64,000 bases of DNA from an uncultured Desulfuromonadales bacterium. Its GTDB lineage: Bacteria > Desulfobacterota > Desulfuromonadia > Geobacterales > Pseudopelobacteraceae. Position numbers and translations under genes: made by a program. Numbering within the stretch: position 1 is the first letter of the stretch; each line of letters begins with the position of its first letter. The notes under the pieces were generated by a model. It saw only the letters and a program-made list of their open reading frames with translations. It did not search any database and was not told where the DNA came from. Shown here piece by piece: positions 1-64,000 of the stretch. Location: contig CAIPTY010000096.1 of the NCBI GenBank assembly GCA_903868145.1, positions 1 through 64,000 on the forward strand, given 5' to 3'.

Positions 1-1956
1 GCCGCCAAAGACTCAGCCGAGTCAGCGAATCGTTCCAAGAGTGAATTTCTTGCCAACATGAGCCATGAGATCCGCACCCCCATGAACGGCATCATCGGCA
101 TGACCGATCTGGTACTGGACACCGATCTGAACCGGGAGCAGCTCGACTACATGCGTTCCATCAAAACATCCGCCGACAACCTGCTCCTGATCATCAACGA
201 CGTCCTGGACTTCTCCAAGATAGAAGAGGGCCGCATCGAACTGGACAGTTCCTCATTTCTGCTGCGCAGCATGATCGGTCAGACCCTGCGCTCCCTATCC
301 ACGCGAGCCGTGGAAAAGGGTCTTGAAATCGTCTTCAACGTCGAAAGCAACGTACCGGACGCCCTCACAGGCGACCCCGGACGCCTGCGTCAGGTATTGA
401 TCAACCTGGCGGGCAACGCCGTAAAGTTCACCGACAGGGGTGCCATCAGCATCATCATCAGCCTGGCCGAAGAATCACCGGACGGCGTCCTGCTCAAATT
501 CGACGTACTCGACGACGGCATCGGCATCACACCCGAACAGCAGGAGCGTATCTTTGAAGCCTTTGAACAGGGAGACGCCTCCACCACCAAGCAGTTCGGC
601 GGCACCGGACTCGGGCTTTCCATCTCCAAGCGCCTCGTCACCCTCATGGGGGGCGACATCTCCGTCAGCAGCACACCGGGACAGGGGAGCTGCTTCAGCT
701 TCACCGCCCGTTTCGCCCTGCAGCCCGACACCGCCGGCGAAAGCAGTCCCGTTGAAAACCTGAAAGGCATCTGTGCCCTGGTAGTAGACGACAACTCCAT
801 CAATCGCCAGATGCTGAGCGGATTTCTTTCCCGCTGGCACATAACCGTACAGATGGCATCTGACGCGACAGAAGCCATGGAGTTACTGGACCGCATGCGG
901 CTTCAAGGCGCCCTCCCCCGCGTCATACTCAGCGACGTCCATATGCCGGGCATAGACGGCTGGGAACTCTCCGCCAGGTTGCGCCAGAACCGGGAATATG
1001 ACGCCATAAAAATCCTCATCATGCCCAGCGCCGGGAAGCGCGGTGACGCCGGCAGATGTCGCGAACTCCGCATTGACGGCTACCTCACCAAACCGATCGT
1101 CATGGAAGAACTGCACGATACCCTGGCAGCCATCATCAGCGGCCGGCAGCAGCGCACCGATCCCATAACCCGCCACAGCATCCGCGAGAACCAGACACGC
1201 TGTTCCATCCTCGTGGTAGACGACGTAGAGATCAACCGGGAACTGCTGCGCGCCACGCTGGAGAAGCATGGGCACCGGATCACCATGGCCGAAAATGGAC
1301 GGGAGGCGGTAGACCGTTTCTCCCAGGGCACCTTCGACATCGTCTTCATGGACATGCAGATGCCGGTCATGGACGGCTACGGCGCCGTACGTGAAATCCG
1401 CGCCCTGGAGCAATCCCGGAACACGCCTCGCACCCCCATAGTAGCCATGACCGCCTACGCCATGCAGGGAGACCGTGAGAAATGTCTGGCGGCAGACATG
1501 GACGCCTATCTCTCCAAACCGGCCCGTTCGGCTGAAATCCTTGGTACGATCGCCAAAATGGTACCGGGCATCGATGAACTCAGCCCTGCTGATCAGGTTC
1601 CCCCGGCCGTCCCCGCCGCCCCTTCCGGGGAATTCCTCCCCGTGTTCGACCGGATTGAGCTCTTGGAGCGTCTGGGGGGGCGTGAGGACATGCTGGGGCG
1701 TTTCACGGAAATGTTCATCAGGAATGCGGGCGACTACATGGGATTGCTTGAATCCGCCCTTGCGGACGGCGACCTGGAGCAGGTACGGATCCAGTCCCAC
1801 ACAATAAAGGGTGCGGCGGCCAATATTTCAGCCCGCAGGATGCGTGAGACGGCTGCTGCGATGGAAGCGGACGCACGGGCCGGAAGAAGGGACAGGGAGG
1901 CAGAACTCCTCAACCAACTGAAGGATGAGTTGAGGGAGTTTAAGGGTTCACTGTAA
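1..1956 (+). CDS. Hybrid sensor histidine kinase with two receivers and Hpt (5' partial)
   Basis: The reading frame is open from base 1, so the N-terminal sensory part lies outside the window; the ATG at 58 is internal to the kinase core. Counting residues from base 1, there is a HisKA dimerisation helix with the SHEIRTP motif (phospho-acceptor His22), a HATPase_c domain (N box near 130-145, DDGIGI near 171), a first receiver (phospho-acceptor Asp312 in LSDVHMPG), a second receiver (Asp451 in FMDMQMPV) and a C-terminal Hpt domain (His600 in [11 protein letters not shown]). This is a BarA/ArcB-like phosphorelay protein in one chain. The first receiver has no clear conserved Thr/Ser at its switch position (MPSAGKRG), so the second may be the main relay receiver. 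The signal sensed and the cognate output regulator are not visible here. Confidence 0.93.
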
Positions 1957-1982
1957 TACACTGTTGCCACTGCAGATTTCAT

Positions 1983-2022
1983 AAAAACGACCCGGAACAT
2001 GTCGCACCGGGCCGTTTTTTTT
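1983..2022. terminator. Bidirectional rho-independent terminator
   Basis: A hairpin with arms AAAACG-A-CCCGG and CCGGG-C-CGTTTT (one A/C mismatch) is followed by eight T on the plus strand and preceded by A-rich sequence that gives a T-run on the minus strand. It lies between the convergent kinase gene and korC and can end both transcripts. Confidence 0.85.
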
Positions 2023-2050
2023 ATTCACTGTCCTGTTTGAAGTATACCAT

Positions 2051-2599
2051 TCAAGCCTTGGCAGCAGCCTCGGCTCTTTCATATCCCATGCTGAAGGCCT
2101 TTTTGTTCAACTCCAGGAAAGCCTCGGGAACACTTGAAAGCACGGCCTTCTCGGCATTCTCTCGGGAAACCTGCCCGGTCAGCGCAACCATTGCACCCAA
2201 GGCGACGATATTGGCAACAATCTCGCGGCCGACATCGTTCTTGGCAGTGTTGATGATCGGGAAGGCCACCGTCTTGAAGTTCCCCGGAGGGACATTCTTG
2301 ACCAGGTCGGAATCAATCAGCAGGACACCGCCTTCTTTAAGGTCATGAGAGTACTTGTTTGCAGCTTCCTGTGTCATGGCCAGCAGCGCATCGCACTGGG
2401 TGACCTTCGGGTAGTCGATCGGGCCATCGGAGATGATGACCTCTGACTTGGAGGCTCCGCCACGGGCCTCTGGTCCGTAGCTCTGGGACTGAACGGCCTG
2501 TTTCCCTTCGTAGATCGAAGCGGCCTTGGCCATGATGATACCGGCGGTGATCAAACCCTGCCCGCCCGCACCGGAAAACCTGAGTTCATAACGTGACAT
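2051..2599 (-). CDS. korC: 2-oxoglutarate:ferredoxin oxidoreductase, gamma subunit
   Basis: 182 residues, matching the pyruvate/2-oxoacid ferredoxin oxidoreductase gamma family: N-terminal FSGAGGQGLITAGIIMAKAA glycine-rich segment and the SYGPEARGGASKSEVIIS region typical of the subunit. With the alpha, beta and delta subunits it forms a CoA-dependent enzyme converting 2-oxoglutarate to succinyl-CoA while reducing ferredoxin, replacing the NAD-linked dehydrogenase complex. It is the last gene of the korDABC order, 26 bases after korB. Placement directly downstream of malate and isocitrate dehydrogenase supports 2-oxoglutarate rather than pyruvate as the substrate; that assignment is inference from context. 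Confidence 0.9.
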   Translation of the reverse strand: MSRYELRFSGAGGQGLITAGIIMAKAASIYEGKQAVQSQSYGPEARGGASKSEVIISDGPIDYPKVTQCDALLAMTQEAANKYSHDLKEGGVLLIDSDLVKNVPPGNFKTVAFPIINTAKNDVGREIVANIVALGAMVALTGQVSRENAEKAVLSSVPEAFLELNKKAFSMGYERAEAAAKA

Positions 2600-2625
2600 C
2601 TTTATCGCTCCTTTTCCTGTAATTA

Positions 2626-3444
2626 TTACTTGGCGGCCTGGGCACGCTCGATGACCTTGGCGTACTCCTCGGTATAATGCGGTTTCTCTTCCTTGTAGAG
2701 AACGCCGGTGAGAACCTTGCCCTGCAACTGCTCGGCGGTCATTTTTTCGGCTGCCTTGACCGGCACGGCAACTTCTTTCAGACGGTTCATCATTTCAATG
2801 ACCGACTTGTACTTGTTGCGGCGACCGTAAGTGGTCGGGCAATCGTCAAGGATCTCGACAACCGAGAAACCCTTATGCTGAATGGCTTCGGCGATCAATT
2901 TGTCGATCTGGTTAGCGTGGAAGGCGGTACCGCGGGCAACGAAGGTTGCTCCTGCCCCGATTGCCAGCTTGGCAATATCGAAGTTGGGGTCAGGGTTGCC
3001 GTAAGGGGTGGTTGATGCCTTATGGCCGGTCGGTGTGGCAGGTGAGAACTGGCCGCCGGTCATGCCGTAGATGTAATTGTTCATGATGATGTAGGTCATG
3101 TCGATGTTGCGGCGGCAGGCGTGGATGAAATGATTGCCACCGATGGCGGTTCCGTCGCCGTCTCCGCCGACCAGGATAACGTTCATCTCAGGTTTGGCCA
3201 TTTTGACGCCGGTTGCAAAGGCAGCGGCACGACCGTGGGCGGTGTGCAGCGTACAGCAGTCCATGTAGCCGGGAAGGCGTGATGCACAGCCGATGCCTGA
3301 TACGATGGCGGTGTTTTCCTTCTCGAGTTTTAGCGTGTCAATCGCCCGGATAAGCCCTTTCATGACGATGCCGTGGCCGCAGCCGGGACACCAGATGTGG
3401 GGCAGCTTACCGGGACGTATCCATTTATCGTAGTCGAATGCCAT
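2626..3444 (-). CDS. korB: 2-oxoglutarate:ferredoxin oxidoreductase, beta subunit
   Basis: Thiamine-diphosphate-binding beta subunit of a 2-oxoacid:ferredoxin oxidoreductase. The protein begins MAFDYDKWIRPGKLPHIWCPGCGHG, where CPGCGHG is the family motif, and has the TPP/Mg motif GGDGDGTAIGGNHF with the following IIMNNYIYGMTGGQ segment. An in-frame extension to 3558 exists but would lie inside korA in a Ser/Arg-rich, unconserved stretch. The ATG at 3444 is preceded by AAGGAGG inside the end of korA, so it was chosen. It starts one base after the korA stop, giving a translationally coupled pair. About 272 residues, normal for the family. Confidence 0.92.
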   Translation of the reverse strand: MAFDYDKWIRPGKLPHIWCPGCGHGIVMKGLIRAIDTLKLEKENTAIVSGIGCASRLPGYMDCCTLHTAHGRAAAFATGVKMAKPEMNVILVGGDGDGTAIGGNHFIHACRRNIDMTYIIMNNYIYGMTGGQFSPATPTGHKASTTPYGNPDPNFDIAKLAIGAGATFVARGTAFHANQIDKLIAEAIQHKGFSVVEILDDCPTTYGRRNKYKSVIEMMNRLKEVAVPVKAAEKMTAEQLQGKVLTGVLYKEEKPHYTEEYAKVIERAQAAK

Positions 3445-3445
3445 G

Positions 3446-4582
3446 TTACTTAACCTCCTTGATCTTCTCGAGAATCTGGTCAGGATTGATCGGCTCACCG
3501 TCAACACGGAAGATACCGAGGATCGGGGCTTTACCTTGAGCGTTACGCTCGATTTCAAGGGCGCACATGCCCAGATTCATCTCGGGTACAACAAAACCCT
3601 TGACCCTGGCAGCCAGAGCCTTGATCTGTTTGTCGGGGAACGGCCAGAAGGTTTTGATGCGGAACATGCCCGCCTTAATGCCCTGTTCGCGAGCGGCATT
3701 AACGGCATATCGAGCGGAGCGTGACGTTGATCCGTAGGCTACAACAGCCACCTCGGCATCAGCCAGCAGGTACTCCTCAAACTGGACGATGTCATCCACG
3801 TTGGCATCGACCTTGCGGACCTGACGCTCTTCCTCGGCCTGAACGATTTCAGCTTTGGTAGTCGGAAAACCATCCTGCATCTTGTTGAGGCCGGTCACAT
3901 GAAACTTGTAACCGCCGGAACCGAATGCAGCAAGGGGAGGAACGTCGCCAAAGCTGGTGTCGTACGGCTTGTACTGTTCAGGCGGTACTGTCGGAGCCTT
4001 GCGCGGAGTTACTTCAATCTCGCCAGGCTCGGGGAAAACAATGCGTTCACGCATGTGGGCGACGATCTCATCCGGCATGACCATGACCGGTGTGCGGTAT
4101 TTCTCGGAGAGGTTGAAGGCACGGATGACCTCTTCGTATGTCTCCTGCACGGAGGCCGGGGTCAGGCAGATAGCGGGATGATCGCCGTGGGTGCCCCACT
4201 TGGCGCACATCACGTCGGACTGGCTGGGGCCCGTAGGCATGCCGGTTGACGGGCCGCCACGCATGACGTTGTAGATAACACAGGGAATTTCGGCGATACA
4301 GCCGTAGCCGATCAGTTCCTGCTTCAGTGAAAGGCCGGGGCCGGAGGTGGAAGTCATTACCTTGGAGCCGGCCAGAGCCGCTCCGAGAATAGCTGCCATG
4401 GCACCGATCTCGTCTTCCATCTGGATGAATTTTCCGCCGACCTTGGGAAGCTCGATCGACATGACCTCGGCAACTTCGGTCGAGGGTGTGATAGGGTAGC
4501 CGCCGAAGAAATTGCAGCCGGCATAAAGCGCGCCTTGAGCTGCCGCTTCGTTACCCTGAAGAAACGCTACTTTTTTGGACAC
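3446..4582 (-). CDS. korA: 2-oxoglutarate:ferredoxin oxidoreductase, alpha subunit
   Basis: 378 residues, normal length for the alpha chain that binds pyrimidine/2-oxoacid. The N-terminus contains GNEAAAQGALYAGCNFFGGYPITPSTE, the YPITPSTE motif being diagnostic, followed by MEDEIGAMAAILGAALAG and TSTSGPGLSLKQE. The start codon is GTG (4582-4580) with GGGAGG eight bases upstream. The gene follows the small ferredoxin-like korD and precedes korB, the classic KorDABC order. The enzyme links the TCA cycle to ferredoxin reduction in the cytoplasm, a hallmark of Geobacter acetate oxidation. Confidence 0.93.
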   Translation of the reverse strand: MSKKVAFLQGNEAAAQGALYAGCNFFGGYPITPSTEVAEVMSIELPKVGGKFIQMEDEIGAMAAILGAALAGSKVMTSTSGPGLSLKQELIGYGCIAEIPCVIYNVMRGGPSTGMPTGPSQSDVMCAKWGTHGDHPAICLTPASVQETYEEVIRAFNLSEKYRTPVMVMPDEIVAHMRERIVFPEPGEIEVTPRKAPTVPPEQYKPYDTSFGDVPPLAAFGSGGYKFHVTGLNKMQDGFPTTKAEIVQAEEERQVRKVDANVDDIVQFEEYLLADAEVAVVAYGSTSRSARYAVNAAREQGIKAGMFRIKTFWPFPDKQIKALAARVKGFVVPEMNLGMCALEIERNAQGKAPILGIFRVDGEPINPDQILEKIKEVK

Positions 4583-4602
4583 AGTTCTTTCCTCCCGTAA
4601 AA

Positions 4603-4800
4603 TTAGTCGGTAATGACTTTTATTGCGAAGTCGGGGCAGCGCAGTTCACACTGCATACATTTAATACAGGCTTCAAGATTCTTGACGCCTGCGACAAAGC
4701 CCTGCATTTCCAAAACCTTGGTAGGGCAGAATTCCACACAGATATGGCACCCCTTGCAGTACTTCTCAATAATTTCAATCTTTGGCAGTTTTTTCTCCAT
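4603..4800 (-). CDS. korD: 2-oxoglutarate:ferredoxin oxidoreductase, delta (ferredoxin-type) subunit
   Basis: 65-residue iron-sulfur protein with two 4Fe-4S binding motifs, CKGCHICVEFCP and CIKCMQCELRCP. It passes electrons from the catalytic subunits to ferredoxin. The frame is open upstream to 4878 but the ATG at 4800 has AAGGAG at correct spacing and gives a family-typical N-terminus, so the longer version was rejected. It lies 20 bases before korA and about 117 bases after malate dehydrogenase, and is probably the first kor gene of the transcript. Confidence 0.92.
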   Translation of the reverse strand: MEKKLPKIEIIEKYCKGCHICVEFCPTKVLEMQGFVAGVKNLEACIKCMQCELRCPDFAIKVITD

Positions 4801-4917
4801 CTGGAAATACTCCTTTATTCCGAAATAAAAAGTGCAAAATATTGGCGCATAACGTGGCAAAAGAAGGGCGAATGACACAACCCTTCTTTCTCCGGTACGT
4901 CTTCAGAAAAGTACTGT

Positions 4918-7360
<2,443 letters not shown>

Positions 7361-7419
7361 TCCATACTCACTTTCGTGGGTAAGATACTGATTTTAAAAG
7401 AACAGCCTTCTCCAGCCTT

Positions 7420-9666
<2,247 letters not shown>

Positions 9667-9792
9667 TCATATAAAACATTGATCAGTCTCGGAATTAGAT
9701 GCAAGCGGGTAAAACCGGAAACACCCTTGTAAACATGCGGGGATTTTCAGTATAACTATATGTTATTTCAAGATAATTTAGTGAAGATATAA

Positions 9793-9829
9793 TTTTGTAT
9801 ACAGTATACAAAACGTCATGGACTGTCAA
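9793..9829 (-). promoter_or_regulatory. Promoter with overlapping perfect palindromic operator
   Basis: Reading the minus strand, a consensus -35 TTGACA (9829-9824) is followed after 15 bases by TATACT (9808-9803), or after 17 by TACTGT. Over this -10 region lies a perfect 10-1-10 palindrome, TTTTGTATAC, one base, then its exact complement (9793-9813). It is about 140 bases upstream of the monomeric isocitrate dehydrogenase and so probably drives the TCA cluster. The half-site GTATAC with flanking A/T resembles GntR-type repressor sites; the identity of the regulator is inference. Confidence 0.7.
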
Positions 9830-9885
9830 GCAAAAAACTTCTCAACCGCCCCGCTGCCGGGCTGTTTTCCCGTCGAGAAACAAAA

Positions 9886-10584
9886 CTATTTCTTGCCTGA
9901 AAATCGCTTGGCATCTTTGGCCTCATCACGGGAAAAGTGACGGGGTATATTCAAAACCTGCCCGGGCCAGAGTTGTTTGGGATCGCGTATCTGATCCCGA
10001 TTGGCACGATAAATAATCGGCCAGAGCGAGGCATCGTTGTAGATTTCAAAACGGGCCGCAATCTGGGGCAGAGTCTCTCCGCGGCGAACCGTGTGGGCAG
10101 TGGACTGTAGTTCCCGTGCCTGAGCGCCATTTTTGGAGGCAGCGGTCTGAGCATCGTGCAGAGCCCTGACACGTTCCTGTTCGTGGAACCGTTCTTCGGC
10201 TTCAACCGCCTGGTGCATCAGTCGCTCTTCTTCGAGCCTGGCTGCCTCAGTGGCAATTCTCAGACGCTCTTCCTCCGCCTTGCGCTGGCGGTATTCGAGC
10301 AGCCGACTCTTGAGCAGGGTCCCCTTCTGGATGGCAAGCAGATAGAATGCGTCCGCCTCCAGGCCATCCTTCTGCACATGCAGAACCGCTTCGCCATGTT
10401 CGAACGATTCCATAAGGCTCTGATACTCCTGTGGAAACAGCACAGAAGCCTGTTGACGGGCCGTCTCGTCAACAATTGCCGCCGCTCTGAAACGCCAGGC
10501 AGGACCGGATGCGGAGCATGCCGAGAGAAGCCCGCAACAGATACACACTATGGCTATGGCTCGAGCGCGGAGAGAGATCGGCAC
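9886..10584 (-). CDS. LysM-domain lipoprotein
   Basis: 232 residues. An N-terminal signal sequence ends in the lipobox LSAC, with Cys23 the predicted lipidation site. Residues about 93-150 are charged and Ala/Glu/Arg-rich, likely a coiled coil. Residues about 164-215 form a C-terminal LysM module (HTVRRGETLPQIAARF ... LWPGQVLNIPR), which binds peptidoglycan. It probably sits in the outer or inner membrane facing the periplasm and contacts the wall. The start is GTG placed directly after the aspS stop codon, suggesting translational coupling, although the ribosome site (GGAAAAG) is weak. Its precise role is unknown. It is the last gene of the envelope/translation run. Confidence 0.85.
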   Translation of the reverse strand: MPISLRARAIAIVCICCGLLSACSASGPAWRFRAAAIVDETARQQASVLFPQEYQSLMESFEHGEAVLHVQKDGLEADAFYLLAIQKGTLLKSRLLEYRQRKAEEERLRIATEAARLEEERLMHQAVEAEERFHEQERVRALHDAQTAASKNGAQARELQSTAHTVRRGETLPQIAARFEIYNDASLWPIIYRANRDQIRDPKQLWPGQVLNIPRHFSRDEAKDAKRFSGKK

Positions 10585-12369
10585 TTAAGTCTGCTTTTCC
10601 ACCAGTCGGATCCCCAACTCGCGCAGTTGCCTGGTATCCACCAGCGAAGGTGCCTCCGACATCAGACAGGTTCCTCTCTGGGTTTTGGGGAAGGCGATGA
10701 CATCACGGATAGAATCGCTGCCGGTCAGGAGCATAATCAGCCGATCCATGCCGAAGGCAATGCCGCCGTGTGGAGGCGTGCCGAATTCGAGGGCATCCAG
10801 CAGAAATCCGAATTTGCTGCGGGCATCTTCAACGGACATGCCAAGCATCTTGAACATCAGTGACTGTACCTGCTCCTGATGAATCCTGATTGAGCCGCCG
10901 CCAATCTCGCTGCCGTTCAGCACCAGGTCATATGCCTTTGCACGGCAGCGCCCCGGATCTGACTCAACAAAATCAACATCTTCATCCATAGGTGCGGTGA
11001 AGGGGTGATGCACGGCTGCCCAGCGCTTTTCTTCCTCGTCCCATTCAAGCAGGGGAAAGTCGGTGATCCAGACAAACCGGTAGTCGTCCTTGCTGGTCAA
11101 TTTGAGTATGTTTGCCAGATGGTTACGCAATTTACCCAGGGAATCGTTGACCACCTTGGGCTTGTCAGCAACGAAGAACAAAAGGTCACCTTCCTGCGCG
11201 TCAAAGGCCTGATCCATGGCGGCGATTTCCTGCGGCGTGAAAAACTTGGCAATGGGAGAATGCCACTCGCCATTCTCGATCTTTACGTAGGCCAATCCCT
11301 TGGCGCCATAGATTTTGACAAACTCCGTCAGATCGTCGATCTCCTTGCGGGAGAAACCCGCACATTTTCTGGCGTTGAGACCCTTGATGATGCCACCTTT
11401 TGATGCAACATCGGCAAAGACCTTGAAACCGGAGTCCTTGACCAGATCGGTCAGGTCACACAACTCCATTCCAAAACGCAGGTCGGGGTTGTCCACACCG
11501 AAACGGCAGATGGCATCGGCGTATGTAAGGCGCTCGACCGGCAACTGAACCTCTACTCCTTTTGCCTCGTTGAAGATGCGGGCGATCAGCCCTTCCATGA
11601 CCGTGATGATATCCTCGCGATCGATAAACGACATTTCACAGTCGATCTGGGTGAACTCAGGCTGGCGATCAGCCCTCAGATCCTCATCCCGAAAACAGCG
11701 CACCACCTGGAAATAGCGGTCAAAGCCGGAGATCATCAGTATCTGCTTGAAGATCTGCGGCGACTGTGGCAGTGCATAGAAGCTGCCCTGATTGATGCGC
11801 GACGGCACCAGAAAATCGCGGGCGCCCTCAGGAGTAGACTTGGTCAGAAAGGGGGTTTCCAGCTCTATGAAGCCGTTATCGGTCAGGTAGTTGCGGGTGA
11901 CCTGGGCTACCTTGGAGCGCAGAATCAGGTTATACTGGAGTTGGGGGCGGCGCAGGTCGAGGTATCGATACTTGAGGCGGATATTCTCATTGATATCGCT
12001 GTGTTCATCCAGCATGAACGGGAGAGGCTTGGAACGGTTGAGCAGCTTGCACTCCTGCACCTGTATCTCGACCTCGCCGGTCTTCATGCCCGGGTTGACC
12101 GTGCCATCGGGGCGCGGAATGACCCTGCCGGTGACTGCCAGTACGAATTCGCTGCGTACGGTCTCGGCGACGGCATGAGCGGAAGCATTGACCTCCGGAT
12201 CGAATACGATCTGGGCAATCCCCTCACGATCACGCAGATCGATGAAGATCAGACCGCCGTGATCCCGGCGGCGCAGCGCCCAACCCATCAATATCACATC
12301 ACGGCCGATATCCTTCGCCGTCAGATCTCCGCAATAATGAGTACGTTTCCAACTTCCAAGCGTGTCCAT
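10585..12369 (-). CDS. aspS: Aspartyl-tRNA synthetase
   Basis: 594 residues, standard for the bacterial-type AspRS with GAD insertion domain. N-terminal OB-fold anticodon-binding domain (residues about 1-110), class II motif 2 at [18 protein letters not shown], and C-terminal motif 3 at [14 protein letters not shown]. It charges tRNA-Asp; many organisms with this type also need to charge tRNA-Asn, which cannot be judged from here. ATG with GGGAGG. It lies 24 bases downstream of lepB and abuts the LysM lipoprotein. Confidence 0.97.
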
Positions 12370-12393
12370 ATAAAACCTCCCGAAATAAAAGAA

Positions 12394-13062
12394 TTATTTT
12401 ATCAGATTTCCAATACTGCCGAAGCGTGGCCGGAATGTATCCCGATCCCACGACCAGTACTTGATAAATGCCAGACCCTTTATCTGATCCCGTCTGACAA
12501 ACTTCCAGAAGCGGCTGTCATATGAGCGGTCGCGATTGTCACCCATGACAAAATAGGAGCCGGGGGGGACGGTTATCGGTCCGAAGCTGTCGCGTGGATT
12601 CATCTCCTTCGGGATGATCTCCCTCTCCTTGTGCACCTCATGTGGGTTTTCATAGGGTTTGCCATTGACAAAAACCTTCTTGTCCTTCCCTTCGACCACA
12701 TCACCGGGAGCTCCGACAATCCGTTTGATAAAATCCTTGCTGTGGTCTTCAGGGTATTCAAAAACTATCACGTCCCCCTGTCGGGGGTCGCGAAACTTTA
12801 AGACCGATGATGCGGTGAAGGGGATCTTCGTTCCATAAATAAACTTGTTCACCAGCAGATGGTCGCCGATTGCCAGGGTGTCCTCCATGGATCCGGAGGG
12901 GATTTTGAAGGCCTGCACCAGATAGGTGCGAATCACCATCGCCAACAGTACGGCAATGATGATGGATTCGGCGTACTCGCGTATGATGCTTTTCTTGTAG
13001 GCTGCAGGTTCTGTCTGTTCAGGAGCGGAAACCTTCTGCGATGTTTCCCTGATTTCGTCCAT
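12394..13062 (-). CDS. lepB: Signal peptidase I
   Basis: 222 residues. One N-terminal transmembrane helix (about 31-50) anchors a periplasmic catalytic domain. The Ser/Lys dyad is visible: Ser58 in IPSGSMEDTL and Lys113 in KDFIKRIVGAPGD. The C-terminal box GDNRDRSYDSRFW is also present. It removes signal peptides from exported proteins. It starts 26 bases after the lepA stop; lepA-lepB is a common bacterial pairing. The ATG at 13062 has AAGGAAT upstream. Confidence 0.96.
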   Translation of the reverse strand: MDEIRETSQKVSAPEQTEPAAYKKSIIREYAESIIIAVLLAMVIRTYLVQAFKIPSGSMEDTLAIGDHLLVNKFIYGTKIPFTASSVLKFRDPRQGDVIVFEYPEDHSKDFIKRIVGAPGDVVEGKDKKVFVNGKPYENPHEVHKEREIIPKEMNPRDSFGPITVPPGSYFVMGDNRDRSYDSRFWKFVRRDQIKGLAFIKYWSWDRDTFRPRFGSIGNLIK

Positions 13063-13088
13063 TCATTATTCCTTTGCGAATTGAAGTA

Positions 13089-14885
13089 TCAATCAACCTT
13101 GAGAATTGCCAGAAACGCTTCCTGGGGCAGTTCAACGTTCCCCACGTTCTTCATGCGCTTCTTGCCTTCCTTCTGTTTTTCCAGCAGCTTCCGCTTGCGG
13201 GTGATATCACCCCCGTAGCATTTGGCCAGAACGTCCTTCCGCATGGCCTTGACCGTTTCGCGGGCGATGATCTTGTTGCCGATTGCCGCCTGAATGGCAA
13301 CCTCGAACATCTGACGGGAGATCAGTTCCTTCATTTTTGCAACCAGATCACGGCCACGGAAATATGCCTTTTCACGATGCAGGATCAGTGACAGTGCATC
13401 GATGACTTCGCCATTGATCATGACATTCATGCGAACCAGGTCGCTACGCCGGTACTCAAGGTGCTCGTAATCCAGCGAGGCATACCCCCTGGTGATCGAT
13501 TTAAGACGGTCATAGAAATCAAGTACGATCTCGTTCAGCGGCAATTCATAGATTATCATGACGCGCGTCGGCGTCAGATACTTTATCTCCCGCTGCACGC
13601 CACGCTTGTCCTCACACAGTGCCAGCACCCCGCCAACGAATTCATTTGGTACGTGGATGTGAGCAAGAATAAACGGCTCCTCCAGATACTCCGTACTCTG
13701 CAGTTCGGGCATCTGGTTGGCGCTCTGAATGGAGAACACTTCACCATTCATTTTATTCACCCTGTAGACAACTGTCGGAGCGGTGGTGATCAGATCAAGG
13801 CCGAACTCGCGCTCCAGCCGTTCCTGGATGATCTCCATATGCAGCAGCCCCAGAAATCCGCACCGGAATCCGAAGCCCAGCGCCACGGATGTTTCCGGCT
13901 CAAAGGAAAACGAAGAATCATTCAGTTTGAGCTTCGCCAATGCATCGCGCAACTGTTCATACTGGACGGTATCGATCGGATACAGGCCCGAAAAAACCAT
14001 CGGCTTGACCTCTTTAAAACCATCCAGCGGCACCACACACTGACGGTTCAACAGGGTGACCGTGTCCCCCACCTTGGCATCTGCAACGTCCTTGATACCG
14101 GCAATCACAAAACCGACCTCACCGGCGGCCAACTGCGGCACCTCGACCATTACCGGGGAGAAAATGCCTACCTTGAGCGCTTCGTACGCCTTATTGGTGG
14201 ACATCAACTGGATCTTGTCGCCCTTTTTAAGGGTGCCGTCGAACAGGCGCACCAGGATGATGACACCCTGATACTGGTCGTACCATGAGTCAAACAGCAA
14301 TGCCTTCAGCGGTGCGGCCTCATCTCCTGTGGGAGCAGGAATTTTCCTGATGATCTGCTCAAGTATCTCATGGGTGCCGATCCCCTCCTTGGCGCTGGCC
14401 AGAACGGCATCATGGGCATCTATGCCGATGATCTCTTCAATCTCATGAATGACCCGCTGCGGATCAGCAGCGGGCAGGTCAATCTTGTTGAGCACCGGAA
14501 AGACCTCAAGATTATTATCCAGAGCCAGATACACATTGGCCAGGGTCTGCGCCTCAACCCCCTGGGAAGCGTCCACCACGAGCAGACCACCCTCGCAGGC
14601 GGCCAGCGAGCGGGAAACTTCGTAGGTAAAGTCCACATGACCGGGTGTGTCAATCAGGTTAAGGATATAGTCGCTTCCGTCATCGGAGTGATAATTCAAG
14701 CGCACCGTCTGGGCCTTGATGGTGATGCCGCGTTCACGCTCCAGATCCATCTTGTCCAGAAACTGATCCTGTTTTTCCCGGTCGGAGAGCGCACCGGTGT
14801 ACTCCAGCAGACGGTCAGCCAGCGTGGACTTGCCGTGGTCGATGTGGGCTATGATGGAAAAATTGCGTATCGTGCTGATTGACAT
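13089..14885 (-). CDS. lepA: Elongation factor 4 (LepA)
   Basis: 598 residues from the ATG at 14885, which has AAAGGA upstream; the frame extends to 14927 but the extra 14 residues are not conserved. GTPase motifs: [14 protein letters not shown] (P-loop), [15 protein letters not shown]-terminal LepA-specific domain ends in [23 protein letters not shown]. Membrane-associated translation factor that back-translocates or rescues ribosomes. Next to lepB, as in many bacteria. Confidence 0.97.
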
Positions 14886-14983
14886 GAAATCCTTTGGGTC
14901 TGCAGGTAAAAATCGAATTGTGTACAATAGATAAAACAGGCGGCAATGTAAAGGTCAAATGGCGCTGCTCTCCCACACCCCTG

Positions 14984-16084
14984 CTAGAACATGAACCGCC
15001 GCATACTTATATTCTGGAGCAGACCGATCCCTACCATTGAGGTAATCATTGAGGTTCCGCCGTAGGAGAAAAACGGCAACGGGACACCGACCACGGGGAA
15101 CAGGCCGATCACCATCCCCATGTTGATGACGATATGCCAGAAAAGCATGGCTGTAATCCCCAAGGCGAGCAGGCTGCCAAAGAGATCGTTGCAGCGCCTG
15201 GCAATATTGAGTCCCCACAGTACCAGGGAGAGATACAGCAGTATCAATATGAGGCAACCGATAAATCCCCACTCCTCGGCAAAGACGGAAAAGGCGAAAT
15301 CGGTGTGCTGTTCCGGCAGAAAACGGAGCTGCGACTGTGTCCCCTTGACAAAACCCTTGCCGATCAACCCTCCGGATCCGACCGCAATCTTGCTCTGTAT
15401 AATATGATAGCCGCTCCCCAGACGTGAACGTTCCGGATCGATAAAGTCGAGAATACGATTTTTCTGGTACGGCCTCAGGAAATAACTCCAACCCAGCCAG
15501 GCCATCGGGATGGTCACGAGCGTAAAACTGACGATTGTCGTCCAGCGCATGCCACGATAGACCATCATGGAAACGGCTATCATTATGACCAGTACGGCCG
15601 TTCCCAGATCTGGCTGCTTCATGATCAATACTGCCGGAACGATAAGTATGCCCAAGGGGAAAAACATATCCTTGATGCTCAAACCGCCGACCGACTGGTA
15701 ATTACTGAAGAAGCGTGCGAAGGTAACAATAATGACAATCTTCATCAATTCCGATGGCTGGACATTGAAAAAACCCAGATGCAGCCATCGGGTGGCACCC
15801 ATCGAGCGCCTGCCGACCACCAGGACAGCCAGCAGAAGCAGCACAAGAAATCCGTAGAGCCAGTATGAAAAGTCCTCAAGCAGGTGGTAGTCAATCGTGC
15901 AGGCGACCAGAGCGACGAACATGCCGACGAGCATCCAGTAGAGCTGCTTGATGTAATACGGTGATCCGACAATCTTGTAGGGGGTGGTCGCACTGTAGAT
16001 ATTCAGAATGCCCAGCAGGCATATCGTCACCACAAGCCCCGCGAGAATCCAGTCAATGTTAGTCAATAGTCGGCGATCAATCAT
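14984..16084 (-). CDS. rodA: Rod-shape peptidoglycan polymerase RodA
   Basis: 366 residues, about ten hydrophobic segments, SEDS family. Seen: GARRWMxG-like block RRSMGATRWLHLGFFNVQPSELMK, KQPDLGTAVLV, and C-terminal PVVGVPLPFFSYGGTSM, all diagnostic of RodA/FtsW. It is the glycosyltransferase partner of PBP2, the product of the gene immediately upstream; the two overlap by eight bases (ATG within the end of mrdA). Position in the mreC-mreD-mrdA-rodA order identifies RodA rather than FtsW. Confidence 0.96.
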   Translation of the reverse strand: MIDRRLLTNIDWILAGLVVTICLLGILNIYSATTPYKIVGSPYYIKQLYWMLVGMFVALVACTIDYHLLEDFSYWLYGFLVLLLLAVLVVGRRSMGATRWLHLGFFNVQPSELMKIVIIVTFARFFSNYQSVGGLSIKDMFFPLGILIVPAVLIMKQPDLGTAVLVIMIAVSMMVYRGMRWTTIVSFTLVTIPMAWLGWSYFLRPYQKNRILDFIDPERSRLGSGYHIIQSKIAVGSGGLIGKGFVKGTQSQLRFLPEQHTDFAFSVFAEEWGFIGCLILILLYLSLVLWGLNIARRCNDLFGSLLALGITAMLFWHIVINMGMVIGLFPVVGVPLPFFSYGGTSMITSMVGIGLLQNISMRRFMF

Positions 16085-17999
16085 TGGTTGCCTTCACATT
16101 CGCCGGAGGGATGTTCGGCTTCGCGGGATCATCAACTTCCTCATCATCGGTCTCGGCCTTGTTTCGCCCGGAAGCCTTGGACACCGGTTTTTTTCCGTCA
16201 AAATAGGCACGGAGAATTCGTGCGGCAATCGGAGCTGCCGCTGCACCACCTCCGCCACCATGCTCAACAACTACAGCAACGGCAATCTCCGGTTTGTCGT
16301 AAGGAGCAAAAGCGACGAAAAGCGCGTGGTCTTTATATTGGTACGGAAGAGATTTTTTGCGGTCCTCGCTTAATTTGACAACCTGGGATGTGCCGGTCTT
16401 ACCGGCAACTTTCACATCTCCGAGCCGCGCATTGGCCCCAGTGCCTCCGGCAGCGTTAACCACGTCAAAAAGCCCCTGTTTGACTTTACGGAAATTTGCT
16501 GACGAGACATTCGTTTTCGCAATTATTTCGGGGCCAAACTCCTTGAGCGACTTCCCGTCAGTATCGACTATACGTTTTACCAGATGGGGACGATAGACGG
16601 TTCCTTCATTTGCAACCGTTGCAATCATTGACGCCATCTGGATAGGCGTCATCAGAACATAGCCCTGTCCGATGGCAACCGGGAGCGTTTCACCGGCAAA
16701 CCAGCGCTTTCCGAAACGTTTCTTTTTCCATTCCGATGTGGGAATCAAACCGTTCTTCTCGTTCAAAAGCCCTATTCCCAATGCTGACCCAAGCCGAAAA
16801 CGATCCGCCATTTTAGCGATGCGGTCAACTCCCAGCTTTTCTCCGAGCTGATAATAGTAAACATCACATGAATCTTTCAGAGAACGCCGCAGGGATACGG
16901 TTCCGTGACCATGTTTGTTCCAACAGCGGAATGTGCTGTTTCCCATTTCATATGATCCGGTGCATACAACCGACGAATGATCGTTCACCACACCCTCTTC
17001 AAGGCCGGCCAAAGCCGTGATAATCTTGTAGGTGGACCCGGGAGGATACTGACCTGTCAAGGCCTTGTTCTCAAGGGGATGCCGCTTGTCCCCCAGGTAT
17101 GCTTTCCATGTGTCGGCCGGAAGCTTGCCACTGAAAAGCGCCGGATCAAATGCCGGGTTGCTGACGAAAGCCAGCACCTCGCCACTGTTGACATCCAGAG
17201 CGACCGCAGCGCCGGCCTGATCCCCAAAAGCCTGCTCAGCCTTTTTCTGCACTGCGGAATCAATGGTCAGCACCAGGCTGTTGCCGACAGTCGGATAGGT
17301 TTCGGACAAGGTGCGCAGAACTCTCCCCCGTGCGTCAACCTCCAGCTGACGGCCGCCGTCATTTCCGTGAAGATCTGTCTCATGGCTTCGTTCGACACCG
17401 TTTTTGCCGATGTAGTCGCCGGGGTTATAATCCTCAAAACCTTTTCTGGTCAGTTCATCTTCTGAAACTTCACCGATATAGCCAAGCAGATGCGCGGCAA
17501 GATTCTTGCTGGAATACTCCCTGACCGGTTTCATCTCAATTTCAACACCCGGCAGACGCAGACGGTTTCCCTCAATAATCTCGACCTGATCCCTGCTGAT
17601 GTTGGAAGCCAGCACAATTGGATAATACTTGGCTCTTCCCTTCGATTTTTCCCACCGATCCACCAGATCAGACTCATCAAGACCAAGCAGTTTCGACAAC
17701 CGGGCAATCAGGGCATCCTTGTCCTTTACCTCCTGGGGGATAACGGCCAGGCTGAAGGATGGCCGGTTGCTGACCAGAACCTTGCCGCTCCGGTCCATGA
17801 TGGCTCCGCGCGATGCGGCCACCGGCACGAACCGGAGCCGGTTGTTCTCCGACATGCTGCGGTAGTCTTCGGCATTAAGTATCTGGAGATGCCACAGGCG
17901 CAGCATCAGCAGGAGAAAAATCGCGCCTACGACAAAAGAGATGGCCAGAATCCGCTGTTTTGATTCAAGCACCTCACGGACAAAACGCTGCCCTTTCAT
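16077..17999 (-). CDS. mrdA: Penicillin-binding protein 2
   Basis: 640 residues starting at ATG 17999, which overlaps the mreD stop (ATGA); a longer frame to 18320 would run through mreD and is rejected. N-terminal membrane anchor (about residues 20-40), pedestal domain (ASRGAIMDRSGKVL), and the transpeptidase domain with catalytic serine in PGSTYKI (about residue 321), the SxN-type SCD motif in KDSCDVYYY and KTG in AGKTGTSQ. It crosslinks elongation-phase peptidoglycan with RodA. The SCD in place of SSN/SxN is seen in PBP2-type enzymes. Confidence 0.96.
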   Translation of the reverse strand: MKGQRFVREVLESKQRILAISFVVGAIFLLLMLRLWHLQILNAEDYRSMSENNRLRFVPVAASRGAIMDRSGKVLVSNRPSFSLAVIPQEVKDKDALIARLSKLLGLDESDLVDRWEKSKGRAKYYPIVLASNISRDQVEIIEGNRLRLPGVEIEMKPVREYSSKNLAAHLLGYIGEVSEDELTRKGFEDYNPGDYIGKNGVERSHETDLHGNDGGRQLEVDARGRVLRTLSETYPTVGNSLVLTIDSAVQKKAEQAFGDQAGAAVALDVNSGEVLAFVSNPAFDPALFSGKLPADTWKAYLGDKRHPLENKALTGQYPPGSTYKIITALAGLEEGVVNDHSSVVCTGSYEMGNSTFRCWNKHGHGTVSLRRSLKDSCDVYYYQLGEKLGVDRIAKMADRFRLGSALGIGLLNEKNGLIPTSEWKKKRFGKRWFAGETLPVAIGQGYVLMTPIQMASMIATVANEGTVYRPHLVKRIVDTDGKSLKEFGPEIIAKTNVSSANFRKVKQGLFDVVNAAGGTGANARLGDVKVAGKTGTSQVVKLSEDRKKSLPYQYKDHALFVAFAPYDKPEIAVAVVVEHGGGGGAAAAPIAARILRAYFDGKKPVSKASGRNKAETDDEEVDDPAKPNIPPANVKATND

Positions 18000-18484
18000 G
18001 CAGTTTCCTGTGGCGATGAGAAAATCGGGAAGAGTGTAACCAGAGATGCGGCAAATGCATTGATCAAGATATGCGGAATCAGCCCGGATGTTATGGAGTA
18101 GGAAATCGCGGGGGTCGAGGTGAACATGACCAGAAGCAGCAGGTCTGCGACCACACAGGTCAGGCTGGCAACACTGACGGTGACGACAAAAAGTTCGCTG
18201 CTTTCCGCATAGAGACGATCGGATATGCTCTTGATAACAACAAAGATAACCAGGAAGGTAAAGGCATTCAGCCCCAGATACAGGCCACTGAAGACGTCTT
18301 TCAGCAGCCCCAGAAACCATGCCAGGGGTGCCCCGGTTTCAAAAGAACCTCGCAGTGCCAGGTATACCATTGCAATAAGGAGCAGGTCCGGTTTGAAAGG
18401 TGAGGCGAGATGAACCGGAAGCACAGAAACCTGCAGGACAACCGCACCCACTATGATCAGGATTTTTACTATCTGACTAGTCAT
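17996..18484 (-). CDS. mreD: Rod-shape-determining protein MreD
   Basis: 162 residues, five or six hydrophobic segments, MreD family size. Sits between mreC and mrdA. A TTG at 18487 and an ATG at 18484 are both possible; ATG is preferred. The start lies inside the end of mreC and the stop overlaps the mrdA start, so the three genes are translationally coupled. Inner-membrane component of the elongasome. Similarity is mostly in hydrophobic pattern, so the name rests strongly on context. Confidence 0.9.
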   Translation of the reverse strand: MTSQIVKILIIVGAVVLQVSVLPVHLASPFKPDLLLIAMVYLALRGSFETGAPLAWFLGLLKDVFSGLYLGLNAFTFLVIFVVIKSISDRLYAESSELFVVTVSVASLTCVVADLLLLVMFTSTPAISYSITSGLIPHILINAFAASLVTLFPIFSSPQETA

Positions 18485-19298
18485 CAATTTTTCTCATGAC
18501 AATCAGCACTTCTTCAAGGTGGGTAATATTCACTGACGGGCGAATTGTGACTGTCTGGAAGATTCCGTACTCACCACGTTTTACCATGGTCACCTCGCCG
18601 ATCGGCAAACCTTTGAGAAAAACACCGCCAACACCGGACGTCACGACCATGTCGCCAACCTTTACATCCTCTTCACGCGTGGTGAATTCGAGCGAACAGA
18701 GCCCCTCGCCCCTGCCTTTTACCACTCCGCGAGCCCGGGAGCGCTGGATGGTTGCGGCGATGCCGCTGGCATGGTCGGTCAGCAACAGCACACGGCACGA
18801 TGCGGGAGCAACCTTGATGACCTGACCGATTACACCATTTGCTGCAACAACGGCCATCCCTTCGGCTATTCCACTTGAACTGCCCCGATCGATCACCAGC
18901 GTTCTAAACCACGAACTGACATCCTCACCAATAACAGAAGCCGCTAGTATGGGAGCCTTGACCGATTTTTTCATCTCGAGCAGTTTTTCAAGCCGATTAT
19001 TGGCCTGCTGCGCCTCTTCCGCCGAAACGATTCGCGCATTGAGAGCCTTGATCTCTTCGCGCAGTTCCAGATTTTCACGCCGCACATGAATAAGGTCGAG
19101 ATAATTATCCCAGCCATCCTCAAAAAAGCCGCTCAGTCGCGCCGCCGGTTTCATGACAGGAGCAAAAACCGTGAGCAGGCCGCGCTCGATAAAATTGGCT
19201 TCCCGTTTATGGGGAATATTCAACGAATAGAAAATCAGGGCCGCAAGAATACCGCAGCCGGTTAAAAGGATAAGTCCATATTTTTTAAATAATTCCAT
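18477..19298 (-). CDS. mreC: Rod-shape-determining protein MreC
   Basis: 273 residues: one N-terminal transmembrane helix, a coiled coil (about 65-105, RRENLELREEIKALNARIV) and a beta-rich periplasmic domain with VIGEDVSSWFRTLVIDRGSSSGI, a recognisable MreC block. It connects the MreB cytoskeleton with PBP2 and RodA. mreB itself is not in the window: upstream lies rmlA instead. The ribosome site (GGGATAG) is weak. Confidence 0.94.
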   Translation of the reverse strand: MELFKKYGLILLTGCGILAALIFYSLNIPHKREANFIERGLLTVFAPVMKPAARLSGFFEDGWDNYLDLIHVRRENLELREEIKALNARIVSAEEAQQANNRLEKLLEMKKSVKAPILAASVIGEDVSSWFRTLVIDRGSSSGIAEGMAVVAANGVIGQVIKVAPASCRVLLLTDHASGIAATIQRSRARGVVKGRGEGLCSLEFTTREEDVKVGDMVVTSGVGGVFLKGLPIGEVTMVKRGEYGIFQTVTIRPSVNITHLEEVLIVMRKIDD

Positions 19299-19364
19299 AG
19301 TACGATTCTATCCCGGAGCAGACCCGCAACCTGCACTTAGCAGACGATCCAGACACATCGGGGA

Positions 19365-20255
19365 TTATCCCGCGAACTCGGTTTCGTCATACACACGCTG
19401 CAGGTAGTCGCGGTAGGATGAAGGAGGGGTTTCACTGATAACTTCCCGCATTTGAGCGCTGTCGATGTAGCCGCGACGCAGCGCAATTTCTTCCAGACAG
19501 GCAATCTTCAGCCCCTGGCGGGCTTCCAGTGTTTCTATAAAATTGCTGGCTTCAAGCAGGCTTTTATGGGTCCCGGTGTCCAGCCAGGCAATTCCTCTGC
19601 CCAGGCGTTCAACCATAAGCTCACCCCGCCGGAGATATGCCAGATTTACATCGGTGATTTCCAGCTCTCCCCTCGGCGACGGCGCAATCGATCTGGCAGT
19701 TTCCACCACATGCCGATCATAGAGATAGAGGCCGGGAACAGCATAGTGTGATTTGGGGTTTTTCGGTTTTTCTTCGATACTGAGAACCTTGGCCGCTCTG
19801 TCAAATTCAACGACACCATAACGTTCGGGATCATTCACCGGATAGCCGAAAATTCTGGCTCCGCTCTGGAACCCGGCAACGATTTGATCCAGATTCATCT
19901 TGCCGTAGAAGATATTGTCACCAAGGATCAGGCAGACCGGCTTGTTATCGATAAACTCCTCGCCCACCAGAAAAGCCTGTGCAATCCCCTTCGGCTCAGG
20001 CTGCACCTTATAGCTCAGTCGTATCCCCCAACGGGAACCATCTCCCAGCAGGGTCTGAAAACGAGGAGTATCGTGGGGGGTGGAAATCAGTAAAATATCA
20101 CTGATACCTGCGGCCATGAGTGTTGCCAGCGGGTAGTAGATCATCGGCTTGTCATAGACCGGCTGCAACTGTTTGCTGGCAACCAGCGTCAGTGGATAGA
20201 GCCTGCTGCCTGCCCCACCGGCCAGGATGATGCCTTTGCCAATTCCTGTAGTCAT
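19365..20255 (-). CDS. rmlA: Glucose-1-phosphate thymidylyltransferase
   Basis: 296 residues from the ATG at 20255 (AAGGGAT upstream); the longer frame to 20411 adds unconserved Cys/Arg-rich sequence. Contains [16 protein letters not shown], the nucleotidyltransferase signature, then [24 protein letters not shown] and the [20 protein letters not shown] block specific for RmlA. It makes dTDP-glucose from dTTP and glucose-1-phosphate, the first step to dTDP-rhamnose for surface polysaccharide. rmlBCD are not in the window. It follows gmhB by 58 bases on the same strand. Confidence 0.95.
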
Positions 20256-20313
20256 ATCAGATCCCTTGTGAAAGAATAAAAGAGAGCCATTGTACACATC
20301 GTCTTCCCGGCTG

Positions 20314-20871
20314 TCAAACAGAGTGCTGTGAAAGCAGCAGCCGCACCGCTTCCAGAAGATCATCGCACACCTCGGAACCGGCCGTAAGGTCAGCTTCCTC
20401 GTCGGCACCATAACCGGTTCTCACCAGGATCGTTCTGCAACCGGCCAACCTCCCCGCTTCCATGTCCACCAGCTTATCACCGATCATGATCGACGACGCC
20501 AGATCGACATCAAACCGTCGGGCCGCCTCCAGTAGCATGCCCGGAAGCGGTTTGCGGCAGCGGCAGGGCAGCGCATAACTTCCCCTACCGGACGGATGGT
20601 GCGGGCAGATCTGCCAACAGTCCACCCGGGCTCCGCTCATCTCCAGCTGGCTTGCAATATGGCGGTGCAGGAGATGTACATCCTCTTCGGTATAGTAGCC
20701 TCGCGCCACACCCGACTGATTGGTGACGACCACGACCAGAAAGCCGGCTTCATTCAGCAGGCGGATCGCCTCGGGCGCGCCGGGGATAAACTCGAACTCA
20801 TCGACCAGGTAGAGATACTTCTTCTCTCTGTTGATCGTGCCGTCACGATCGATAAAAACAGCGCGCTTCAT
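20314..20871 (-). CDS. gmhB: D-glycero-manno-heptose 1,7-bisphosphate 7-phosphatase
   Basis: 185 residues, HAD superfamily. Nucleophile motif [15 protein letters not shown] at the N-terminus, [16 protein letters not shown], and the zinc-binding CPHHP...CRCRKP loop that marks GmhB-type phosphatases, then [12 protein letters not shown]. It dephosphorylates heptose bisphosphate on the path to ADP-heptose for the LPS inner core. First gene of the minus-strand envelope run; its start faces aroG across a 134-base divergent intergenic space. Confidence 0.93.
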
Positions 20872-20944
20872 ATCTCAACTCCAGCCTTAATCCGATTGAC
20901 GATATTCAAGGCATTGATTTGGTTATAAAAAAAGCAGAGATTCA

Positions 20945-20974
20945 TTGACAAGACCCGGATAATAGCTCTATAAC
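20945..20974 (+). promoter_or_regulatory. Sigma-70-type promoter for aroG
   Basis: TTGACA (20945-20950), 18-base spacer, TATAAC (20969-20974), 31 bases before the DAHP synthase ATG. Consensus -35 and five of six -10 bases. Confidence 0.7.
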
Positions 20975-21005
20975 AGGCATCCACTTACATCGGGAGAGAC
21001 CCCTT

Positions 21006-22058
21006 ATGATCAAAACCAACAACCTGAAAATAACCGGCATCACACCTATCATAGCACCGGCCGACCTGAGACAGGTGTTTCCGCTTTCCAGCGCCAACGC
21101 CGAGTTCGTCAAAAAGAGCCGCGAGCGGCTCACAGAGATTCTGCAGCGGCGCGACAAGCGGCTGATGGTTGTAGTCGGCCCCTGTTCGATCCACGATACC
21201 GAAGCGGCGGTTGAGTACGCCGGACGACTCTCTGCGCTTGCGCGGCAGGTGAACGATCAGGTGATGCTGGTGATGCGGGTCTACTTTGAAAAGCCACGCA
21301 CCACTGTGGGTTGGAAAGGGCTGATCAATGACCCGGACATGAATGGAACTCATCTGATATCAAAAGGATTGGGAATCGCCCGCTGCCTGCTTTCCAAGAT
21401 AACAGCCCTTGAAGTGCCGGTTGCAAACGAGATGCTTGACCCGATCACTCCCGAATATGTGGCGGACATGATCAGTTGGGGAGCCATCGGCGCCCGTACC
21501 ACCGAGTCACAGACCCACCGGGAACTGGCCAGCGGCCTCTCTTTTCCCATCGGTTTCAAGAACGGAACCGACGGCAACCTGCAGATCGCCATGGACGCGA
21601 TGAAGGCGGCCATGCACCCCCACAGTTTCCTCGGCATCAACCGGGAAGGGCGCACGTCCATCATACAGACAATCGGCAATCCGGATGTGCATATCGTGCT
21701 GCGGGGAGGTTCCCGGAAAGTCAACTATCACCCCGAGGACATCACTCATACCGAAGAGGTTTTAAAAAAGAACGGGTTGTTTCCCACCATCATGGTTGAC
21801 TGTAGTCATGGCAATTCCAACAAGGACTTTCAGAAACAACCTGAAGTTCTGGAGAGCGTCGTTCAGCAGGTGGTGGCAGGCAACAGCTCCCTGTCGGGCA
21901 TTATGATTGAGAGTAACCTTGAAGCCGGAAACCAGAAGGTGTCGGCAGAACCGGGCCAGTTGAAATACGGCGTTTCAATCACAGACGCCTGCATCGACTG
22001 GGCTACCACCGAACGAATACTTCTGGATGCCCACAAGCAACTTCAAAAGAGGAAGTGA
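21006..22058 (+). CDS. aroG: 3-deoxy-7-phosphoheptulonate synthase (class I)
   Basis: 350 residues, the AroFGH class I DAHP synthase length. Seen: VVGPCSIHD, MRVYFEKPRTTVGWKGLINDP, GARTTESQTHRELASGLSFPIGFKNGTDG, DCSHGNSNKDF. It condenses phosphoenolpyruvate with erythrose-4-phosphate, the first step to aromatic amino acids. Ribosome site GGGAGAG. Monocistronic: the following 134 bases have no gene and the next gene is convergent. Which aromatic amino acid inhibits it cannot be read from the sequence alone. Confidence 0.96.
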   Translation: MIKTNNLKITGITPIIAPADLRQVFPLSSANAEFVKKSRERLTEILQRRDKRLMVVVGPCSIHDTEAAVEYAGRLSALARQVNDQVMLVMRVYFEKPRTTVGWKGLINDPDMNGTHLISKGLGIARCLLSKITALEVPVANEMLDPITPEYVADMISWGAIGARTTESQTHRELASGLSFPIGFKNGTDGNLQIAMDAMKAAMHPHSFLGINREGRTSIIQTIGNPDVHIVLRGGSRKVNYHPEDITHTEEVLKKNGLFPTIMVDCSHGNSNKDFQKQPEVLESVVQQVVAGNSSLSGIMIESNLEAGNQKVSAEPGQLKYGVSITDACIDWATTERILLDAHKQLQKRK

Positions 22059-22192
22059 AGAAACGGGTCGATCATCCAGACGCTCCGTTCGTTTATTATC
22101 ACTTCAGTTCTGTAATACAGCCTTCTGATTTGAGAAAAAATTCCAGAAGAGGAGAACTGCCTCAAAAATAATCGCAGGAAACTTGGTGCCGC

Positions 22193-22375
22193 CTATGTGT
22201 TGCTATCCCCTTGTTTCTTGCCGTTCCCCACGAATGCCTCCGCGCAGAAAGCCAGAACGACTATAATGAGCCCGATAGCCCCGCCATCACGGAGATAATA
22301 GGCTATCGGCATCAGGCACAATACCTGCAGAAAAACCCCGATCTTCTTAGCCCACTTTATCAGGATTTCCACCAC
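22193..22375 (-). CDS. Small hydrophobic hypothetical protein
   Basis: Possible 60-residue membrane protein with two hydrophobic stretches (IGVFLQVLCLMPIAYYL and IGLIIVVLAFCAEAFVG) joined by a short RDGG turn and a charged tail. GTG start, poor ribosome site. It lies 51 bases after the amidohydrolase stop and could be the last gene of that operon. No family recognised; it may be spurious. Confidence 0.4.
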   Translation of the reverse strand: MVEILIKWAKKIGVFLQVLCLMPIAYYLRDGGAIGLIIVVLAFCAEAFVGNGKKQGDSNT

Positions 22376-22426
22376 ACCACCAGAGTGATCTCGTCGGAAT
22401 TATTCTGGTACAGTTCAAGTACCGTA

Positions 22427-23752
22427 CTACGAATTTGACCATGCTTTTTTACCGGCAATAAACACTTTATGAACCTCAGACAGCTTTCCCGGTGCAGTGA
22501 TGACAAAATCAGCATGTCTACCCGGAGCGAGCAGGCCTCGATATTTACCAATACTTGGGAACAGTGCTGCCGGGGCAGAGGTTGCAAGAGCAACCGCCTT
22601 AGGCATTGATAACAGGCAGTCTTCTACCAGATACTCGACCATGGACAGAATAGAGTCCCATCGACCACCGCCATAATCAGTGCTGATGACATCCACCAGA
22701 CCTGCGGCACATAAGGCGCGAGCATTTACAAGAATATCAGGCATACCTGAAAAACACTGCACTGTGGCAACGTCAATTGCCACTCCACGGTTACGGAGTT
22801 TTCTCGCCCAGCTCACGCAGTCTTCCGCAGACATACTGTTATGATTGGCATGTCCGGCTATCATGCGAACCTGGCCGGAAGAATATCGCTCTGCAACCTG
22901 TAAAATTTTTTCAACTGACTCCTTGCAGGTATGAAATACAGCTGGCACTCCTGTTGCGGCACTCAACTCTGCCGCCGGTTGAAAACCGGAAAGGGCCGCA
23001 CCAAGCGGCTTACGCACATATTTAATTACCAGTTCACTAATCTGCTCATGGCTTATGCGCCCTGCCAAATCAAACTCCTCCAGAAGCTTTGAAAGCTCGT
23101 CGATCTGAGTCGGGCTTTCTAAAAGCACGGCCGCCTTGATCCGATCCGCCTCAGCCCAGCCAATGGTCACGCCGGAGATCTGCCGAACTGCCTCAGGGAT
23201 ATACCGATAACTGGCAACTCCACCTCCCAGCGTAGCGCCACTGCCGATCTCTCCAATAGCAACAACATCACCCTGTTCAATCATCTGTCTGGCAGTCACC
23301 TGTTCATGCCTTGGCTCTATACCGGTGCCATCAACAAGTCTGGCTGCGACAAAGGTCTCATTGAAATGACAACTTCCCAGCCCAATGCCGACCGGCACGG
23401 CAGCACGCACCTGTTCCACATCTGCAACGGTGCCTAGACCGGACAGGTCACACAACGTTGTTTCGCCCTGGGCCATATGTCTAAGGACATGGGCTACCGC
23501 ATCATCCAGCGACACACCCGGAGCTCCGCTGGAGAACAGCGGCCCTGTACAGCAGCCGTGGGTATGTGTATTGACAATACCGGGCAACAGATAACCTCCG
23601 CCAGCGTCCAGCAGAGGCCCGTCCGGCAACTGATCAGGCTGCTGATCAGCTACCACCTGAATCACGCCGTCTTGTACACCCAACAGACCATTTTTAAAAA
23701 CAGAACTGCCATCACCTGAAATCAGTATGCAGTTGGTCACCCATAAATCCAT
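22427..23752 (-). CDS. Amidohydrolase-family metal-dependent hydrolase
   Basis: 441 residues with the amidohydrolase fold. N-terminal beta-sandwich and GGGYLLPGIVNTHTHG (metal-binding HxH), later VFHTCKES, GHANHNSMS and STDYGGG, the last supplying the conserved metal-site Asp, and C-terminal LLAPGRHADFVI closing the sandwich, as in adenine deaminase and dihydroorotase-like enzymes. The substrate is unknown. It starts three bases after the transporter stop and ends the odh-MFS-amidohydrolase operon, so a substrate related to an opine or N-acyl amino acid is possible but is inference. Confidence 0.85.
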   Translation of the reverse strand: MDLWVTNCILISGDGSSVFKNGLLGVQDGVIQVVADQQPDQLPDGPLLDAGGGYLLPGIVNTHTHGCCTGPLFSSGAPGVSLDDAVAHVLRHMAQGETTLCDLSGLGTVADVEQVRAAVPVGIGLGSCHFNETFVAARLVDGTGIEPRHEQVTARQMIEQGDVVAIGEIGSGATLGGGVASYRYIPEAVRQISGVTIGWAEADRIKAAVLLESPTQIDELSKLLEEFDLAGRISHEQISELVIKYVRKPLGAALSGFQPAAELSAATGVPAVFHTCKESVEKILQVAERYSSGQVRMIAGHANHNSMSAEDCVSWARKLRNRGVAIDVATVQCFSGMPDILVNARALCAAGLVDVISTDYGGGRWDSILSMVEYLVEDCLLSMPKAVALATSAPAALFPSIGKYRGLLAPGRHADFVITAPGKLSEVHKVFIAGKKAWSNS

Positions 23753-23755
23753 AGT

Positions 23756-25165
23756 TTATGCTCCACGCTGAACTGATGATATCTCTGTTGGCTTAAAATA
23801 CAGTGCAAATACGGCCACCAGCAGACAGAGGACGGCACCCGTCAGATAGGATGACCGAAACGCAAGCGCATCAGCTGCAACGGCATTATAGCGATTCTGC
23901 AGCATAAGGCTCAACTGGCGGTGCAAGGCCTCAAACAGAACCACTCCACAGGCGATTGAAACCCTGACAACAGCCTGAAAACTTCCTGCCACCCGACCTT
24001 GATCACCAGGGGCCGCAGCACTCATTACGGCAGCATTGTTGGGAGAGGTAAACAGGCCGAAACCGATGCCACAGCCTGCCATACCTCCCAGAAGCGCTAA
24101 CTGTTCCGATGCAAAGGCCAGGACTAAAGAGCCTGCCAGCACAAACAACATGGCTAATGCCTGACTCCACGGCAGCCCCAATGTGCGACTCATTCTACCG
24201 GAGACGGCACCGGCGCCCATCAAAGGCAGAGAATAAGCCAGCATTGCTCCGCCAACCTGAGATGAGGAAAAATGCCTGTGATCAACCAGATCAAATGGAA
24301 ACAGAAATTGCAGACCAGCAAAATAAAGATATGCAACGGCAGCCACTATGAACCCGCGCCGAATAACCGGTGCAGACATCGCGTCCCATGCCAGAAGCGG
24401 GTCTGCAGACAAACGCTCCCTATGCAGAAATAGCAACGCCGCCAAGAGTGAGAAGATGCCAAAGCCTAATGCATACGGGCTTGTCCACCCCCACGTATCG
24501 CCCCGGTTCAAGCCGATCATAGCGGACCCGAGTGCTGCCACGCTGGACATGATTGATATCAAGTCTATTGGCCGATCAGCAGCTTGAATATGTTCCTGCA
24601 ATGAAATTGAGAAACACTTCGCCTGCCGGGCTGCTATCAATCCGACCGGAAGGTTAATAAGAAAAATCCAGCGCCAAGATGCATATTGACTTAAGATTCC
24701 GCCAACTGGACCACCTAAGGAAACACCCAATGAAGCAAGCACCGTCAGCGTAGCAAAAGCACCTGCTCTTTCTGCTTCGGGAACACTACGGGGAATTACC
24801 GCAAAAGCCGATACAATAAGCATCCCCGCTGTAAGTCCCTGCAGGCATCGCATTACGATGAGCATAACCACAGAGCTGCTGAAGCCACACCCTGCAGAAG
24901 CCAACACAAATCCAATGAAACCCCATGCAAAAAACCGCCAGGGACCACATCGGTCAAGCAAACGTCCCGATGGAAGCAAGGCACAGCTCAAGGCCACCAT
25001 ATAGCCGGCGGTTACCCAGGTTGCTGTACCTATCGTTGAACCAAAGCCCTGCGAAATTGTAGGCAACGACACAGCGACTACTGAACCATCAAGCCCGGTT
25101 AAAAACGCGGCCGATGCAGCGCACCAGATGGCCATCCGGCCTGATCCGGTGGTGACAGCAGTCAT
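23756..25165 (-). CDS. MFS transporter, DHA2 (14-TM) drug/metabolite type
   Basis: About 469 residues with roughly 14 hydrophobic segments. Seen: ITAGYMVALSCALLPSGRLLDRCGPWRFF (motif A-like), RCLQGLTAGMLI, and GPVGGILSQYASWRWIFLINLPVGL (motif C and the antiporter WRWIFLINxP block of the EmrB/QacA group). Likely proton-coupled exporter in the inner membrane. The ATG at 25165 overlaps the opine dehydrogenase stop. An exporter next to an opine-type synthase suggests that it exports that product; this is inference. Confidence 0.9.
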   Translation of the reverse strand: MTAVTTGSGRMAIWCAASAAFLTGLDGSVVAVSLPTISQGFGSTIGTATWVTAGYMVALSCALLPSGRLLDRCGPWRFFAWGFIGFVLASAGCGFSSSVVMLIVMRCLQGLTAGMLIVSAFAVIPRSVPEAERAGAFATLTVLASLGVSLGGPVGGILSQYASWRWIFLINLPVGLIAARQAKCFSISLQEHIQAADRPIDLISIMSSVAALGSAMIGLNRGDTWGWTSPYALGFGIFSLLAALLFLHRERLSADPLLAWDAMSAPVIRRGFIVAAVAYLYFAGLQFLFPFDLVDHRHFSSSQVGGAMLAYSLPLMGAGAVSGRMSRTLGLPWSQALAMLFVLAGSLVLAFASEQLALLGGMAGCGIGFGLFTSPNNAAVMSAAAPGDQGRVAGSFQAVVRVSIACGVVLFEALHRQLSLMLQNRYNAVAADALAFRSSYLTGAVLCLLVAVFALYFKPTEISSVQRGA

Positions 25166-26262
25166 CAAACCTGCCCCTTTAACACATAACGCGCCATCTG
25201 CTGGGCTGTCATACCGCCAAGCCCAAGACTTTCTGCAGTTCTGCCTATGGACCAGTAATCCTCGTTATTGGCCATGCAGGCAATATTGACAATGGCCTCG
25301 ATCCTGTCCACCGGCATACCGATCTGCCGGCCAATGGTTGCTACAGTCACCAGACCGTATGGCACATCTTCGGTCACATAGCGATGATTCAGGGAATCAG
25401 GCGCCATCTGCACGTTGTGGGCAGATATCTGATACATGGCGTCGTAGGCGGTTTCTCCCTTCACTTTGTACATTACTTCCATGTACTCCATGAATGAATA
25501 GGTTTCGCGACAAAGCTGACGCGCGACCTCCACCCGCTGAAAATCTACGGCCTCCATGATCCGACCGACCGACGGTGTGATATCATAGTGGGAGTTACGG
25601 TACGGGCCGATCTGCTCAATCCTGCTCATGTTCATTAGTGTAGAGATGGGATGGGCGATCATACCCGGGTCGTCAATGCTGGTCTGAAACACGCCCATGG
25701 CGGGTGAAAGCTGGGGATACAGATCTGTCAGCACCCATAGGGCCTCGGCGGTCCGTTCTGCAGGCAGCGAAGCATAAGGCAGTTCGCTCTTGATCGCCTT
25801 GATGTTTACATGTCCCATTCCCCTGGTTTTTGCTGCAAATAGAAAACAGGAGGTCTCACCGATTAAAAAGTCGTTCAGACGTCCGGCCTCACGCAGACGC
25901 TGCGCAAACACAAGACTGCCAAACTTGCCGGGATTAAAGACAACAATCTGCCCTTTTTCGCCATGTTCAATCAGGGCCTGCATGTACGGTTCCTGAGCAA
26001 AGGCCGGCACAATCACCATCACCACCTCTGCCCCCTTAAGGCCAGCTGCAACATCGGTGGTCATCATAGCCGGCTTGGCAAAGCCTGGCGGAGCACCGGT
26101 GGAAGTCACCCCTTCAACCACAATGCCCCCAAAGGCCTGGAGAAGCTGCAGGTTTGATGAATGTCCCTGCGTTGCCGCCAGCCGCACCTCATGACCTGCA
26201 AGGGTAAGATCTCCTGTCATGGCTATTCCGCCATGACCTGCACCAAGAATGGTAACTATCAT
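25165..26262 (-). CDS. Octopine/nopaline-dehydrogenase-family oxidoreductase
   Basis: 365 residues. N-terminal Rossmann motif ILGAGHGGIAMTGDLTLAGHEV and, in the C-terminal half, HPISTLMNMSRIEQIG with YDITPSVGRIMEAVDFQRVEVAR, the helical octopine_DH domain. This family reductively condenses an amino acid with a 2-oxoacid to an N-carboxyalkyl amino acid, or acts in reverse. The ATG at 26262 has AGGAG eight bases upstream; a TTG at 26268 is too close to it. First gene of a three-gene operon with an exporter and an amidohydrolase. No nicotianamine-synthase-like gene is nearby, so this is not a standard opine metallophore locus. Confidence 0.87.
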   Translation of the reverse strand: MIVTILGAGHGGIAMTGDLTLAGHEVRLAATQGHSSNLQLLQAFGGIVVEGVTSTGAPPGFAKPAMMTTDVAAGLKGAEVVMVIVPAFAQEPYMQALIEHGEKGQIVVFNPGKFGSLVFAQRLREAGRLNDFLIGETSCFLFAAKTRGMGHVNIKAIKSELPYASLPAERTAEALWVLTDLYPQLSPAMGVFQTSIDDPGMIAHPISTLMNMSRIEQIGPYRNSHYDITPSVGRIMEAVDFQRVEVARQLCRETYSFMEYMEVMYKVKGETAYDAMYQISAHNVQMAPDSLNHRYVTEDVPYGLVTVATIGRQIGMPVDRIEAIVNIACMANNEDYWSIGRTAESLGLGGMTAQQMARYVLKGQV

Positions 26263-27006
26263 AGTCAAGTCTCCTGAATAAAATTCAATGGTTTCAGACT
26301 GATCCGACCCAAATTAATGTACCCGTCACAGCATGGACTGGCCAAATTCACGAGCCCATCGGGGTCAACATTGTAAGCCCGCCTACACATTTATCGTAAA
26401 TTCAGCGAGCGAATAACTTTATTCGAAAGCCACTGATTCCTGAGAAAAAAGTTTGCTTGGGCACGAGAGTAACTGCTCAAGCTCACTGACCCGGTAAGGC
26501 TTTGCAATAGCACCAGAAAATCCGCAGGAACTGTAGTCTGATGGCTATCCCGATGAATCCGACCGATTGAACTGATGTGACGCCGACCGCCGTTCCGCCG
26601 ATGTCGACCGGTTTGTTGTGAGGTCGCAAGGTGTGTTTCGCTACTCTGTCACAGGTTCCGTTTTATGGTCAAGAAATGTTCTTTACCTTCTCATAGATTC
26701 AGCCTTCAGTTCCAGCTCGCTCTGGATCGTAAAATATGTAACACTTGGCGATGGCAAAGGATTATTCATAGCAGGCGGGACGAACGGTTTGATAATCACT
26801 TCACATGATACTATCACGTAGACCCGTCGGGAATCGGGTACTAAATCAGTCATACTGGGCTTAGGCGGGCATTCCGGACTGGCAGTAGGAAGTGGTACCG
26901 GAGGGCTCATCCATCCCAGGGGGAGTAAATCTCTTTTCTGTGCGGATTGATGGTCTGCCTGAGCCGAAGAGGGGCAAGGAACTACACCGTTTTTCAGCAG
27001 GTTAAG
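26263..27006. other. Gene-poor interval with decayed sequence
   Basis: No convincing intact gene in 744 bases. The part at 26419-26544 encodes a receiver-domain remnant (listed separately). At about 26548-26605 there is GC-rich sequence with repeated CCGACCG/GTCGACCGG words unlike its surroundings, possibly the edge of a vanished mobile element. Short open frames around 26618-26910 on both strands lack ribosome sites and known motifs. Confidence 0.5.
26419..26544 (-). pseudogene. Remnant of a hybrid histidine kinase receiver domain
   Basis: The minus strand carries 41 codons between two stops that end in GFSGAIAKPYRVSELEQLLS and a short tail, which is the alpha4-beta5-alpha5 end of a response-regulator receiver, with the conserved Lys-Pro. 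No start codon, phospho-acceptor region or kinase core precedes it, as a TAG lies just upstream. It is the stub left after deletion of a larger gene. Confidence 0.65.
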
Positions 27007-27387
27007 CTACTTTTCCAATCGGTACTTCACTACGCCACGGTATGGCTGATAGCTGCCAGTTGACTGATCATACCATTGAATTTTCTGGTTCAGCCGGTGA
27101 AGCCTGAATCGATCGACTATAGGGGTGGTGTCTGGATCGCCCGGACAGTTACCACCATGTTTTTCATGAATCGCAATATCGACATGGTTCTTTGTATTTT
27201 TTTCTGTGACAAACGAGAGGCAGGCCAAGCTGGTCCAGCTATCATAGAGCTTGTCCTTTTTTATTTGAACTATCAGAAGATCTAACGCCTGTTTTTCATC
27301 AAGTGGATTCTTGGCGCTGGCAGGGGTTTCAGTTAAGAAAGCTACAAGCAGAAAGAGGTATACGGGTTTGAGCCAGCCTGTTTTCAT
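27007..27387 (-). CDS. Secreted hypothetical protein
   Basis: 126 residues with a signal peptide (KPVYLFLLVAFLTETPASA, cleavage probably after ASA). The mature part is small and polar with two Cys and a C-terminal YQPYRGVVKYRLEK. No family recognised. It lies just left of the integrated element, so before insertion it was directly downstream of hpnH. Probably periplasmic. Confidence 0.6.
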   Translation of the reverse strand: MKTGWLKPVYLFLLVAFLTETPASAKNPLDEKQALDLLIVQIKKDKLYDSWTSLACLSFVTEKNTKNHVDIAIHEKHGGNCPGDPDTTPIVDRFRLHRLNQKIQWYDQSTGSYQPYRGVVKYRLEK

Positions 27388-27455
27388 AAAGTGACTTCCT
27401 GTAAAAGTTATTCGTTGTAGAGTTGAAAATAGATAAAATCCCGCAGCGTACCTTA

Positions 27456-27490
27456 CTCAAAATCATCACGTAAGGTTCCAGATAAACATT
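27456..27490. repeat. attL-like direct repeat
   Basis: 35 bases identical to 33009-33043, beginning CTCAAAATCATCACG and ending CCAGATAAACATT. On the minus strand it encodes a copy of the HpnH C-terminus (MFIWNLT-stop) detached from the rest of that gene. Flanking bases differ from those of the right copy, which fixes the limits. Confidence 0.9.
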
Positions 27491-27544
27491 CCATAGCTCA
27501 ATAAAAATTATACATTTCAGTTATTTATGATGTAGCTGTTTTAA

Positions 27545-27565
27545 AAAGGGACGGTATAGGTACGG
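27545..27565. repeat. Element end repeat, left copy
   Basis: 21 bases (AAAGGGACGGTATAGG and then TACGG) repeated exactly at 32868-32888 inside the right end. Placed 54 bases inside the left attachment repeat. Likely arm-type binding site for the recombinase or excisionase. Confidence 0.6.
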
Positions 27566-27791
27566 TCAGGAAAATATTACCTCGTTTCCGAAACTCCGTT
27601 TATACCATCGAATCACATCACCGGCAACCGCATTTCCAGAATACCTATTTATATAATCGGTTCAGCGGTTCTAAATCAGTCGGGCTGAATAAATAATCAG
27701 AGTAAAATCAATAACTTATATATTGACAACGTGTTTTTAATTCTGTTACCCTTCCTGTCAGATTCAAACAATCAACCAGGAGGGAACGGAC

Positions 27792-27971
27792 ATGAAAGCA
27801 AGCGAATTAATTGCAAGGATTCAGGAATTGATTGCAGGGCAGGGCGATGTAAACGTGTACCAGGGTGATATGCAGAAACTCACGAAGGGCGATCTTCTTC
27901 TTGTGGACACCGTACCCGAACCCGGCTCTGAGAAGTACGGCCAGAAGTATCTTCATATCGGAGCCTATTGA
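27792..27971 (+). CDS. Small element protein of unknown function
   Basis: 59 residues, MKASELIARIQELIAGQGD at the start and EKYGQKYLHIGAY at the end. An ideal AGGAGG lies nine bases before the ATG and a hairpin follows the stop, so the gene is very probably real. The N-terminal helix (SELIARIQELIAGQGDVNVY) resembles short proteins found in phages and mobile elements; no function is assigned. First gene from the left end. Confidence 0.7.
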   Translation: MKASELIARIQELIAGQGDVNVYQGDMQKLTKGDLLLVDTVPEPGSEKYGQKYLHIGAY

Positions 27972-27995
27972 CACACTACCAGGATCATAACGATT

Positions 27996-28025
27996 GAAGG
28001 CCGGTGGCGCAATGTCCCGGCCTTC
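27996..28025 (+). terminator. Hairpin terminator
   Basis: Perfect arms GAAGGCCGG and CCGGCCTTC around a 12-base loop, 24 bases after the small gene, followed by TTTGCG. The T-run is short, so termination may be partial. Confidence 0.6.
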
Positions 28026-28444
28026 TTTGCGTTCGCCGTATTACATCATACAGCCGCCGCCAATATTCGAGGCATAGCGTATGGCGATAAGACACGCATC
28101 ACAGGTTGACTCTCCCGATCCCCCAGGCACAGCAGGGATACACTACACTGTTGCTGTTCTCTGCCCTGTTCTGTCTGGCTGCTGCCGGAACCTTGCCCTG
28201 GACAAGTCCTCCACCTATGCCGGAGCAGACCCCCTCCCGTGATACCCCCCCCACCCCCGCCCCCGTCCAAGCCATAGGAGTCCCCCACCCTTGAAAGTTC
28301 CCTGTCGCGGACACAAGAACGATCTCTTCGGCGAAAAAATTTCCCAAAAAATTCCTACTATTTTTTCCACGCCATCGGTTTATGATATAATCATCGTATA
28401 AGATGATCTCAGAAATCGGATGAAGAGGCAGAAAGGAATTGATT
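28026..28444. other. Interval with C-rich tract and promoter-like sequence
   Basis: A run of almost only C (about 28246-28268) gives long Gly or Pro frames that are compositional. A plus-strand frame at 28106-28294 would encode a hydrophobic segment followed by a Pro-rich tail but has only a TTG start and no ribosome site. A TATAAT at 28386-28391 lies about 55 bases before the next gene and is a good -10 candidate. Confidence 0.4.
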
Positions 28445-28612
28445 ATGTCGGACGCAGCCAGAATGAAGAGACTGGGAATAGATCATCTTACGTTTCAGGA
28501 ACAGAAGGATTACCTGGACAGGGAATGCGCGGAGATACGCCGCAAGGAAGAGGAAGCGAGAGCAGCCAAGAACCGGCAACTCTCAGAGAACTTAGGAGGG
28601 GACAATACATGA
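28445..28612 (+). CDS. Small charged element protein
   Basis: 55 residues, MSDAARMKRLGIDHLTFQ followed by a highly charged helical region (YLDRECAEIRRKEEEARAAK) and a short tail, ending GGDNT. AAAGGAA lies before the ATG. The TGA overlaps the ATG of the next gene, with that gene's AGGAGG inside this one. A longer frame from 28420 in another phase covers the same bases but looks unprotein-like here; this frame is preferred. Likely coiled coil; function unknown. Confidence 0.65.
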   Translation: MSDAARMKRLGIDHLTFQEQKDYLDRECAEIRRKEEEARAAKNRQLSENLGGDNT

Positions 28613-28953
28613 AGTCAAAACTTACGACAACACAGATGCGCTCCTTGTCTCTTTCTGGTTTGAAATCAATAAGTCATTCTCAGAAAACGGCTATCCGCGA
28701 AGCCTTGGAGAATCCGAACAACGCCCATCTAGTGAGTCAACTCCCACAGGAGAAACTAGCTCTGTATCGTCAACAGGCCGGGATGAATCAACCGGAAGCC
28801 CCTACAATGAAATTCAGGCCATCATCGCTGAAAGCAATGCTCTTGAGGAATCCGCAAGCCTTGGACAACGCCCGGCAGCGTCCTGATCTGGTGGCGAAAA
28901 TGTCACCGGCAGTACAGGAAGTAATGAAGGAAGCCCTGCAAGAAACAGCGTAA
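28609..28953 (+). CDS. Element protein of unknown function
   Basis: 114 residues, beginning MKSKLTTTQMRSLSLSGLKS, helical and basic. There are two related-looking helical segments, REALENPNNAHLVSQLPQE and LLRNPQALDNARQRPDLVAK, each followed by a polar linker, suggesting an internal duplication. Perfect AGGAGG ten bases upstream and coupling to the preceding gene. No family recognised. Confidence 0.7.
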   Translation: MKSKLTTTQMRSLSLSGLKSISHSQKTAIREALENPNNAHLVSQLPQEKLALYRQQAGMNQPEAPTMKFRPSSLKAMLLRNPQALDNARQRPDLVAKMSPAVQEVMKEALQETA

Positions 28954-29334
28954 CCCCTCCCGCAGAACACAGTATGAGCCGTTATCCTGTCGAGTGAATA
29001 CCATGGGCAGGGTCACAATAGAATAACCTCTTAAACGGCCTCAAAAGCCTATTGAAGTACGGAAATAAGCACTAGAAAAGGATGCTTGTTCACCCCATTC
29101 AGGGTACATCAAAGGATACATGCAGATCGTCATATATTTGACGGTTTGTATATTGCAAAAGCTGAATATGTGCGGGATTGCAGGGAATGGATAAATGATA
29201 ATTCAACCAGGAAAAGCATGGTGGAAGGAATTTAGAAACGGGGAAAAAGGGGATTCAATCGACCGTTCTGGCTTCAGGTGATGCGCGTAAAAGAAAGGGG
29301 AGCCATTACAGCCCCCCGATTTTGTTCAACGCTA
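28954..29334. other. Interval between convergent element genes
   Basis: 381 bases without a gene I can support. Its right end has the terminator of the minus-strand gene group. The rest shows no strong repeat or ribosome site. Confidence 0.5.
29290..29318 (-). terminator. Terminator of the minus-strand small genes
   Basis: On the minus strand the hairpin GGGG-x-GC / GC-x-CCCC with a seven-base loop is followed by TTTCTTTT. It lies just downstream of the 29335 stop. Confidence 0.55.
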
Positions 29335-29610
29335 CTATGTCTTTGCCGGTTTCATTTTTGGCTTCCTCATCGGTGTCCTACTCGGCGGATTCGCCTTGAC
29401 GGGCATTGGTAATTCAATATTCTTCGCAGCCTGGAACATGGATATAAAATCATCTGCCATATCAAGAGGAATTGCAAAGCCCCTGCCGGTCTGCGAATAC
29501 TCTTGCAGCACAATCATGTCAAGGCCGGAGAGCTGCTTTCTGGATACTCTGACGGTTTCAACCACACTCTTTTCGAGATAGCCGGTAATGATTCCATTTT
29601 CAGGATTCAT
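29335..29610 (-). CDS. Small element protein of unknown function
   Basis: 91 residues from the ATG at 29610, whose A and TG overlap the previous stop (ATGA), with AAGGGGGTG upstream; a start at 29640 is less likely. The middle (LDMIVLQEYSQTGRGFAIPL then DMADDFISMF) looks folded, and the C-terminal 25 residues are Pro/Lys-rich. No family recognised. Last of the minus-strand small-gene series. Confidence 0.65.
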   Translation of the reverse strand: MNPENGIITGYLEKSVVETVRVSRKQLSGLDMIVLQEYSQTGRGFAIPLDMADDFISMFQAAKNIELPMPVKANPPSRTPMRKPKMKPAKT

Positions 29611-29903
29611 TTCTTCACCCCCTTGATTTCCGTACTCCATGCCGCCATGATTTCAGCCCTTGCCGCTTCAAGATCACAAGCAAGCTGTTTAAGGTCGCTG
29701 GCATCGGAAGAACGTACTTTCATGTCAACGATCCGATTCAATGCTTGCGGTAGTGATGCGAAGTATTTGAATGGTTCCCAGGACTCGACAATTACGCCGC
29801 TGTCTTTGTCCTTTTCTCTACGAATCTTGCACAACTCATAACTCATTGAATCCGATCTCAAAAGAATCTGCTCATTATTTTTCAGCGTGAAGATGATATT
29901 CAT
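29607..29903 (-). CDS. Small element protein of unknown function
   Basis: 98 residues from ATG 29903 with a perfect AAGGAG. MNIIFTLKNNEQILLRSD, a beta-rich part with WEPFKYFASLPQALNRIV, and a C-terminal helix (LKQLACDLEAARAEIMAAW). The pattern of a short beta domain followed by ALNRxxxxKVRSSDASDLKQL is one I associate with small proteins of phages and integrative elements, without known function. The frame is open further upstream but that part belongs to other genes in other frames. Confidence 0.7.
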   Translation of the reverse strand: MNIIFTLKNNEQILLRSDSMSYELCKIRREKDKDSGVIVESWEPFKYFASLPQALNRIVDMKVRSSDASDLKQLACDLEAARAEIMAAWSTEIKGVKK

Positions 29904-29917
29904 GGTGTAGCTCCTTG

Positions 29918-30091
29918 TCATGGTATGGGGTAAATGGTTAAAGTGTCTCTGCCAGGCTCTACCGAACTGACAGCCGGTTTTCTTGTTGCCTTCTCTCTGA
30001 TCTCCTTCAAGCCGGAAAGCAGGTTCAGCATTCCTGACTGTTCGGCAAGTGACAGAGGCCGGGATTTCTTTTTGATCTGGTATGCTCTCAT
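29918..30091 (-). CDS. Very small element protein
   Basis: 57 residues, MRAYQIKKKSRPLSLAEQSG at the start and DTLTIYPIP at the end. GGGGAGGAA lies before the ATG and the gene is embedded in another open frame. Basic N-terminus, one amphipathic helix (SGMLNLLSGLKEIREKATRK). Its start overlaps the stop of the upstream frame and its stop is just ahead of the next ribosome site, so it fits a tightly packed operon. Function unknown. Confidence 0.65.
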   Translation of the reverse strand: MRAYQIKKKSRPLSLAEQSGMLNLLSGLKEIREKATRKPAVSSVEPGRDTLTIYPIP

Positions 30092-30266
30092 ATCGGTAAT
30101 TCCTCCCCGTCAAAATCGAATGACGGCAAATCACAAGCAACTTGATAAAACTGTGCAGGTGTATCCGGTTGCGCTTGCAGGGTGGTTGTGGTAGGTTGAG
30201 GATACGTTCAGCCGTACCTCCAAGCCCTTCCGGTTTCCCCCCGGTGGGGCTTACTTCGTTTCTCAT
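30088..30266 (-). pseudogene. Small ORF with an apparent frameshift
   Basis: Starts at ATG 30266 overlapping the AlpA-like stop (ATGA) and reads MRNEVSPTGGKPEGLGGTAE..., then loses protein character. In the -1-type frame the second half reads TTLQAQPDTPAQFYQVACDL and ends FDGEELPI with a TGA that overlaps the next start (ATGA). Joining both halves near the CCACAACCACC stretch gives one coherent protein of about 60 residues with coupling at both ends. Either an inactivating indel or a programmed frameshift; the sequence alone cannot decide. Confidence 0.5.
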
Positions 30267-30493
30267 GCCGCCCTCCGCACCGATGCTTCGGAAGTGCTCT
30301 TCACGATCCGGCTGTCAAAAAACGCATCCAACTCGGTTCTCGGATAAAGAACCATACCGGCCAACTTGATAAATTTCGGCCCACCACCATAAGTCCTTGC
30401 TCTGCGATACCAGTGAACGGAACCGCCATACTCCGCTGATGCTTCTTTTTCGTTGAGATTCTTTTTGACGATCTCCTGAATTGTGTTTCCCAT
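30263..30493 (-). CDS. AlpA/excisionase-like DNA-binding protein
   Basis: 76 residues. The core, ASAEYGGSVHWYRRARTYGG then GPKFIKLAGMVLYPRTELDAFFDSR, matches the AlpA/MerR-like winged helix-turn-helix pattern (helix-turn-helix, then Gly-Pro, wing with V.YPR.ELD.F) used by excisionases and regulators of integrase genes in mobile elements. AAAGGAA precedes the ATG. Probably controls excision or transcription of the element. Confidence 0.75.
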   Translation of the reverse strand: MGNTIQEIVKKNLNEKEASAEYGGSVHWYRRARTYGGGPKFIKLAGMVLYPRTELDAFFDSRIVKSTSEASVRRAA

Positions 30494-30605
30494 TTTCGAT
30501 TTCCTTTCATAACGAGATTAACGGTCGCGACTCGTTGACAAGGATTAAGACACAAACGCAATGCAAAATAAATATATTTCGTATAAATATCAGTAAGTTA
30601 TACTC

Positions 30606-30742
30606 AAAATCAGTGATAAAATCAGTGATTTTTGAAAGGCTCACGGAAAAAAAACAAAAAACCCCGTAAAGCACCATATTTACAGGGTTTGAAGAGTGTT
30701 TATTATGTTAAAAATCAGTAGTGAAAATCAGTGATTTTTGAA
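30606..30742. repeat. Iteron-like AAAATCAGTGAT repeats
   Basis: Copies at 30606, 30618, 30724 and a variant (AAAATCAGTAGTG) at 30711. Two copies extend identically to AAAATCAGTGATTTTTGAA (30618-30636, 30724-30742), each containing the inverted arms AAAATC and GATTTT. They surround a terminator and lie upstream of the AlpA-like gene; likely protein-binding sites. Confidence 0.65.
30648..30690 (-). terminator. Rho-independent terminator
   Basis: Minus-strand hairpin with 11-base arms AACCCTGTAAA and TTTACGGGGTT (one G-T pair), 8-base loop, then TTTTTTGTTTTTTTT. It ends transcription from the 30751-31416 gene and integrase. Confidence 0.85.
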
Positions 30743-30750
30743 TGCTGCAT

Positions 30751-31416
30751 TTATGCTTGAGTGTATGGGTTCTTTATTTTTCGCTCGTTCCACAGTTTTT
30801 CTAAATCACCCATACGGATTTCTTTCTGTTTGCGCTTGATTTTGAGCGTTACCTTGTCTCTATCGACCGCTAAAACCTCATACCCATACTTACAGCCTAC
30901 TGATTTCATGCCTTTCACGACAAAGGTCAGCAACAAATTAAAATCGTCGGATTCCTTTTTGTACTTTGCGCGGTAATCCTCTAAAAGATGATCCATGAAC
31001 CGGCCTTGCGGAGTGTACGATTTTCCCTTTTTTATCGCCCCGCCTGTTGTCAGTGGTGCTGATACAGGTTTTGCAGTTTCAGTGTCGGAGGTAACACAAC
31101 CGAAATAGTTTTCCTTAAATCGTTCAGCTTCATCACGCATGATCCTGATCTCAAGTTCCCCGTTACCGATGAAGTCAGACACGGTACACTCGCCACGGTT
31201 AAAATCCGGATACGGGTCAAATCTTTCTGGCATCATTCCGGGCTTTACGACATGCCAGTTTGACCAACCGTTTTCGAGAAGTTTCCTGCCATGTATTTCA
31301 AGCTTGTCCGTCAAGGCGCAACCCCATACAAATTGTGCAGAATCATTTTCAAGTCCAAGGAATTCCAGAAAATCATAAAAATCACAATGCTCCCAAGGTA
31401 ACTGAAATTTTGTCAT
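30751..31416 (-). CDS. Hypothetical element protein
   Basis: 221 residues. N-terminal region with WEHCDFYDFLEFLGLEND and NGWSNWHVVKPGMMPERF, a low-complexity linker with KPVSAPLTTGGAIKKGKS, and a C-terminal basic part (KVTLKIKRKQKEIRMGDLEK). No motif recognised. Single gene between the integrase and a strong terminator, so it is cargo or an element maintenance gene. GGTGC..-type weak ribosome site (GGAGCACC) before the ATG. Confidence 0.65.
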   Translation of the reverse strand: MTKFQLPWEHCDFYDFLEFLGLENDSAQFVWGCALTDKLEIHGRKLLENGWSNWHVVKPGMMPERFDPYPDFNRGECTVSDFIGNGELEIRIMRDEAERFKENYFGCVTSDTETAKPVSAPLTTGGAIKKGKSYTPQGRFMDHLLEDYRAKYKKESDDFNLLLTFVVKGMKSVGCKYGYEVLAVDRDKVTLKIKRKQKEIRMGDLEKLWNERKIKNPYTQA

Positions 31417-31448
31417 TGTCGGTGCTCCTTACGATCTCCAGGGAGTAA

Positions 31449-31543
31449 CCGGGAAAATTGGTGGAGCTACCAACTTGTCGCGCCGTCGCGCTATTCCCGG
31501 AAAGTGTACCGCCCAAATATGCCGTGTACGGCGTTCAAGCGGT
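31449..31543 (-). ncRNA. Compact cloverleaf-like inverted-repeat structure, possible ncRNA or DNA cruciform
   Basis: In the 152-base gap between the integrase and the next gene. An outer 7-base stem CCGGGAA/TTCCCGG (31449-31455, 31494-31500) encloses two perfect hairpins, TTGGT/ACCAA (31458-31473) and GCGC/GCGC (31480-31491). Next to it ACCGC/GCGGT (31508-31512, 31539-31543) encloses GCCG/CGGC (31521-31532). All arms pair exactly. Strand and function are inferred. Confidence 0.5.
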
Positions 31544-31568
31544 GCTGTTAATAGCCTGATACCTTTAA

Positions 31569-32804
31569 TTATGCCGCCTGACGGTTAATCGGTATCACCT
31601 TTGCGCCGGAGCCGACTACCATCAGTCTTTCAATCTCGTTGCATATTGCCTGTAGAGGTGCCCGTAAATCTTCAACACCTATCCGGCTGTAATGCTTCCC
31701 GGTAACAGTCTGGTCAATGTGGTTCGTCAACAGGTTTACATCTTCACGCCGGAGCCGCAACCGTTCGCCTATGGTGGTAAAGGTACGTCTCAGGGAATGA
31801 GGTGTTACTTCGAGCCCGGTCTTTGGGCGCAACTTATCGGCGCGCAGTATGATATGTCCGTTTTTGCTTTTCTTGACGATAGAGGGGAAAACGTATTTGT
31901 CGCCCTCCTGCATGGCCGCTTTCCGTTTGTTCAGTATTTCCATCGACTGACGGGATAGCGGCAAAATCCCCCGATGCTTGGTTTCAGAGTCCATCCATGT
32001 CAGGTCAAACAACTTCTTTTCAAGGTTCACGTCCGCCCATTGCAGGCTGTGTGCTTCGTCAGGGCGCAGGCCTTGATACAGGGTAAAGAGATAACAATCC
32101 CGGTGTATGGCAGGGAACGTCAGCAGGGCATCATGGAATTGTTTTAGCTGGTCGGGTTCGATGCAGGTAGTGCGCGCCTTGATCTCCGGCCATAATTCGG
32201 CATCGGTGATGACCTTGACGGGATTCCGGCTGATATGCTGCGGGTACAGGATCATTGCGTAACCCATAATTGCCTGTAGCATCTTGAACGAATTGGATGC
32301 AGCCCCTTTGCCGGACATGGACAATACTTCCTGATAACGCCTGATAACGATCTCAGGGGTCAACAGTCGCGCCAGTTCATTCAGCGGTAAGTCCATCCAT
32401 GTAGGGAACTTGATACCGTTCTCATTCTCAAAGTACACCTTGTATGCCTGTGCGGTTGTGTGCTTCAACTTCTTGTCATTGACATACTGGTTATACATCT
32501 GGCGTAAGGTAGGGGGTAAAACCTCGTCAGCAGGTTTGTTGTCTCTGAGCCGTTGCATTACGTCAGGTGCTTGCTGCCGCGCCTGTTCAGCGGTGATTTC
32601 GCCATATCGTTGCAACTTTGCTTTTACGGTTTTTGGCCGACCTGTCACGGGATCACGCACCTCGGTTTTCACGTAGAAGGTCTTGGAGGTTTGGCCTACA
32701 CGCAGAAACAGCCCCTTCAACTCTGTGTCAAAATAATCAACCTGTCCACTGTCAGTCAAACCCAGCTTGTCGATATTCCGTTTTGTCAATTGCATAACCG
32801 GCAT
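31569..32804 (-). CDS. int: Tyrosine recombinase (integrase)
   Basis: 411 residues. N-terminal arm-binding domain of the P4-integrase type (LTKRNIDKLGLTDSG...GLFLRVG, residues about 1-90), SAM-like core-binding domain, and the C-terminal catalytic domain with the conserved Arg (LYQGLRPDEAHSLQW), His-x-x-Arg (HSLRRTF), NHIDQTVTG and the nucleophile Tyr in GKHYSR. ATG with AGGAGGGG. It lies about 200 bases from the right attachment repeat and transcribes into the element. It should catalyse integration at, and excision from, the hpnH 3' end. Confidence 0.95.
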   Translation of the reverse strand: MPVMQLTKRNIDKLGLTDSGQVDYFDTELKGLFLRVGQTSKTFYVKTEVRDPVTGRPKTVKAKLQRYGEITAEQARQQAPDVMQRLRDNKPADEVLPPTLRQMYNQYVNDKKLKHTTAQAYKVYFENENGIKFPTWMDLPLNELARLLTPEIVIRRYQEVLSMSGKGAASNSFKMLQAIMGYAMILYPQHISRNPVKVITDAELWPEIKARTTCIEPDQLKQFHDALLTFPAIHRDCYLFTLYQGLRPDEAHSLQWADVNLEKKLFDLTWMDSETKHRGILPLSRQSMEILNKRKAAMQEGDKYVFPSIVKKSKNGHIILRADKLRPKTGLEVTPHSLRRTFTTIGERLRLRREDVNLLTNHIDQTVTGKHYSRIGVEDLRAPLQAICNEIERLMVVGSGAKVIPINRQAA

Positions 32805-32840
32805 CGTGGCACCCCTCCTTCTGTCTGGCGTACCTTTTCA

Positions 32841-32944
32841 CCGTACCTTTTTATTCTGTAGGTACGGAAAGGGACGGTATAGGTACGGGTAGAATTAAAA
32901 AACCCGCTAAATCTGTCTTAAAGATTAGCGGGTAAAAGGTACGG
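32841..32944. repeat. GGTACGG repeat cluster at the right end
   Basis: CCGTACC at 32841-32847 faces GGTACGG at 32861-32867, with more copies at 32882-32888 and 32938-32944. The 21-base repeat shared with the left end is 32868-32888. They lie just upstream of the integrase start, so they may be arm-type recombinase sites and also an operator for int. Confidence 0.6.
32895..32933 (-). terminator. Terminator insulating the element from hpnH
   Basis: On the minus strand the arms ACCCGCTAATCT and AGATTTAGCGGGT (one bulge) are followed by TTTTTTAATT. It would stop hopanoid-operon transcripts from running into the integrase. Confidence 0.75.
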
Positions 32945-33008
32945 TGTCAAGCTCTATTTTACTGTTTTATATCATTATTTCTTATGTTCTCAAAAGCCTT
33001 CAAAACCC

Positions 33009-33043
33009 CTCAAAATCATCACGTAAGGTTCCAGATAAACATT
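33009..33043. repeat. attR-like direct repeat within hpnH
   Basis: Exact copy of 27456-27490. Bases 33019-33043 are the last codons and stop of hpnH, so the target site lies in a protein gene, not in a tRNA. Confidence 0.9.
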
Positions 33044-34017
33044 TCCCAGACATCTTTCCAGTTTTTCCCTATCTCCCTGACCACTGTCGGTTCAAAACCG
33101 CAGTGCATCATGCACTGGGCACAGCGCGAGTCCCTCCCCACACCGTATTTGTCCCACTCGGTATTCTCCATCATCTCTTTGAAAGACGGATAGTGAGCAT
33201 CCGTAATCAGATAGCAGGGGGCCTTCCATCCCTGCGGGTTGCGGGTCGGGTTGCCCCAGGGGGTGCACTCCAGCTTTTTTTCACCCTTCAAAAAACGCAG
33301 GTACATGGGCGTTGAGAAGAAGTGGTGCTTCTTGCTCATCTCATATACATCGGCAAACTTCCTCTCAATATCACGCCGCTCCAGGAAGAGTTTTTCTCCG
33401 ACCGCCTCGTAGCCGAAACCGGGAGCGACCAGCAATCCATCCACTCCGATTTCCTCCAGATGAGTGAAGAGCATCTCGATCTCCACCAGGTCGGTCTCCT
33501 TGAAGATGGTCGTATTGGTGCAGACCCGGAAGCCAAGCTGCTTGGCCTTTTTGATCCCCTCCATTGCGATCCTGAAAGCGCCCTTGCGTTCAAGAATCCT
33601 GTCGTGCGTCTCCTCTAGGCCATCCATGTGGACATTGAGCATGAAATTGGGATGGGGCTTCATGCTGTCCAACGCTTTTTCCAGCAGGATGCCGTTCGTG
33701 CAAAGAATGATGTGCTTGCCCCGGTCAAGGACTGCGCTGATCAGTTCATAAATGTGCGGATACAGAAACGGTTCACCACCGGTAATCGTCACCACCGGCG
33801 CCGGGCATTCATCCACCGACTTCAGGCATTCCTCAAGAGTCATCATTTCCTGAATGGTGTCGGCATACTCGCGGATGCGACCACACCCGGAACAGGCCAG
33901 ATTGCAGAGATGGGTGGGTTCCAGCATCAGCACCAGCGGAAATTTTTCAATCTTGTCAAGCTTGTTGCTGATGATATACCTTGTCAGATCATAGTTGAGA
34001 CGAAACGGGAAACGCAT
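33019..34017 (-). CDS. hpnH: Hopanoid biosynthesis radical SAM protein HpnH
   Basis: 332 residues. Radical SAM cluster motif CNLACSGC (C-x3-C-x2-C) near residue 37, GGEPFLYPHIYELI and a C-terminal Cys-rich region with CAQCMMHCGFEPT. This family attaches adenosine to diploptene to give adenosylhopane, the precursor of extended hopanoids. AAAGGA before the ATG. It lies 32 bases downstream of dxs in the shc-hpnA-dxs-hpnH run. Its last codons form the integration site of the element; the encoded end (EMFIWNLT) is intact. Confidence 0.95.
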   Translation of the reverse strand: MRFPFRLNYDLTRYIISNKLDKIEKFPLVLMLEPTHLCNLACSGCGRIREYADTIQEMMTLEECLKSVDECPAPVVTITGGEPFLYPHIYELISAVLDRGKHIILCTNGILLEKALDSMKPHPNFMLNVHMDGLEETHDRILERKGAFRIAMEGIKKAKQLGFRVCTNTTIFKETDLVEIEMLFTHLEEIGVDGLLVAPGFGYEAVGEKLFLERRDIERKFADVYEMSKKHHFFSTPMYLRFLKGEKKLECTPWGNPTRNPQGWKAPCYLITDAHYPSFKEMMENTEWDKYGVGRDSRCAQCMMHCGFEPTVVREIGKNWKDVWEMFIWNLT

Positions 34018-34049
34018 TCAATACATCCTTTCAATACGGTGCAGAAACA

Positions 34050-35921
34050 TTATTTGTCACGCAAAAACAGTTCTGCCGCGGCAGCTATTCCTTCGGCATC
34101 TATCCCCAGGGCTTTTCTGAGTTGCGCCTGACTGCCATGTTCGATATATCTGTCCGGGATCCCTAGCCGCCTTACCCTTATGTCCTGTAACCCACTATCG
34201 TAGAGCATCTCCAGGACGGCGCTACCAAATCCACCCTGCAGGGCATTCTCTTCAACCGTGATGATCCGACCTGTGTTTCGGGCCGCATCCCCGATCAGCG
34301 CTGCGTCAAGCGGCTTCACAAAACGGGCGTTGATAACACCCGCACTGATCCCCTTCTGCTTGAGCACTTCGGCGGCCTCAAGAGCCGGATACACCGTAGA
34401 ACCAATGGCGATAATGCACAGGTCACTGCCTTCCAGCAGCACTTCCCCCTGCCCAGTTTCCAGAGTTTTCAGCTCCGAATCGAGGTCAATGCCGTACCCT
34501 GAACCGCGCGGATAGCGAAGAGCCATGGGAACGTCTGAATAGATAGCCGTCTTGAGCATGTGGCGCAGTTCATTCTCATCCTTGGGAGCCATCAACGTAA
34601 TGCCCGGCAGATGGCGCAGATATGAGAGATCGAACACGCCGTGGTGCGTCGGGCCGTCATCGCCCACCAGTCCAGCCCTATCCATGACGATCGTTACCGG
34701 CAGCTTCTGGAGACAGATGTCGTGAAACACCTGATCGTAGGCTCGCTGGACAAATGATGAATAGATGGCCGTCACCGGGCGAAAACCATCGGAGGCAAGT
34801 CCGGCGGCAAAGGTCATGGCATGCTGCTCGGCAATCCCCACATCAAAAAACCGTTCCGGAAAGCGTTCGGCAAACAGGTTAAGACCGGTTCCATCAGGCA
34901 TGGCGGCCGTAATGCCGACAATCTTGGGATCCTGTTCAGCCAGCTGGACAACGGTTTCGGCGAAAACCTCGGTAAACGAGCGAACTACAGGCTTTGCAGG
35001 ACCTTTGCCGGTAGCAATGTCAAAGGTGCCGACCCCGTGATATTTGTGCGGGGTATCTTCGGCGGGTTTGTAACCCTTACCCTTGGTCGTCATCACATGA
35101 ACCAACATCGGGCCATCCAGTTGATTGATATTATTGAAGACCTCAATCAACTCCGTCAGATTGTGCCCGTCAAGCGGCCCCAGGTAATCGAACCCTAATG
35201 CTTCAAACAGTGAGCCGGGGGTCAGAAAACCCTTCAAGGAGTTTTCAGCCCGCCGGGCAAATTGCAGGATATCGCTGCCGATTGCCGGAATATGACTGAG
35301 AAGCCCCTGCATCTCCTTTTTCAGATCACGGAAATAGCGTCCCGTCATCTTGCGTGAAATGAAGGCCGAAAAGGCTCCCACATTTTTTGAGATGGACATC
35401 TCGTTATCATTGAGAATGACAATCAGATTTTTTTTGAGATGGCCGGCCTGATTGAGGGCTTCAAAGGCCATACCGCCGGTCAGGGAACCATCGCCGATAA
35501 CAGCAATTGCATGGCTTTTGGAGCCGGCCAGATCGGCGGCGGCGGCCATGCCAAGTCCGGCCGAGATGGAGGTAGAGGCATGACCGACACCAAAAGCGTC
35601 GTGCTCAGATTCGGAGCGTTTGGGAAACCCGGAGAGCCCCTTATACTGACGCTGGGTGTGGAATCGATCACGGCGACCGGTCAGGATCTTGTGGGTGTAG
35701 GCCTGATGCCCCACATCCCAGACAATTTTATCCGTGGGCGAGTCAAAACAGTAGTGCAGCGCGATCGTCAACTCGACCGTACCCAGGTTCGAACCAAGGT
35801 GCCCTCCGGTATTTGAGACCGTCTCCAGCAGGAAACGACGAACCTCTTCAGCAAGTTCCGGCAGCTGTTCCGGTGCCAGTTTTTTCAGGTCCGCAGGACT
35901 ATTGATCTTTTCAAGTAACAT
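34050..35921 (-). CDS. dxs: 1-deoxy-D-xylulose-5-phosphate synthase
   Basis: 623 residues, the normal DXS length. Seen: [19 protein letters not shown], the TPP motif [15 protein letters not shown]...[26 protein letters not shown] and the transketolase segment [15 protein letters not shown]. It makes DXP from pyruvate and glyceraldehyde-3-phosphate, the first step of the MEP isoprenoid pathway, supplying squalene for hopanoids. GAGG before the ATG. It is 12 bases after hpnA, so isoprenoid supply and hopanoid tailoring are coupled. Confidence 0.97.
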
Positions 35922-35933
35922 ATATACCTCGGT

Positions 35934-36923
35934 TCATTGCCTGGCGTATCCGTTCAGACGAAACCAGTCAACAGCACGCTGCAAGGCTTCTTTTACCGGT
36001 GTTCGCGGCAAACCCAACTCTCTGACTGCGCGGGATGAGTCAAAAAACATGAACTTGGCCGCCATCTGTACACCCGCCAGCGGAATCAGCGGTTCTTTAC
36101 CGGTAATCCGTGACAGCCCATCATTGATATATGCCGCCAGGAGCACCGGCACGTAGGGCAGCCTGACTGCGGGCGCTTTCAGGCCAGTGATATCTGCCAG
36201 AAGGGTAAAAATTTCCCGCATGGTCAGGTTATCACCGCCAAGGATGTATTTTTCGCCGATCCGACCCTTCTTTTCTGCCAGTACATGCCCTCGGGCGCAA
36301 TCCTCGACAGCAATCATATTGAGGCCGGTATCCAGATACGCCGGCATCTTTCGGTTGAGAAAGTCCACTATGATCTTGCCGGTAGGCGTCGGTTTGATGT
36401 CAAGCGGGCCAACCGGCGTGGACGGGTTGACAATCACCAGCGGCAGACCGCGCGCCGCAAGTTTCTCAGCCTCACGTTCGGCGAGAAATTTGCTCTTCTT
36501 ATAGTGACCCACCATGTCGGACAGACTGACCGGAATCGTTTCGGAGCCAGGAGTGCCATCGCCGGCGTTGCCCAGGGTTCCAACGCTGCTGGTATAGACA
36601 ACCCGTGAAAGTCCCGCTTCCAGAGCGGCTTCCAGGATGGCGGCGGTGCCCGCCACATTAACTCGATACATGTCGGCAGGCTCACGCGTCCAGAGCCGGT
36701 AATCCGCCGCGGCATGATAGAGCACGTCGCACCCGTCCAGCCCCTGTTTCAGAGATGCAGGATCACACAGATCGCCCTGCCAGAACTCCACATCCAGTCC
36801 GGTCAGATTCGATCTGTCCGAGCCTTTCCGCACCAGCGCCCGCACCTCGCGCCCATCCTTCAACAACTCCCTGACGATACTGGCACCTATAAAACCGGTT
36901 GCTCCGGTAACAAATGTCTTCAT
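35934..36923 (-). CDS. hpnA: Hopanoid-associated sugar epimerase HpnA
   Basis: 329 residues, extended short-chain dehydrogenase. Rossmann motif VTGATGFIGASIVREL, catalytic YKKSK with upstream YTSSVGTLG, then PSTPVGPLDIKPTPTGKII, which is characteristic of HpnA. It likely modifies a nucleotide sugar for composite hopanoids; its exact reaction is not settled in the family. Weak ribosome site. Between shc and dxs on the same strand. Confidence 0.9.
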   Translation of the reverse strand: MKTFVTGATGFIGASIVRELLKDGREVRALVRKGSDRSNLTGLDVEFWQGDLCDPASLKQGLDGCDVLYHAAADYRLWTREPADMYRVNVAGTAAILEAALEAGLSRVVYTSSVGTLGNAGDGTPGSETIPVSLSDMVGHYKKSKFLAEREAEKLAARGLPLVIVNPSTPVGPLDIKPTPTGKIIVDFLNRKMPAYLDTGLNMIAVEDCARGHVLAEKKGRIGEKYILGGDNLTMREIFTLLADITGLKAPAVRLPYVPVLLAAYINDGLSRITGKEPLIPLAGVQMAAKFMFFDSSRAVRELGLPRTPVKEALQRAVDWFRLNGYARQ

Positions 36924-36937
36924 ATCAGAAAAGGTGA

Positions 36938-36967
36938 AAGCCCCGGATTACGGTAAACGCGGGGCTT
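36938..36967. terminator. Hairpin between shc and hpnA
   Basis: Perfect 8-base arms AAGCCCCG and CGGGGCTT around a 14-base loop. On the minus strand it is followed by TCACCTTTTC, not a clean T-run, so it may be an mRNA-stabilising hairpin or partial attenuator between the cyclase and downstream genes. Confidence 0.45.
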
Positions 36968-37007
36968 CCCAGTGGATCATGGGGCGATGGCGACTGAGCG
37001 TGAATGA

Positions 37008-39053
37008 TCATCTTTCTCCGGCTTCCGCAGTAAGACGGCGATATTTACCCAGAGCCGTAAGCGGAAAGCAGTTGCGATAAATGTGATATTTTATCATGAA
37101 GAACTTGGGGAATCCGGTCCCGGTAAAGGCATCTTCATCCCAGGTGCCATCCTGCTTCTGGGTTGCCAGCAGATATTCGACACCTCGAACAGCCGGCTTT
37201 GAAAGCACCTCGCCGGCTGCAAAGAGCGAAAGAAGCGCCCAGCCGGTCTGGGATGCGGTACTCGGGCCGCTGCCCATCAGGGAACGGTCGCAGTATGAAT
37301 CGCAGACCTCACCCCAGCCGCCATCCATATTCTGCTTGGCTTTAAGCCAATTGACAGCCTTCTTGACGTATGGCTGTCCCATATCCTCTCCGATGGCTTC
37401 CAGACCGCACAGAACCGACCAGGTGCCATAGATGTAATTGACCCCCCAGCGTCCCCACCAGGGGCCTTCGGGTTCCTGCTCGCTCTTCAGAAACTCAAGC
37501 GCGTGAACTGCTGCCGGATGGGTAGCGGGATAGTTAAAATTCCCCATCAACTCCAGCATGCGCCCCGTCAAATCGGCCGTTGGCGGATCTATCAGCGCTT
37601 CCAGATCGGCGAAGGGGATCTTGTTCAGCAGATGTTTGGTATTGTCTTTGTCGAAAGCTCCCCAGCCCCCGTTTTCGCTCTGCATCCCCAGGCACCATGA
37701 GATGCCGCGCTTGATAGCCTGCTCCTTGTGCTTCTTGTCACGAACCTTGACATCCTTGATGGCAAGCATGACAAAACCGGAATCATCCACATCCGGGTAC
37801 CAGTCGTTGAGAAACTCAAAAGCCCACCCGCCCGGTTCCAGTTCAGGGGATTTGATCTGCCAGTCACCCTTGCGGCGGACTTCCAGGTCGAGCAGCCACT
37901 GGGCGGATTTAATCAGCGCCGGATGATCTGTCGGCACTCCAGCCTCCTGCATGGCAACCAGCACCAAGGCAGTATCCCAGACCGGCGAAACACATGCCTG
38001 CAGCACCAGCCCCTCTTCGTCCTCGATACAGAAGTTGGCAAGCGCCTCAAGCCCCTTGGATACGGCGGGATGATCATTTGCATACCCGAGGCAGTGCAGC
38101 GCCAGAATGGAGTTGAGCATGGCAGGCTGAATGCCGCCCCAATCACCGGTGGGCTCCTGATGTTCCAGAATCCACTGTTCAGCTATGGCGGTAGCCTTCT
38201 TCTTGAAAGGGCGGATTGGAGAGGATTCGTAGACCTTGAGCAGGTGATCCACACCGATGAAGAAATTCTTCCCGGTAAGGATGCCGTCCTCCTTGGTAAA
38301 GGTATAGTCGGTTGGACGTGGCGGGCGGACGTAGAGCTCCTGAACCCTGGCCCAGGGGGGGAGTTTGCGAACCGGCCGTTCTGACATGACGACCGACAGC
38401 GGTATGATCGTTGCCCGGGACCAACTGGAAAATTCATACATGTTGAAGTAGGCCCAGGTAGGCAATTTCATCAGCTCGATCGGCATGGACGGAACGCCCA
38501 GCCATGAGAACTCGCCGAACAGGGCCAGAAATACCTTGGTAAAGACGCGACTCTTGAGAATGCCGCCATTGGCAAGGATGAAATCCCGTGCAGTGCGCAT
38601 GGCAATATGGTCGGCAGGGTATCCGGCCAGCTTGAGAGCAAAATACGCTTCTATCGTAGCGGAAAGGTCGCCGGGGCCACCCTGCCAGATAGCCCATGAA
38701 CCCTCTTCCGTCTGCTTTCCAAGGATGTAGCGCGCCATTTTGCGTTCACGCACCTTGTCCACCATTCCCAGAAAATGAAACAGCATGATGTATTCGGAGG
38801 TGATGGTGACATTCGACTCAAGCTCGGCCCACCAGTAACCATCGGGAAGCTGCTCTCTGAAAAAGAAATCCCGGGTGCGCTCTATGGCCTTGTCGAGGGG
38901 ACTTTTTGCCTCACCATCCATTTTTTTCCAGATGGAGGGGGGCAGGTGGTGTACCTTGGCACCGGTCTTTCTGGGTGCATCTATGACCGGCTCTGCTGTT
39001 TCCGTATTGAATGACGTCAGAGCGGTGGAAATCGGGTATTTAATCGGATTCAT
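37008..39053 (-). CDS. shc: Squalene-hopene cyclase
   Basis: 681 residues. The acid motif DVDD appears in WYPDVDDSGFVMLAI, and QW repeats are frequent (for example QLPDGYWWAELE, QEPTGDWGGIQP, QSENGGWGAFDK, QNMDGGWGEVCD, QKQDGTWDEDAF). It cyclises squalene to hopene/hopanol at the membrane. AGGAG before the ATG. First gene of the hopanoid run, separated by a hairpin from hpnA. DVDDS rather than DxDDT after the motif is a variant seen in some SHC relatives. Confidence 0.96.
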   Translation of the reverse strand: MNPIKYPISTALTSFNTETAEPVIDAPRKTGAKVHHLPPSIWKKMDGEAKSPLDKAIERTRDFFFREQLPDGYWWAELESNVTITSEYIMLFHFLGMVDKVRERKMARYILGKQTEEGSWAIWQGGPGDLSATIEAYFALKLAGYPADHIAMRTARDFILANGGILKSRVFTKVFLALFGEFSWLGVPSMPIELMKLPTWAYFNMYEFSSWSRATIIPLSVVMSERPVRKLPPWARVQELYVRPPRPTDYTFTKEDGILTGKNFFIGVDHLLKVYESSPIRPFKKKATAIAEQWILEHQEPTGDWGGIQPAMLNSILALHCLGYANDHPAVSKGLEALANFCIEDEEGLVLQACVSPVWDTALVLVAMQEAGVPTDHPALIKSAQWLLDLEVRRKGDWQIKSPELEPGGWAFEFLNDWYPDVDDSGFVMLAIKDVKVRDKKHKEQAIKRGISWCLGMQSENGGWGAFDKDNTKHLLNKIPFADLEALIDPPTADLTGRMLELMGNFNYPATHPAAVHALEFLKSEQEPEGPWWGRWGVNYIYGTWSVLCGLEAIGEDMGQPYVKKAVNWLKAKQNMDGGWGEVCDSYCDRSLMGSGPSTASQTGWALLSLFAAGEVLSKPAVRGVEYLLATQKQDGTWDEDAFTGTGFPKFFMIKYHIYRNCFPLTALGKYRRLTAEAGER

Positions 39054-39302
39054 TCACAAAGCTCCTGATGGCCGCTGGTGCGCAGTACTTTTGGAATGTG
39101 CTAGCCTACAACTGGGATTTCTTACCATGTAAATCCGCAAAAGTATATTCTTTTTCATATCATGGTTACTTAAAATGAGGGTATGGGCGCATCTGCAGGC
39201 CATGGAGCTTTCCATCAGATAGTTTGCCAGACAGGCGCCGCCGTGTTATAAAAACCGGAATTATTCTGGCACAACGTATGAATACAAGGAGACACCGATT
39301 AC

Positions 39303-39623
39303 ATGCTGACCGGAAAACAGAAGCGGCACCTGCGGGCGCTTGGACACAAACTGAAAGCTGTCATCCAGATCGGCAAAAAAGAGATCGAGGAAGCGCTGAT
39401 CTGTGAGGCACATACGGCGCTCGATCACCACGAACTGATCAAGGTCAAGCTCCTGGAGAGCTGCCTGCTTGACAGAACCGAGGCGTCCGGAACGTTGGCA
39501 GAAGCCTGTAAAGCCGAGATCGCCCAGGTGCTCGGGAGGACGTTTCTGCTGTATCGTCCGGCCGATCCTCCCGTGATTGTCCTTCCAAAACAGGACAAGA
39601 CCACCGTCGCACTCCTGCCATGA
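39303..39623 (+). CDS. yhbY: YhbY-family RNA-binding protein
   Basis: 106 residues, CRS1/YhbY domain: LTGKQKRHLRALGHKLKAVIQIGK at the start, KEIEEALICEAHTALDHHELIKVKLLES in the middle. The fold binds rRNA, and YhbY is associated with pre-50S ribosomes. AAGGAG before the ATG. Its stop overlaps the start of gph (ATGA). Starts a three-gene plus-strand operon. Confidence 0.93.
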   Translation: MLTGKQKRHLRALGHKLKAVIQIGKKEIEEALICEAHTALDHHELIKVKLLESCLLDRTEASGTLAEACKAEIAQVLGRTFLLYRPADPPVIVLPKQDKTTVALLP

Positions 39624-40276
39624 AGTTCCGGGCCGTTTTCTTCGACCTGGATGGCACCCTGGTTGACTCGCTTGTAGATCTGACCGCCGCTGTTAACGAT
39701 ATGCTGTCACGCTTCGACAGGCCGCAGCTCTCCGCTGAAGGGGTGCGCAAGCTGGTCGGCAAAGGCGCTCGCAATCTGGTTCAGCAGGCGCTGGACACGC
39801 AATCGGCCGATGTGATCGAGCAGGGTCTCGGTCTGTTTATCGGCTACAACTCCGCGCATATTGCCGACGCAAGCAGGCTCTATCCCGGTGTTCGCGAACT
39901 GCTGGAAGGGCTCGCCGCCAAGGGAGTCAGGATGGCAGTCATTTCAAACAAGAATGAAGCCCTGAGCAGACGCATTCTGGAAGCGCTCGATATTGAAGGA
40001 CTCTTCGAGCTGATAGCCGGGGGAGATACATTTGAGGAGATGAAACCATCGCCGCTGCCCTTGATTCGCGTCATGGATGCCTTGGGTGTCTCAGCCGCCG
40101 AAACGGTTATGATCGGCGACAGCATCAACGATATCCAGGCCGGAATCCGGGCCGGTGTCCAGACCATCGGCTGTAGCTGGGGTTTTGGCGATAGCGGAGA
40201 ATTGGAGGGGGCAACAATGCGGGTATCATCGTGCCACGAACTGGCATCCCTTCTGACCTTAAACGAGGTGGCGTGA
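39620..40276 (+). CDS. gph: Phosphoglycolate phosphatase-like HAD hydrolase
   Basis: 218 residues. HAD motif I FFDLDGTLVDSL, cap-domain LVGKGARNLVQQAL, motif II ISNKNEAL and motif IV MIGDSINDIQAG. Size and the VRxLVGxGA block fit phosphoglycolate phosphatase, which clears 2-phosphoglycolate from DNA repair and metabolism. Related HAD phosphatases are hard to separate by sequence. Coupled to yhbY and followed after one base by the oxidoreductase. Confidence 0.85.
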   Translation: MKFRAVFFDLDGTLVDSLVDLTAAVNDMLSRFDRPQLSAEGVRKLVGKGARNLVQQALDTQSADVIEQGLGLFIGYNSAHIADASRLYPGVRELLEGLAAKGVRMAVISNKNEALSRRILEALDIEGLFELIAGGDTFEEMKPSPLPLIRVMDALGVSAAETVMIGDSINDIQAGIRAGVQTIGCSWGFGDSGELEGATMRVSSCHELASLLTLNEVA

Positions 40277-40277
40277 G

Positions 40278-42020
40278 ATGCACGGATGGACCGGAAGAAT
40301 ACTCCGGGTGGATCTGACAAGCGGGAATGCGGAGTACGAAGAGATTCCCCGTCACCTGCTGGAAGAATACCTGGGGGGGCGCGGGCTTGGTGTCCGCCTG
40401 ATGCGTGACTACTTCAGGCTCGATCCGTTTGATCCGGCCATGCCGCTGATCTGGTCCGTTGGCCCGCTCTGCGGCACGTCTGCGCCAACGGCGGCCAGGC
40501 TGTCGGTGGTTTCCCGATCTCCCCTGACCGGCACCATCTGCGACTGCTCGGCCGGTGGCCGTTTTGCCGCCCGTCTCAAGTCAGCCGGTATCGATGCCCT
40601 CTTCATAACCGGCAGGAGCGTGCAGCCGGTTGCGCTTTCCCTTACGCCCGAAAAAATTGACATCATCCCGGCGGATCACCTGTGGGGCTGCGACATACCA
40701 GCCACGGTGGCAGGGCTCAAGAGCCTCGGGAGCGTTGCCGCCATCGGTCCGGCGGGTGAGAACGGCGTGCTGTTTGCCAACATCATGACCGGTGAGGGCA
40801 ACTCGGTCGGTCGTGGCGGTCTGGGTGCCGTCATGGGCGCCAAAAACCTCAAGGCAATCGCTGTGAATGGTGACCGCAGACCTTCGGTCGCCGATCATGA
40901 AAAGTTTGACAGAGCCCGACAGGATGTCATGCGCCTGTTCAAGGCATCTCCGGTCATCTTCGGTCCCCTGGGTATCGCAGAATTCGGAACCCCGGTGCTG
41001 GTGGATCTCATGGCCCAGCGACGCATGGCTCCTACCGGCAACTTCAGCAGCACCTTCTTCGCGCAATCCGCCAACTATTCAGGACCTGCCATCAAGCAAA
41101 CCTGCGGGGCACGGAAAGACGGCTGCTACGGCTGCCCGATCCAGTGCAAAAAGTCTGCCGGCGACGGCAGCGGACATCTGCCGGAATACGAGACGGTCTC
41201 CCACTTCGGCGCGCTCAACAATGTCCATAACCTGCATGCCATCGTCAAGGCGAACCATCTGTGCAACGAGCTGGGATTGGACACGATCACGGCCGCCGCC
41301 ACCCTCTCGGCCTGGGGGGAGATCAGAGGCAGATTCCCGGCTGCCGAAGAGATCCCGATCCTGCTGGAGGACATGGCACTGCGCAGGGGAGATGGAGAAC
41401 TGCTGGCGCTCGGCTCGCGCCGTCTGGCGGAAAAACTGGGTAGGCCGGAGCTGTCCATGAGCGTCAAGTCTCTGGAACTGCCGGCCTACGATCCACGCGG
41501 AGCCTACGGCATGGCTCTGGCCTATTGCACCAGTTCCCGTGGCGGCTGCCACCTGCGGGCCTACCCCATCTCCCACGAGATCCTCCGCAAACCGGTTCCC
41601 ACCGACCGTTTTTCCTTCTCGGGCAAGGCCCGCATCATCTCCATCGCCGAAGACACCAACGCCGCCATCGACTCGCTGGTGGCCTGCAAGTTCTCCTTTT
41701 TCGGCGCCAGTCTGGAGGAGTACGCGGAGCTTTTGACGGCAGCCACCGGTGTTGCGTATTCCCCGCAGCGATTGAAAGAGATAGGCCGCCGGATCGTATT
41801 GACCGAGCGCTTCTACAACTGTGCCAACGGCTTTTCCCGTAAGGACGACATGCTGCCGGAGCGCTTTTACAGCGAGCCGGGCAGCAGTGGCGACGGCATC
41901 GATATCCATCCGATCAGCAGGGAACGCTTCGAGGAGGAGTTGGACAAGTACTACCGCATCCGGGGGTTAAACAGCAGTGGATGTTTCGATGATAAAAAAT
42001 TTCTGGAGAAACAAACGTAA
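40278..42020 (+). CDS. Tungsten-containing aldehyde ferredoxin oxidoreductase family protein
   Basis: 580 residues, AOR family. N-terminal GWTGRILRVDLTSG and EEYLGGRGLGVRLM, GPAGENGVLFANIMTGEGNSVGRGGLGAVMGAKNLKAIAV, the 4Fe-4S ligands in CYGCPIQC with the fourth Cys in SLVACKFSFFG, and GAYGMALAYCTSSRGGCHLRAYP. It holds a tungsto- or molybdo-bispterin and oxidises aldehydes with ferredoxin. The substrate is unknown. Shorter than archaeal AOR by little. Its start follows the gph stop by one base. No electron-carrier partner gene is adjacent. Confidence 0.92.
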   Translation: MHGWTGRILRVDLTSGNAEYEEIPRHLLEEYLGGRGLGVRLMRDYFRLDPFDPAMPLIWSVGPLCGTSAPTAARLSVVSRSPLTGTICDCSAGGRFAARLKSAGIDALFITGRSVQPVALSLTPEKIDIIPADHLWGCDIPATVAGLKSLGSVAAIGPAGENGVLFANIMTGEGNSVGRGGLGAVMGAKNLKAIAVNGDRRPSVADHEKFDRARQDVMRLFKASPVIFGPLGIAEFGTPVLVDLMAQRRMAPTGNFSSTFFAQSANYSGPAIKQTCGARKDGCYGCPIQCKKSAGDGSGHLPEYETVSHFGALNNVHNLHAIVKANHLCNELGLDTITAAATLSAWGEIRGRFPAAEEIPILLEDMALRRGDGELLALGSRRLAEKLGRPELSMSVKSLELPAYDPRGAYGMALAYCTSSRGGCHLRAYPISHEILRKPVPTDRFSFSGKARIISIAEDTNAAIDSLVACKFSFFGASLEEYAELLTAATGVAYSPQRLKEIGRRIVLTERFYNCANGFSRKDDMLPERFYSEPGSSGDGIDIHPISRERFEEELDKYYRIRGLNSSGCFDDKKFLEKQT

Positions 42021-42124
42021 TGCAAGTGCACCATGAACCCGCATCCCGGCGGTAGCATCTGATCTCCTCAAGCATCTTGTGTGTATCCACCCAGGTTCAG
42101 TTCATCTCCACCTTCGGCCAGGAA

Positions 42125-42406
42125 TCAAGGTTCGATTTTCAACCTGAAATCACGACGCTCTTTTTCCAGTTCCTGAAACACCTTCAGTACCCGCTCGTAA
42201 TCCTGAGCCATCGTCCTTCTGGAGTCATCAGCGTTTTTCCAGATGATCTCGAACCATCCCTCAACGTCAGTTGAGAGACAATCCCACAGTGCGTCAAGGT
42301 TGCCGCCAAAGTGTGCAGGCAGTGCGAGCTGCTGAGAAAGCTGATCATACAGGTCATTGAGAGAGTGCAGCGAGGCACCGTCCAATACGCATCTCCTCAC
42401 TGGCAT
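42125..42406 (-). CDS. Barstar-like ribonuclease inhibitor
   Basis: 93 residues with the barstar pattern: LHSLNDLYDQLSQQLALPAHFGGNLDALWDCLS, in which PxxFGxNLDALWDCL is diagnostic and supplies the acidic helix that blocks barnase. It should be cytoplasmic and protect the producer. Its start overlaps the last ten bases of the barnase-like gene, a tight toxin/immunity arrangement. Confidence 0.93.
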   Translation of the reverse strand: MPVRRCVLDGASLHSLNDLYDQLSQQLALPAHFGGNLDALWDCLSTDVEGWFEIIWKNADDSRRTMAQDYERVLKVFQELEKERRDFRLKIEP

Positions 42407-42864
42407 GACGGCACCTCGTTAAAACTTTTATAGTGGTTTACCGTCACCGAACGCGTCCCGTCGGTGGAAAAAACCAGGCGCTTGCCCCCACGATGACCAC
42501 CTTTGTAGTCCAGATCCGCTTCCCGCCATTTCTTGTCAGGCAAACGTCCCTCACGGTTATTGAATCGGTCGCCCCCCATGCTTGATCCCTTGAGAGCGCG
42601 GACCGACCAGAGATCCTGTCCCGGTTTCCATCCCTGGGACCTGGCCTGCTGCTTGGTCACGAACCTGTACGGAAGCTTCCTGTTGCCCGTACTGTTCAGG
42701 CTTCGGATGATCTCGACCAACTCCTGTTCGTCGATTCTGGGTGAGATACGGGAATTGAATTCGTGGACTACCTTCTCGCACGATTCGGCATGCGCCTGCT
42801 GCTGCATACAGAAACCCGCACAGAGAATACATACAACCAATCTGCCTGCTGCTGACAGTTTCAT
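42397..42864 (-). CDS. Secreted barnase-like ribonuclease
   Basis: 155 residues: signal peptide (LVVCILCAGFCMQQQAHA, cleavage near residue 26) and a microbial ribonuclease domain. Compared with barnase, the catalytic base is Glu115 in WREADLDY, arginines lie in HRGGKRLVFSTDG (Arg125, Arg129) and the general acid is His144 in VNHYKSF, so the enzyme looks intact. Unlike barnase it has three Cys in the mature part. It is exported and cuts RNA; role in nutrient recovery or competition is inference. Followed by the barstar-like gene. Confidence 0.93.
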   Translation of the reverse strand: MKLSAAGRLVVCILCAGFCMQQQAHAESCEKVVHEFNSRISPRIDEQELVEIIRSLNSTGNRKLPYRFVTKQQARSQGWKPGQDLWSVRALKGSSMGGDRFNNREGRLPDKKWREADLDYKGGHRGGKRLVFSTDGTRSVTVNHYKSFNEVPSCQ

Positions 42865-42894
42865 ACAACCACTCCCGGGTGGATAGTGAAAAAA

Positions 42895-43779
42895 TTACTC
42901 ATACACCAGATTGATCCCGCGGCCGCCAATTCTGTTCAGCGCTCCGTCAAACTTTTCCTCAACCCCCTCGGTAAGTAGATCGAGATAATTGACCTTCTTC
43001 TTCGGCGGCAGGATCACCGCAGGCTCGCCCTTGATTCCGGCCTGTCTTCCCGCCTCTTCGATGGCATCCTGAAATGTGCCCAGCCGATCCACCAGCTTGC
43101 AGGCCAGCGCCTGTTCACCCGACAGCACACGGCCATCGGCAATTTTTCTCACCTCGGATTCGGGCAGTTTCCTGCCGGCGGCAACCGCTCTGATAAACTG
43201 GGTATGGGTGCTGTCAATAACCGCCTGGAACATGGCCCGATCCTCCTCGGTCAGCGCGCGGGCAGGTGAGCCAGAGTCCTTGAATTTTCCGGTTTTTATC
43301 ACAGTTGCCTTGATGCCGATCTTGTCCATCAGTGCCTCAATGTTGGACAACTTGATGATTACGCCGATGCTGGCGGTGATCGTGCCGGGGTTGGCATAAA
43401 TCAGCGTGGCCGGAGCGGAAATGTAGTATCCGCCAGAAGCGGCCAGACTTCCCATGGAGACGATGATCTTCTTTTTGGCGGCAAACTTCCTGACCTCCTC
43501 GTATATCTCCTGTGAAGGAGCCACCACACCGCCCGGAGAATCAACGCGCAGCACAACAGCCTTGATGTCATCCTTTTTCAGAAAATGACGCAACTGCCGC
43601 ACCGTCTCGCGGGAATCAAGTATCATCCCCTTTACCTCCACCAGACCGACTCCCGGTTTTTCGGTGAAAGCGGCATCGCCCTTCCCCATCAAGGCCTGTG
43701 CGATAAAGACGCACCCAATGAAAAGCAGCCCGATAAATGCCATGATTACTGCACCGATTATCATTATTTTTTTTGTCAT
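42895..43779 (-). CDS. sppA: Signal peptide peptidase SppA
   Basis: 294 residues, one N-terminal transmembrane helix (about 5-28), then a S49 peptidase domain: RVDSPGGVVAPSQEIYEEV, catalytic Ser in SMGSLAASGGYYIS, and the Lys-bearing TVIKTGKFKDSGSPARALTEED. The short (single-domain) form. It degrades signal peptides left in the membrane. It lies just upstream of the barnase-like gene on the same strand, 30 bases away, and divergently to the phosphoesterase. Confidence 0.94.
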   Translation of the reverse strand: MTKKIMIIGAVIMAFIGLLFIGCVFIAQALMGKGDAAFTEKPGVGLVEVKGMILDSRETVRQLRHFLKKDDIKAVVLRVDSPGGVVAPSQEIYEEVRKFAAKKKIIVSMGSLAASGGYYISAPATLIYANPGTITASIGVIIKLSNIEALMDKIGIKATVIKTGKFKDSGSPARALTEEDRAMFQAVIDSTHTQFIRAVAAGRKLPESEVRKIADGRVLSGEQALACKLVDRLGTFQDAIEEAGRQAGIKGEPAVILPPKKKVNYLDLLTEGVEEKFDGALNRIGGRGINLVYE

Positions 43780-43845
43780 GAAGAACCACCAGCCCCTGTT
43801 TCATTTTTATTTTCAATTACTACCCGACTTTGGTAAGGTGCGTCC

Positions 43846-44316
43846 ATGAAAATTCTGGTTATGTCAGACACCCACGGCAACGTTCCGCTCGCTCTGGCGG
43901 CGTGCGAGATGTCCCGCCCGTTTGATGCCGTCATCCACCTTGGCGATGGCAGCGAAGATGTGAAGTCGCTCGTTCATGCTTTGGATGCAGCTGTGATTCA
44001 TGTCGCCGGGAACTGTGATATAGACTCGGATGCGCCACGTGAACTGGTATGGGAATGCGAAGGGAAGCGGCTGCTTCTGGTGCACGGAGACGCCTATCGG
44101 GTCAAAAGCGGCCTGGAGAGGCTTGAAGCGCGGGCCATCGAGACCGGGGCAGATGCAGTTTTATTCGGTCATACCCACTGCGCAACGGTCACCACCAGGG
44201 CTGATATACTCTTCATCAATCCCGGCACCCTGGCTCAGTTCTGCCCACACACTTCCTGCGCGATACTGGAGATCACCCGGACATCGATATCAGCGGAATT
44301 GTCTGATGTTTGGTAG
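43846..44316 (+). CDS. YfcE/MJ0936-type metallophosphoesterase
   Basis: 156 residues. Metal ligands in VMSDTHGN, HLGDGSEDV, VAGNCDID, LLVHGDAYR and FGHTHCA, the five blocks of small calcineurin-like phosphodiesterases. Physiological substrate unknown. It ends 18 bases from the convergent pssA stop, with no terminator seen between them. Confidence 0.9.
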   Translation: MKILVMSDTHGNVPLALAACEMSRPFDAVIHLGDGSEDVKSLVHALDAAVIHVAGNCDIDSDAPRELVWECEGKRLLLVHGDAYRVKSGLERLEARAIETGADAVLFGHTHCATVTTRADILFINPGTLAQFCPHTSCAILEITRTSISAELSDVW

Positions 44317-44334
44317 CGCGGCAACCAGCCTTTG

Positions 44335-45132
44335 CTATTCTTCCCGAAGAACCGCTTCATGCCCCTTGTGAACCGCCTTTTCAAGCCTTCGACGACGGGG
44401 CCAGGTCAGGACGAAGGCAACCGGGCCTGACAGGACGTAGGTCAGCATGATACCGAAAATCATCATCACCGGCTCGGCCGCAACGACAATCAGTATCACC
44501 ACCGCCAGCAGGAGGAAACCGAATGGCTGCCTTTTGATCAGCGCCGGGTCCTTGAACGAATAATAGCGGAAGTTTGAGACCATCAGGAAGGCAAGCAGGT
44601 AAATCAGGGCGATAATGGCGAGACGCTTGAAGGAACTGGGCCAGCCGAAATGGTGGAACAGCAGCACGGTTGAGGCGACCATGCTGGCCGCAGCCGGTAT
44701 CGGCAAGCCGACGAATCGCTTGCTCTCGACCGTGTTGACCTGGACGTTGAAACGCGCCAGACGCAGAGCGCCGCAGACAACAAAAAGAAAGGCCGCCAGC
44801 CAGCCCAGACGACCAAACGGCTTGAGCGCCCAGGCGTACATCATCAACCCCGGTGTCACGCCAAAGGCCACCAGATCCGCGAGAGAATCATATTCGACCC
44901 CGAATTTGCTGGTGGTGCCGGTCATACGCGCCACCTTGCCGTCAAGCCCGTCGCAGATGGCGGCTATGAAGATCCAGATGGCGGCGCTGCTGAAATTGCC
45001 GTTGAGCGTCGCAACCATGCTGTAGAAACCAGCAAAGAGGCTCCCGGTCGTCACCAGATTGGGAAGGATGTAGATCCCGCGTTTGATGTTTTCAATTTTT
45101 TCGGTCGTCTCTTCCTGCACGTCAAGGTTCAT
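44335..45132 (-). CDS. pssA: CDP-diacylglycerol-serine O-phosphatidyltransferase
   Basis: 265 residues, about seven or eight hydrophobic segments. The CDP-alcohol phosphotransferase motif DGLDGKVARMTGTTSKFGVEYDSLAD is intact. It makes phosphatidylserine, the substrate of the decarboxylase encoded 12 bases upstream. Basic C-terminus (TWPRRRRLEKAVHKGHEAV). In Geobacter the next gene is leuA; here the next gene is a convergent phosphoesterase. Confidence 0.95.
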   Translation of the reverse strand: MNLDVQEETTEKIENIKRGIYILPNLVTTGSLFAGFYSMVATLNGNFSSAAIWIFIAAICDGLDGKVARMTGTTSKFGVEYDSLADLVAFGVTPGLMMYAWALKPFGRLGWLAAFLFVVCGALRLARFNVQVNTVESKRFVGLPIPAAASMVASTVLLFHHFGWPSSFKRLAIIALIYLLAFLMVSNFRYYSFKDPALIKRQPFGFLLLAVVILIVVAAEPVMMIFGIMLTYVLSGPVAFVLTWPRRRRLEKAVHKGHEAVLREE

Positions 45133-45144
45133 GGGTATCTCCGC

Positions 45145-45807
45145 TCACCCTATCCGCCCCAGCACAGTCTCGCCGGCAATAGTCGTATCACCGGGTTTAA
45201 CGAGGGGTTCCACATCCACCGGCAGATAGACATCCACCCGTGATCCGAATCGTATCAGGCCATACCGGGCACCACGCTGCAGAACATCCCCCGCCTTTGG
45301 ATAGCAGATGATCCTTCGGGCAATCAGGCCGGCAATCTGAACAAACGCAATCCGCACACCTGATGCTGTTTCCAGCACAACCGCGTTGCGTTCATTTTCA
45401 CAGGAAGCGCGTCTGTCCCGGGCATCGAAGAAACTGCCGCTGTGATATGAAATGTCAATAACGGTGCCATCCAGCGGGGCACGATTGACATGCACGTTGA
45501 AGACGGACATGAAAATACTGATCTTGAGCGCCTCGCATCCCAGGGGAGTGTCAGCGACACGTTCTGCCACAATCACCCTGCCGTCTGCCGGCGCTACGAC
45601 TGAATTCCCGGCGCCGGGAGGGGTACGTTCGGGATTTCGGAAAAAGGACAGGACAAAAAGGGTCAGCAGGAGTAAAACGGCGGCAAGAACCGCCAGCGAC
45701 GGGGAACTGAACCTGACGGCCGAAACGGCCAGAACGATAGTCAGGACGGCCGAACCCGCAATGAAGGGATACCCCTCTACGGCTATGATTCCGTTGTTAT
45801 TCATCAT
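45145..45807 (-). CDS. psd: Phosphatidylserine decarboxylase
   Basis: 220 residues, the short class of Psd. Two N-terminal hydrophobic segments, then VVAPADGRVIVAE, FMSVFNVHVNRAPLDG and the self-cleavage site Gly-Ser in RYGLIRFGSRVDVYLP, where the Ser becomes the pyruvoyl cofactor. Produces phosphatidylethanolamine. Lies between ilvC and pssA. Confidence 0.95.
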   Translation of the reverse strand: MMNNNGIIAVEGYPFIAGSAVLTIVLAVSAVRFSSPSLAVLAAVLLLLTLFVLSFFRNPERTPPGAGNSVVAPADGRVIVAERVADTPLGCEALKISIFMSVFNVHVNRAPLDGTVIDISYHSGSFFDARDRRASCENERNAVVLETASGVRIAFVQIAGLIARRIICYPKAGDVLQRGARYGLIRFGSRVDVYLPVDVEPLVKPGDTTIAGETVLGRIG

Positions 45808-45880
45808 GTTCGCCTGTTAATGCAGAGACACCCCTCTTCCACAGGGGCAAAGGGGTGTCAGGGATCGCATGGGATATCAA

Positions 45881-46985
<1,105 letters not shown>

Positions 46986-47080
46986 TCAAATAGCTTTTCT
47001 GGGATAGTACACAAACAGGCAGTTTTCAGCTCCGTGGAACACCCGGCCTCGAACATTCATCTATTGACCGCGCAGGCGGT

Positions 47081-47875
47081 CTACTCGGGGAGCAGGAAAC
47101 CGCTGACTGCCCGGACGAACTGATCCGGCTGCTCTGAATGGATCGAGTGCGCCGCCTCTCCGATCACCGTCAGCCGGGCGCCCGGGATTTGCCGGGCCAG
47201 CTCGGTGGAAGAGTCCAGGGAAAAGAAGGCGTCCCGATCTCCGGCAATGACACAGGTGGGCGCCGTGATCCGGTCCAGTCCGGCCGTAACGTTGCAGGCC
47301 GCTATGGCATCAACCTGGCATCGGAATGCCTGAGGCGACTGAGGCCAGGGATCATCAAGCAGATACCTTACCGCACCCTCCACCACCTCATGGTCATCAA
47401 AAAAGCGTTCAGTGAATATCCAGGTGAAAATGCTCCGAAACCAGGCGGCACGGTCTGATCCTGACGCACAGGCATCTGCCCAATCGCTGAACAGCAGATT
47501 GTTCCGGGCCGGATTTCGGGGGGAAGTGGCGGCAAGGAGCAGCTTTTCCAGCATACGCGGATTGCGGACAGCAAACGAGATGGCAGCCATACCCCCCATG
47601 GAGTGCCCCAACATATTGACCTTTTCCAGCCCGAGATGTCGGACAAGCGCCAGGCAGTCATCGGCAAGAAGATCAATACTGATCGGACATTCCTGAGATG
47701 AGCGCCCTGCCCCGCGATTATCGGGCATGATCAGCGTAAAACGCTCGGCCAATCCATCGGCAACCGGCAGCCAGCTCCGGGAGTCGGATGCCAGTCCGGC
47801 AATCAACAATAGAGGCGGACCACTGCCCTTCAGTTCATAATAGAGTTGAATTCCGTCGTGAGATAAAAAATACAT
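47081..47875 (-). CDS. Alpha/beta-fold hydrolase, last gene of the NRPS cluster
   Basis: 264 residues from ATG 47875, which has AAAGGA six bases upstream (an alternative ATG lies at 47902). Catalytic triad visible: nucleophile Ser in GHSMGG, Asp in GDRDAFF, His in EAAHSIH. The pattern GSGPPLLLIAGLASDSRSW and DNRGAGRSS fits the esterase/haloperoxidase/MhpC-like group rather than the classical GrsT type II thioesterase. It may hydrolyse or release the NRPS product, or act as an editing enzyme; that is inference from location 87 bases after the phosphopantetheinyl transferase. Confidence 0.85.
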   Translation of the reverse strand: MYFLSHDGIQLYYELKGSGPPLLLIAGLASDSRSWLPVADGLAERFTLIMPDNRGAGRSSQECPISIDLLADDCLALVRHLGLEKVNMLGHSMGGMAAISFAVRNPRMLEKLLLAATSPRNPARNNLLFSDWADACASGSDRAAWFRSIFTWIFTERFFDDHEVVEGAVRYLLDDPWPQSPQAFRCQVDAIAACNVTAGLDRITAPTCVIAGDRDAFFSLDSSTELARQIPGARLTVIGEAAHSIHSEQPDQFVRAVSGFLLPE

Positions 47876-47961
47876 CGGCGATCCTTTGCGATTGATAAAC
47901 ATATTCCCGCTGTTGTTCTAGCCAAAAAAACTCCGGTAAAATCTGTTCAACGTCATCATCA

Positions 47962-48660
47962 TTAAGATGTTTCAATTCGGTGAAGCCAGCACAGTGAAAG
48001 TCTGGCGGCTTCTCCGGGTAGTCTGGCCGTGTGGCAGCGCCATAGCCGGGTGCTGGCGCAACCTCTCTCCGGGGCATCTTCAACCACCACGGTATCTTCG
48101 CCGATGTCAAGGGAAACCTGGCGCGGCGAACGTGAAAAACCGGTTCCCAGAGCCTTCAGGTATGCTTCTTTCATAGTCCAGACGGCGAAAAAAAATCTTA
48201 TCTGTTCTTCAATATCCGGCAGTTCCAGGTAATGACTCAGTTCTCGCTTCGACATGAAGAGCTTCGCCATACCTTCCTCCGGGGGAGCTTCAATTTCAAC
48301 ATCGATGCCGACAGCCGCACCATGGAGTGCACAGACAACCCACGCACCCGCATGGGAGAGCGAAACACCCAGGTGCGGCAGATTGCTCAGCACAGATTTG
48401 CCCTGCGCATCCTTTTCTTCAACGGCGCCGGTGCCGGTTACGAGCCTGACCGCATGGTCGAGGAGCCATCCCGCCGCCAGACAGCGGAGACGGTCTTCCT
48501 GCCGCCGGTACCGTTCAGCCTGGCGGGAGCGGTGTGGTGAGCAATCAGCCGCAAAGCAGTCACACAAAGCATCATCATTGAGTGACGGCAGGCGCAGCGT
48601 GAAGAGATCCGGTGCGCCGTTCCCGAGAAAAAATCTGACCGGTGTGGCAATCATGTTCAT
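47962..48660 (-). CDS. 4'-phosphopantetheinyl transferase, Sfp type
   Basis: 232 residues from ATG 48660, which overlaps the permease stop (ATGA). Family motifs GIDVEIEAP and FFFAVWTMKEAYLKALGTGFS (WxxKEAxxK) are intact. It transfers phosphopantetheine from CoA to carrier-domain serines; here the two carrier domains of the adjacent NRPS (Ser979, Ser2000) are the obvious targets. Upstream start candidate at 48687 was rejected because of the coupling signal. Confidence 0.93.
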   Translation of the reverse strand: MNMIATPVRFFLGNGAPDLFTLRLPSLNDDALCDCFAADCSPHRSRQAERYRRQEDRLRCLAAGWLLDHAVRLVTGTGAVEEKDAQGKSVLSNLPHLGVSLSHAGAWVVCALHGAAVGIDVEIEAPPEEGMAKLFMSKRELSHYLELPDIEEQIRFFFAVWTMKEAYLKALGTGFSRSPRQVSLDIGEDTVVVEDAPERGCASTRLWRCHTARLPGEAARLSLCWLHRIETS

Positions 48661-50747
48661 CGTACCGATTTTGCAGGTGTCAGCCATTTCTGTTTGATCT
48701 GATCGAGTTCTCCGCTTTTGCGGATTTTCTCCAGGGCCTTGTTGATCAATCCGAATGTTTCCGCATCATCTTTGCGAAGTGCCACTGCATATTTTTCCTG
48801 TTCGTCCAGATCCATGACCCTGCCGCTCACCATTCCACGGTCAAGCCACAGATCGATCATCGGCCGGTCGAGGATCACCGCTTCGAGCTGACCGGCTGTA
48901 AACATGCTGACAAGATCCGATGGTACATCAAGAGACATGACGGTATGCTCCGGCAGGCGCTTCAGGTAGTACTCCCCTGTGGAACCCGACTTGACGCCGA
49001 TGCGCCCGTGCACGTCGGCAAGAGTGCGTGCGGTGCTGTTACCATGCATCAGTAACGCAAGCCTGCATTCGTGATAGTTGTGGGAAAAACCGACTTTCTG
49101 CCTCCGCTCATCGGTTACACTGATTCCGCTTATTGCAACATCAGCCAAATTCTTTTCAAGGGAGAGGAACAGGTTAGCGAAGGATGTGGGTCTGAAGGAC
49201 ACCTGCCGGTCCATCTCGCGGCCCAGCGCATTCATGATATCTACATCCATTCCAGCCAGCTTACCTCCCCGATCTTCAAAGGCGATGGGAGGAGTTGATG
49301 ATTCAATGGCGACCCGGAGCATCGGCCGGGTATCGATTACCCTGGTTGCTATGATGAGCAGCAGTGTCATCACAACGGCTCCGATCAGCACAAGATATTT
49401 CTTACTGACGCGCAGTCCGCTTGAGAATCCGGTGCCTGAGCCTGTCATGGCCAGCACCGGCAGCCCCAGCAGTGTCAGTCCCACCGAAAAACAAGCATCC
49501 AGAGGTTTGCTGGCAGCCATACCGACAACGATGTAGATTGCACCTCCAATGGCTATGATTGGCGTCAACGGATAGAGCGGAACCCGGTAACTCCGCTCCG
49601 CACCGGGCATCCTCCTTCGTGCGATAATAACCGCTAAGAAGCTGAGCAGGTAGAAAACCCAGACCGACAGCATGGCCAGATCGGTCAGTCGGTCGGAATT
49701 AAACAACTGAAGGTAGATGAATGACAGAGTGACAAGCATGATTGAGGCATTAACCGGTGTTTTGCTGTCGTCCTCTATCCTGCCGAGTGCCCCGGATCCA
49801 GGCAGTTGCCCCCGCTCACTCATTGTCAGTACCACCCGTGATATCGCCATTACATAGCCGTTAAGCCCGCCGAGGATGGAGATCATGATGCCGACCGCGA
49901 TGATATTGCCGCCGTACAAACCAAAAAGGCGTTGCGCTGCAATGGATGAAGCATCATGGCCGAGCGACACCATCTGCGCCGGTGACAGTACCATGATCAT
50001 GGCGAAGTTAATCAGCAGATAGAGTATCGACAGCAGGGCTATTCCGCCTATGATGGCCTTTGGAAGTATCGTGCCCGGGTTCCTGATTTCACCTGCCACC
50101 GAGGCGACCTGCGCCCAGCCGTCATATGCAAAAAGAGTCGCAATTACCGCCACCGAGAACGGCGCCGCCACCGTGCCAGTCGTCATATCCAGGATGTTTC
50201 CCGTCCCTTTCCAGAGTCCGAATACCGAGAGCAGGACAATCGGCACCAGCTTGCAGAAGGTGGCGGCAATCTGCAGATAACCGGCCTCTTTGACACCTAT
50301 ACTGTTTACAAAGAGGACGAATGCCATAACTGAAAACCCGACTGCAGGCGTATAATGTCCGGGAAGGTTAAACAGCAGGCAGAAAACCGAGCTGAAGTAC
50401 CCGGCAAGGGCTCCGATCGTCGCCGGGCCGAAGATGACCGAAATCATCCAGCCATACAGGTAGGCGGTCTTCCCGCCGTAGATCTCCTCAAGATAGACGT
50501 AGATGCCGCCGGTGCGGGGAAACATTACCCCCAGCTCGCAGAGGGTGAGACCTCCGGCCATGCTCAACACGGCGCCGAGCAGCCATGCGAAGAGTGCCGT
50601 GCTGGAATTTCCGGCGGCCGCCATGACAGCGGCCGGTTTCATAAAGGCCCCGGCGCCCAGAACCATGCCGACGACGATGGACAGTGCGCCGATCAGGCCG
50701 ATTTCGGCCTTTAAACCTGATACATCTTTCTCTTTCATCTCGCTCAC
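48657..50747 (-). CDS. Amino acid permease fused to a solute-binding domain
   Basis: 696 residues. Residues 1 to about 440 are an APC-superfamily permease with about 12 hydrophobic segments: IGLIGALSIVVGMVLGAGAFMKPA, GWAQVASVAGEIRNPGTILP, SERGQLPG. After a further transmembrane helix (about 447-465, YLVLIGAVVMTLLLIIATRV) comes a type-II periplasmic binding domain (about 470-690): LRVAIESSTPPIAFEDRGGKLAGMDVDIM, VAISGISVTDERRQKVGFS and YAVALRKDDAETFGLINKAL, the SBP_bac_3 pattern of ABC amino-acid receptors. GTG start with AGGAG. Such a fusion is unusual; no ABC permease or ATPase is nearby. It may import, export or sense an amino acid used by the NRPS. Confidence 0.9.
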   Translation of the reverse strand: MSEMKEKDVSGLKAEIGLIGALSIVVGMVLGAGAFMKPAAVMAAAGNSSTALFAWLLGAVLSMAGGLTLCELGVMFPRTGGIYVYLEEIYGGKTAYLYGWMISVIFGPATIGALAGYFSSVFCLLFNLPGHYTPAVGFSVMAFVLFVNSIGVKEAGYLQIAATFCKLVPIVLLSVFGLWKGTGNILDMTTGTVAAPFSVAVIATLFAYDGWAQVASVAGEIRNPGTILPKAIIGGIALLSILYLLINFAMIMVLSPAQMVSLGHDASSIAAQRLFGLYGGNIIAVGIMISILGGLNGYVMAISRVVLTMSERGQLPGSGALGRIEDDSKTPVNASIMLVTLSFIYLQLFNSDRLTDLAMLSVWVFYLLSFLAVIIARRRMPGAERSYRVPLYPLTPIIAIGGAIYIVVGMAASKPLDACFSVGLTLLGLPVLAMTGSGTGFSSGLRVSKKYLVLIGAVVMTLLLIIATRVIDTRPMLRVAIESSTPPIAFEDRGGKLAGMDVDIMNALGREMDRQVSFRPTSFANLFLSLEKNLADVAISGISVTDERRQKVGFSHNYHECRLALLMHGNSTARTLADVHGRIGVKSGSTGEYYLKRLPEHTVMSLDVPSDLVSMFTAGQLEAVILDRPMIDLWLDRGMVSGRVMDLDEQEKYAVALRKDDAETFGLINKALEKIRKSGELDQIKQKWLTPAKSVR

Positions 50748-50795
50748 GTCATTCTCCTGCGCTCACTTCGTTGATCTGGAATTGGAAAACTGCCA

Positions 50796-53700
50796 CTATT
50801 CCAGATTTACGAACAGCGATTCAAGGCGATTCAACGCATGACTCAATTGTTTGGTAAGTCCGAGGGCAAAGCGCGGGGATGTATCCATCAGCCTTCGCAA
50901 GGTTTCGGGATCGAAAGCCAGCAGATAGGCTCCACCCAGTACCGGTTCCACGTTAGCCGGAGAAGGCAGCTGATGCAGCAGCAGATCCTTGCCGACCAGT
51001 TCGCCGGGCGACATGACCCTCACTGTGCCGGTCCAGCCGTTGGTTGCGGTGCGGCTGACCTCCAGGTGTCCGTCTGCAAGCAGATAAATAAAGCGGGGTT
51101 CTTCTCCCTCATGAACGATTGCCTCTTCATCCACCATCCAGACCGGACGCGCCGCAAGGGTCAGCATTTCAAGTTCATCCCGCTGCAACAGTGAGAAAAT
51201 CGCCATGCCGAACAACTGTTCCCGTCGCACGGAAAGCGTGGACAACATAAGATGCCGCATGGTGCCGGGATCTGGAACCGGCCACACGAAACCGGCCTCC
51301 TCCAGGCAGCGATCGCTCTTTTCACTCAGGGTTACCAGCGGCGGCGTGATCGTGTCCGGATCCCTGTCCAGCCACCCCTGGTGCAGCATCAGTTTTTCAG
51401 CTGATTCCTTGAAAGGCTCAAGATCCATAAGTTCCAGCAGCCGATCCAGGAAATCCGGCAGTGGAAGCGTTGTGATTCTGAGGTCAAGGCCCCGCCTGCA
51501 AAGGAATGAAGACAGTTTCACTGAGTGCGGATTGGCCAGGTGAAATGTCTCGCTGGCGAGTGAAGCAATATCAAAGAGCGTTACAAATGCGCGTGCACAT
51601 TGATCTACGAAGGTGATGTTGCGTTCGTCGCCCTCGGTCGGCGCATAACCCAGTACGGCATATGCCTTGATCTGCTGGAAAAATCCATTCTCCTCCATGT
51701 TTTCCTGGAATGCGCCGGTCTCGGAATCAAAGGAAACATTCCCCACCCGGTAGATTCTGGCATCAATTCCTTCGGCGCGTTGTGCCGCAACTGCAAGCTC
51801 CGCTTCCAGCTTGGTGCGTACATAGACGTTGCCGGGTTTCTGTCCAATATCAATGGCATCGTCAGAGAAAAGTGCAAATTCACCTTCCGTAATACCCATG
51901 CCGGTAGATGTGGTGGATATGTAGTGGAAAGATGGCGACCGACCGCCCTCCTTTGCCAGTTTCAGCAGGTACTCGGTAGCGGTGACATTGCTGAGGTGAA
52001 AATCCTCATATACTCCGTAGTGGCGGACATTGGCAGCGCTGTGGACAATGCAGTCCACAGATTCTGCCAGTTCCGCATACTGCTCGTCCGGCACTCCAAG
52101 CAATTCTTTGGTGAGGTCGGCGCAGACCACCTGGAATCGCTTACCATTCTGGGGAACGTAATGGGGGCCAAAGTAAAATTCCAGCTTGGCGTACAGGCGG
52201 GACTCGGCATCCTGTTGATTCATCCCCCGCACCGGCAACACAAGGTTGCAGTCACGCTTCCGAAGCAGTTCCCGCAGCAGATAGGCTCCCAGATAGCCGG
52301 TGGAGCCGGTCAAGAGAATGGTAGACGCGGATCGGCGGTTGCGGAAATCCCGCCTGATGATCTCTGTGCATCTTTTTCGGTATGCAGTCAGTCTGTCCTG
52401 AAATTCCGCGTTGTCCGCCAGACGAGCCCGAGCCGCCAGCGTGGCAGGGAGGGAATCCTTCAGTCGGCTGATACGGAGCTTGTGGCTGTCAATCGCTGGA
52501 ACAAGCCGCATCGCCTGTTCGGCCGGGGTCGGCCAGGCAAAGATGTCGCTGATCCTGACTGCAAAATGTTTCTGAAGTTGTGCTACCAGGGCGATGGCTC
52601 GCAACGAATCTCCCCCGGCCTCAAAGAAGTTATCGAAAATGCTACCTCCCCACCCTTTTAGCACCATGTGCCAGGCGTTCGCCACAAGTTCCTCCGCCCG
52701 TGTGCGGGGCAGGACAATTTCGCCCGATGGCGCTGAAAAGACCGGATCAGGCAGGGCATGTCGATCAACCTTGCCGTTACGGGTTACCGGAAGCGCCGGA
52801 AGATGAACAAAGGCAGCCGGAATCATGTATTCCGGCAGGGTTTTGGAGAGCATTGATTTAAGTTCATGTGCGGCGATTTCAGTTACAGCTTCATAGTAAG
52901 CGCACAGACATTTGCCCTCCTGGCCGTCGTCGCGAGCCAGAACGACACAGCGTCCGACGTCCGCAACTGCGGTGAGCGCATGTTCGATTTCGGACAATTC
53001 AATGCGGAAACCGCGAATCTTGACCTGAAAATCCACCCTTCCCAGAAAATCCAGATTGCCGTCCGCCAGCCATCGTCCCAGATCACCGGTGCGGTACAGG
53101 CGCTCTCCCGGCACGAACGGATCCGTCACGAAACGCTCTGCGGTCTGACGCTGATTATTTCGATAACCGCGAGCCAGCCCGGCACCTGCGATGCAGATTT
53201 CTCCCGGAATCCCCAGCGGTTGGGGCTTCAGATTGGAATCCAGGATGTAAATACGGGTATTATCGGCCGGCGAGCCGATGGGAACCTTGTCAAATTGCCG
53301 GTCAACGGTGATGGCACTGCAGGCAACCGTTGCCTCGCTGGGGCCGTACTCGTTGACCAGGCGGTAACGTGTTGGACGATAGGAGCGCAGGGCATCCCCC
53401 CCGACAACCAGACGTTTCAGGGAACGATTGTCCGTCATGGCCATGAACTGCTCGGCAAACTGTGTCGGGAAATGGGCGTGGGTAATCGCGTTGGCCTCAA
53501 AATAAGCCGAAAGTTCTGGCGGTGAAAGACGCAGCTCCTCCGGGATGATATGCAGAGACGCGCCGGAGACGAGGGGCGCCCATACCTGTGCCACGCAGGC
53601 GTCAAAACTGAACGAGGCGAATGCTGCGGAATTGTCTTCCGCTGTGAAGCCGTGCATGGAGGTATACCACCCCAGAAAATTGGTCAGGGCGCGATGCTCC

Positions 53701-56700
53701 ACCATGACCCCTTTAGGTTTGCCGGTGGAGCCGGAAGTGTAGATGATGTAGGCCAGGCTGGATTGAGACGGGTTTTTTATTGGTTCGTTCGAGGTTTCCG
53801 AAACCGCGCAGTTCTGGTCCAGCGCGATTTTTTCACCCTCGATATTCAGACTGTCGAGTACTGCACGGTTGCCAAGAATAACCGCCGGATCGGCATTTTC
53901 AAGAATATGGGTGATCCGTTCCGCAGGATAGGCCGGATCGACGGCGGTATACGCGCCTCCCGCCATGACCGTAGCCAGCATGCCAAGAACAACATTTTTG
54001 CTGCGGTCGGCCATGATGGCCACTATCCGGTCCGCCCCAACGCCTTTTTCGCGTAGAAGCCGCGCCAAGCGTTCAGCCTGCTGCTCCAGTTCTTTATATG
54101 TCAGACACCCATCCTCGGCCACCAACGCTGTCCGGTCGGGCTGTCGCGCCGCATGATGAAGGAAAGCATCCACTATGGTCGGCCACTCGGGAAGCGGCGT
54201 CGGGCGAGGATTGAAAGCCAGAAGCCGACTCAGTTCATCCGGTGTTGTCATGGTGATGTCACCCAGACAGCGCTGGGGATCAGCCGCCATCTCCCCTGCC
54301 AGCCGGAGGAAATGACCGGCCAGACGTTTGATGGTACTCTCGTCGAAGAGATCGGCGCGGTAGTCCAGTTTGAAGCGCAACGTTTCATCTGCCTCATCGG
54401 CGGCAAGGGTTATGTCAAACTTGCTTGTGCCGGTCTGGATCGGATAACGATCGTAGGAGAGCGTTCCGCCTTCACGGACCAGCTCCATGTTGCGCAGCAC
54501 AAAGTTGACATCAAAGAGCGGATGACGTCCTGCTCCGCGTCGCAGCCCCAGTTTTTCGTAAACACGCTCCATCGGGTAAATCTGGTTCTGGTGGACGCCC
54601 ATCATGGTTTCTTTCACGCGGGAGACATATTCCCTGACGGTCAAAGCGGGGTGCGGACAACTGCGCACCGGCAGCGTCACGACAAACATGCCGACCATAT
54701 CGTTGATTTCATCCATGGTTCGCCCGGCCAGAGATGTGCCGGTAATGACATCGGCCTGTCGGGTGTAGCGCGACACCAGCAGATGCAGAACGGAAAGCAG
54801 CACGATATGCAGGGTCGCCCCGCAGCGGGATGCCAGACTTGTGATGGCCAGTGCATTCTCACGTTCCATGACAAAGGTGCTGGTTGCTCCCAGGAAAGCC
54901 GTCGCCGTGCTGCGGGGGTGATCCAGAGGCAGCTCTGCCGGTTGCGGATCCTGCAGCATTTCTTCCCAGAAAAGAGCCAGTGGAGCCAGCTTCCCTTCCT
55001 GCTGCATGCGGGCGTACCAGGCGGCGTAGTCGCTAAAATGAAGGCGCGGGGCAGGAAGATTCGCTCCGCAATAGAGCGCATCAAGTTCCTTCAGAAGGAT
55101 CCCTACCGATACACCGTCGCAGACAATATGGTGGAAATCCAGGAGCAGATGAGTAATGCCGGCGGTGGTTTCAATCAGCAGTGCTCGCATCAGCGGCGGG
55201 CGCGACAGGTCAAACGAACGGACAAACTCTTGCGAGATCTGCCCGACTTCACAATCATCAACAAGCTGGAAGCGCCGTTCCAGTCGAATCCCTTCCTGGG
55301 GCGACTGTACGGGCACACCATCCTTGATGCCAAAGGAGCTTCGCAATGCTCCATGCCGTTCCAGCAACATCTGCAGTGCCTTGGCGAGACGCGCAGTATC
55401 GGGTGCTTCCCTGAAGGTAAGGCGCTGAGGAATGTTGTAGGTTACGTCGATGCCTCCCATACGGGAAAGCACGAACAATTGTGCCTGGGGAGGTGTCAAA
55501 GGATAATATTCCGCTGCTGGTGATGGTTCGATGCGCAGCTGTTCTTCTGCCGGTTGTCCTGCACGCTCGGCCATTTGCCGGATAGTCGGAATACCGAAAA
55601 AATCACGCATGGAGACCCGCACACCCAACTGTCGTTCCATGCGGGCGATCAGGAACGAGGCTTTCAGTGAATGGCCTCCGATACTGAAGAAATTATCGTC
55701 AATTCCGACTCGTGGCAGTTTGAGAATATCTGACCACAGCTCTGACAATTGCTGTTCAATGTCGTTTCTCGGCGCAACGTAAATTGTTTCCTCCATTGCT
55801 TCTGCTTCCGGGCGGGGCAGTGCGCGGCGATCGATCTTTCCGGAACCGGTCAGAGGAAAAGAGTCCAGCCTGATCACATATTGCGGCAGCATGTACTCCG
55901 GCAATGAGGTTCCCAGCTCTTTACGTAATACAGTGCTGTTCATTTCACGTCCGGAAACAAGATATGCGCATAATGAAACACGACCGTTCACCTCGCGTAT
56001 ATCCACCACGGCACACTGGCTGACATCCGGAATTTTGAGAATGGCAGTCTCGATCTCACCCGGTTCGATGCGGAAGCCGCGTATCTTCAACTGGCGGTCG
56101 ATTCGACCGAGATGTTCAAGATTGCCGTCCGGAAGCCAGCGCGCCAGATCTCCTGAACGATACATGCGCTCGCCCGGTTCAAAGGGGTTTTCGACAAATG
56201 CCGCAGCGGTCTTGTCCGGCAGGTTCCAGTAGCCACGGGCCAGATCCACACCGGCGATGCAAAGCTCACCCGGAGCCCCCACAGGCTGGGGATTATCGTA
56301 CTGGTCCACGATGTAGATACGGTAGTTGGCAAGCGGTTTGCCGATGGGGATATTAGTGTACTCGCGTTCCACAATGAATTGGGTGCAGTAGACTGATGTC
56401 TCGGTTGGACCGTAGGCATTAAATAGACGATAATTTCGTTTCTTGAAAAAACGCAGCTTCTCGCCAGCCACATCGAGGGTTACAAGTGAGCGGTTATCGA
56501 ACAGTTCCATGAACTGTTCCCCCAACTGAGTGGTAAAAAATGCACGGGTGATTCCGTTCTGCTCGTAGTAATCGTTGAGGGGAACCAGATTAAGCCTGAT
56601 CTCGTCGGGTATAATGTACAAGGCCGCCCCGACCGAAAGCGTAGGATAGATCTCATAGATTGAAACATCAAAACTGAAACTGCAGAATTTGGAGACCCGG

Positions 56701-58604
56701 TCGTCTGACGTAAGACGACGATCGCGAATCATGCCGTGAGTGAAGTTAACCAGAGCCCGATGCTCCAGCATGACACCTTTTGGATTTCCTGTGGAACCGG
56801 AGGTGTAGATCAGGCATGCGATGTGTTCCGGACCGCTTGAAGATGGAAGGTTTGTTCCGTCCGTTGTGGACTGATCCAGGTCATCCAGATTCACAACCTG
56901 CTGGGTATAGTTCATCTTGCCGGCGTAAAGCCCCTGAGTCACCAGCAGGCTGGCCCGGCTGTTTTCCAGCATATAGGAGATGCGGTCATCCGGGTATTGA
57001 GGATCGATGGGCGCATAGCCTGCTCCGGACTTCAGGACGCCCAGGGCGCCAATGATCATAGCCGGTGAACGGTCAACCAGCAGTCCCACAATGGTGTCCG
57101 GCTGCGCGCCACTCTCGCGCAGGAGCCGCGCCAGGCGGTTGGCGCGCTCGTTCAGTTCGGCATAGGTCAGTATCCTGTCGCGAAACACCAGCGCCGGCTT
57201 GTCCGGTGTCCGCCCCACCTGCTCCTCGAACAGGCCGTGCAGGGTTTTCCCCGGCGGGAAGACATGCTCGGTGGCATTGAACTCCACAAGAAGCTTGCGT
57301 TTTTCGGCTCCGGACAGCATGTTCAGGTGAGACAGCGGCTTTTCCGGGTGTCTCAGGGCGTCGTCAAGGATGCTGAAAAGATTGCCGGCCAGGGCATCGA
57401 TACGCTCCTCCGTAAATACGCTCGTCTGGTAATCCAGAAACAGTTCCACCGGCACGTCGTTTTTACCCTGACGGGCATGGGTGACATACATGGTCAGCGG
57501 ATCCATATGGGAGCGACGACACAGATATTCAAGCTGTGCGCCCCCCGCCAGCTCACTCCGCATGACCTGGGCGATCGTCACCTGAATCAGTTCCGCCGCC
57601 TGGCCGTCACGTTCGCGGATATTGTTGGCCAGCATGTCGAAGGGATAGCGTTCGTGCCCCCGTATCTCGGTCATCAGGCTTTTGATACCATCGAGCAATG
57701 CGGAGAAACTCTCTTCCATCGGTGTTTTCAGGCGGATCGGGATGGTGCTGACGAACATCCCGACAATATCGGCCATGCCGGGACAGTCGCGATTGAGAAA
57801 CGCGGTGCCGATAACCGCGTCCGGATTGCGGGTGGTACGGGCCAGCCAGACATAGAGGGCAGCCAGCACCAGGCGGTAGGGACTGGTCTTGCGCTCTTCG
57901 CAGAACTCGTATATACGGGCGGAGAGTTCAGGCGGTGCCAGGAACGACCTGCGACTGGAGGCCACCGAATCGTCCGCCTCATGCGGATAGAGCTCTACCT
58001 TTTCAGGGATGATTTCAAACTGCTTCAGCCAGAAGCTCCGGTCTTTTGCAGCCTGATCCGACGAGAGGTAATCATCTTCATATTTCAGATAGTCAAGGTA
58101 TGACGACCGTGTGACCACCGCAGACGCGTCAGCGCCCCCCCGAAGTTCCTCGTAGCGCTCCATCAGGCGTTTTATGGCGTTCAAAATACCACTGCCATCC
58201 ATGATGATGTGGTGCCCTTTGAGGATAATTCCCCAGCGACTGCCGGAGATGCGGCAGCAGACAAACCGGAACAATGGCGCATCCAGCGCCCAGAGCGGTT
58301 CCGTCACCCAGCGCCGGGCCCAGGCCTCATATCCGGTGTCGCCGCCGTCAGGCTTGACCGTTTCCAATGGAACCTCCGACAGACCGGCGACATACTGCCG
58401 GATCTCTCCATCCATCTCGGTAAATTGAAGTCTGAGCCCGTCGAACTCGCTCACGACAAGTGAGATCGCTCGCCGTAGAACATCGATATCAAGGGAACCA
58501 TTAACACGGACACCATACGGCACGTTCCATACCGGAGTACCCGGATTCATGGCCTGCACCAGGTAGATTCGCTGTTGAGGATGGGTAAGCGGGAAGGTTG
58601 TCAT
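50796..58604 (-). CDS. Two-module NRPS with terminal reductase and cNMP-binding-like domain
   Basis: 2602 residues. Domain order: condensation 1 (HHIIMDG, His131-Gly137), adenylation 1 (LIYTSGSTGNPKG near 597; NAYGPTETS near 727), carrier 1 (GGHSL, Ser979), condensation 2 (HHIVCDG, His1158-Gly1164), adenylation 2 (YIIYTSGSTGKPKG near 1618), carrier 2 (GGDSL, Ser2000), thioester reductase (GSTGYLG near 2096; Tyr2261 and Lys2265 in YVRTK), and a C-terminal cNMP-binding-like domain (about 2463-2595). All assembly-line active sites are intact. It should join two amino acids, with the leading condensation domain adding an acyl or other donor, and release the chain by NAD(P)H reduction. Start ATG with AAAGGAG, 14 bases after the exporter. 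The tail domain lacks expected phosphate-binding residues; see findings. Confidence 0.96.
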   Translation of the reverse strand: MTTFPLTHPQQRIYLVQAMNPGTPVWNVPYGVRVNGSLDIDVLRRAISLVVSEFDGLRLQFTEMDGEIRQYVAGLSEVPLETVKPDGGDTGYEAWARRWVTEPLWALDAPLFRFVCCRISGSRWGIILKGHHIIMDGSGILNAIKRLMERYEELRGGADASAVVTRSSYLDYLKYEDDYLSSDQAAKDRSFWLKQFEIIPEKVELYPHEADDSVASSRRSFLAPPELSARIYEFCEERKTSPYRLVLAALYVWLARTTRNPDAVIGTAFLNRDCPGMADIVGMFVSTIPIRLKTPMEESFSALLDGIKSLMTEIRGHERYPFDMLANNIRERDGQAAELIQVTIAQVMRSELAGGAQLEYLCRRSHMDPLTMYVTHARQGKNDVPVELFLDYQTSVFTEERIDALAGNLFSILDDALRHPEKPLSHLNMLSGAEKRKLLVEFNATEHVFPPGKTLHGLFEEQVGRTPDKPALVFRDRILTYAELNERANRLARLLRESGAQPDTIVGLLVDRSPAMIIGALGVLKSGAGYAPIDPQYPDDRISYMLENSRASLLVTQGLYAGKMNYTQQVVNLDDLDQSTTDGTNLPSSSGPEHIACLIYTSGSTGNPKGVMLEHRALVNFTHGMIRDRRLTSDDRVSKFCSFSFDVSIYEIYPTLSVGAALYIIPDEIRLNLVPLNDYYEQNGITRAFFTTQLGEQFMELFDNRSLVTLDVAGEKLRFFKKRNYRLFNAYGPTETSVYCTQFIVEREYTNIPIGKPLANYRIYIVDQYDNPQPVGAPGELCIAGVDLARGYWNLPDKTAAAFVENPFEPGERMYRSGDLARWLPDGNLEHLGRIDRQLKIRGFRIEPGEIETAILKIPDVSQCAVVDIREVNGRVSLCAYLVSGREMNSTVLRKELGTSLPEYMLPQYVIRLDSFPLTGSGKIDRRALPRPEAEAMEETIYVAPRNDIEQQLSELWSDILKLPRVGIDDNFFSIGGHSLKASFLIARMERQLGVRVSMRDFFGIPTIRQMAERAGQPAEEQLRIEPSPAAEYYPLTPPQAQLFVLSRMGGIDVTYNIPQRLTFREAPDTARLAKALQMLLERHGALRSSFGIKDGVPVQSPQEGIRLERRFQLVDDCEVGQISQEFVRSFDLSRPPLMRALLIETTAGITHLLLDFHHIVCDGVSVGILLKELDALYCGANLPAPRLHFSDYAAWYARMQQEGKLAPLALFWEEMLQDPQPAELPLDHPRSTATAFLGATSTFVMERENALAITSLASRCGATLHIVLLSVLHLLVSRYTRQADVITGTSLAGRTMDEINDMVGMFVVTLPVRSCPHPALTVREYVSRVKETMMGVHQNQIYPMERVYEKLGLRRGAGRHPLFDVNFVLRNMELVREGGTLSYDRYPIQTGTSKFDITLAADEADETLRFKLDYRADLFDESTIKRLAGHFLRLAGEMAADPQRCLGDITMTTPDELSRLLAFNPRPTPLPEWPTIVDAFLHHAARQPDRTALVAEDGCLTYKELEQQAERLARLLREKGVGADRIVAIMADRSKNVVLGMLATVMAGGAYTAVDPAYPAERITHILENADPAVILGNRAVLDSLNIEGEKIALDQNCAVSETSNEPIKNPSQSSLAYIIYTSGSTGKPKGVMVEHRALTNFLGWYTSMHGFTAEDNSAAFASFSFDACVAQVWAPLVSGASLHIIPEELRLSPPELSAYFEANAITHAHFPTQFAEQFMAMTDNRSLKRLVVGGDALRSYRPTRYRLVNEYGPSEATVACSAITVDRQFDKVPIGSPADNTRIYILDSNLKPQPLGIPGEICIAGAGLARGYRNNQRQTAERFVTDPFVPGERLYRTGDLGRWLADGNLDFLGRVDFQVKIRGFRIELSEIEHALTAVADVGRCVVLARDDGQEGKCLCAYYEAVTEIAAHELKSMLSKTLPEYMIPAAFVHLPALPVTRNGKVDRHALPDPVFSAPSGEIVLPRTRAEELVANAWHMVLKGWGGSIFDNFFEAGGDSLRAIALVAQLQKHFAVRISDIFAWPTPAEQAMRLVPAIDSHKLRISRLKDSLPATLAARARLADNAEFQDRLTAYRKRCTEIIRRDFRNRRSASTILLTGSTGYLGAYLLRELLRKRDCNLVLPVRGMNQQDAESRLYAKLEFYFGPHYVPQNGKRFQVVCADLTKELLGVPDEQYAELAESVDCIVHSAANVRHYGVYEDFHLSNVTATEYLLKLAKEGGRSPSFHYISTTSTGMGITEGEFALFSDDAIDIGQKPGNVYVRTKLEAELAVAAQRAEGIDARIYRVGNVSFDSETGAFQENMEENGFFQQIKAYAVLGYAPTEGDERNITFVDQCARAFVTLFDIASLASETFHLANPHSVKLSSFLCRRGLDLRITTLPLPDFLDRLLELMDLEPFKESAEKLMLHQGWLDRDPDTITPPLVTLSEKSDRCLEEAGFVWPVPDPGTMRHLMLSTLSVRREQLFGMAIFSLLQRDELEMLTLAARPVWMVDEEAIVHEGEEPRFIYLLADGHLEVSRTATNGWTGTVRVMSPGELVGKDLLLHQLPSPANVEPVLGGAYLLAFDPETLRRLMDTSPRFALGLTKQLSHALNRLESLFVNLE

Positions 58605-58618
58605 ATCATAAGTCTCCT

Positions 58619-60055
58619 TTATGCCGGTTTATCAGGATTTTTTCTGGCATCCGAGAGCAGGCTGGCGACCACCGCCAGCACGGCTATCAAAGCTCCGAAA
58701 ATTGCCGCCGTTTTAAAACCGGCGACAACATTTGTCACAACCGTTTCAGGTAAGCCCACAGGTCTGTTATTAAAAGGCCCGTTGTATAAGACGGCAAAGA
58801 TGCTGACTCCCAGAGCTGAACCCACGTTGGGAATCAGAGCCTTTGCTGCCGACAACATGCCCTCTTTTCCCTTTTCGGAAAAACTCATGATCATGGTCAA
58901 TACGGCAGTAACGTAGAGCGCTCGTCCAATTCCGAGCAGGACAAGGATTCCGAACATCCAGGGAAACGGGGAAGCACTGTCAAAACCGGTAATTCCGAAA
59001 GAGGCGCACGCCATACAAACGGCAGCGGCACTGCATACCATTTTCGGGCCGATGCGGTCGGAAAGATGGCCGGATAAGCGGCTGACGATAATCGAAATTC
59101 CGGGAGAGATCATCATCACAAGCCCCGCATTCTGAGGAGAGAGATGCCTGGCGAGAATCAGATAGAATGGCAGGACAAAGGTAAGTCCTCCAACCAGCAT
59201 CAGATAGAAAAAGTTACCGGCCATTGCGGCCGAAAGGTGGCGATTACGAAAGAGGGTCAAATCCAGCAGAGGTGAGGGGAATCGTCGTTCCTGCCTGAGA
59301 AACAACAGCATGAAGATAACTGCCAGCACAAACGCAGCAAGTACCTGTGGCGCTCCCCATCCGACATCCTCTCCCCGGTGCAGGGCATACAACAGCGCCG
59401 TCAGGAATGTGAAGCTGTAGATCGCCCCCGGCCAGTCAAGGGACGTGAGAGGTTCCGGTCTGCGACGTATGAAGGCAGCCCGCGCCAATGCCAGGGCAGT
59501 CAGACCGACAGGGATATTGATGAGAAAAATCCAGCGCCATCCCCAGTGCTGAAGAAGAAAGCCTCCTACCGGTGCACCAAAGGCCACAGCCACGCCCGCC
59601 AGAAGCCCGTTCAGGCTGTACGCCCGTCCCCTGCGGTCTGGCGGCACATAGTGAACCACAATAACCGATGATGTGGCGAACAGGAATGCCCCTCCCACAC
59701 CCTGCATGATCCGAAAAAGGGTCAGCCAGTTCAGGGTGGGTGCGAAAGCGCACAGGATTGAGGTTGCGATAAAGACCCAGAATCCCCAGCAGAGCACCCG
59801 TTCCGGGCTTTTGGCGTCTGAAAGTTTGCCCCCCACCAAGAGCAGGCCCGTCAGGGTCAGCATGTATCCCAGCACAATGGCCGAGATGCCCGTAGAATCG
59901 GTGCCGTACATTTTTGCAAGTGAAGGCAGTGCTATATTAACTATGCTGACATCCAGATTAGCCATGAACATGGCCATGGAACTCACCGCCATGGCCATGC
60001 GCATGCGGGCGGGATCCGTAAAAATTTCGTTCGTATCAGTTGACATTTGACTCAA
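58619..60055 (-). CDS. MFS exporter, DHA2 type, first gene of the NRPS cluster
   Basis: About 478 residues with 14 predicted helices. Signature blocks: VLGYMLTLTGLLLVGGKLSDAKSPERVL, RIMQGVGGAFLFATSS and GAPVGGFLLQHWGWRWIFLINIPVGL, which identify the EmrB/QacA group. Likely exports the NRPS product and gives self-protection. The start may be TTG 60055 (GAGG at suitable distance) or ATG 60046. It is preceded by a terminator of the ilvN transcript, so the cluster probably has its own promoter in 60056-60261, where I find no strong consensus. Confidence 0.92.
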   Translation of the reverse strand: MSQMSTDTNEIFTDPARMRMAMAVSSMAMFMANLDVSIVNIALPSLAKMYGTDSTGISAIVLGYMLTLTGLLLVGGKLSDAKSPERVLCWGFWVFIATSILCAFAPTLNWLTLFRIMQGVGGAFLFATSSVIVVHYVPPDRRGRAYSLNGLLAGVAVAFGAPVGGFLLQHWGWRWIFLINIPVGLTALALARAAFIRRRPEPLTSLDWPGAIYSFTFLTALLYALHRGEDVGWGAPQVLAAFVLAVIFMLLFLRQERRFPSPLLDLTLFRNRHLSAAMAGNFFYLMLVGGLTFVLPFYLILARHLSPQNAGLVMMISPGISIIVSRLSGHLSDRIGPKMVCSAAAVCMACASFGITGFDSASPFPWMFGILVLLGIGRALYVTAVLTMIMSFSEKGKEGMLSAAKALIPNVGSALGVSIFAVLYNGPFNNRPVGLPETVVTNVVAGFKTAAIFGALIAVLAVVASLLSDARKNPDKPA

Positions 60056-60261
60056 AATTCCGCCTCACGTTATTCAAAAGCAACAGTTCGATAGCGGATC
60101 AAGACATGTTTTTCAGAGGGCATACCTGGATGTTATCGGTGTGATAGATTCTGTTCCGGAGTGTATTACTGAAGTCAGATCGTTGTGAAAAGTGTGCATT
60201 TTGGAACCCGGCACCGATGTTATTTTATAACACCGAAACCGGATTGTTCAAGGCATTAAAC

Positions 60262-60298
60262 AAAAAAATACCGTCTGGACATGTCGCCCAGACGGTAA
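60262..60298 (-). terminator. Terminator after ilvN
   Basis: Minus-strand perfect 10-base arms TACCGTCTGG and CCAGACGGTA followed by seven T. It lies 28 bases past the ilvN stop and separates ilvDBN from the NRPS cluster. Confidence 0.9.
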
Positions 60299-60326
60299 CG
60301 GTACAGCCTGAAGTGGCAGATACGCC

Positions 60327-60818
60327 TTATCCCTTCCACCCCTTGGCGCCCCGACCGATGGAAACAGCGCCGGTACGGACGAGCTCCTTCAATCCCAGCG
60401 GACGGAGCAGGTCAAGAATGGCATCGATCTTCAATGGGTTACCGGTGGCCTCGATGGTGTAGGACTTGGGGGTGACATCAATGATCTTGGCACGAAAAAT
60501 ATCGACAATTCTCAGTACCTCGGCGCGGCTCTCATCCTCGGCCGTGACCTTGATCAGCGCCAGTTCCCGCTCGATGCCACTGCCATCGGTGAAGTCGATC
60601 ACCTTGATCACGTCGATCAGCTTGTTGAGCTGCTTGGTGATCTGCTCCAGAATCTGGTCGTCACCACGGGTGACAATGGTCATGCGCGACATGCCATCCT
60701 CGTTGGTGGGAGCCACCGAAAGGGAGTCGATATTGAAACCGCGCCCGGAAAAGAGCGATGCAATCCGCGACAGCACGCCGAATTCGTTTTCAACCAGAAC
60801 TGATATTGTATGTTGCAT
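60327..60818 (-). CDS. ilvN: Acetolactate synthase, small regulatory subunit
   Basis: 163 residues. N-terminal ACT domain HTISVLVENEFGVLSRIASLFSGRGFNIDSLSVAPT and the C-terminal IlvN domain (SRAEVLRIVDIFRAKIIDV, EATGNPLKIDAILDLLRP). Confers valine feedback on IlvB. Thirteen bases after ilvB. Followed by a strong terminator. Confidence 0.96.
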   Translation of the reverse strand: MQHTISVLVENEFGVLSRIASLFSGRGFNIDSLSVAPTNEDGMSRMTIVTRGDDQILEQITKQLNKLIDVIKVIDFTDGSGIERELALIKVTAEDESRAEVLRIVDIFRAKIIDVTPKSYTIEATGNPLKIDAILDLLRPLGLKELVRTGAVSIGRGAKGWKG

Positions 60819-60831
60819 GGCTTTCTTCTCC

Positions 60832-62532
60832 TTAGGCGTTTAATACCATTTCATTGAGTGATGCCCCGGCCGGAACCATCGGCAGAACCTTTTCCTCACG
60901 GGCGATCATGAATTCCATGATAACCGGCCCCGTGTGCTTGAACGCCGCCTTGATGACCTTTTCCACTTCGCCCGGTTTCGAGGTGCTGAAACCCTTGGCG
61001 CCGTAGGCGTCAGCCAGCTTGACATAGTCGATCGGCAGTTCCATGCAGGTGCTGGAGTAGCGCTTGTCGAAGAACAGTTCCTGCCACTGGCGCACCATGC
61101 CGAGGAAGTTGTTGTTGAGGATCACGATCTTGACCGGCAGCCTGTTCTGTACCAGGGTAGCCATCTCCTGGATGTTCATCTGTACACCGCCGTCACCGCA
61201 GATTGTGATGACCTGGCGCTCGGGAAATGCAGCCTGAGCCCCCATGGCAGCGGGGAGGCCGTATCCCATGGTGCCGAGTCCGCCGGATGACAGAAGGGTT
61301 CGGGGCTTGTTGAACTGAAAGAACTGTGCGGTCCACATCTGGTGCTGACCCACATCGGTAGAGATAATTGCATCCTCATCGGACAGCTCCCGCAGCTTCT
61401 GGATGACGAACTGCGGCTTGATAACCGTCGTGCTGTTTTTATATCCGATCGGATGCTTGGCCTTCCAGCCGACGATATCTTCGTGCCACGGCGCAAGCGC
61501 CGCTTTGAACTCGGCGACTTTATCGGTGAGTTTGTCCGCCTGCTTTATCATTTTGGCCAGAACATCCCTGACATCGCCAACGATCGGCAGGTCAACCCGC
61601 ACATTTTTCTTGATCGATGTGGGATCAACGTCCACATGGATGATCCTGGCATGCGGGGCAAAGGTTGCCAGCTTGCCGGTGACACGGTCGTCGAAACGGG
61701 CGCCGATGGCGATGATCAGATCCGCGTGGGTCATGGCCATGTTGGCGCAGTAGGCTCCGTGCATCCCCAGCATGCCCAGCGAATTCGGATCATTTTCGGG
61801 GAAGGAGCCCAGTCCCATCAGGGTCGTGGTAACCGGCATCGCAAGTTTGCGGCAGAGTTCGGTGAGCTCATCAGAGGCGTTGCTCAAAACCGCCCCTCCT
61901 CCCACGTACACGACCGGTCGGCGGGACTCCAGCATCATGGCCATGGCCTTTTCAACCTGGCGCGGGTGGCCGGTGGTGGTCGGTTTGTAGCTGCGAATTT
62001 CCACGGTTTCGGGATAGACAAACTCGGTCTGCGCAATCTGCACATCCTTGGGAAGATCTACCAGCACGGGGCCGGGTCTACCGGTACGGGCGATATAAAA
62101 GGCTTTTTTCATGATCAGCGCCAGTTCCTTGACATCCTTGACCAGAAAGCTGTGCTTGGTGCAGGGGCGGGTGATACCGATGATATCGACCTCCTGAAAG
62201 GCATCGTTGCCAATGAGGGGAGTCGGCACCTGACCGGTAATGATCACCATCGGGATGGAGTCCATGTAAGCCGTTGCGATGCCGGTCACCGTATTGGTGG
62301 CGCCGGGACCGGAGGTGGCGATGGCGACCCCTACCCTGCCGGTTGCCCGGGCATAGCCGTCTGCGGCATGGGTGCCCGCCTGTTCATGACGCGGCAGGAT
62401 GTGACGGATCTCCTTGAAACTGAACAGTTCGTCATAGATGTTGATAACCGTGCCGCCGGGATAGCCGAAAACCGTATCAACACCCTCCTTCTTCAGGCAT
62501 TCCAGCATGATTCGTGCGCCGTTCATTTTCAT
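60832..62532 (-). CDS. ilvB: Acetolactate synthase, large catalytic subunit
   Basis: 566 residues. VFGYPGGTVINIYDEL, HEQAGTHAADGYARATGRVGVAIATSGPGATN with the TPP-activating Glu, and the TPP/Mg motif GDGGVQMNIQEMATLVQNRLPVKIVILNN. Makes acetolactate or acetohydroxybutyrate. GAGG before the ATG. Between ilvD and ilvN. Confidence 0.97.
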   Translation of the reverse strand: MKMNGARIMLECLKKEGVDTVFGYPGGTVINIYDELFSFKEIRHILPRHEQAGTHAADGYARATGRVGVAIATSGPGATNTVTGIATAYMDSIPMVIITGQVPTPLIGNDAFQEVDIIGITRPCTKHSFLVKDVKELALIMKKAFYIARTGRPGPVLVDLPKDVQIAQTEFVYPETVEIRSYKPTTTGHPRQVEKAMAMMLESRRPVVYVGGGAVLSNASDELTELCRKLAMPVTTTLMGLGSFPENDPNSLGMLGMHGAYCANMAMTHADLIIAIGARFDDRVTGKLATFAPHARIIHVDVDPTSIKKNVRVDLPIVGDVRDVLAKMIKQADKLTDKVAEFKAALAPWHEDIVGWKAKHPIGYKNSTTVIKPQFVIQKLRELSDEDAIISTDVGQHQMWTAQFFQFNKPRTLLSSGGLGTMGYGLPAAMGAQAAFPERQVITICGDGGVQMNIQEMATLVQNRLPVKIVILNNNFLGMVRQWQELFFDKRYSSTCMELPIDYVKLADAYGAKGFSTSKPGEVEKVIKAAFKHTGPVIMEFMIAREEKVLPMVPAGASLNEMVLNA

Positions 62533-62575
62533 CTGATACCTCGTTAAGTAGATAAAATCATAAATTAAAAGCAGG

Positions 62576-64000
62576 TTAGTCAGCGGTTGTCACGGCTCCG
62601 GTGTGAGCCGACGTAACTACCTTGGCATAGCGAGCCAGCCAGCCGGTCTTGATCTTGGGTTGTGGCGCCTTCCATTGGGCACGACGGGTCGCCAGAGTGG
62701 TTTCATCCACCAGCAGCTCCAGCCTGCGAGCCGGTATATCAAGCAGAATCCGGTCGCCGTCTTCCACCAGGGCAATCGGGCCGCCTTCGGCGGCTTCGGG
62801 TGAAATGTGACCGATGCAGGGACCGCGCGTGCCGCCGGAAAAACGGCCATCGGTGATCAGGGCGACCGAATCACCCAGCCCCATGCCCATGATCGCTGCG
62901 GTCGGAGCCAGCATTTCGCGCATGCCGGGGCCACCCTTCGGTCCTTCGTAGCGGATGACAACCACATCACCGGAGAGGATCTTCCCTTCCATGATAGCAG
63001 CCATGGCCAGTTCCTCGGCATCGAAGCAGCGAGCCGTCCCTTCAAACTGCATCATGGCGGCCGATACGCCCGACTGTTTCACCACTGCACCCAACGGGGC
63101 GATGTTTCCGGTGAGGATGGCGATACCCCCCTCTTTCTTGATCGGGTTGTCCAGTGAGTGAATGACGCCGTCATCCACATTCTGGACGCTTTCAGCCAGC
63201 TGATGGGTCGTCAGACCGAAGAGTGTCGGTGCGTCCAGTATCTTGCTCCCCAACTGCCTGAATACTCCGCTGACACCGCCGGCAATATCCAGGTCTTCCA
63301 TGAAATGCTCACCGGCCGGATTCATTGAGGCCAGTTGCGGAGTATCCTTGCCCAGTGCGTCAAAGATCTCCAGCGGCAGTTCCACACCGGCCTCACGGGC
63401 AATAGCCAGAAGATGCAGCACGGTGTTGGACGAGCCCCCCAGCGCCAGATCAACGCGGATGGCGTTCTCGAAGGCCGCCCGGGTCATGATGTCGCGGGGC
63501 TTTATGTCGTTATGAACCAGTTCGACAATCTTCTCCCCTGAGGCAAAGGCGATGCGGCGCTTGAGGGCGGATACTGCCAGCGCGGTACCGCAGCGCGGCA
63601 GGCTCATCCCCATCGTCTCGGTCAGAATCGCCATGGTATTGGCTGTGAAGAGCCCCTGGCAGGAACCCATTCCGGGACAGGCGTTGTCCTCGCAGACCTG
63701 CAGCTCCTTGTCGCTGATGACCCCGGCCTTGTAGCGTGCCATGGCCTCGAAGGTGTCGGAGACAAAAGAGTACTTTCGGTCAGACTGACCTCGACCGCTC
63801 ATCATGGGCCCGGCTGTGACTACGATGCAGGGGATGTTCAGACGCGCCGCCGCCATCAGCATGCCGGGGGTAATCTTGTCGCAGTTGGTCAGGAGCACCA
63901 GACCATCCAGGCGATGGGCCTCGGCCACGGATTCGACCATATCGGCAATCAGCTCGCGGGTTGGAAGAGAGTAGTGCATCCCTTTATGTCCCATGGCCAT
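62576..64000 (-). CDS. ilvD: Dihydroxyacid dehydratase (5' partial)
   Basis: 474 residues visible; the frame runs off the right edge and homologues have about 80 more N-terminal residues, so the MAMGHKGM at the edge (the conserved GxAMGHxGM block) is internal. Iron-sulfur cluster Cys in [10 protein letters not shown]-like [10 protein letters not shown] and [17 protein letters not shown]-terminal [22 protein letters not shown]. Dehydrates dihydroxyacids in valine and isoleucine synthesis. Forms the ilvD-ilvB-ilvN run. Confidence 0.96.

Follow-up and report, generated by a model that had tools for sequence, protein, structure and literature searches.

How can a mobile element settle directly behind an active protein gene without harming that gene and without being flooded by its transcription? 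The question is raised by a 5.55-kb segment from an uncultured Geobacterales bacterium, analysed within a window of 64 kb (the whole stretch of DNA that was studied). The segment encodes a tyrosine integrase and is bounded, as its preliminary description had stated, by a perfect 35-nt direct repeat (spacing 5553; Table 1). The repeat consists of one base of the preceding codon, seven whole codons (ATG TTT ATC TGG AAC CTT ACG), the stop TGA and the next 10 nt; of the "last eight codons and stop" described earlier, the stop stands and the codon count falls to seven. The hpnH reading frame continues intact through the repeat (332 aa after integration), which agrees with the earlier proposal that the end of this gene is the attachment site and is regenerated. 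The preliminary description had also considered that the repeat might be dispersed throughout the genome. This reading is ruled out by its presence in exactly two copies in the 3.80-Mb assembly (up to three mismatches), where a control pattern read backwards was found 0 times. The segment as a whole is single-copy in its genome; the sole other match (39 nt, E = 8e-4) is the terminator module, discussed below, at glnA. No tRNA gene is present in the 64-kb window, which rules out a tRNA attachment site near the element. Finally, an 18-nt doubled motif resembling integrase arm-type sites, CCGTACCTATACCGTCCC, occurs exactly twice in the window (up to three mismatches; 0.02 expected), and the element boundaries are supported because these co-oriented sites stand just inside both ends. 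The sequence thus supports a site-specific integrative element that uses the 3' end of hpnH as attB and regenerates the gene.

Table 1. Features of the element and its target gene (positions in the 64-kb window)
Feature	Position	Strand	Evidence or remark
hpnH (adenosyl-hopene transferase), target gene	33019..34017	-	TIGR03470 HpnH, 474 bits (cut-off 225)
hpnH-proximal att copy	33009..33043	-	covers the final 7 hpnH codons, the stop and a further 10 nt; 35/35 identical to 27456-27490
-35 hexamer TTGACA, predicted integrase promoter	32945..32950	-	TTGAC conserved in integrase-bearing modules
Predicted -10 hexamer TAATCT, 17 nt from -35, inside hairpin 5' arm	32922..32927	-	TANNNT conservation
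Predicted intrinsic terminator, about 85 nt past the hpnH stop: hairpin 32933-32902 with T tract	32896..32933	-	MFE -14.8 kcal/mol, z -3.4
Putative integrase arm-type sites, hpnH side, CCGTACCTATACCGTCCC	32871..32888	-	doubled motif, inside proximal repeat
Tyrosine integrase, 411 aa	31569..32804	-	Phage_integrase PF00589, 4.6e-12; Arm-DNA-bind_3 PF13356, 9.7e-8; phrog_1 integrase, 7.3e-31
221-aa orphan ORF	30751..31416	-	no relative found
76-aa HTH protein, possible AlpA-type excisionase/regulator	30263..30493	-	weak: phrog_66, 0.0018; HTH_17, 0.034, below its cut-off
99-aa protein, phage replication-initiation-like	29607..29906	-	phrog_154, E = 9.7e-9
101-aa ORF	29335..29640	-	no family match
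177-aa ORF	28420..28953	+	no family match
59-aa ORF	27792..27971	+	weak: phrog_10692, 0.0072
Putative integrase arm-type sites, distal side	27548..27565	-	same motif, co-oriented, inside distal repeat
Distal att copy (displaced end of original hpnH)	27456..27490	-	one of only 2 genome copies

The integrase relates the element to genomic islands of the tyrosine-integrase type, with which it shares a recombinase catalytic domain and att repeats that restore the target. A close phage relative of the integrase was rejected: 20 phage records match it, the best at about 28% identity, and its relatives in viral contigs reach 23-26%. The cargo is less informative. In 141 genomes of the order the 221-aa ORF matched only itself at E = 1e-8; plasmid records gave no relative of it at 1e-3, and viral contigs no close one. 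Among the window ORFs searched, no packaging or transfer genes and no replication primase (pri) were recognised. Known defence cargo was likewise rejected: six ORFs of the window and one from a relative gave 0 PADLOC matches. In related elements there are genes for DnaB-like helicase, primase/helicase and terminase, and in one of them a TrwC relaxase domain. Compared with Gram-negative PICIs and P4-like satellites, the window has a clear int, a weak AlpA-like candidate and no pri; since no primase was found among the ORFs searched, the element was not filed as a PICI.

Close relatives of the integrase were found solely in the order Geobacterales. Targets were sought for the window and 31 other loci among the 36 genomes with an integrase match (G008 was left out); their names were tested for nine representatives, the remaining targets being named from a shared C-terminal sequence. 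Apart from the window, 28 of the 31 integrases follow a protein gene at its 3' end and run in its direction, one is convergent at hpnH and two are undeterminable. The targets are hpnH, amt, dnaJ, hisG, glnA, a DUF1847 gene, a sigma-54 regulator, a cytidylate kinase-BON gene, an rlmL-like gene and a glycosyltransferase, and integrase-less copies of the module, which are present at amt, glnA and hisG among others, also occur at the end of cimA. In Geobacter sp. AOG1 a related element of 10 kb stands at the GPMC-regulator gene. Additional integrase loci are found at hisG (2), the rlmL-like gene and glnA; of the four genomes left among the 36, G122 and G071 have the integrase at hpnH and G099 at the rlmL-like gene. 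Of 17 elements inspected for a duplicate of the target-gene end, 13 contain one, a decayed element contains part of one, and three (G122 and, near contig starts, G003 and G114) yielded none. In 12 of these 13 elements the doubled arm motif recurs in the same orientation, 47-76 nt inward of the distal copy (weakly in G040; an uncontrolled count). On the integrase tree, whose labels predate the targets of L022 and L034 (labelled "none"), the target changes 10 times (minimum 9, shuffled mean 22.4). The hpnH rows do not form one clade (3 changes), and the target largely follows the integrase clade. No tRNA was found at the integrase sites in 40 partly overlapping loci; the sole tRNA in them is 2.2 kb away from an integrase that uses a different target gene. 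The recurrence of same-clade integrases at hpnH led us to reject this gene as a one-off target. The preliminary view that such integrases usually target tRNA genes, hpnH being an unusual choice, is therefore not sustained by these loci, nor by a TIGER/Islander survey in which islands lie in coding sequences in 43.4% of cases vs 33.8% in tRNA/tmRNA genes (PMC12424338).

Relatives with and without the element were compared, as the preliminary description had proposed. In 7 of 121 hpnH loci, window included, a same-clade integrase starts about 200 nt downstream of hpnH (one is cut by a contig end), and four further loci contain integrase fragments. Most of the loci have no adjoining element (18/121 have less than 2 kb downstream); the sample leaves out the truncated hpnH of G130 and G005, and locus L145 ends before the stop. 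No empty-site relative syntenic to the distal flank of the window was found, a weak tblastx match being the only candidate, nor could a native terminator be discerned past the distal repeat. In the decayed element of G041, the DNA past the second, partial hpnH end matches the DNA that follows hpnH in an element-free relative (89% over 2.8 kb), and the native terminator has been displaced by 10 kb. Unoccupied hpnH genes have a terminator-like hairpin 14-93 nt after the stop in 47 of 95 loci, compared with 1/95 in the control of one mononucleotide shuffle per locus. Since about half of the unoccupied genes have their own terminator and the element would supply a replacement, the effect on downstream hopanoid gene expression once suggested for this element is unsupported by the sequences.

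The candidate replacement is a module shared by the related elements and sited between target gene and integrase, which combines a terminator hairpin with a predicted promoter (TTGAC-17/18-TANNNT) whose -10 sits in the 5' arm of the hairpin. The window copy scores 83.3 bits against a covariance model of which it is itself part, and no known Rfam family matches positions 26000-35000 at the gathering threshold. In a structure alignment of 24 hand-picked rows (L060, with a poor -35, was left out) the stem has compensatory changes: 95.1% of stem cells are paired, 4/12 pairs have a two-sided change, and the covariation score was equalled in 0/500 shuffles. After merging copies that were identical or shorter than 55 nt, TTGAC is present in 29/31 modules with an integrase (an alignment of at least 330 columns), 2/29 without, 3/9 with fragments and 0/2 cut by contig ends. 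A single stop codon interrupts the match in L054 (= L024) and in L043, both counted with an integrase. No module match was obtained for L027 (contig edge), L041 and L045, integrase loci that fall outside the 31, though L041 has TTGACA ahead of a hairpin. The difference between modules with and without an integrase (p = 3e-12) was collapsed by target and genus because the 29 integrase-less copies are non-independent, seven being amt in one genus; it then becomes 16/18 vs 2/18 (p = 5e-6), or 16/16 without L022 and L034, which have an extra segment before int (p = 7e-8). These p-values are optimistic even after the hand-assigned collapsing, as the sequences are related. TANNNT occurs in 27/29 modules with an integrase (leaving out L022 and L034, both without it) and 16/29 without. 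The window's -10 agrees with the consensus at TA...T alone and is also constrained by the stem. A consensus promoter scan did not list the window promoter (11 promoters vs 8.4 in shuffles, no clear excess), nor did a simple terminator scan list its terminator.

We consider it probable, from these sequence comparisons, that the locus holds a small integrative element whose integrase family, seen in Geobacterales alone, is specialised on conserved protein-gene 3' ends, with a promoter nested in a substitute terminator. Integration would replace the last codons and stop of hpnH by an identical copy, leaving the gene whole, and would part it from its former downstream DNA, where many relatives have a native terminator. 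A substitute about 85 nt after the stop would then come from the element, with the -35 of the integrase promoter upstream of the hairpin and the -10 within its 5' arm. Transcripts of hpnH would contain the full hairpin and terminate; those of the integrase, initiated in the loop and free of the 5' arm, would continue into int. Arm pairs equivalent to those of the window are present in 30/31 modules with an integrase, and their position beside the predicted promoter suggests, mostly by analogy, that the integrase may repress itself. A predicted arm site within the promoter spacer reaches 7 of 7 in only 10/29 modules and is a weakly special match to the arms of its own module (67/5000 swaps equally good). 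As elements decay, the promoter would be lost and the terminator retained by the host gene: integrase-less modules lose the TTGAC box along with the arm sites (pair kept in 5/29), and the unlike fates of box and hairpin are visible in the copies, keeping in mind that hairpin retention is partly circular, since the hairpin belongs to the model by which these copies were detected.

Other scenarios may explain these observations. One possibility, which we regard as unlikely, is an ordinary gene-end element with an incidental terminator: as proposed for ICEKp1, int would be driven by host transcription while integrated and no more than attenuated by the hairpin. TTGAC would then belong to a protein-binding site required in recombination instead of a promoter. 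ICEKp1 has the same geometry, with a displaced host terminator and stem-loops that attenuate read-through, in the available part of its description (PMC13023037). The joint disappearance of TTGAC and arm sites from modules without int is expected of any att component, and L060, an integrase at hpnH cut by a contig end, has TTGCAT in its place. Nevertheless, the distance between TTGAC and TANNNT is held at 17 or 18 in integrase-bearing modules despite a varying spacer sequence. Furthermore, L022 and L034 keep a long integrase and the arms (7 of 7), yet have lost both boxes where another segment precedes int. Conversely L299, one of the two integrase-less copies with TTGAC, retains the box but neither int nor arm pair; its promoter, with an int-like start, is fused to a PAS/sigma-54 activator gene. 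The element could also be a dead genomic island, a fixed remnant with an inactive integrase, and its small size (5.55 kb only), its orphan or unknown cargo and the lack of recognised packaging or transfer genes would fit. Yet the integrase is open and full length, and R247, K276, H336, R339, H362 and Y372, which we take to be its catalytic-type residues, are invariant in five aligned sequences (the window and four relatives). The two repeats are likewise identical, as are the arms, and we hold this alternative to be rather unlikely, if somewhat less so than the incidental terminator.

The least probable alternative, in our opinion a clearly improbable one, is that the integrase-less terminators are the native ones of their genes, captured by the elements rather than donated by them. 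Unoccupied hpnH genes do have terminators at a similar distance; 8/29 integrase-less copies score below 30 bits, and L118 (counted both as such a copy and among the 95 unoccupied hpnH loci) and L189 have E > 1e-3. Against capture, the unoccupied terminators are, by eye, mostly unlike the module and each other, and some integrase-less copies keep arm remnants. Moreover, the same module recurs at about 11 unrelated genes in 54/141 genomes of the order, while only 2 of 395 genomes sampled from the phylum have a match, both in the order.

If the nested promoter-terminator is accepted, it points to a way for an element behind an active protein gene to escape both dangers evoked above, and would represent a portable insulator of natural origin, its promoter being indifferent to the terminator around it. 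A wider hypothesis, which we advance tentatively and with the balance of evidence close to even, is that in Geobacterales elements this attP insulator shields the integrase and gives host genes replacement terminators that were repeatedly kept and stabilised after element loss, seeding standard terminators at core-gene ends; this would be a possible origin for some host terminators. Across Geobacter, Geomonas and relatives, the ends of about ten different protein genes serve as landing sites for this integrase family. Gene-end integration as such is already known; what looks new is the present variation on it, with an integrase family of this specialisation and a promoter nested in a terminator. 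Searching titles and the beginnings of abstracts in one literature collection, we found no paper on hpnH as an integration site or on a terminator-nested promoter before an integrase.

The overlap of terminator and promoter has a counterpart in Escherichia coli, where the frd terminator overlaps the ampC promoter; unlike the module described here, the latter arrangement is chromosomal, immobile and not repeated at many genes. In KplE1 intS and other same-orientation tRNA-integrase pairs, the int promoter overlaps att and the integrase binding sites, as predicted here, and negative autoregulation was shown for intS. In contrast to our element, these pairs target tRNA genes, and the portion of the source available describes no overlap of terminator and promoter (PMC2951348). 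According to the accessible sections on ICEKp1, its int is placed 161 bp after the target, its 5'-UTR stem-loops attenuate read-through and the native terminator is displaced; the elements studied here likewise have int about 160-200 nt after the target and in the same direction, with a stem-loop before it. Unlike them, ICEKp1 targets a tRNA-Asn gene and its int is reported to be driven by a host promoter when integrated and by a separate 3'-end promoter when excised, compared with one promoter inside the terminator predicted here (PMC13023037). The HE-PICI/fis-PICI clade, as far as the consulted excerpt of its description goes, is similar in that its integrases repeatedly settled on protein genes, with one target per subclade, and in the paired co-oriented doubled arm motifs that flank attP; the fis PICIs insert at the fis terminus, where a terminator typically follows (PMC10111431). 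The arm motifs differ, the doubled TGTATTGC of HE-PICIs being found 0 times in the window (up to three mismatches), and the targets here are unrelated host genes instead of prophage late genes. Unlike HE-PICIs as presented in that excerpt (PMC10111431), the element at hpnH has its own conserved terminator with a predicted promoter nested in it.

The preliminary description held that perfect repeats bound an integrase-bearing segment after hpnH, and this is confirmed: two copies of a 35-nt direct repeat, identical at 35 of 35 positions, enclose 5.55 kb of DNA. The repeat is not a dispersed sequence, as exactly two copies exist in the 3.80-Mb assembly when up to three mismatches are allowed. It contains the hpnH stop, as had been claimed, and 10 further nucleotides, with a correction to the final codons, which number seven and not eight. 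The gene is regenerated after integration, as also proposed, and encodes a complete 332-aa HpnH (TIGR03470) despite the insertion. One co-oriented copy of a doubled integrase arm-type motif (CCGTACCTATACCGTCCC; putative binding sites) lies just inward of each repeat, and the window has no further copy. As no primase was found among the window ORFs searched, this element is not filed as a PICI.

Features of the window element and of related modules
Feature	Coordinates	Size	Remarks
35-nt direct repeats	27456-27490; 33009-33043	35 nt each	perfect
Tyrosine integrase		411 aa	inside the element; Arm-DNA-bind_3 domain
Orphan ORF		221 aa	inside the element
AlpA/HTH protein			inside the element; weak assignment
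Replication-initiation-like protein			inside the element
Small ORFs of unknown kind			inside the element
Start of the integrase transcript	~32914-32916		predicted in the hairpin loop; presumed from general promoter geometry
Repeated AAAATCAGTGAT(TTTTGAA) boxes	30598-30742		intergenic, upstream of the HTH gene; possibly operator or origin repeats
Stretch near the distal repeat copy	26269-27006	~740 nt	small ORFs only, possibly decayed DNA; flanked by a dehydrogenase-like ORF of 367 aa, named by eye, and by one of 126 aa whose start resembles a signal peptide
Integrase-less module after glnA (L298)	G000:C29:8630-8693		window's own genome
Integrase-less module after cimA (citramalate synthase; L304)	G000:C68:28870-28932		window's own genome
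PAS/sigma-54 activator ORF	L299:2774-4600		opens with an integrase-like start (MPK...)

Insertion at this site recurs within the Geobacterales. Related integrases were found in 36 of 141 genomes of the order (E 1e-60) and hpnH in 122 (E 1e-120). The survey of hpnH covered 121 loci from 120 genomes, up to ~15 kb downstream, with less than 2 kb of downstream DNA in 18 loci and less than 0.5 kb in 7. An integrase of the same clade starts ~200 nt past the stop in 7 of the 121 loci (the window included; one is cut by a contig end), integrase fragments occupy the same position in 4, and 10 further loci carry the 200-nt arm of the element without an integrase (E <1e-7), the weakest of these matches depending chiefly on the terminator. 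In G079 (L058) the same hpnH end is occupied by another integrase, which is convergent and ~38% identical; a 28-aa remnant of such an integrase is left in G091 (L146). The hpnH end is repeated 38.0 kb away in G059 as a 23-bp copy with one mismatch, and a second, partial copy ends a decayed element 10.1 kb away in G041. Beyond the latter come a terminator resembling that of relatives and 2.8 kb with 89% identity to the post-hpnH DNA of a relative, a match that gives the empty-site comparison for a relative; no syntenic relative of the window's own distal flank was found among the relatives compared. In another genome (G037, L151), hpnH is directly followed by a 199-nt perfect direct duplication including a terminator-like hairpin.

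The protein-gene target, described earlier as an oddity, proved to be one of about ten gene ends. The gene preceding the integrase was sought at 31 related loci, not counting the window, and corresponds to a sigma-54 'GPMC' regulator (NF038230) in 11 cases, hpnH in 5, a DUF1847 gene in 4, a cytidylate kinase-BON gene in 3, amt and dnaJ in 2 each and a glycosyltransferase in 1; one more integrase is convergent at hpnH and two targets are undeterminable. Names were tested for nine representatives besides hpnH and extended to the others by common C-terminal sequence, the glycosyltransferase being named by eye; GPMC-regulator matches fall under the NF038230 cut-off and their ORFs reach the edge of the fetched stretch. 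Further integrase loci came from a covariance-model search, at hisG (two, one tested), an rlmL-like methyltransferase (scoring under its model's cut-off) and glnA (near a contig end), as did integrase-less copies of the module, the stretch between target stop and integrase gene, after hpnH, amt, hisG, glnA, the kinase-BON gene, the rlmL-like gene and citramalate synthase. No tRNA gene lies at the attachment site in 40 related, partly overlapping loci (ARAGORN); the sole tRNA is 2.2 kb from an integrase with another gene as target. For 13 of the 17 elements tried, the end of the target gene is repeated 5.6 to 38 kb away; for 1 the copy is partial, and for 3 none was found. The doubled arm motif is present again, co-oriented, 47-76 nt inward of the distal copy in 12 of these 13. 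Target choice largely follows the integrase tree, with 10 label changes against a minimum of 9 and a shuffled mean of 22.4. The hpnH rows do not form a single clade, since L022 and the long-branched convergent integrase are placed among them. The module was not found outside the order: only 2 of 395 phylum-sampled genomes matched (1e-5), both within it. In a contig scan with the hpnH-clade alignment, matches of at least 40% over most of the protein came only from records titled Geobacter, Geomonas, Trichlorobacter, Geobacteraceae, Desulfuromonadaceae or simply Deltaproteobacteria, the other records matching at 25-28%.

From target stop to integrase, the module runs through a T-rich stretch, a TTGAC box separated by 17-18 nt from TANNNT, a hairpin that ends in a T tract, and arm sites in pairs; TANNNT lies within the 5' arm of the hairpin. 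Covariation supports the stem: across 24 chosen rows, 95.1% of cells are paired, 4 of 12 pairs show two-sided change and the covariation score was reached by 0 of 500 shuffles. The window hairpin has a predicted energy of -14.8 kcal/mol (z -3.4), and an RNA starting in the loop cannot form it, folding into a different, weaker pairing (-7.8 kcal/mol). It is therefore proposed that read-through from the host gene would form the full hairpin and terminate, and that the integrase's own transcript, begun in the loop, would escape termination. Against this logic counts a consensus scan for promoters and terminators, in which both the predicted promoter and the predicted terminator of the window are unlisted.

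The 71 distinct module sequences bear on the putative promoter. TTGAC and the arm pair are present in 29 and 30 of 31 modules with an integrase, in 2 and 5 of 29 without, in 3 and 6 of 9 with integrase fragments, and in 0 and 1 of 2 cut by a contig end. TANNNT is found in 27/29 with versus 16/29 without an integrase (p 0.002), a count leaving out L022 and L034, which both miss it. Collapsed by target gene and genus, TTGAC occurs in 16/18 versus 2/18 (p 5e-6), 16/16 when L022 and L034 are omitted (p 7e-8) and 16/19 when L060 is also counted (p 1e-5). L060, a contig-end-cut locus with an integrase at hpnH and TTGCAT, contradicts the rule, and owing to it and to the fuller collapsed test (16/18) the promoter evidence is slightly weaker. 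All groups have an almost complete outer stem, averaging 8.7 to 9.0 of 9 pairs in the best register with G-U allowed, and hairpins are more stable without an integrase than with one (median -21.1 versus -16.6 kcal/mol, p 0.0014 from uncollapsed rows). The persistence of the hairpin is partly circular, since the search model for integrase-less copies contains it; this does not apply to the loss of TTGAC, a box that itself contributes to detection. The exceptions L022, L034 and L299 are telling. L022 and L034 have long integrases and an extra segment between module and integrase gene, and they lost TTGAC and kept the arms; in L299, TTGAC is kept and the integrase absent, and the activator ORF apparently took over the promoter and start-codon region of the lost gene. 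L288 keeps TTGAC without an integrase for no obvious reason. The L022/L034 segment (~300 nt) has many GGTGTTCCGG-type repeats, both direct and inverted, and may be another kind of regulatory switch; the two loci belong to one genus and their integrases to different clades.

No support was found for the suggested change in downstream hopanoid expression. A terminator-like hairpin shortly follows the stop in 47 of 95 unoccupied hpnH loci (1/95 in mononucleotide shuffles), and hpnH therefore visibly closes a transcription unit in about half; the element would substitute termination instead of abolishing it. Among 10 selected cargo proteins of relatives are a DnaB-like helicase and a small terminase (G029), a primase/helicase and a lytic tail-like protein (G001) and a large terminase (G059). 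The cargo of Geomonas anaerohicana (G032, L222; GPMC-regulator site) differs from this phage-like cargo, its three selected proteins being a TrwC relaxase domain protein, Fic and an NB-ARC/TPR protein. The integrase module therefore seems to serve satellite-like and mobilisable-looking elements alike.

Integration at a gene end with restoration of the gene is already known, and coding sequences hold 43.4% of mapped islands (PMC12424338). Among the HE-PICIs, too, a clade of integrases repeatedly targets protein genes, and the fis PICIs insert at the end of a gene after which a terminator typically lies (PMC10111431). Stem-loop attenuation ahead of int is described for ICEKp1 (PMC13023037), and for KplE1 an overlap of int promoters with att, together with autorepression (PMC2951348). 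The literature searched did not show the full combination of one family seen in a single order, about ten unrelated target-gene ends and a predicted, terminator-nested int promoter in attP, the element's own site. What would be new is the combination of these gene ends with a predicted int promoter within a terminator that host genes keep, and the interest shifts from an odd target and a hopanoid effect to a gene-end family with a putative promoter-in-terminator module.
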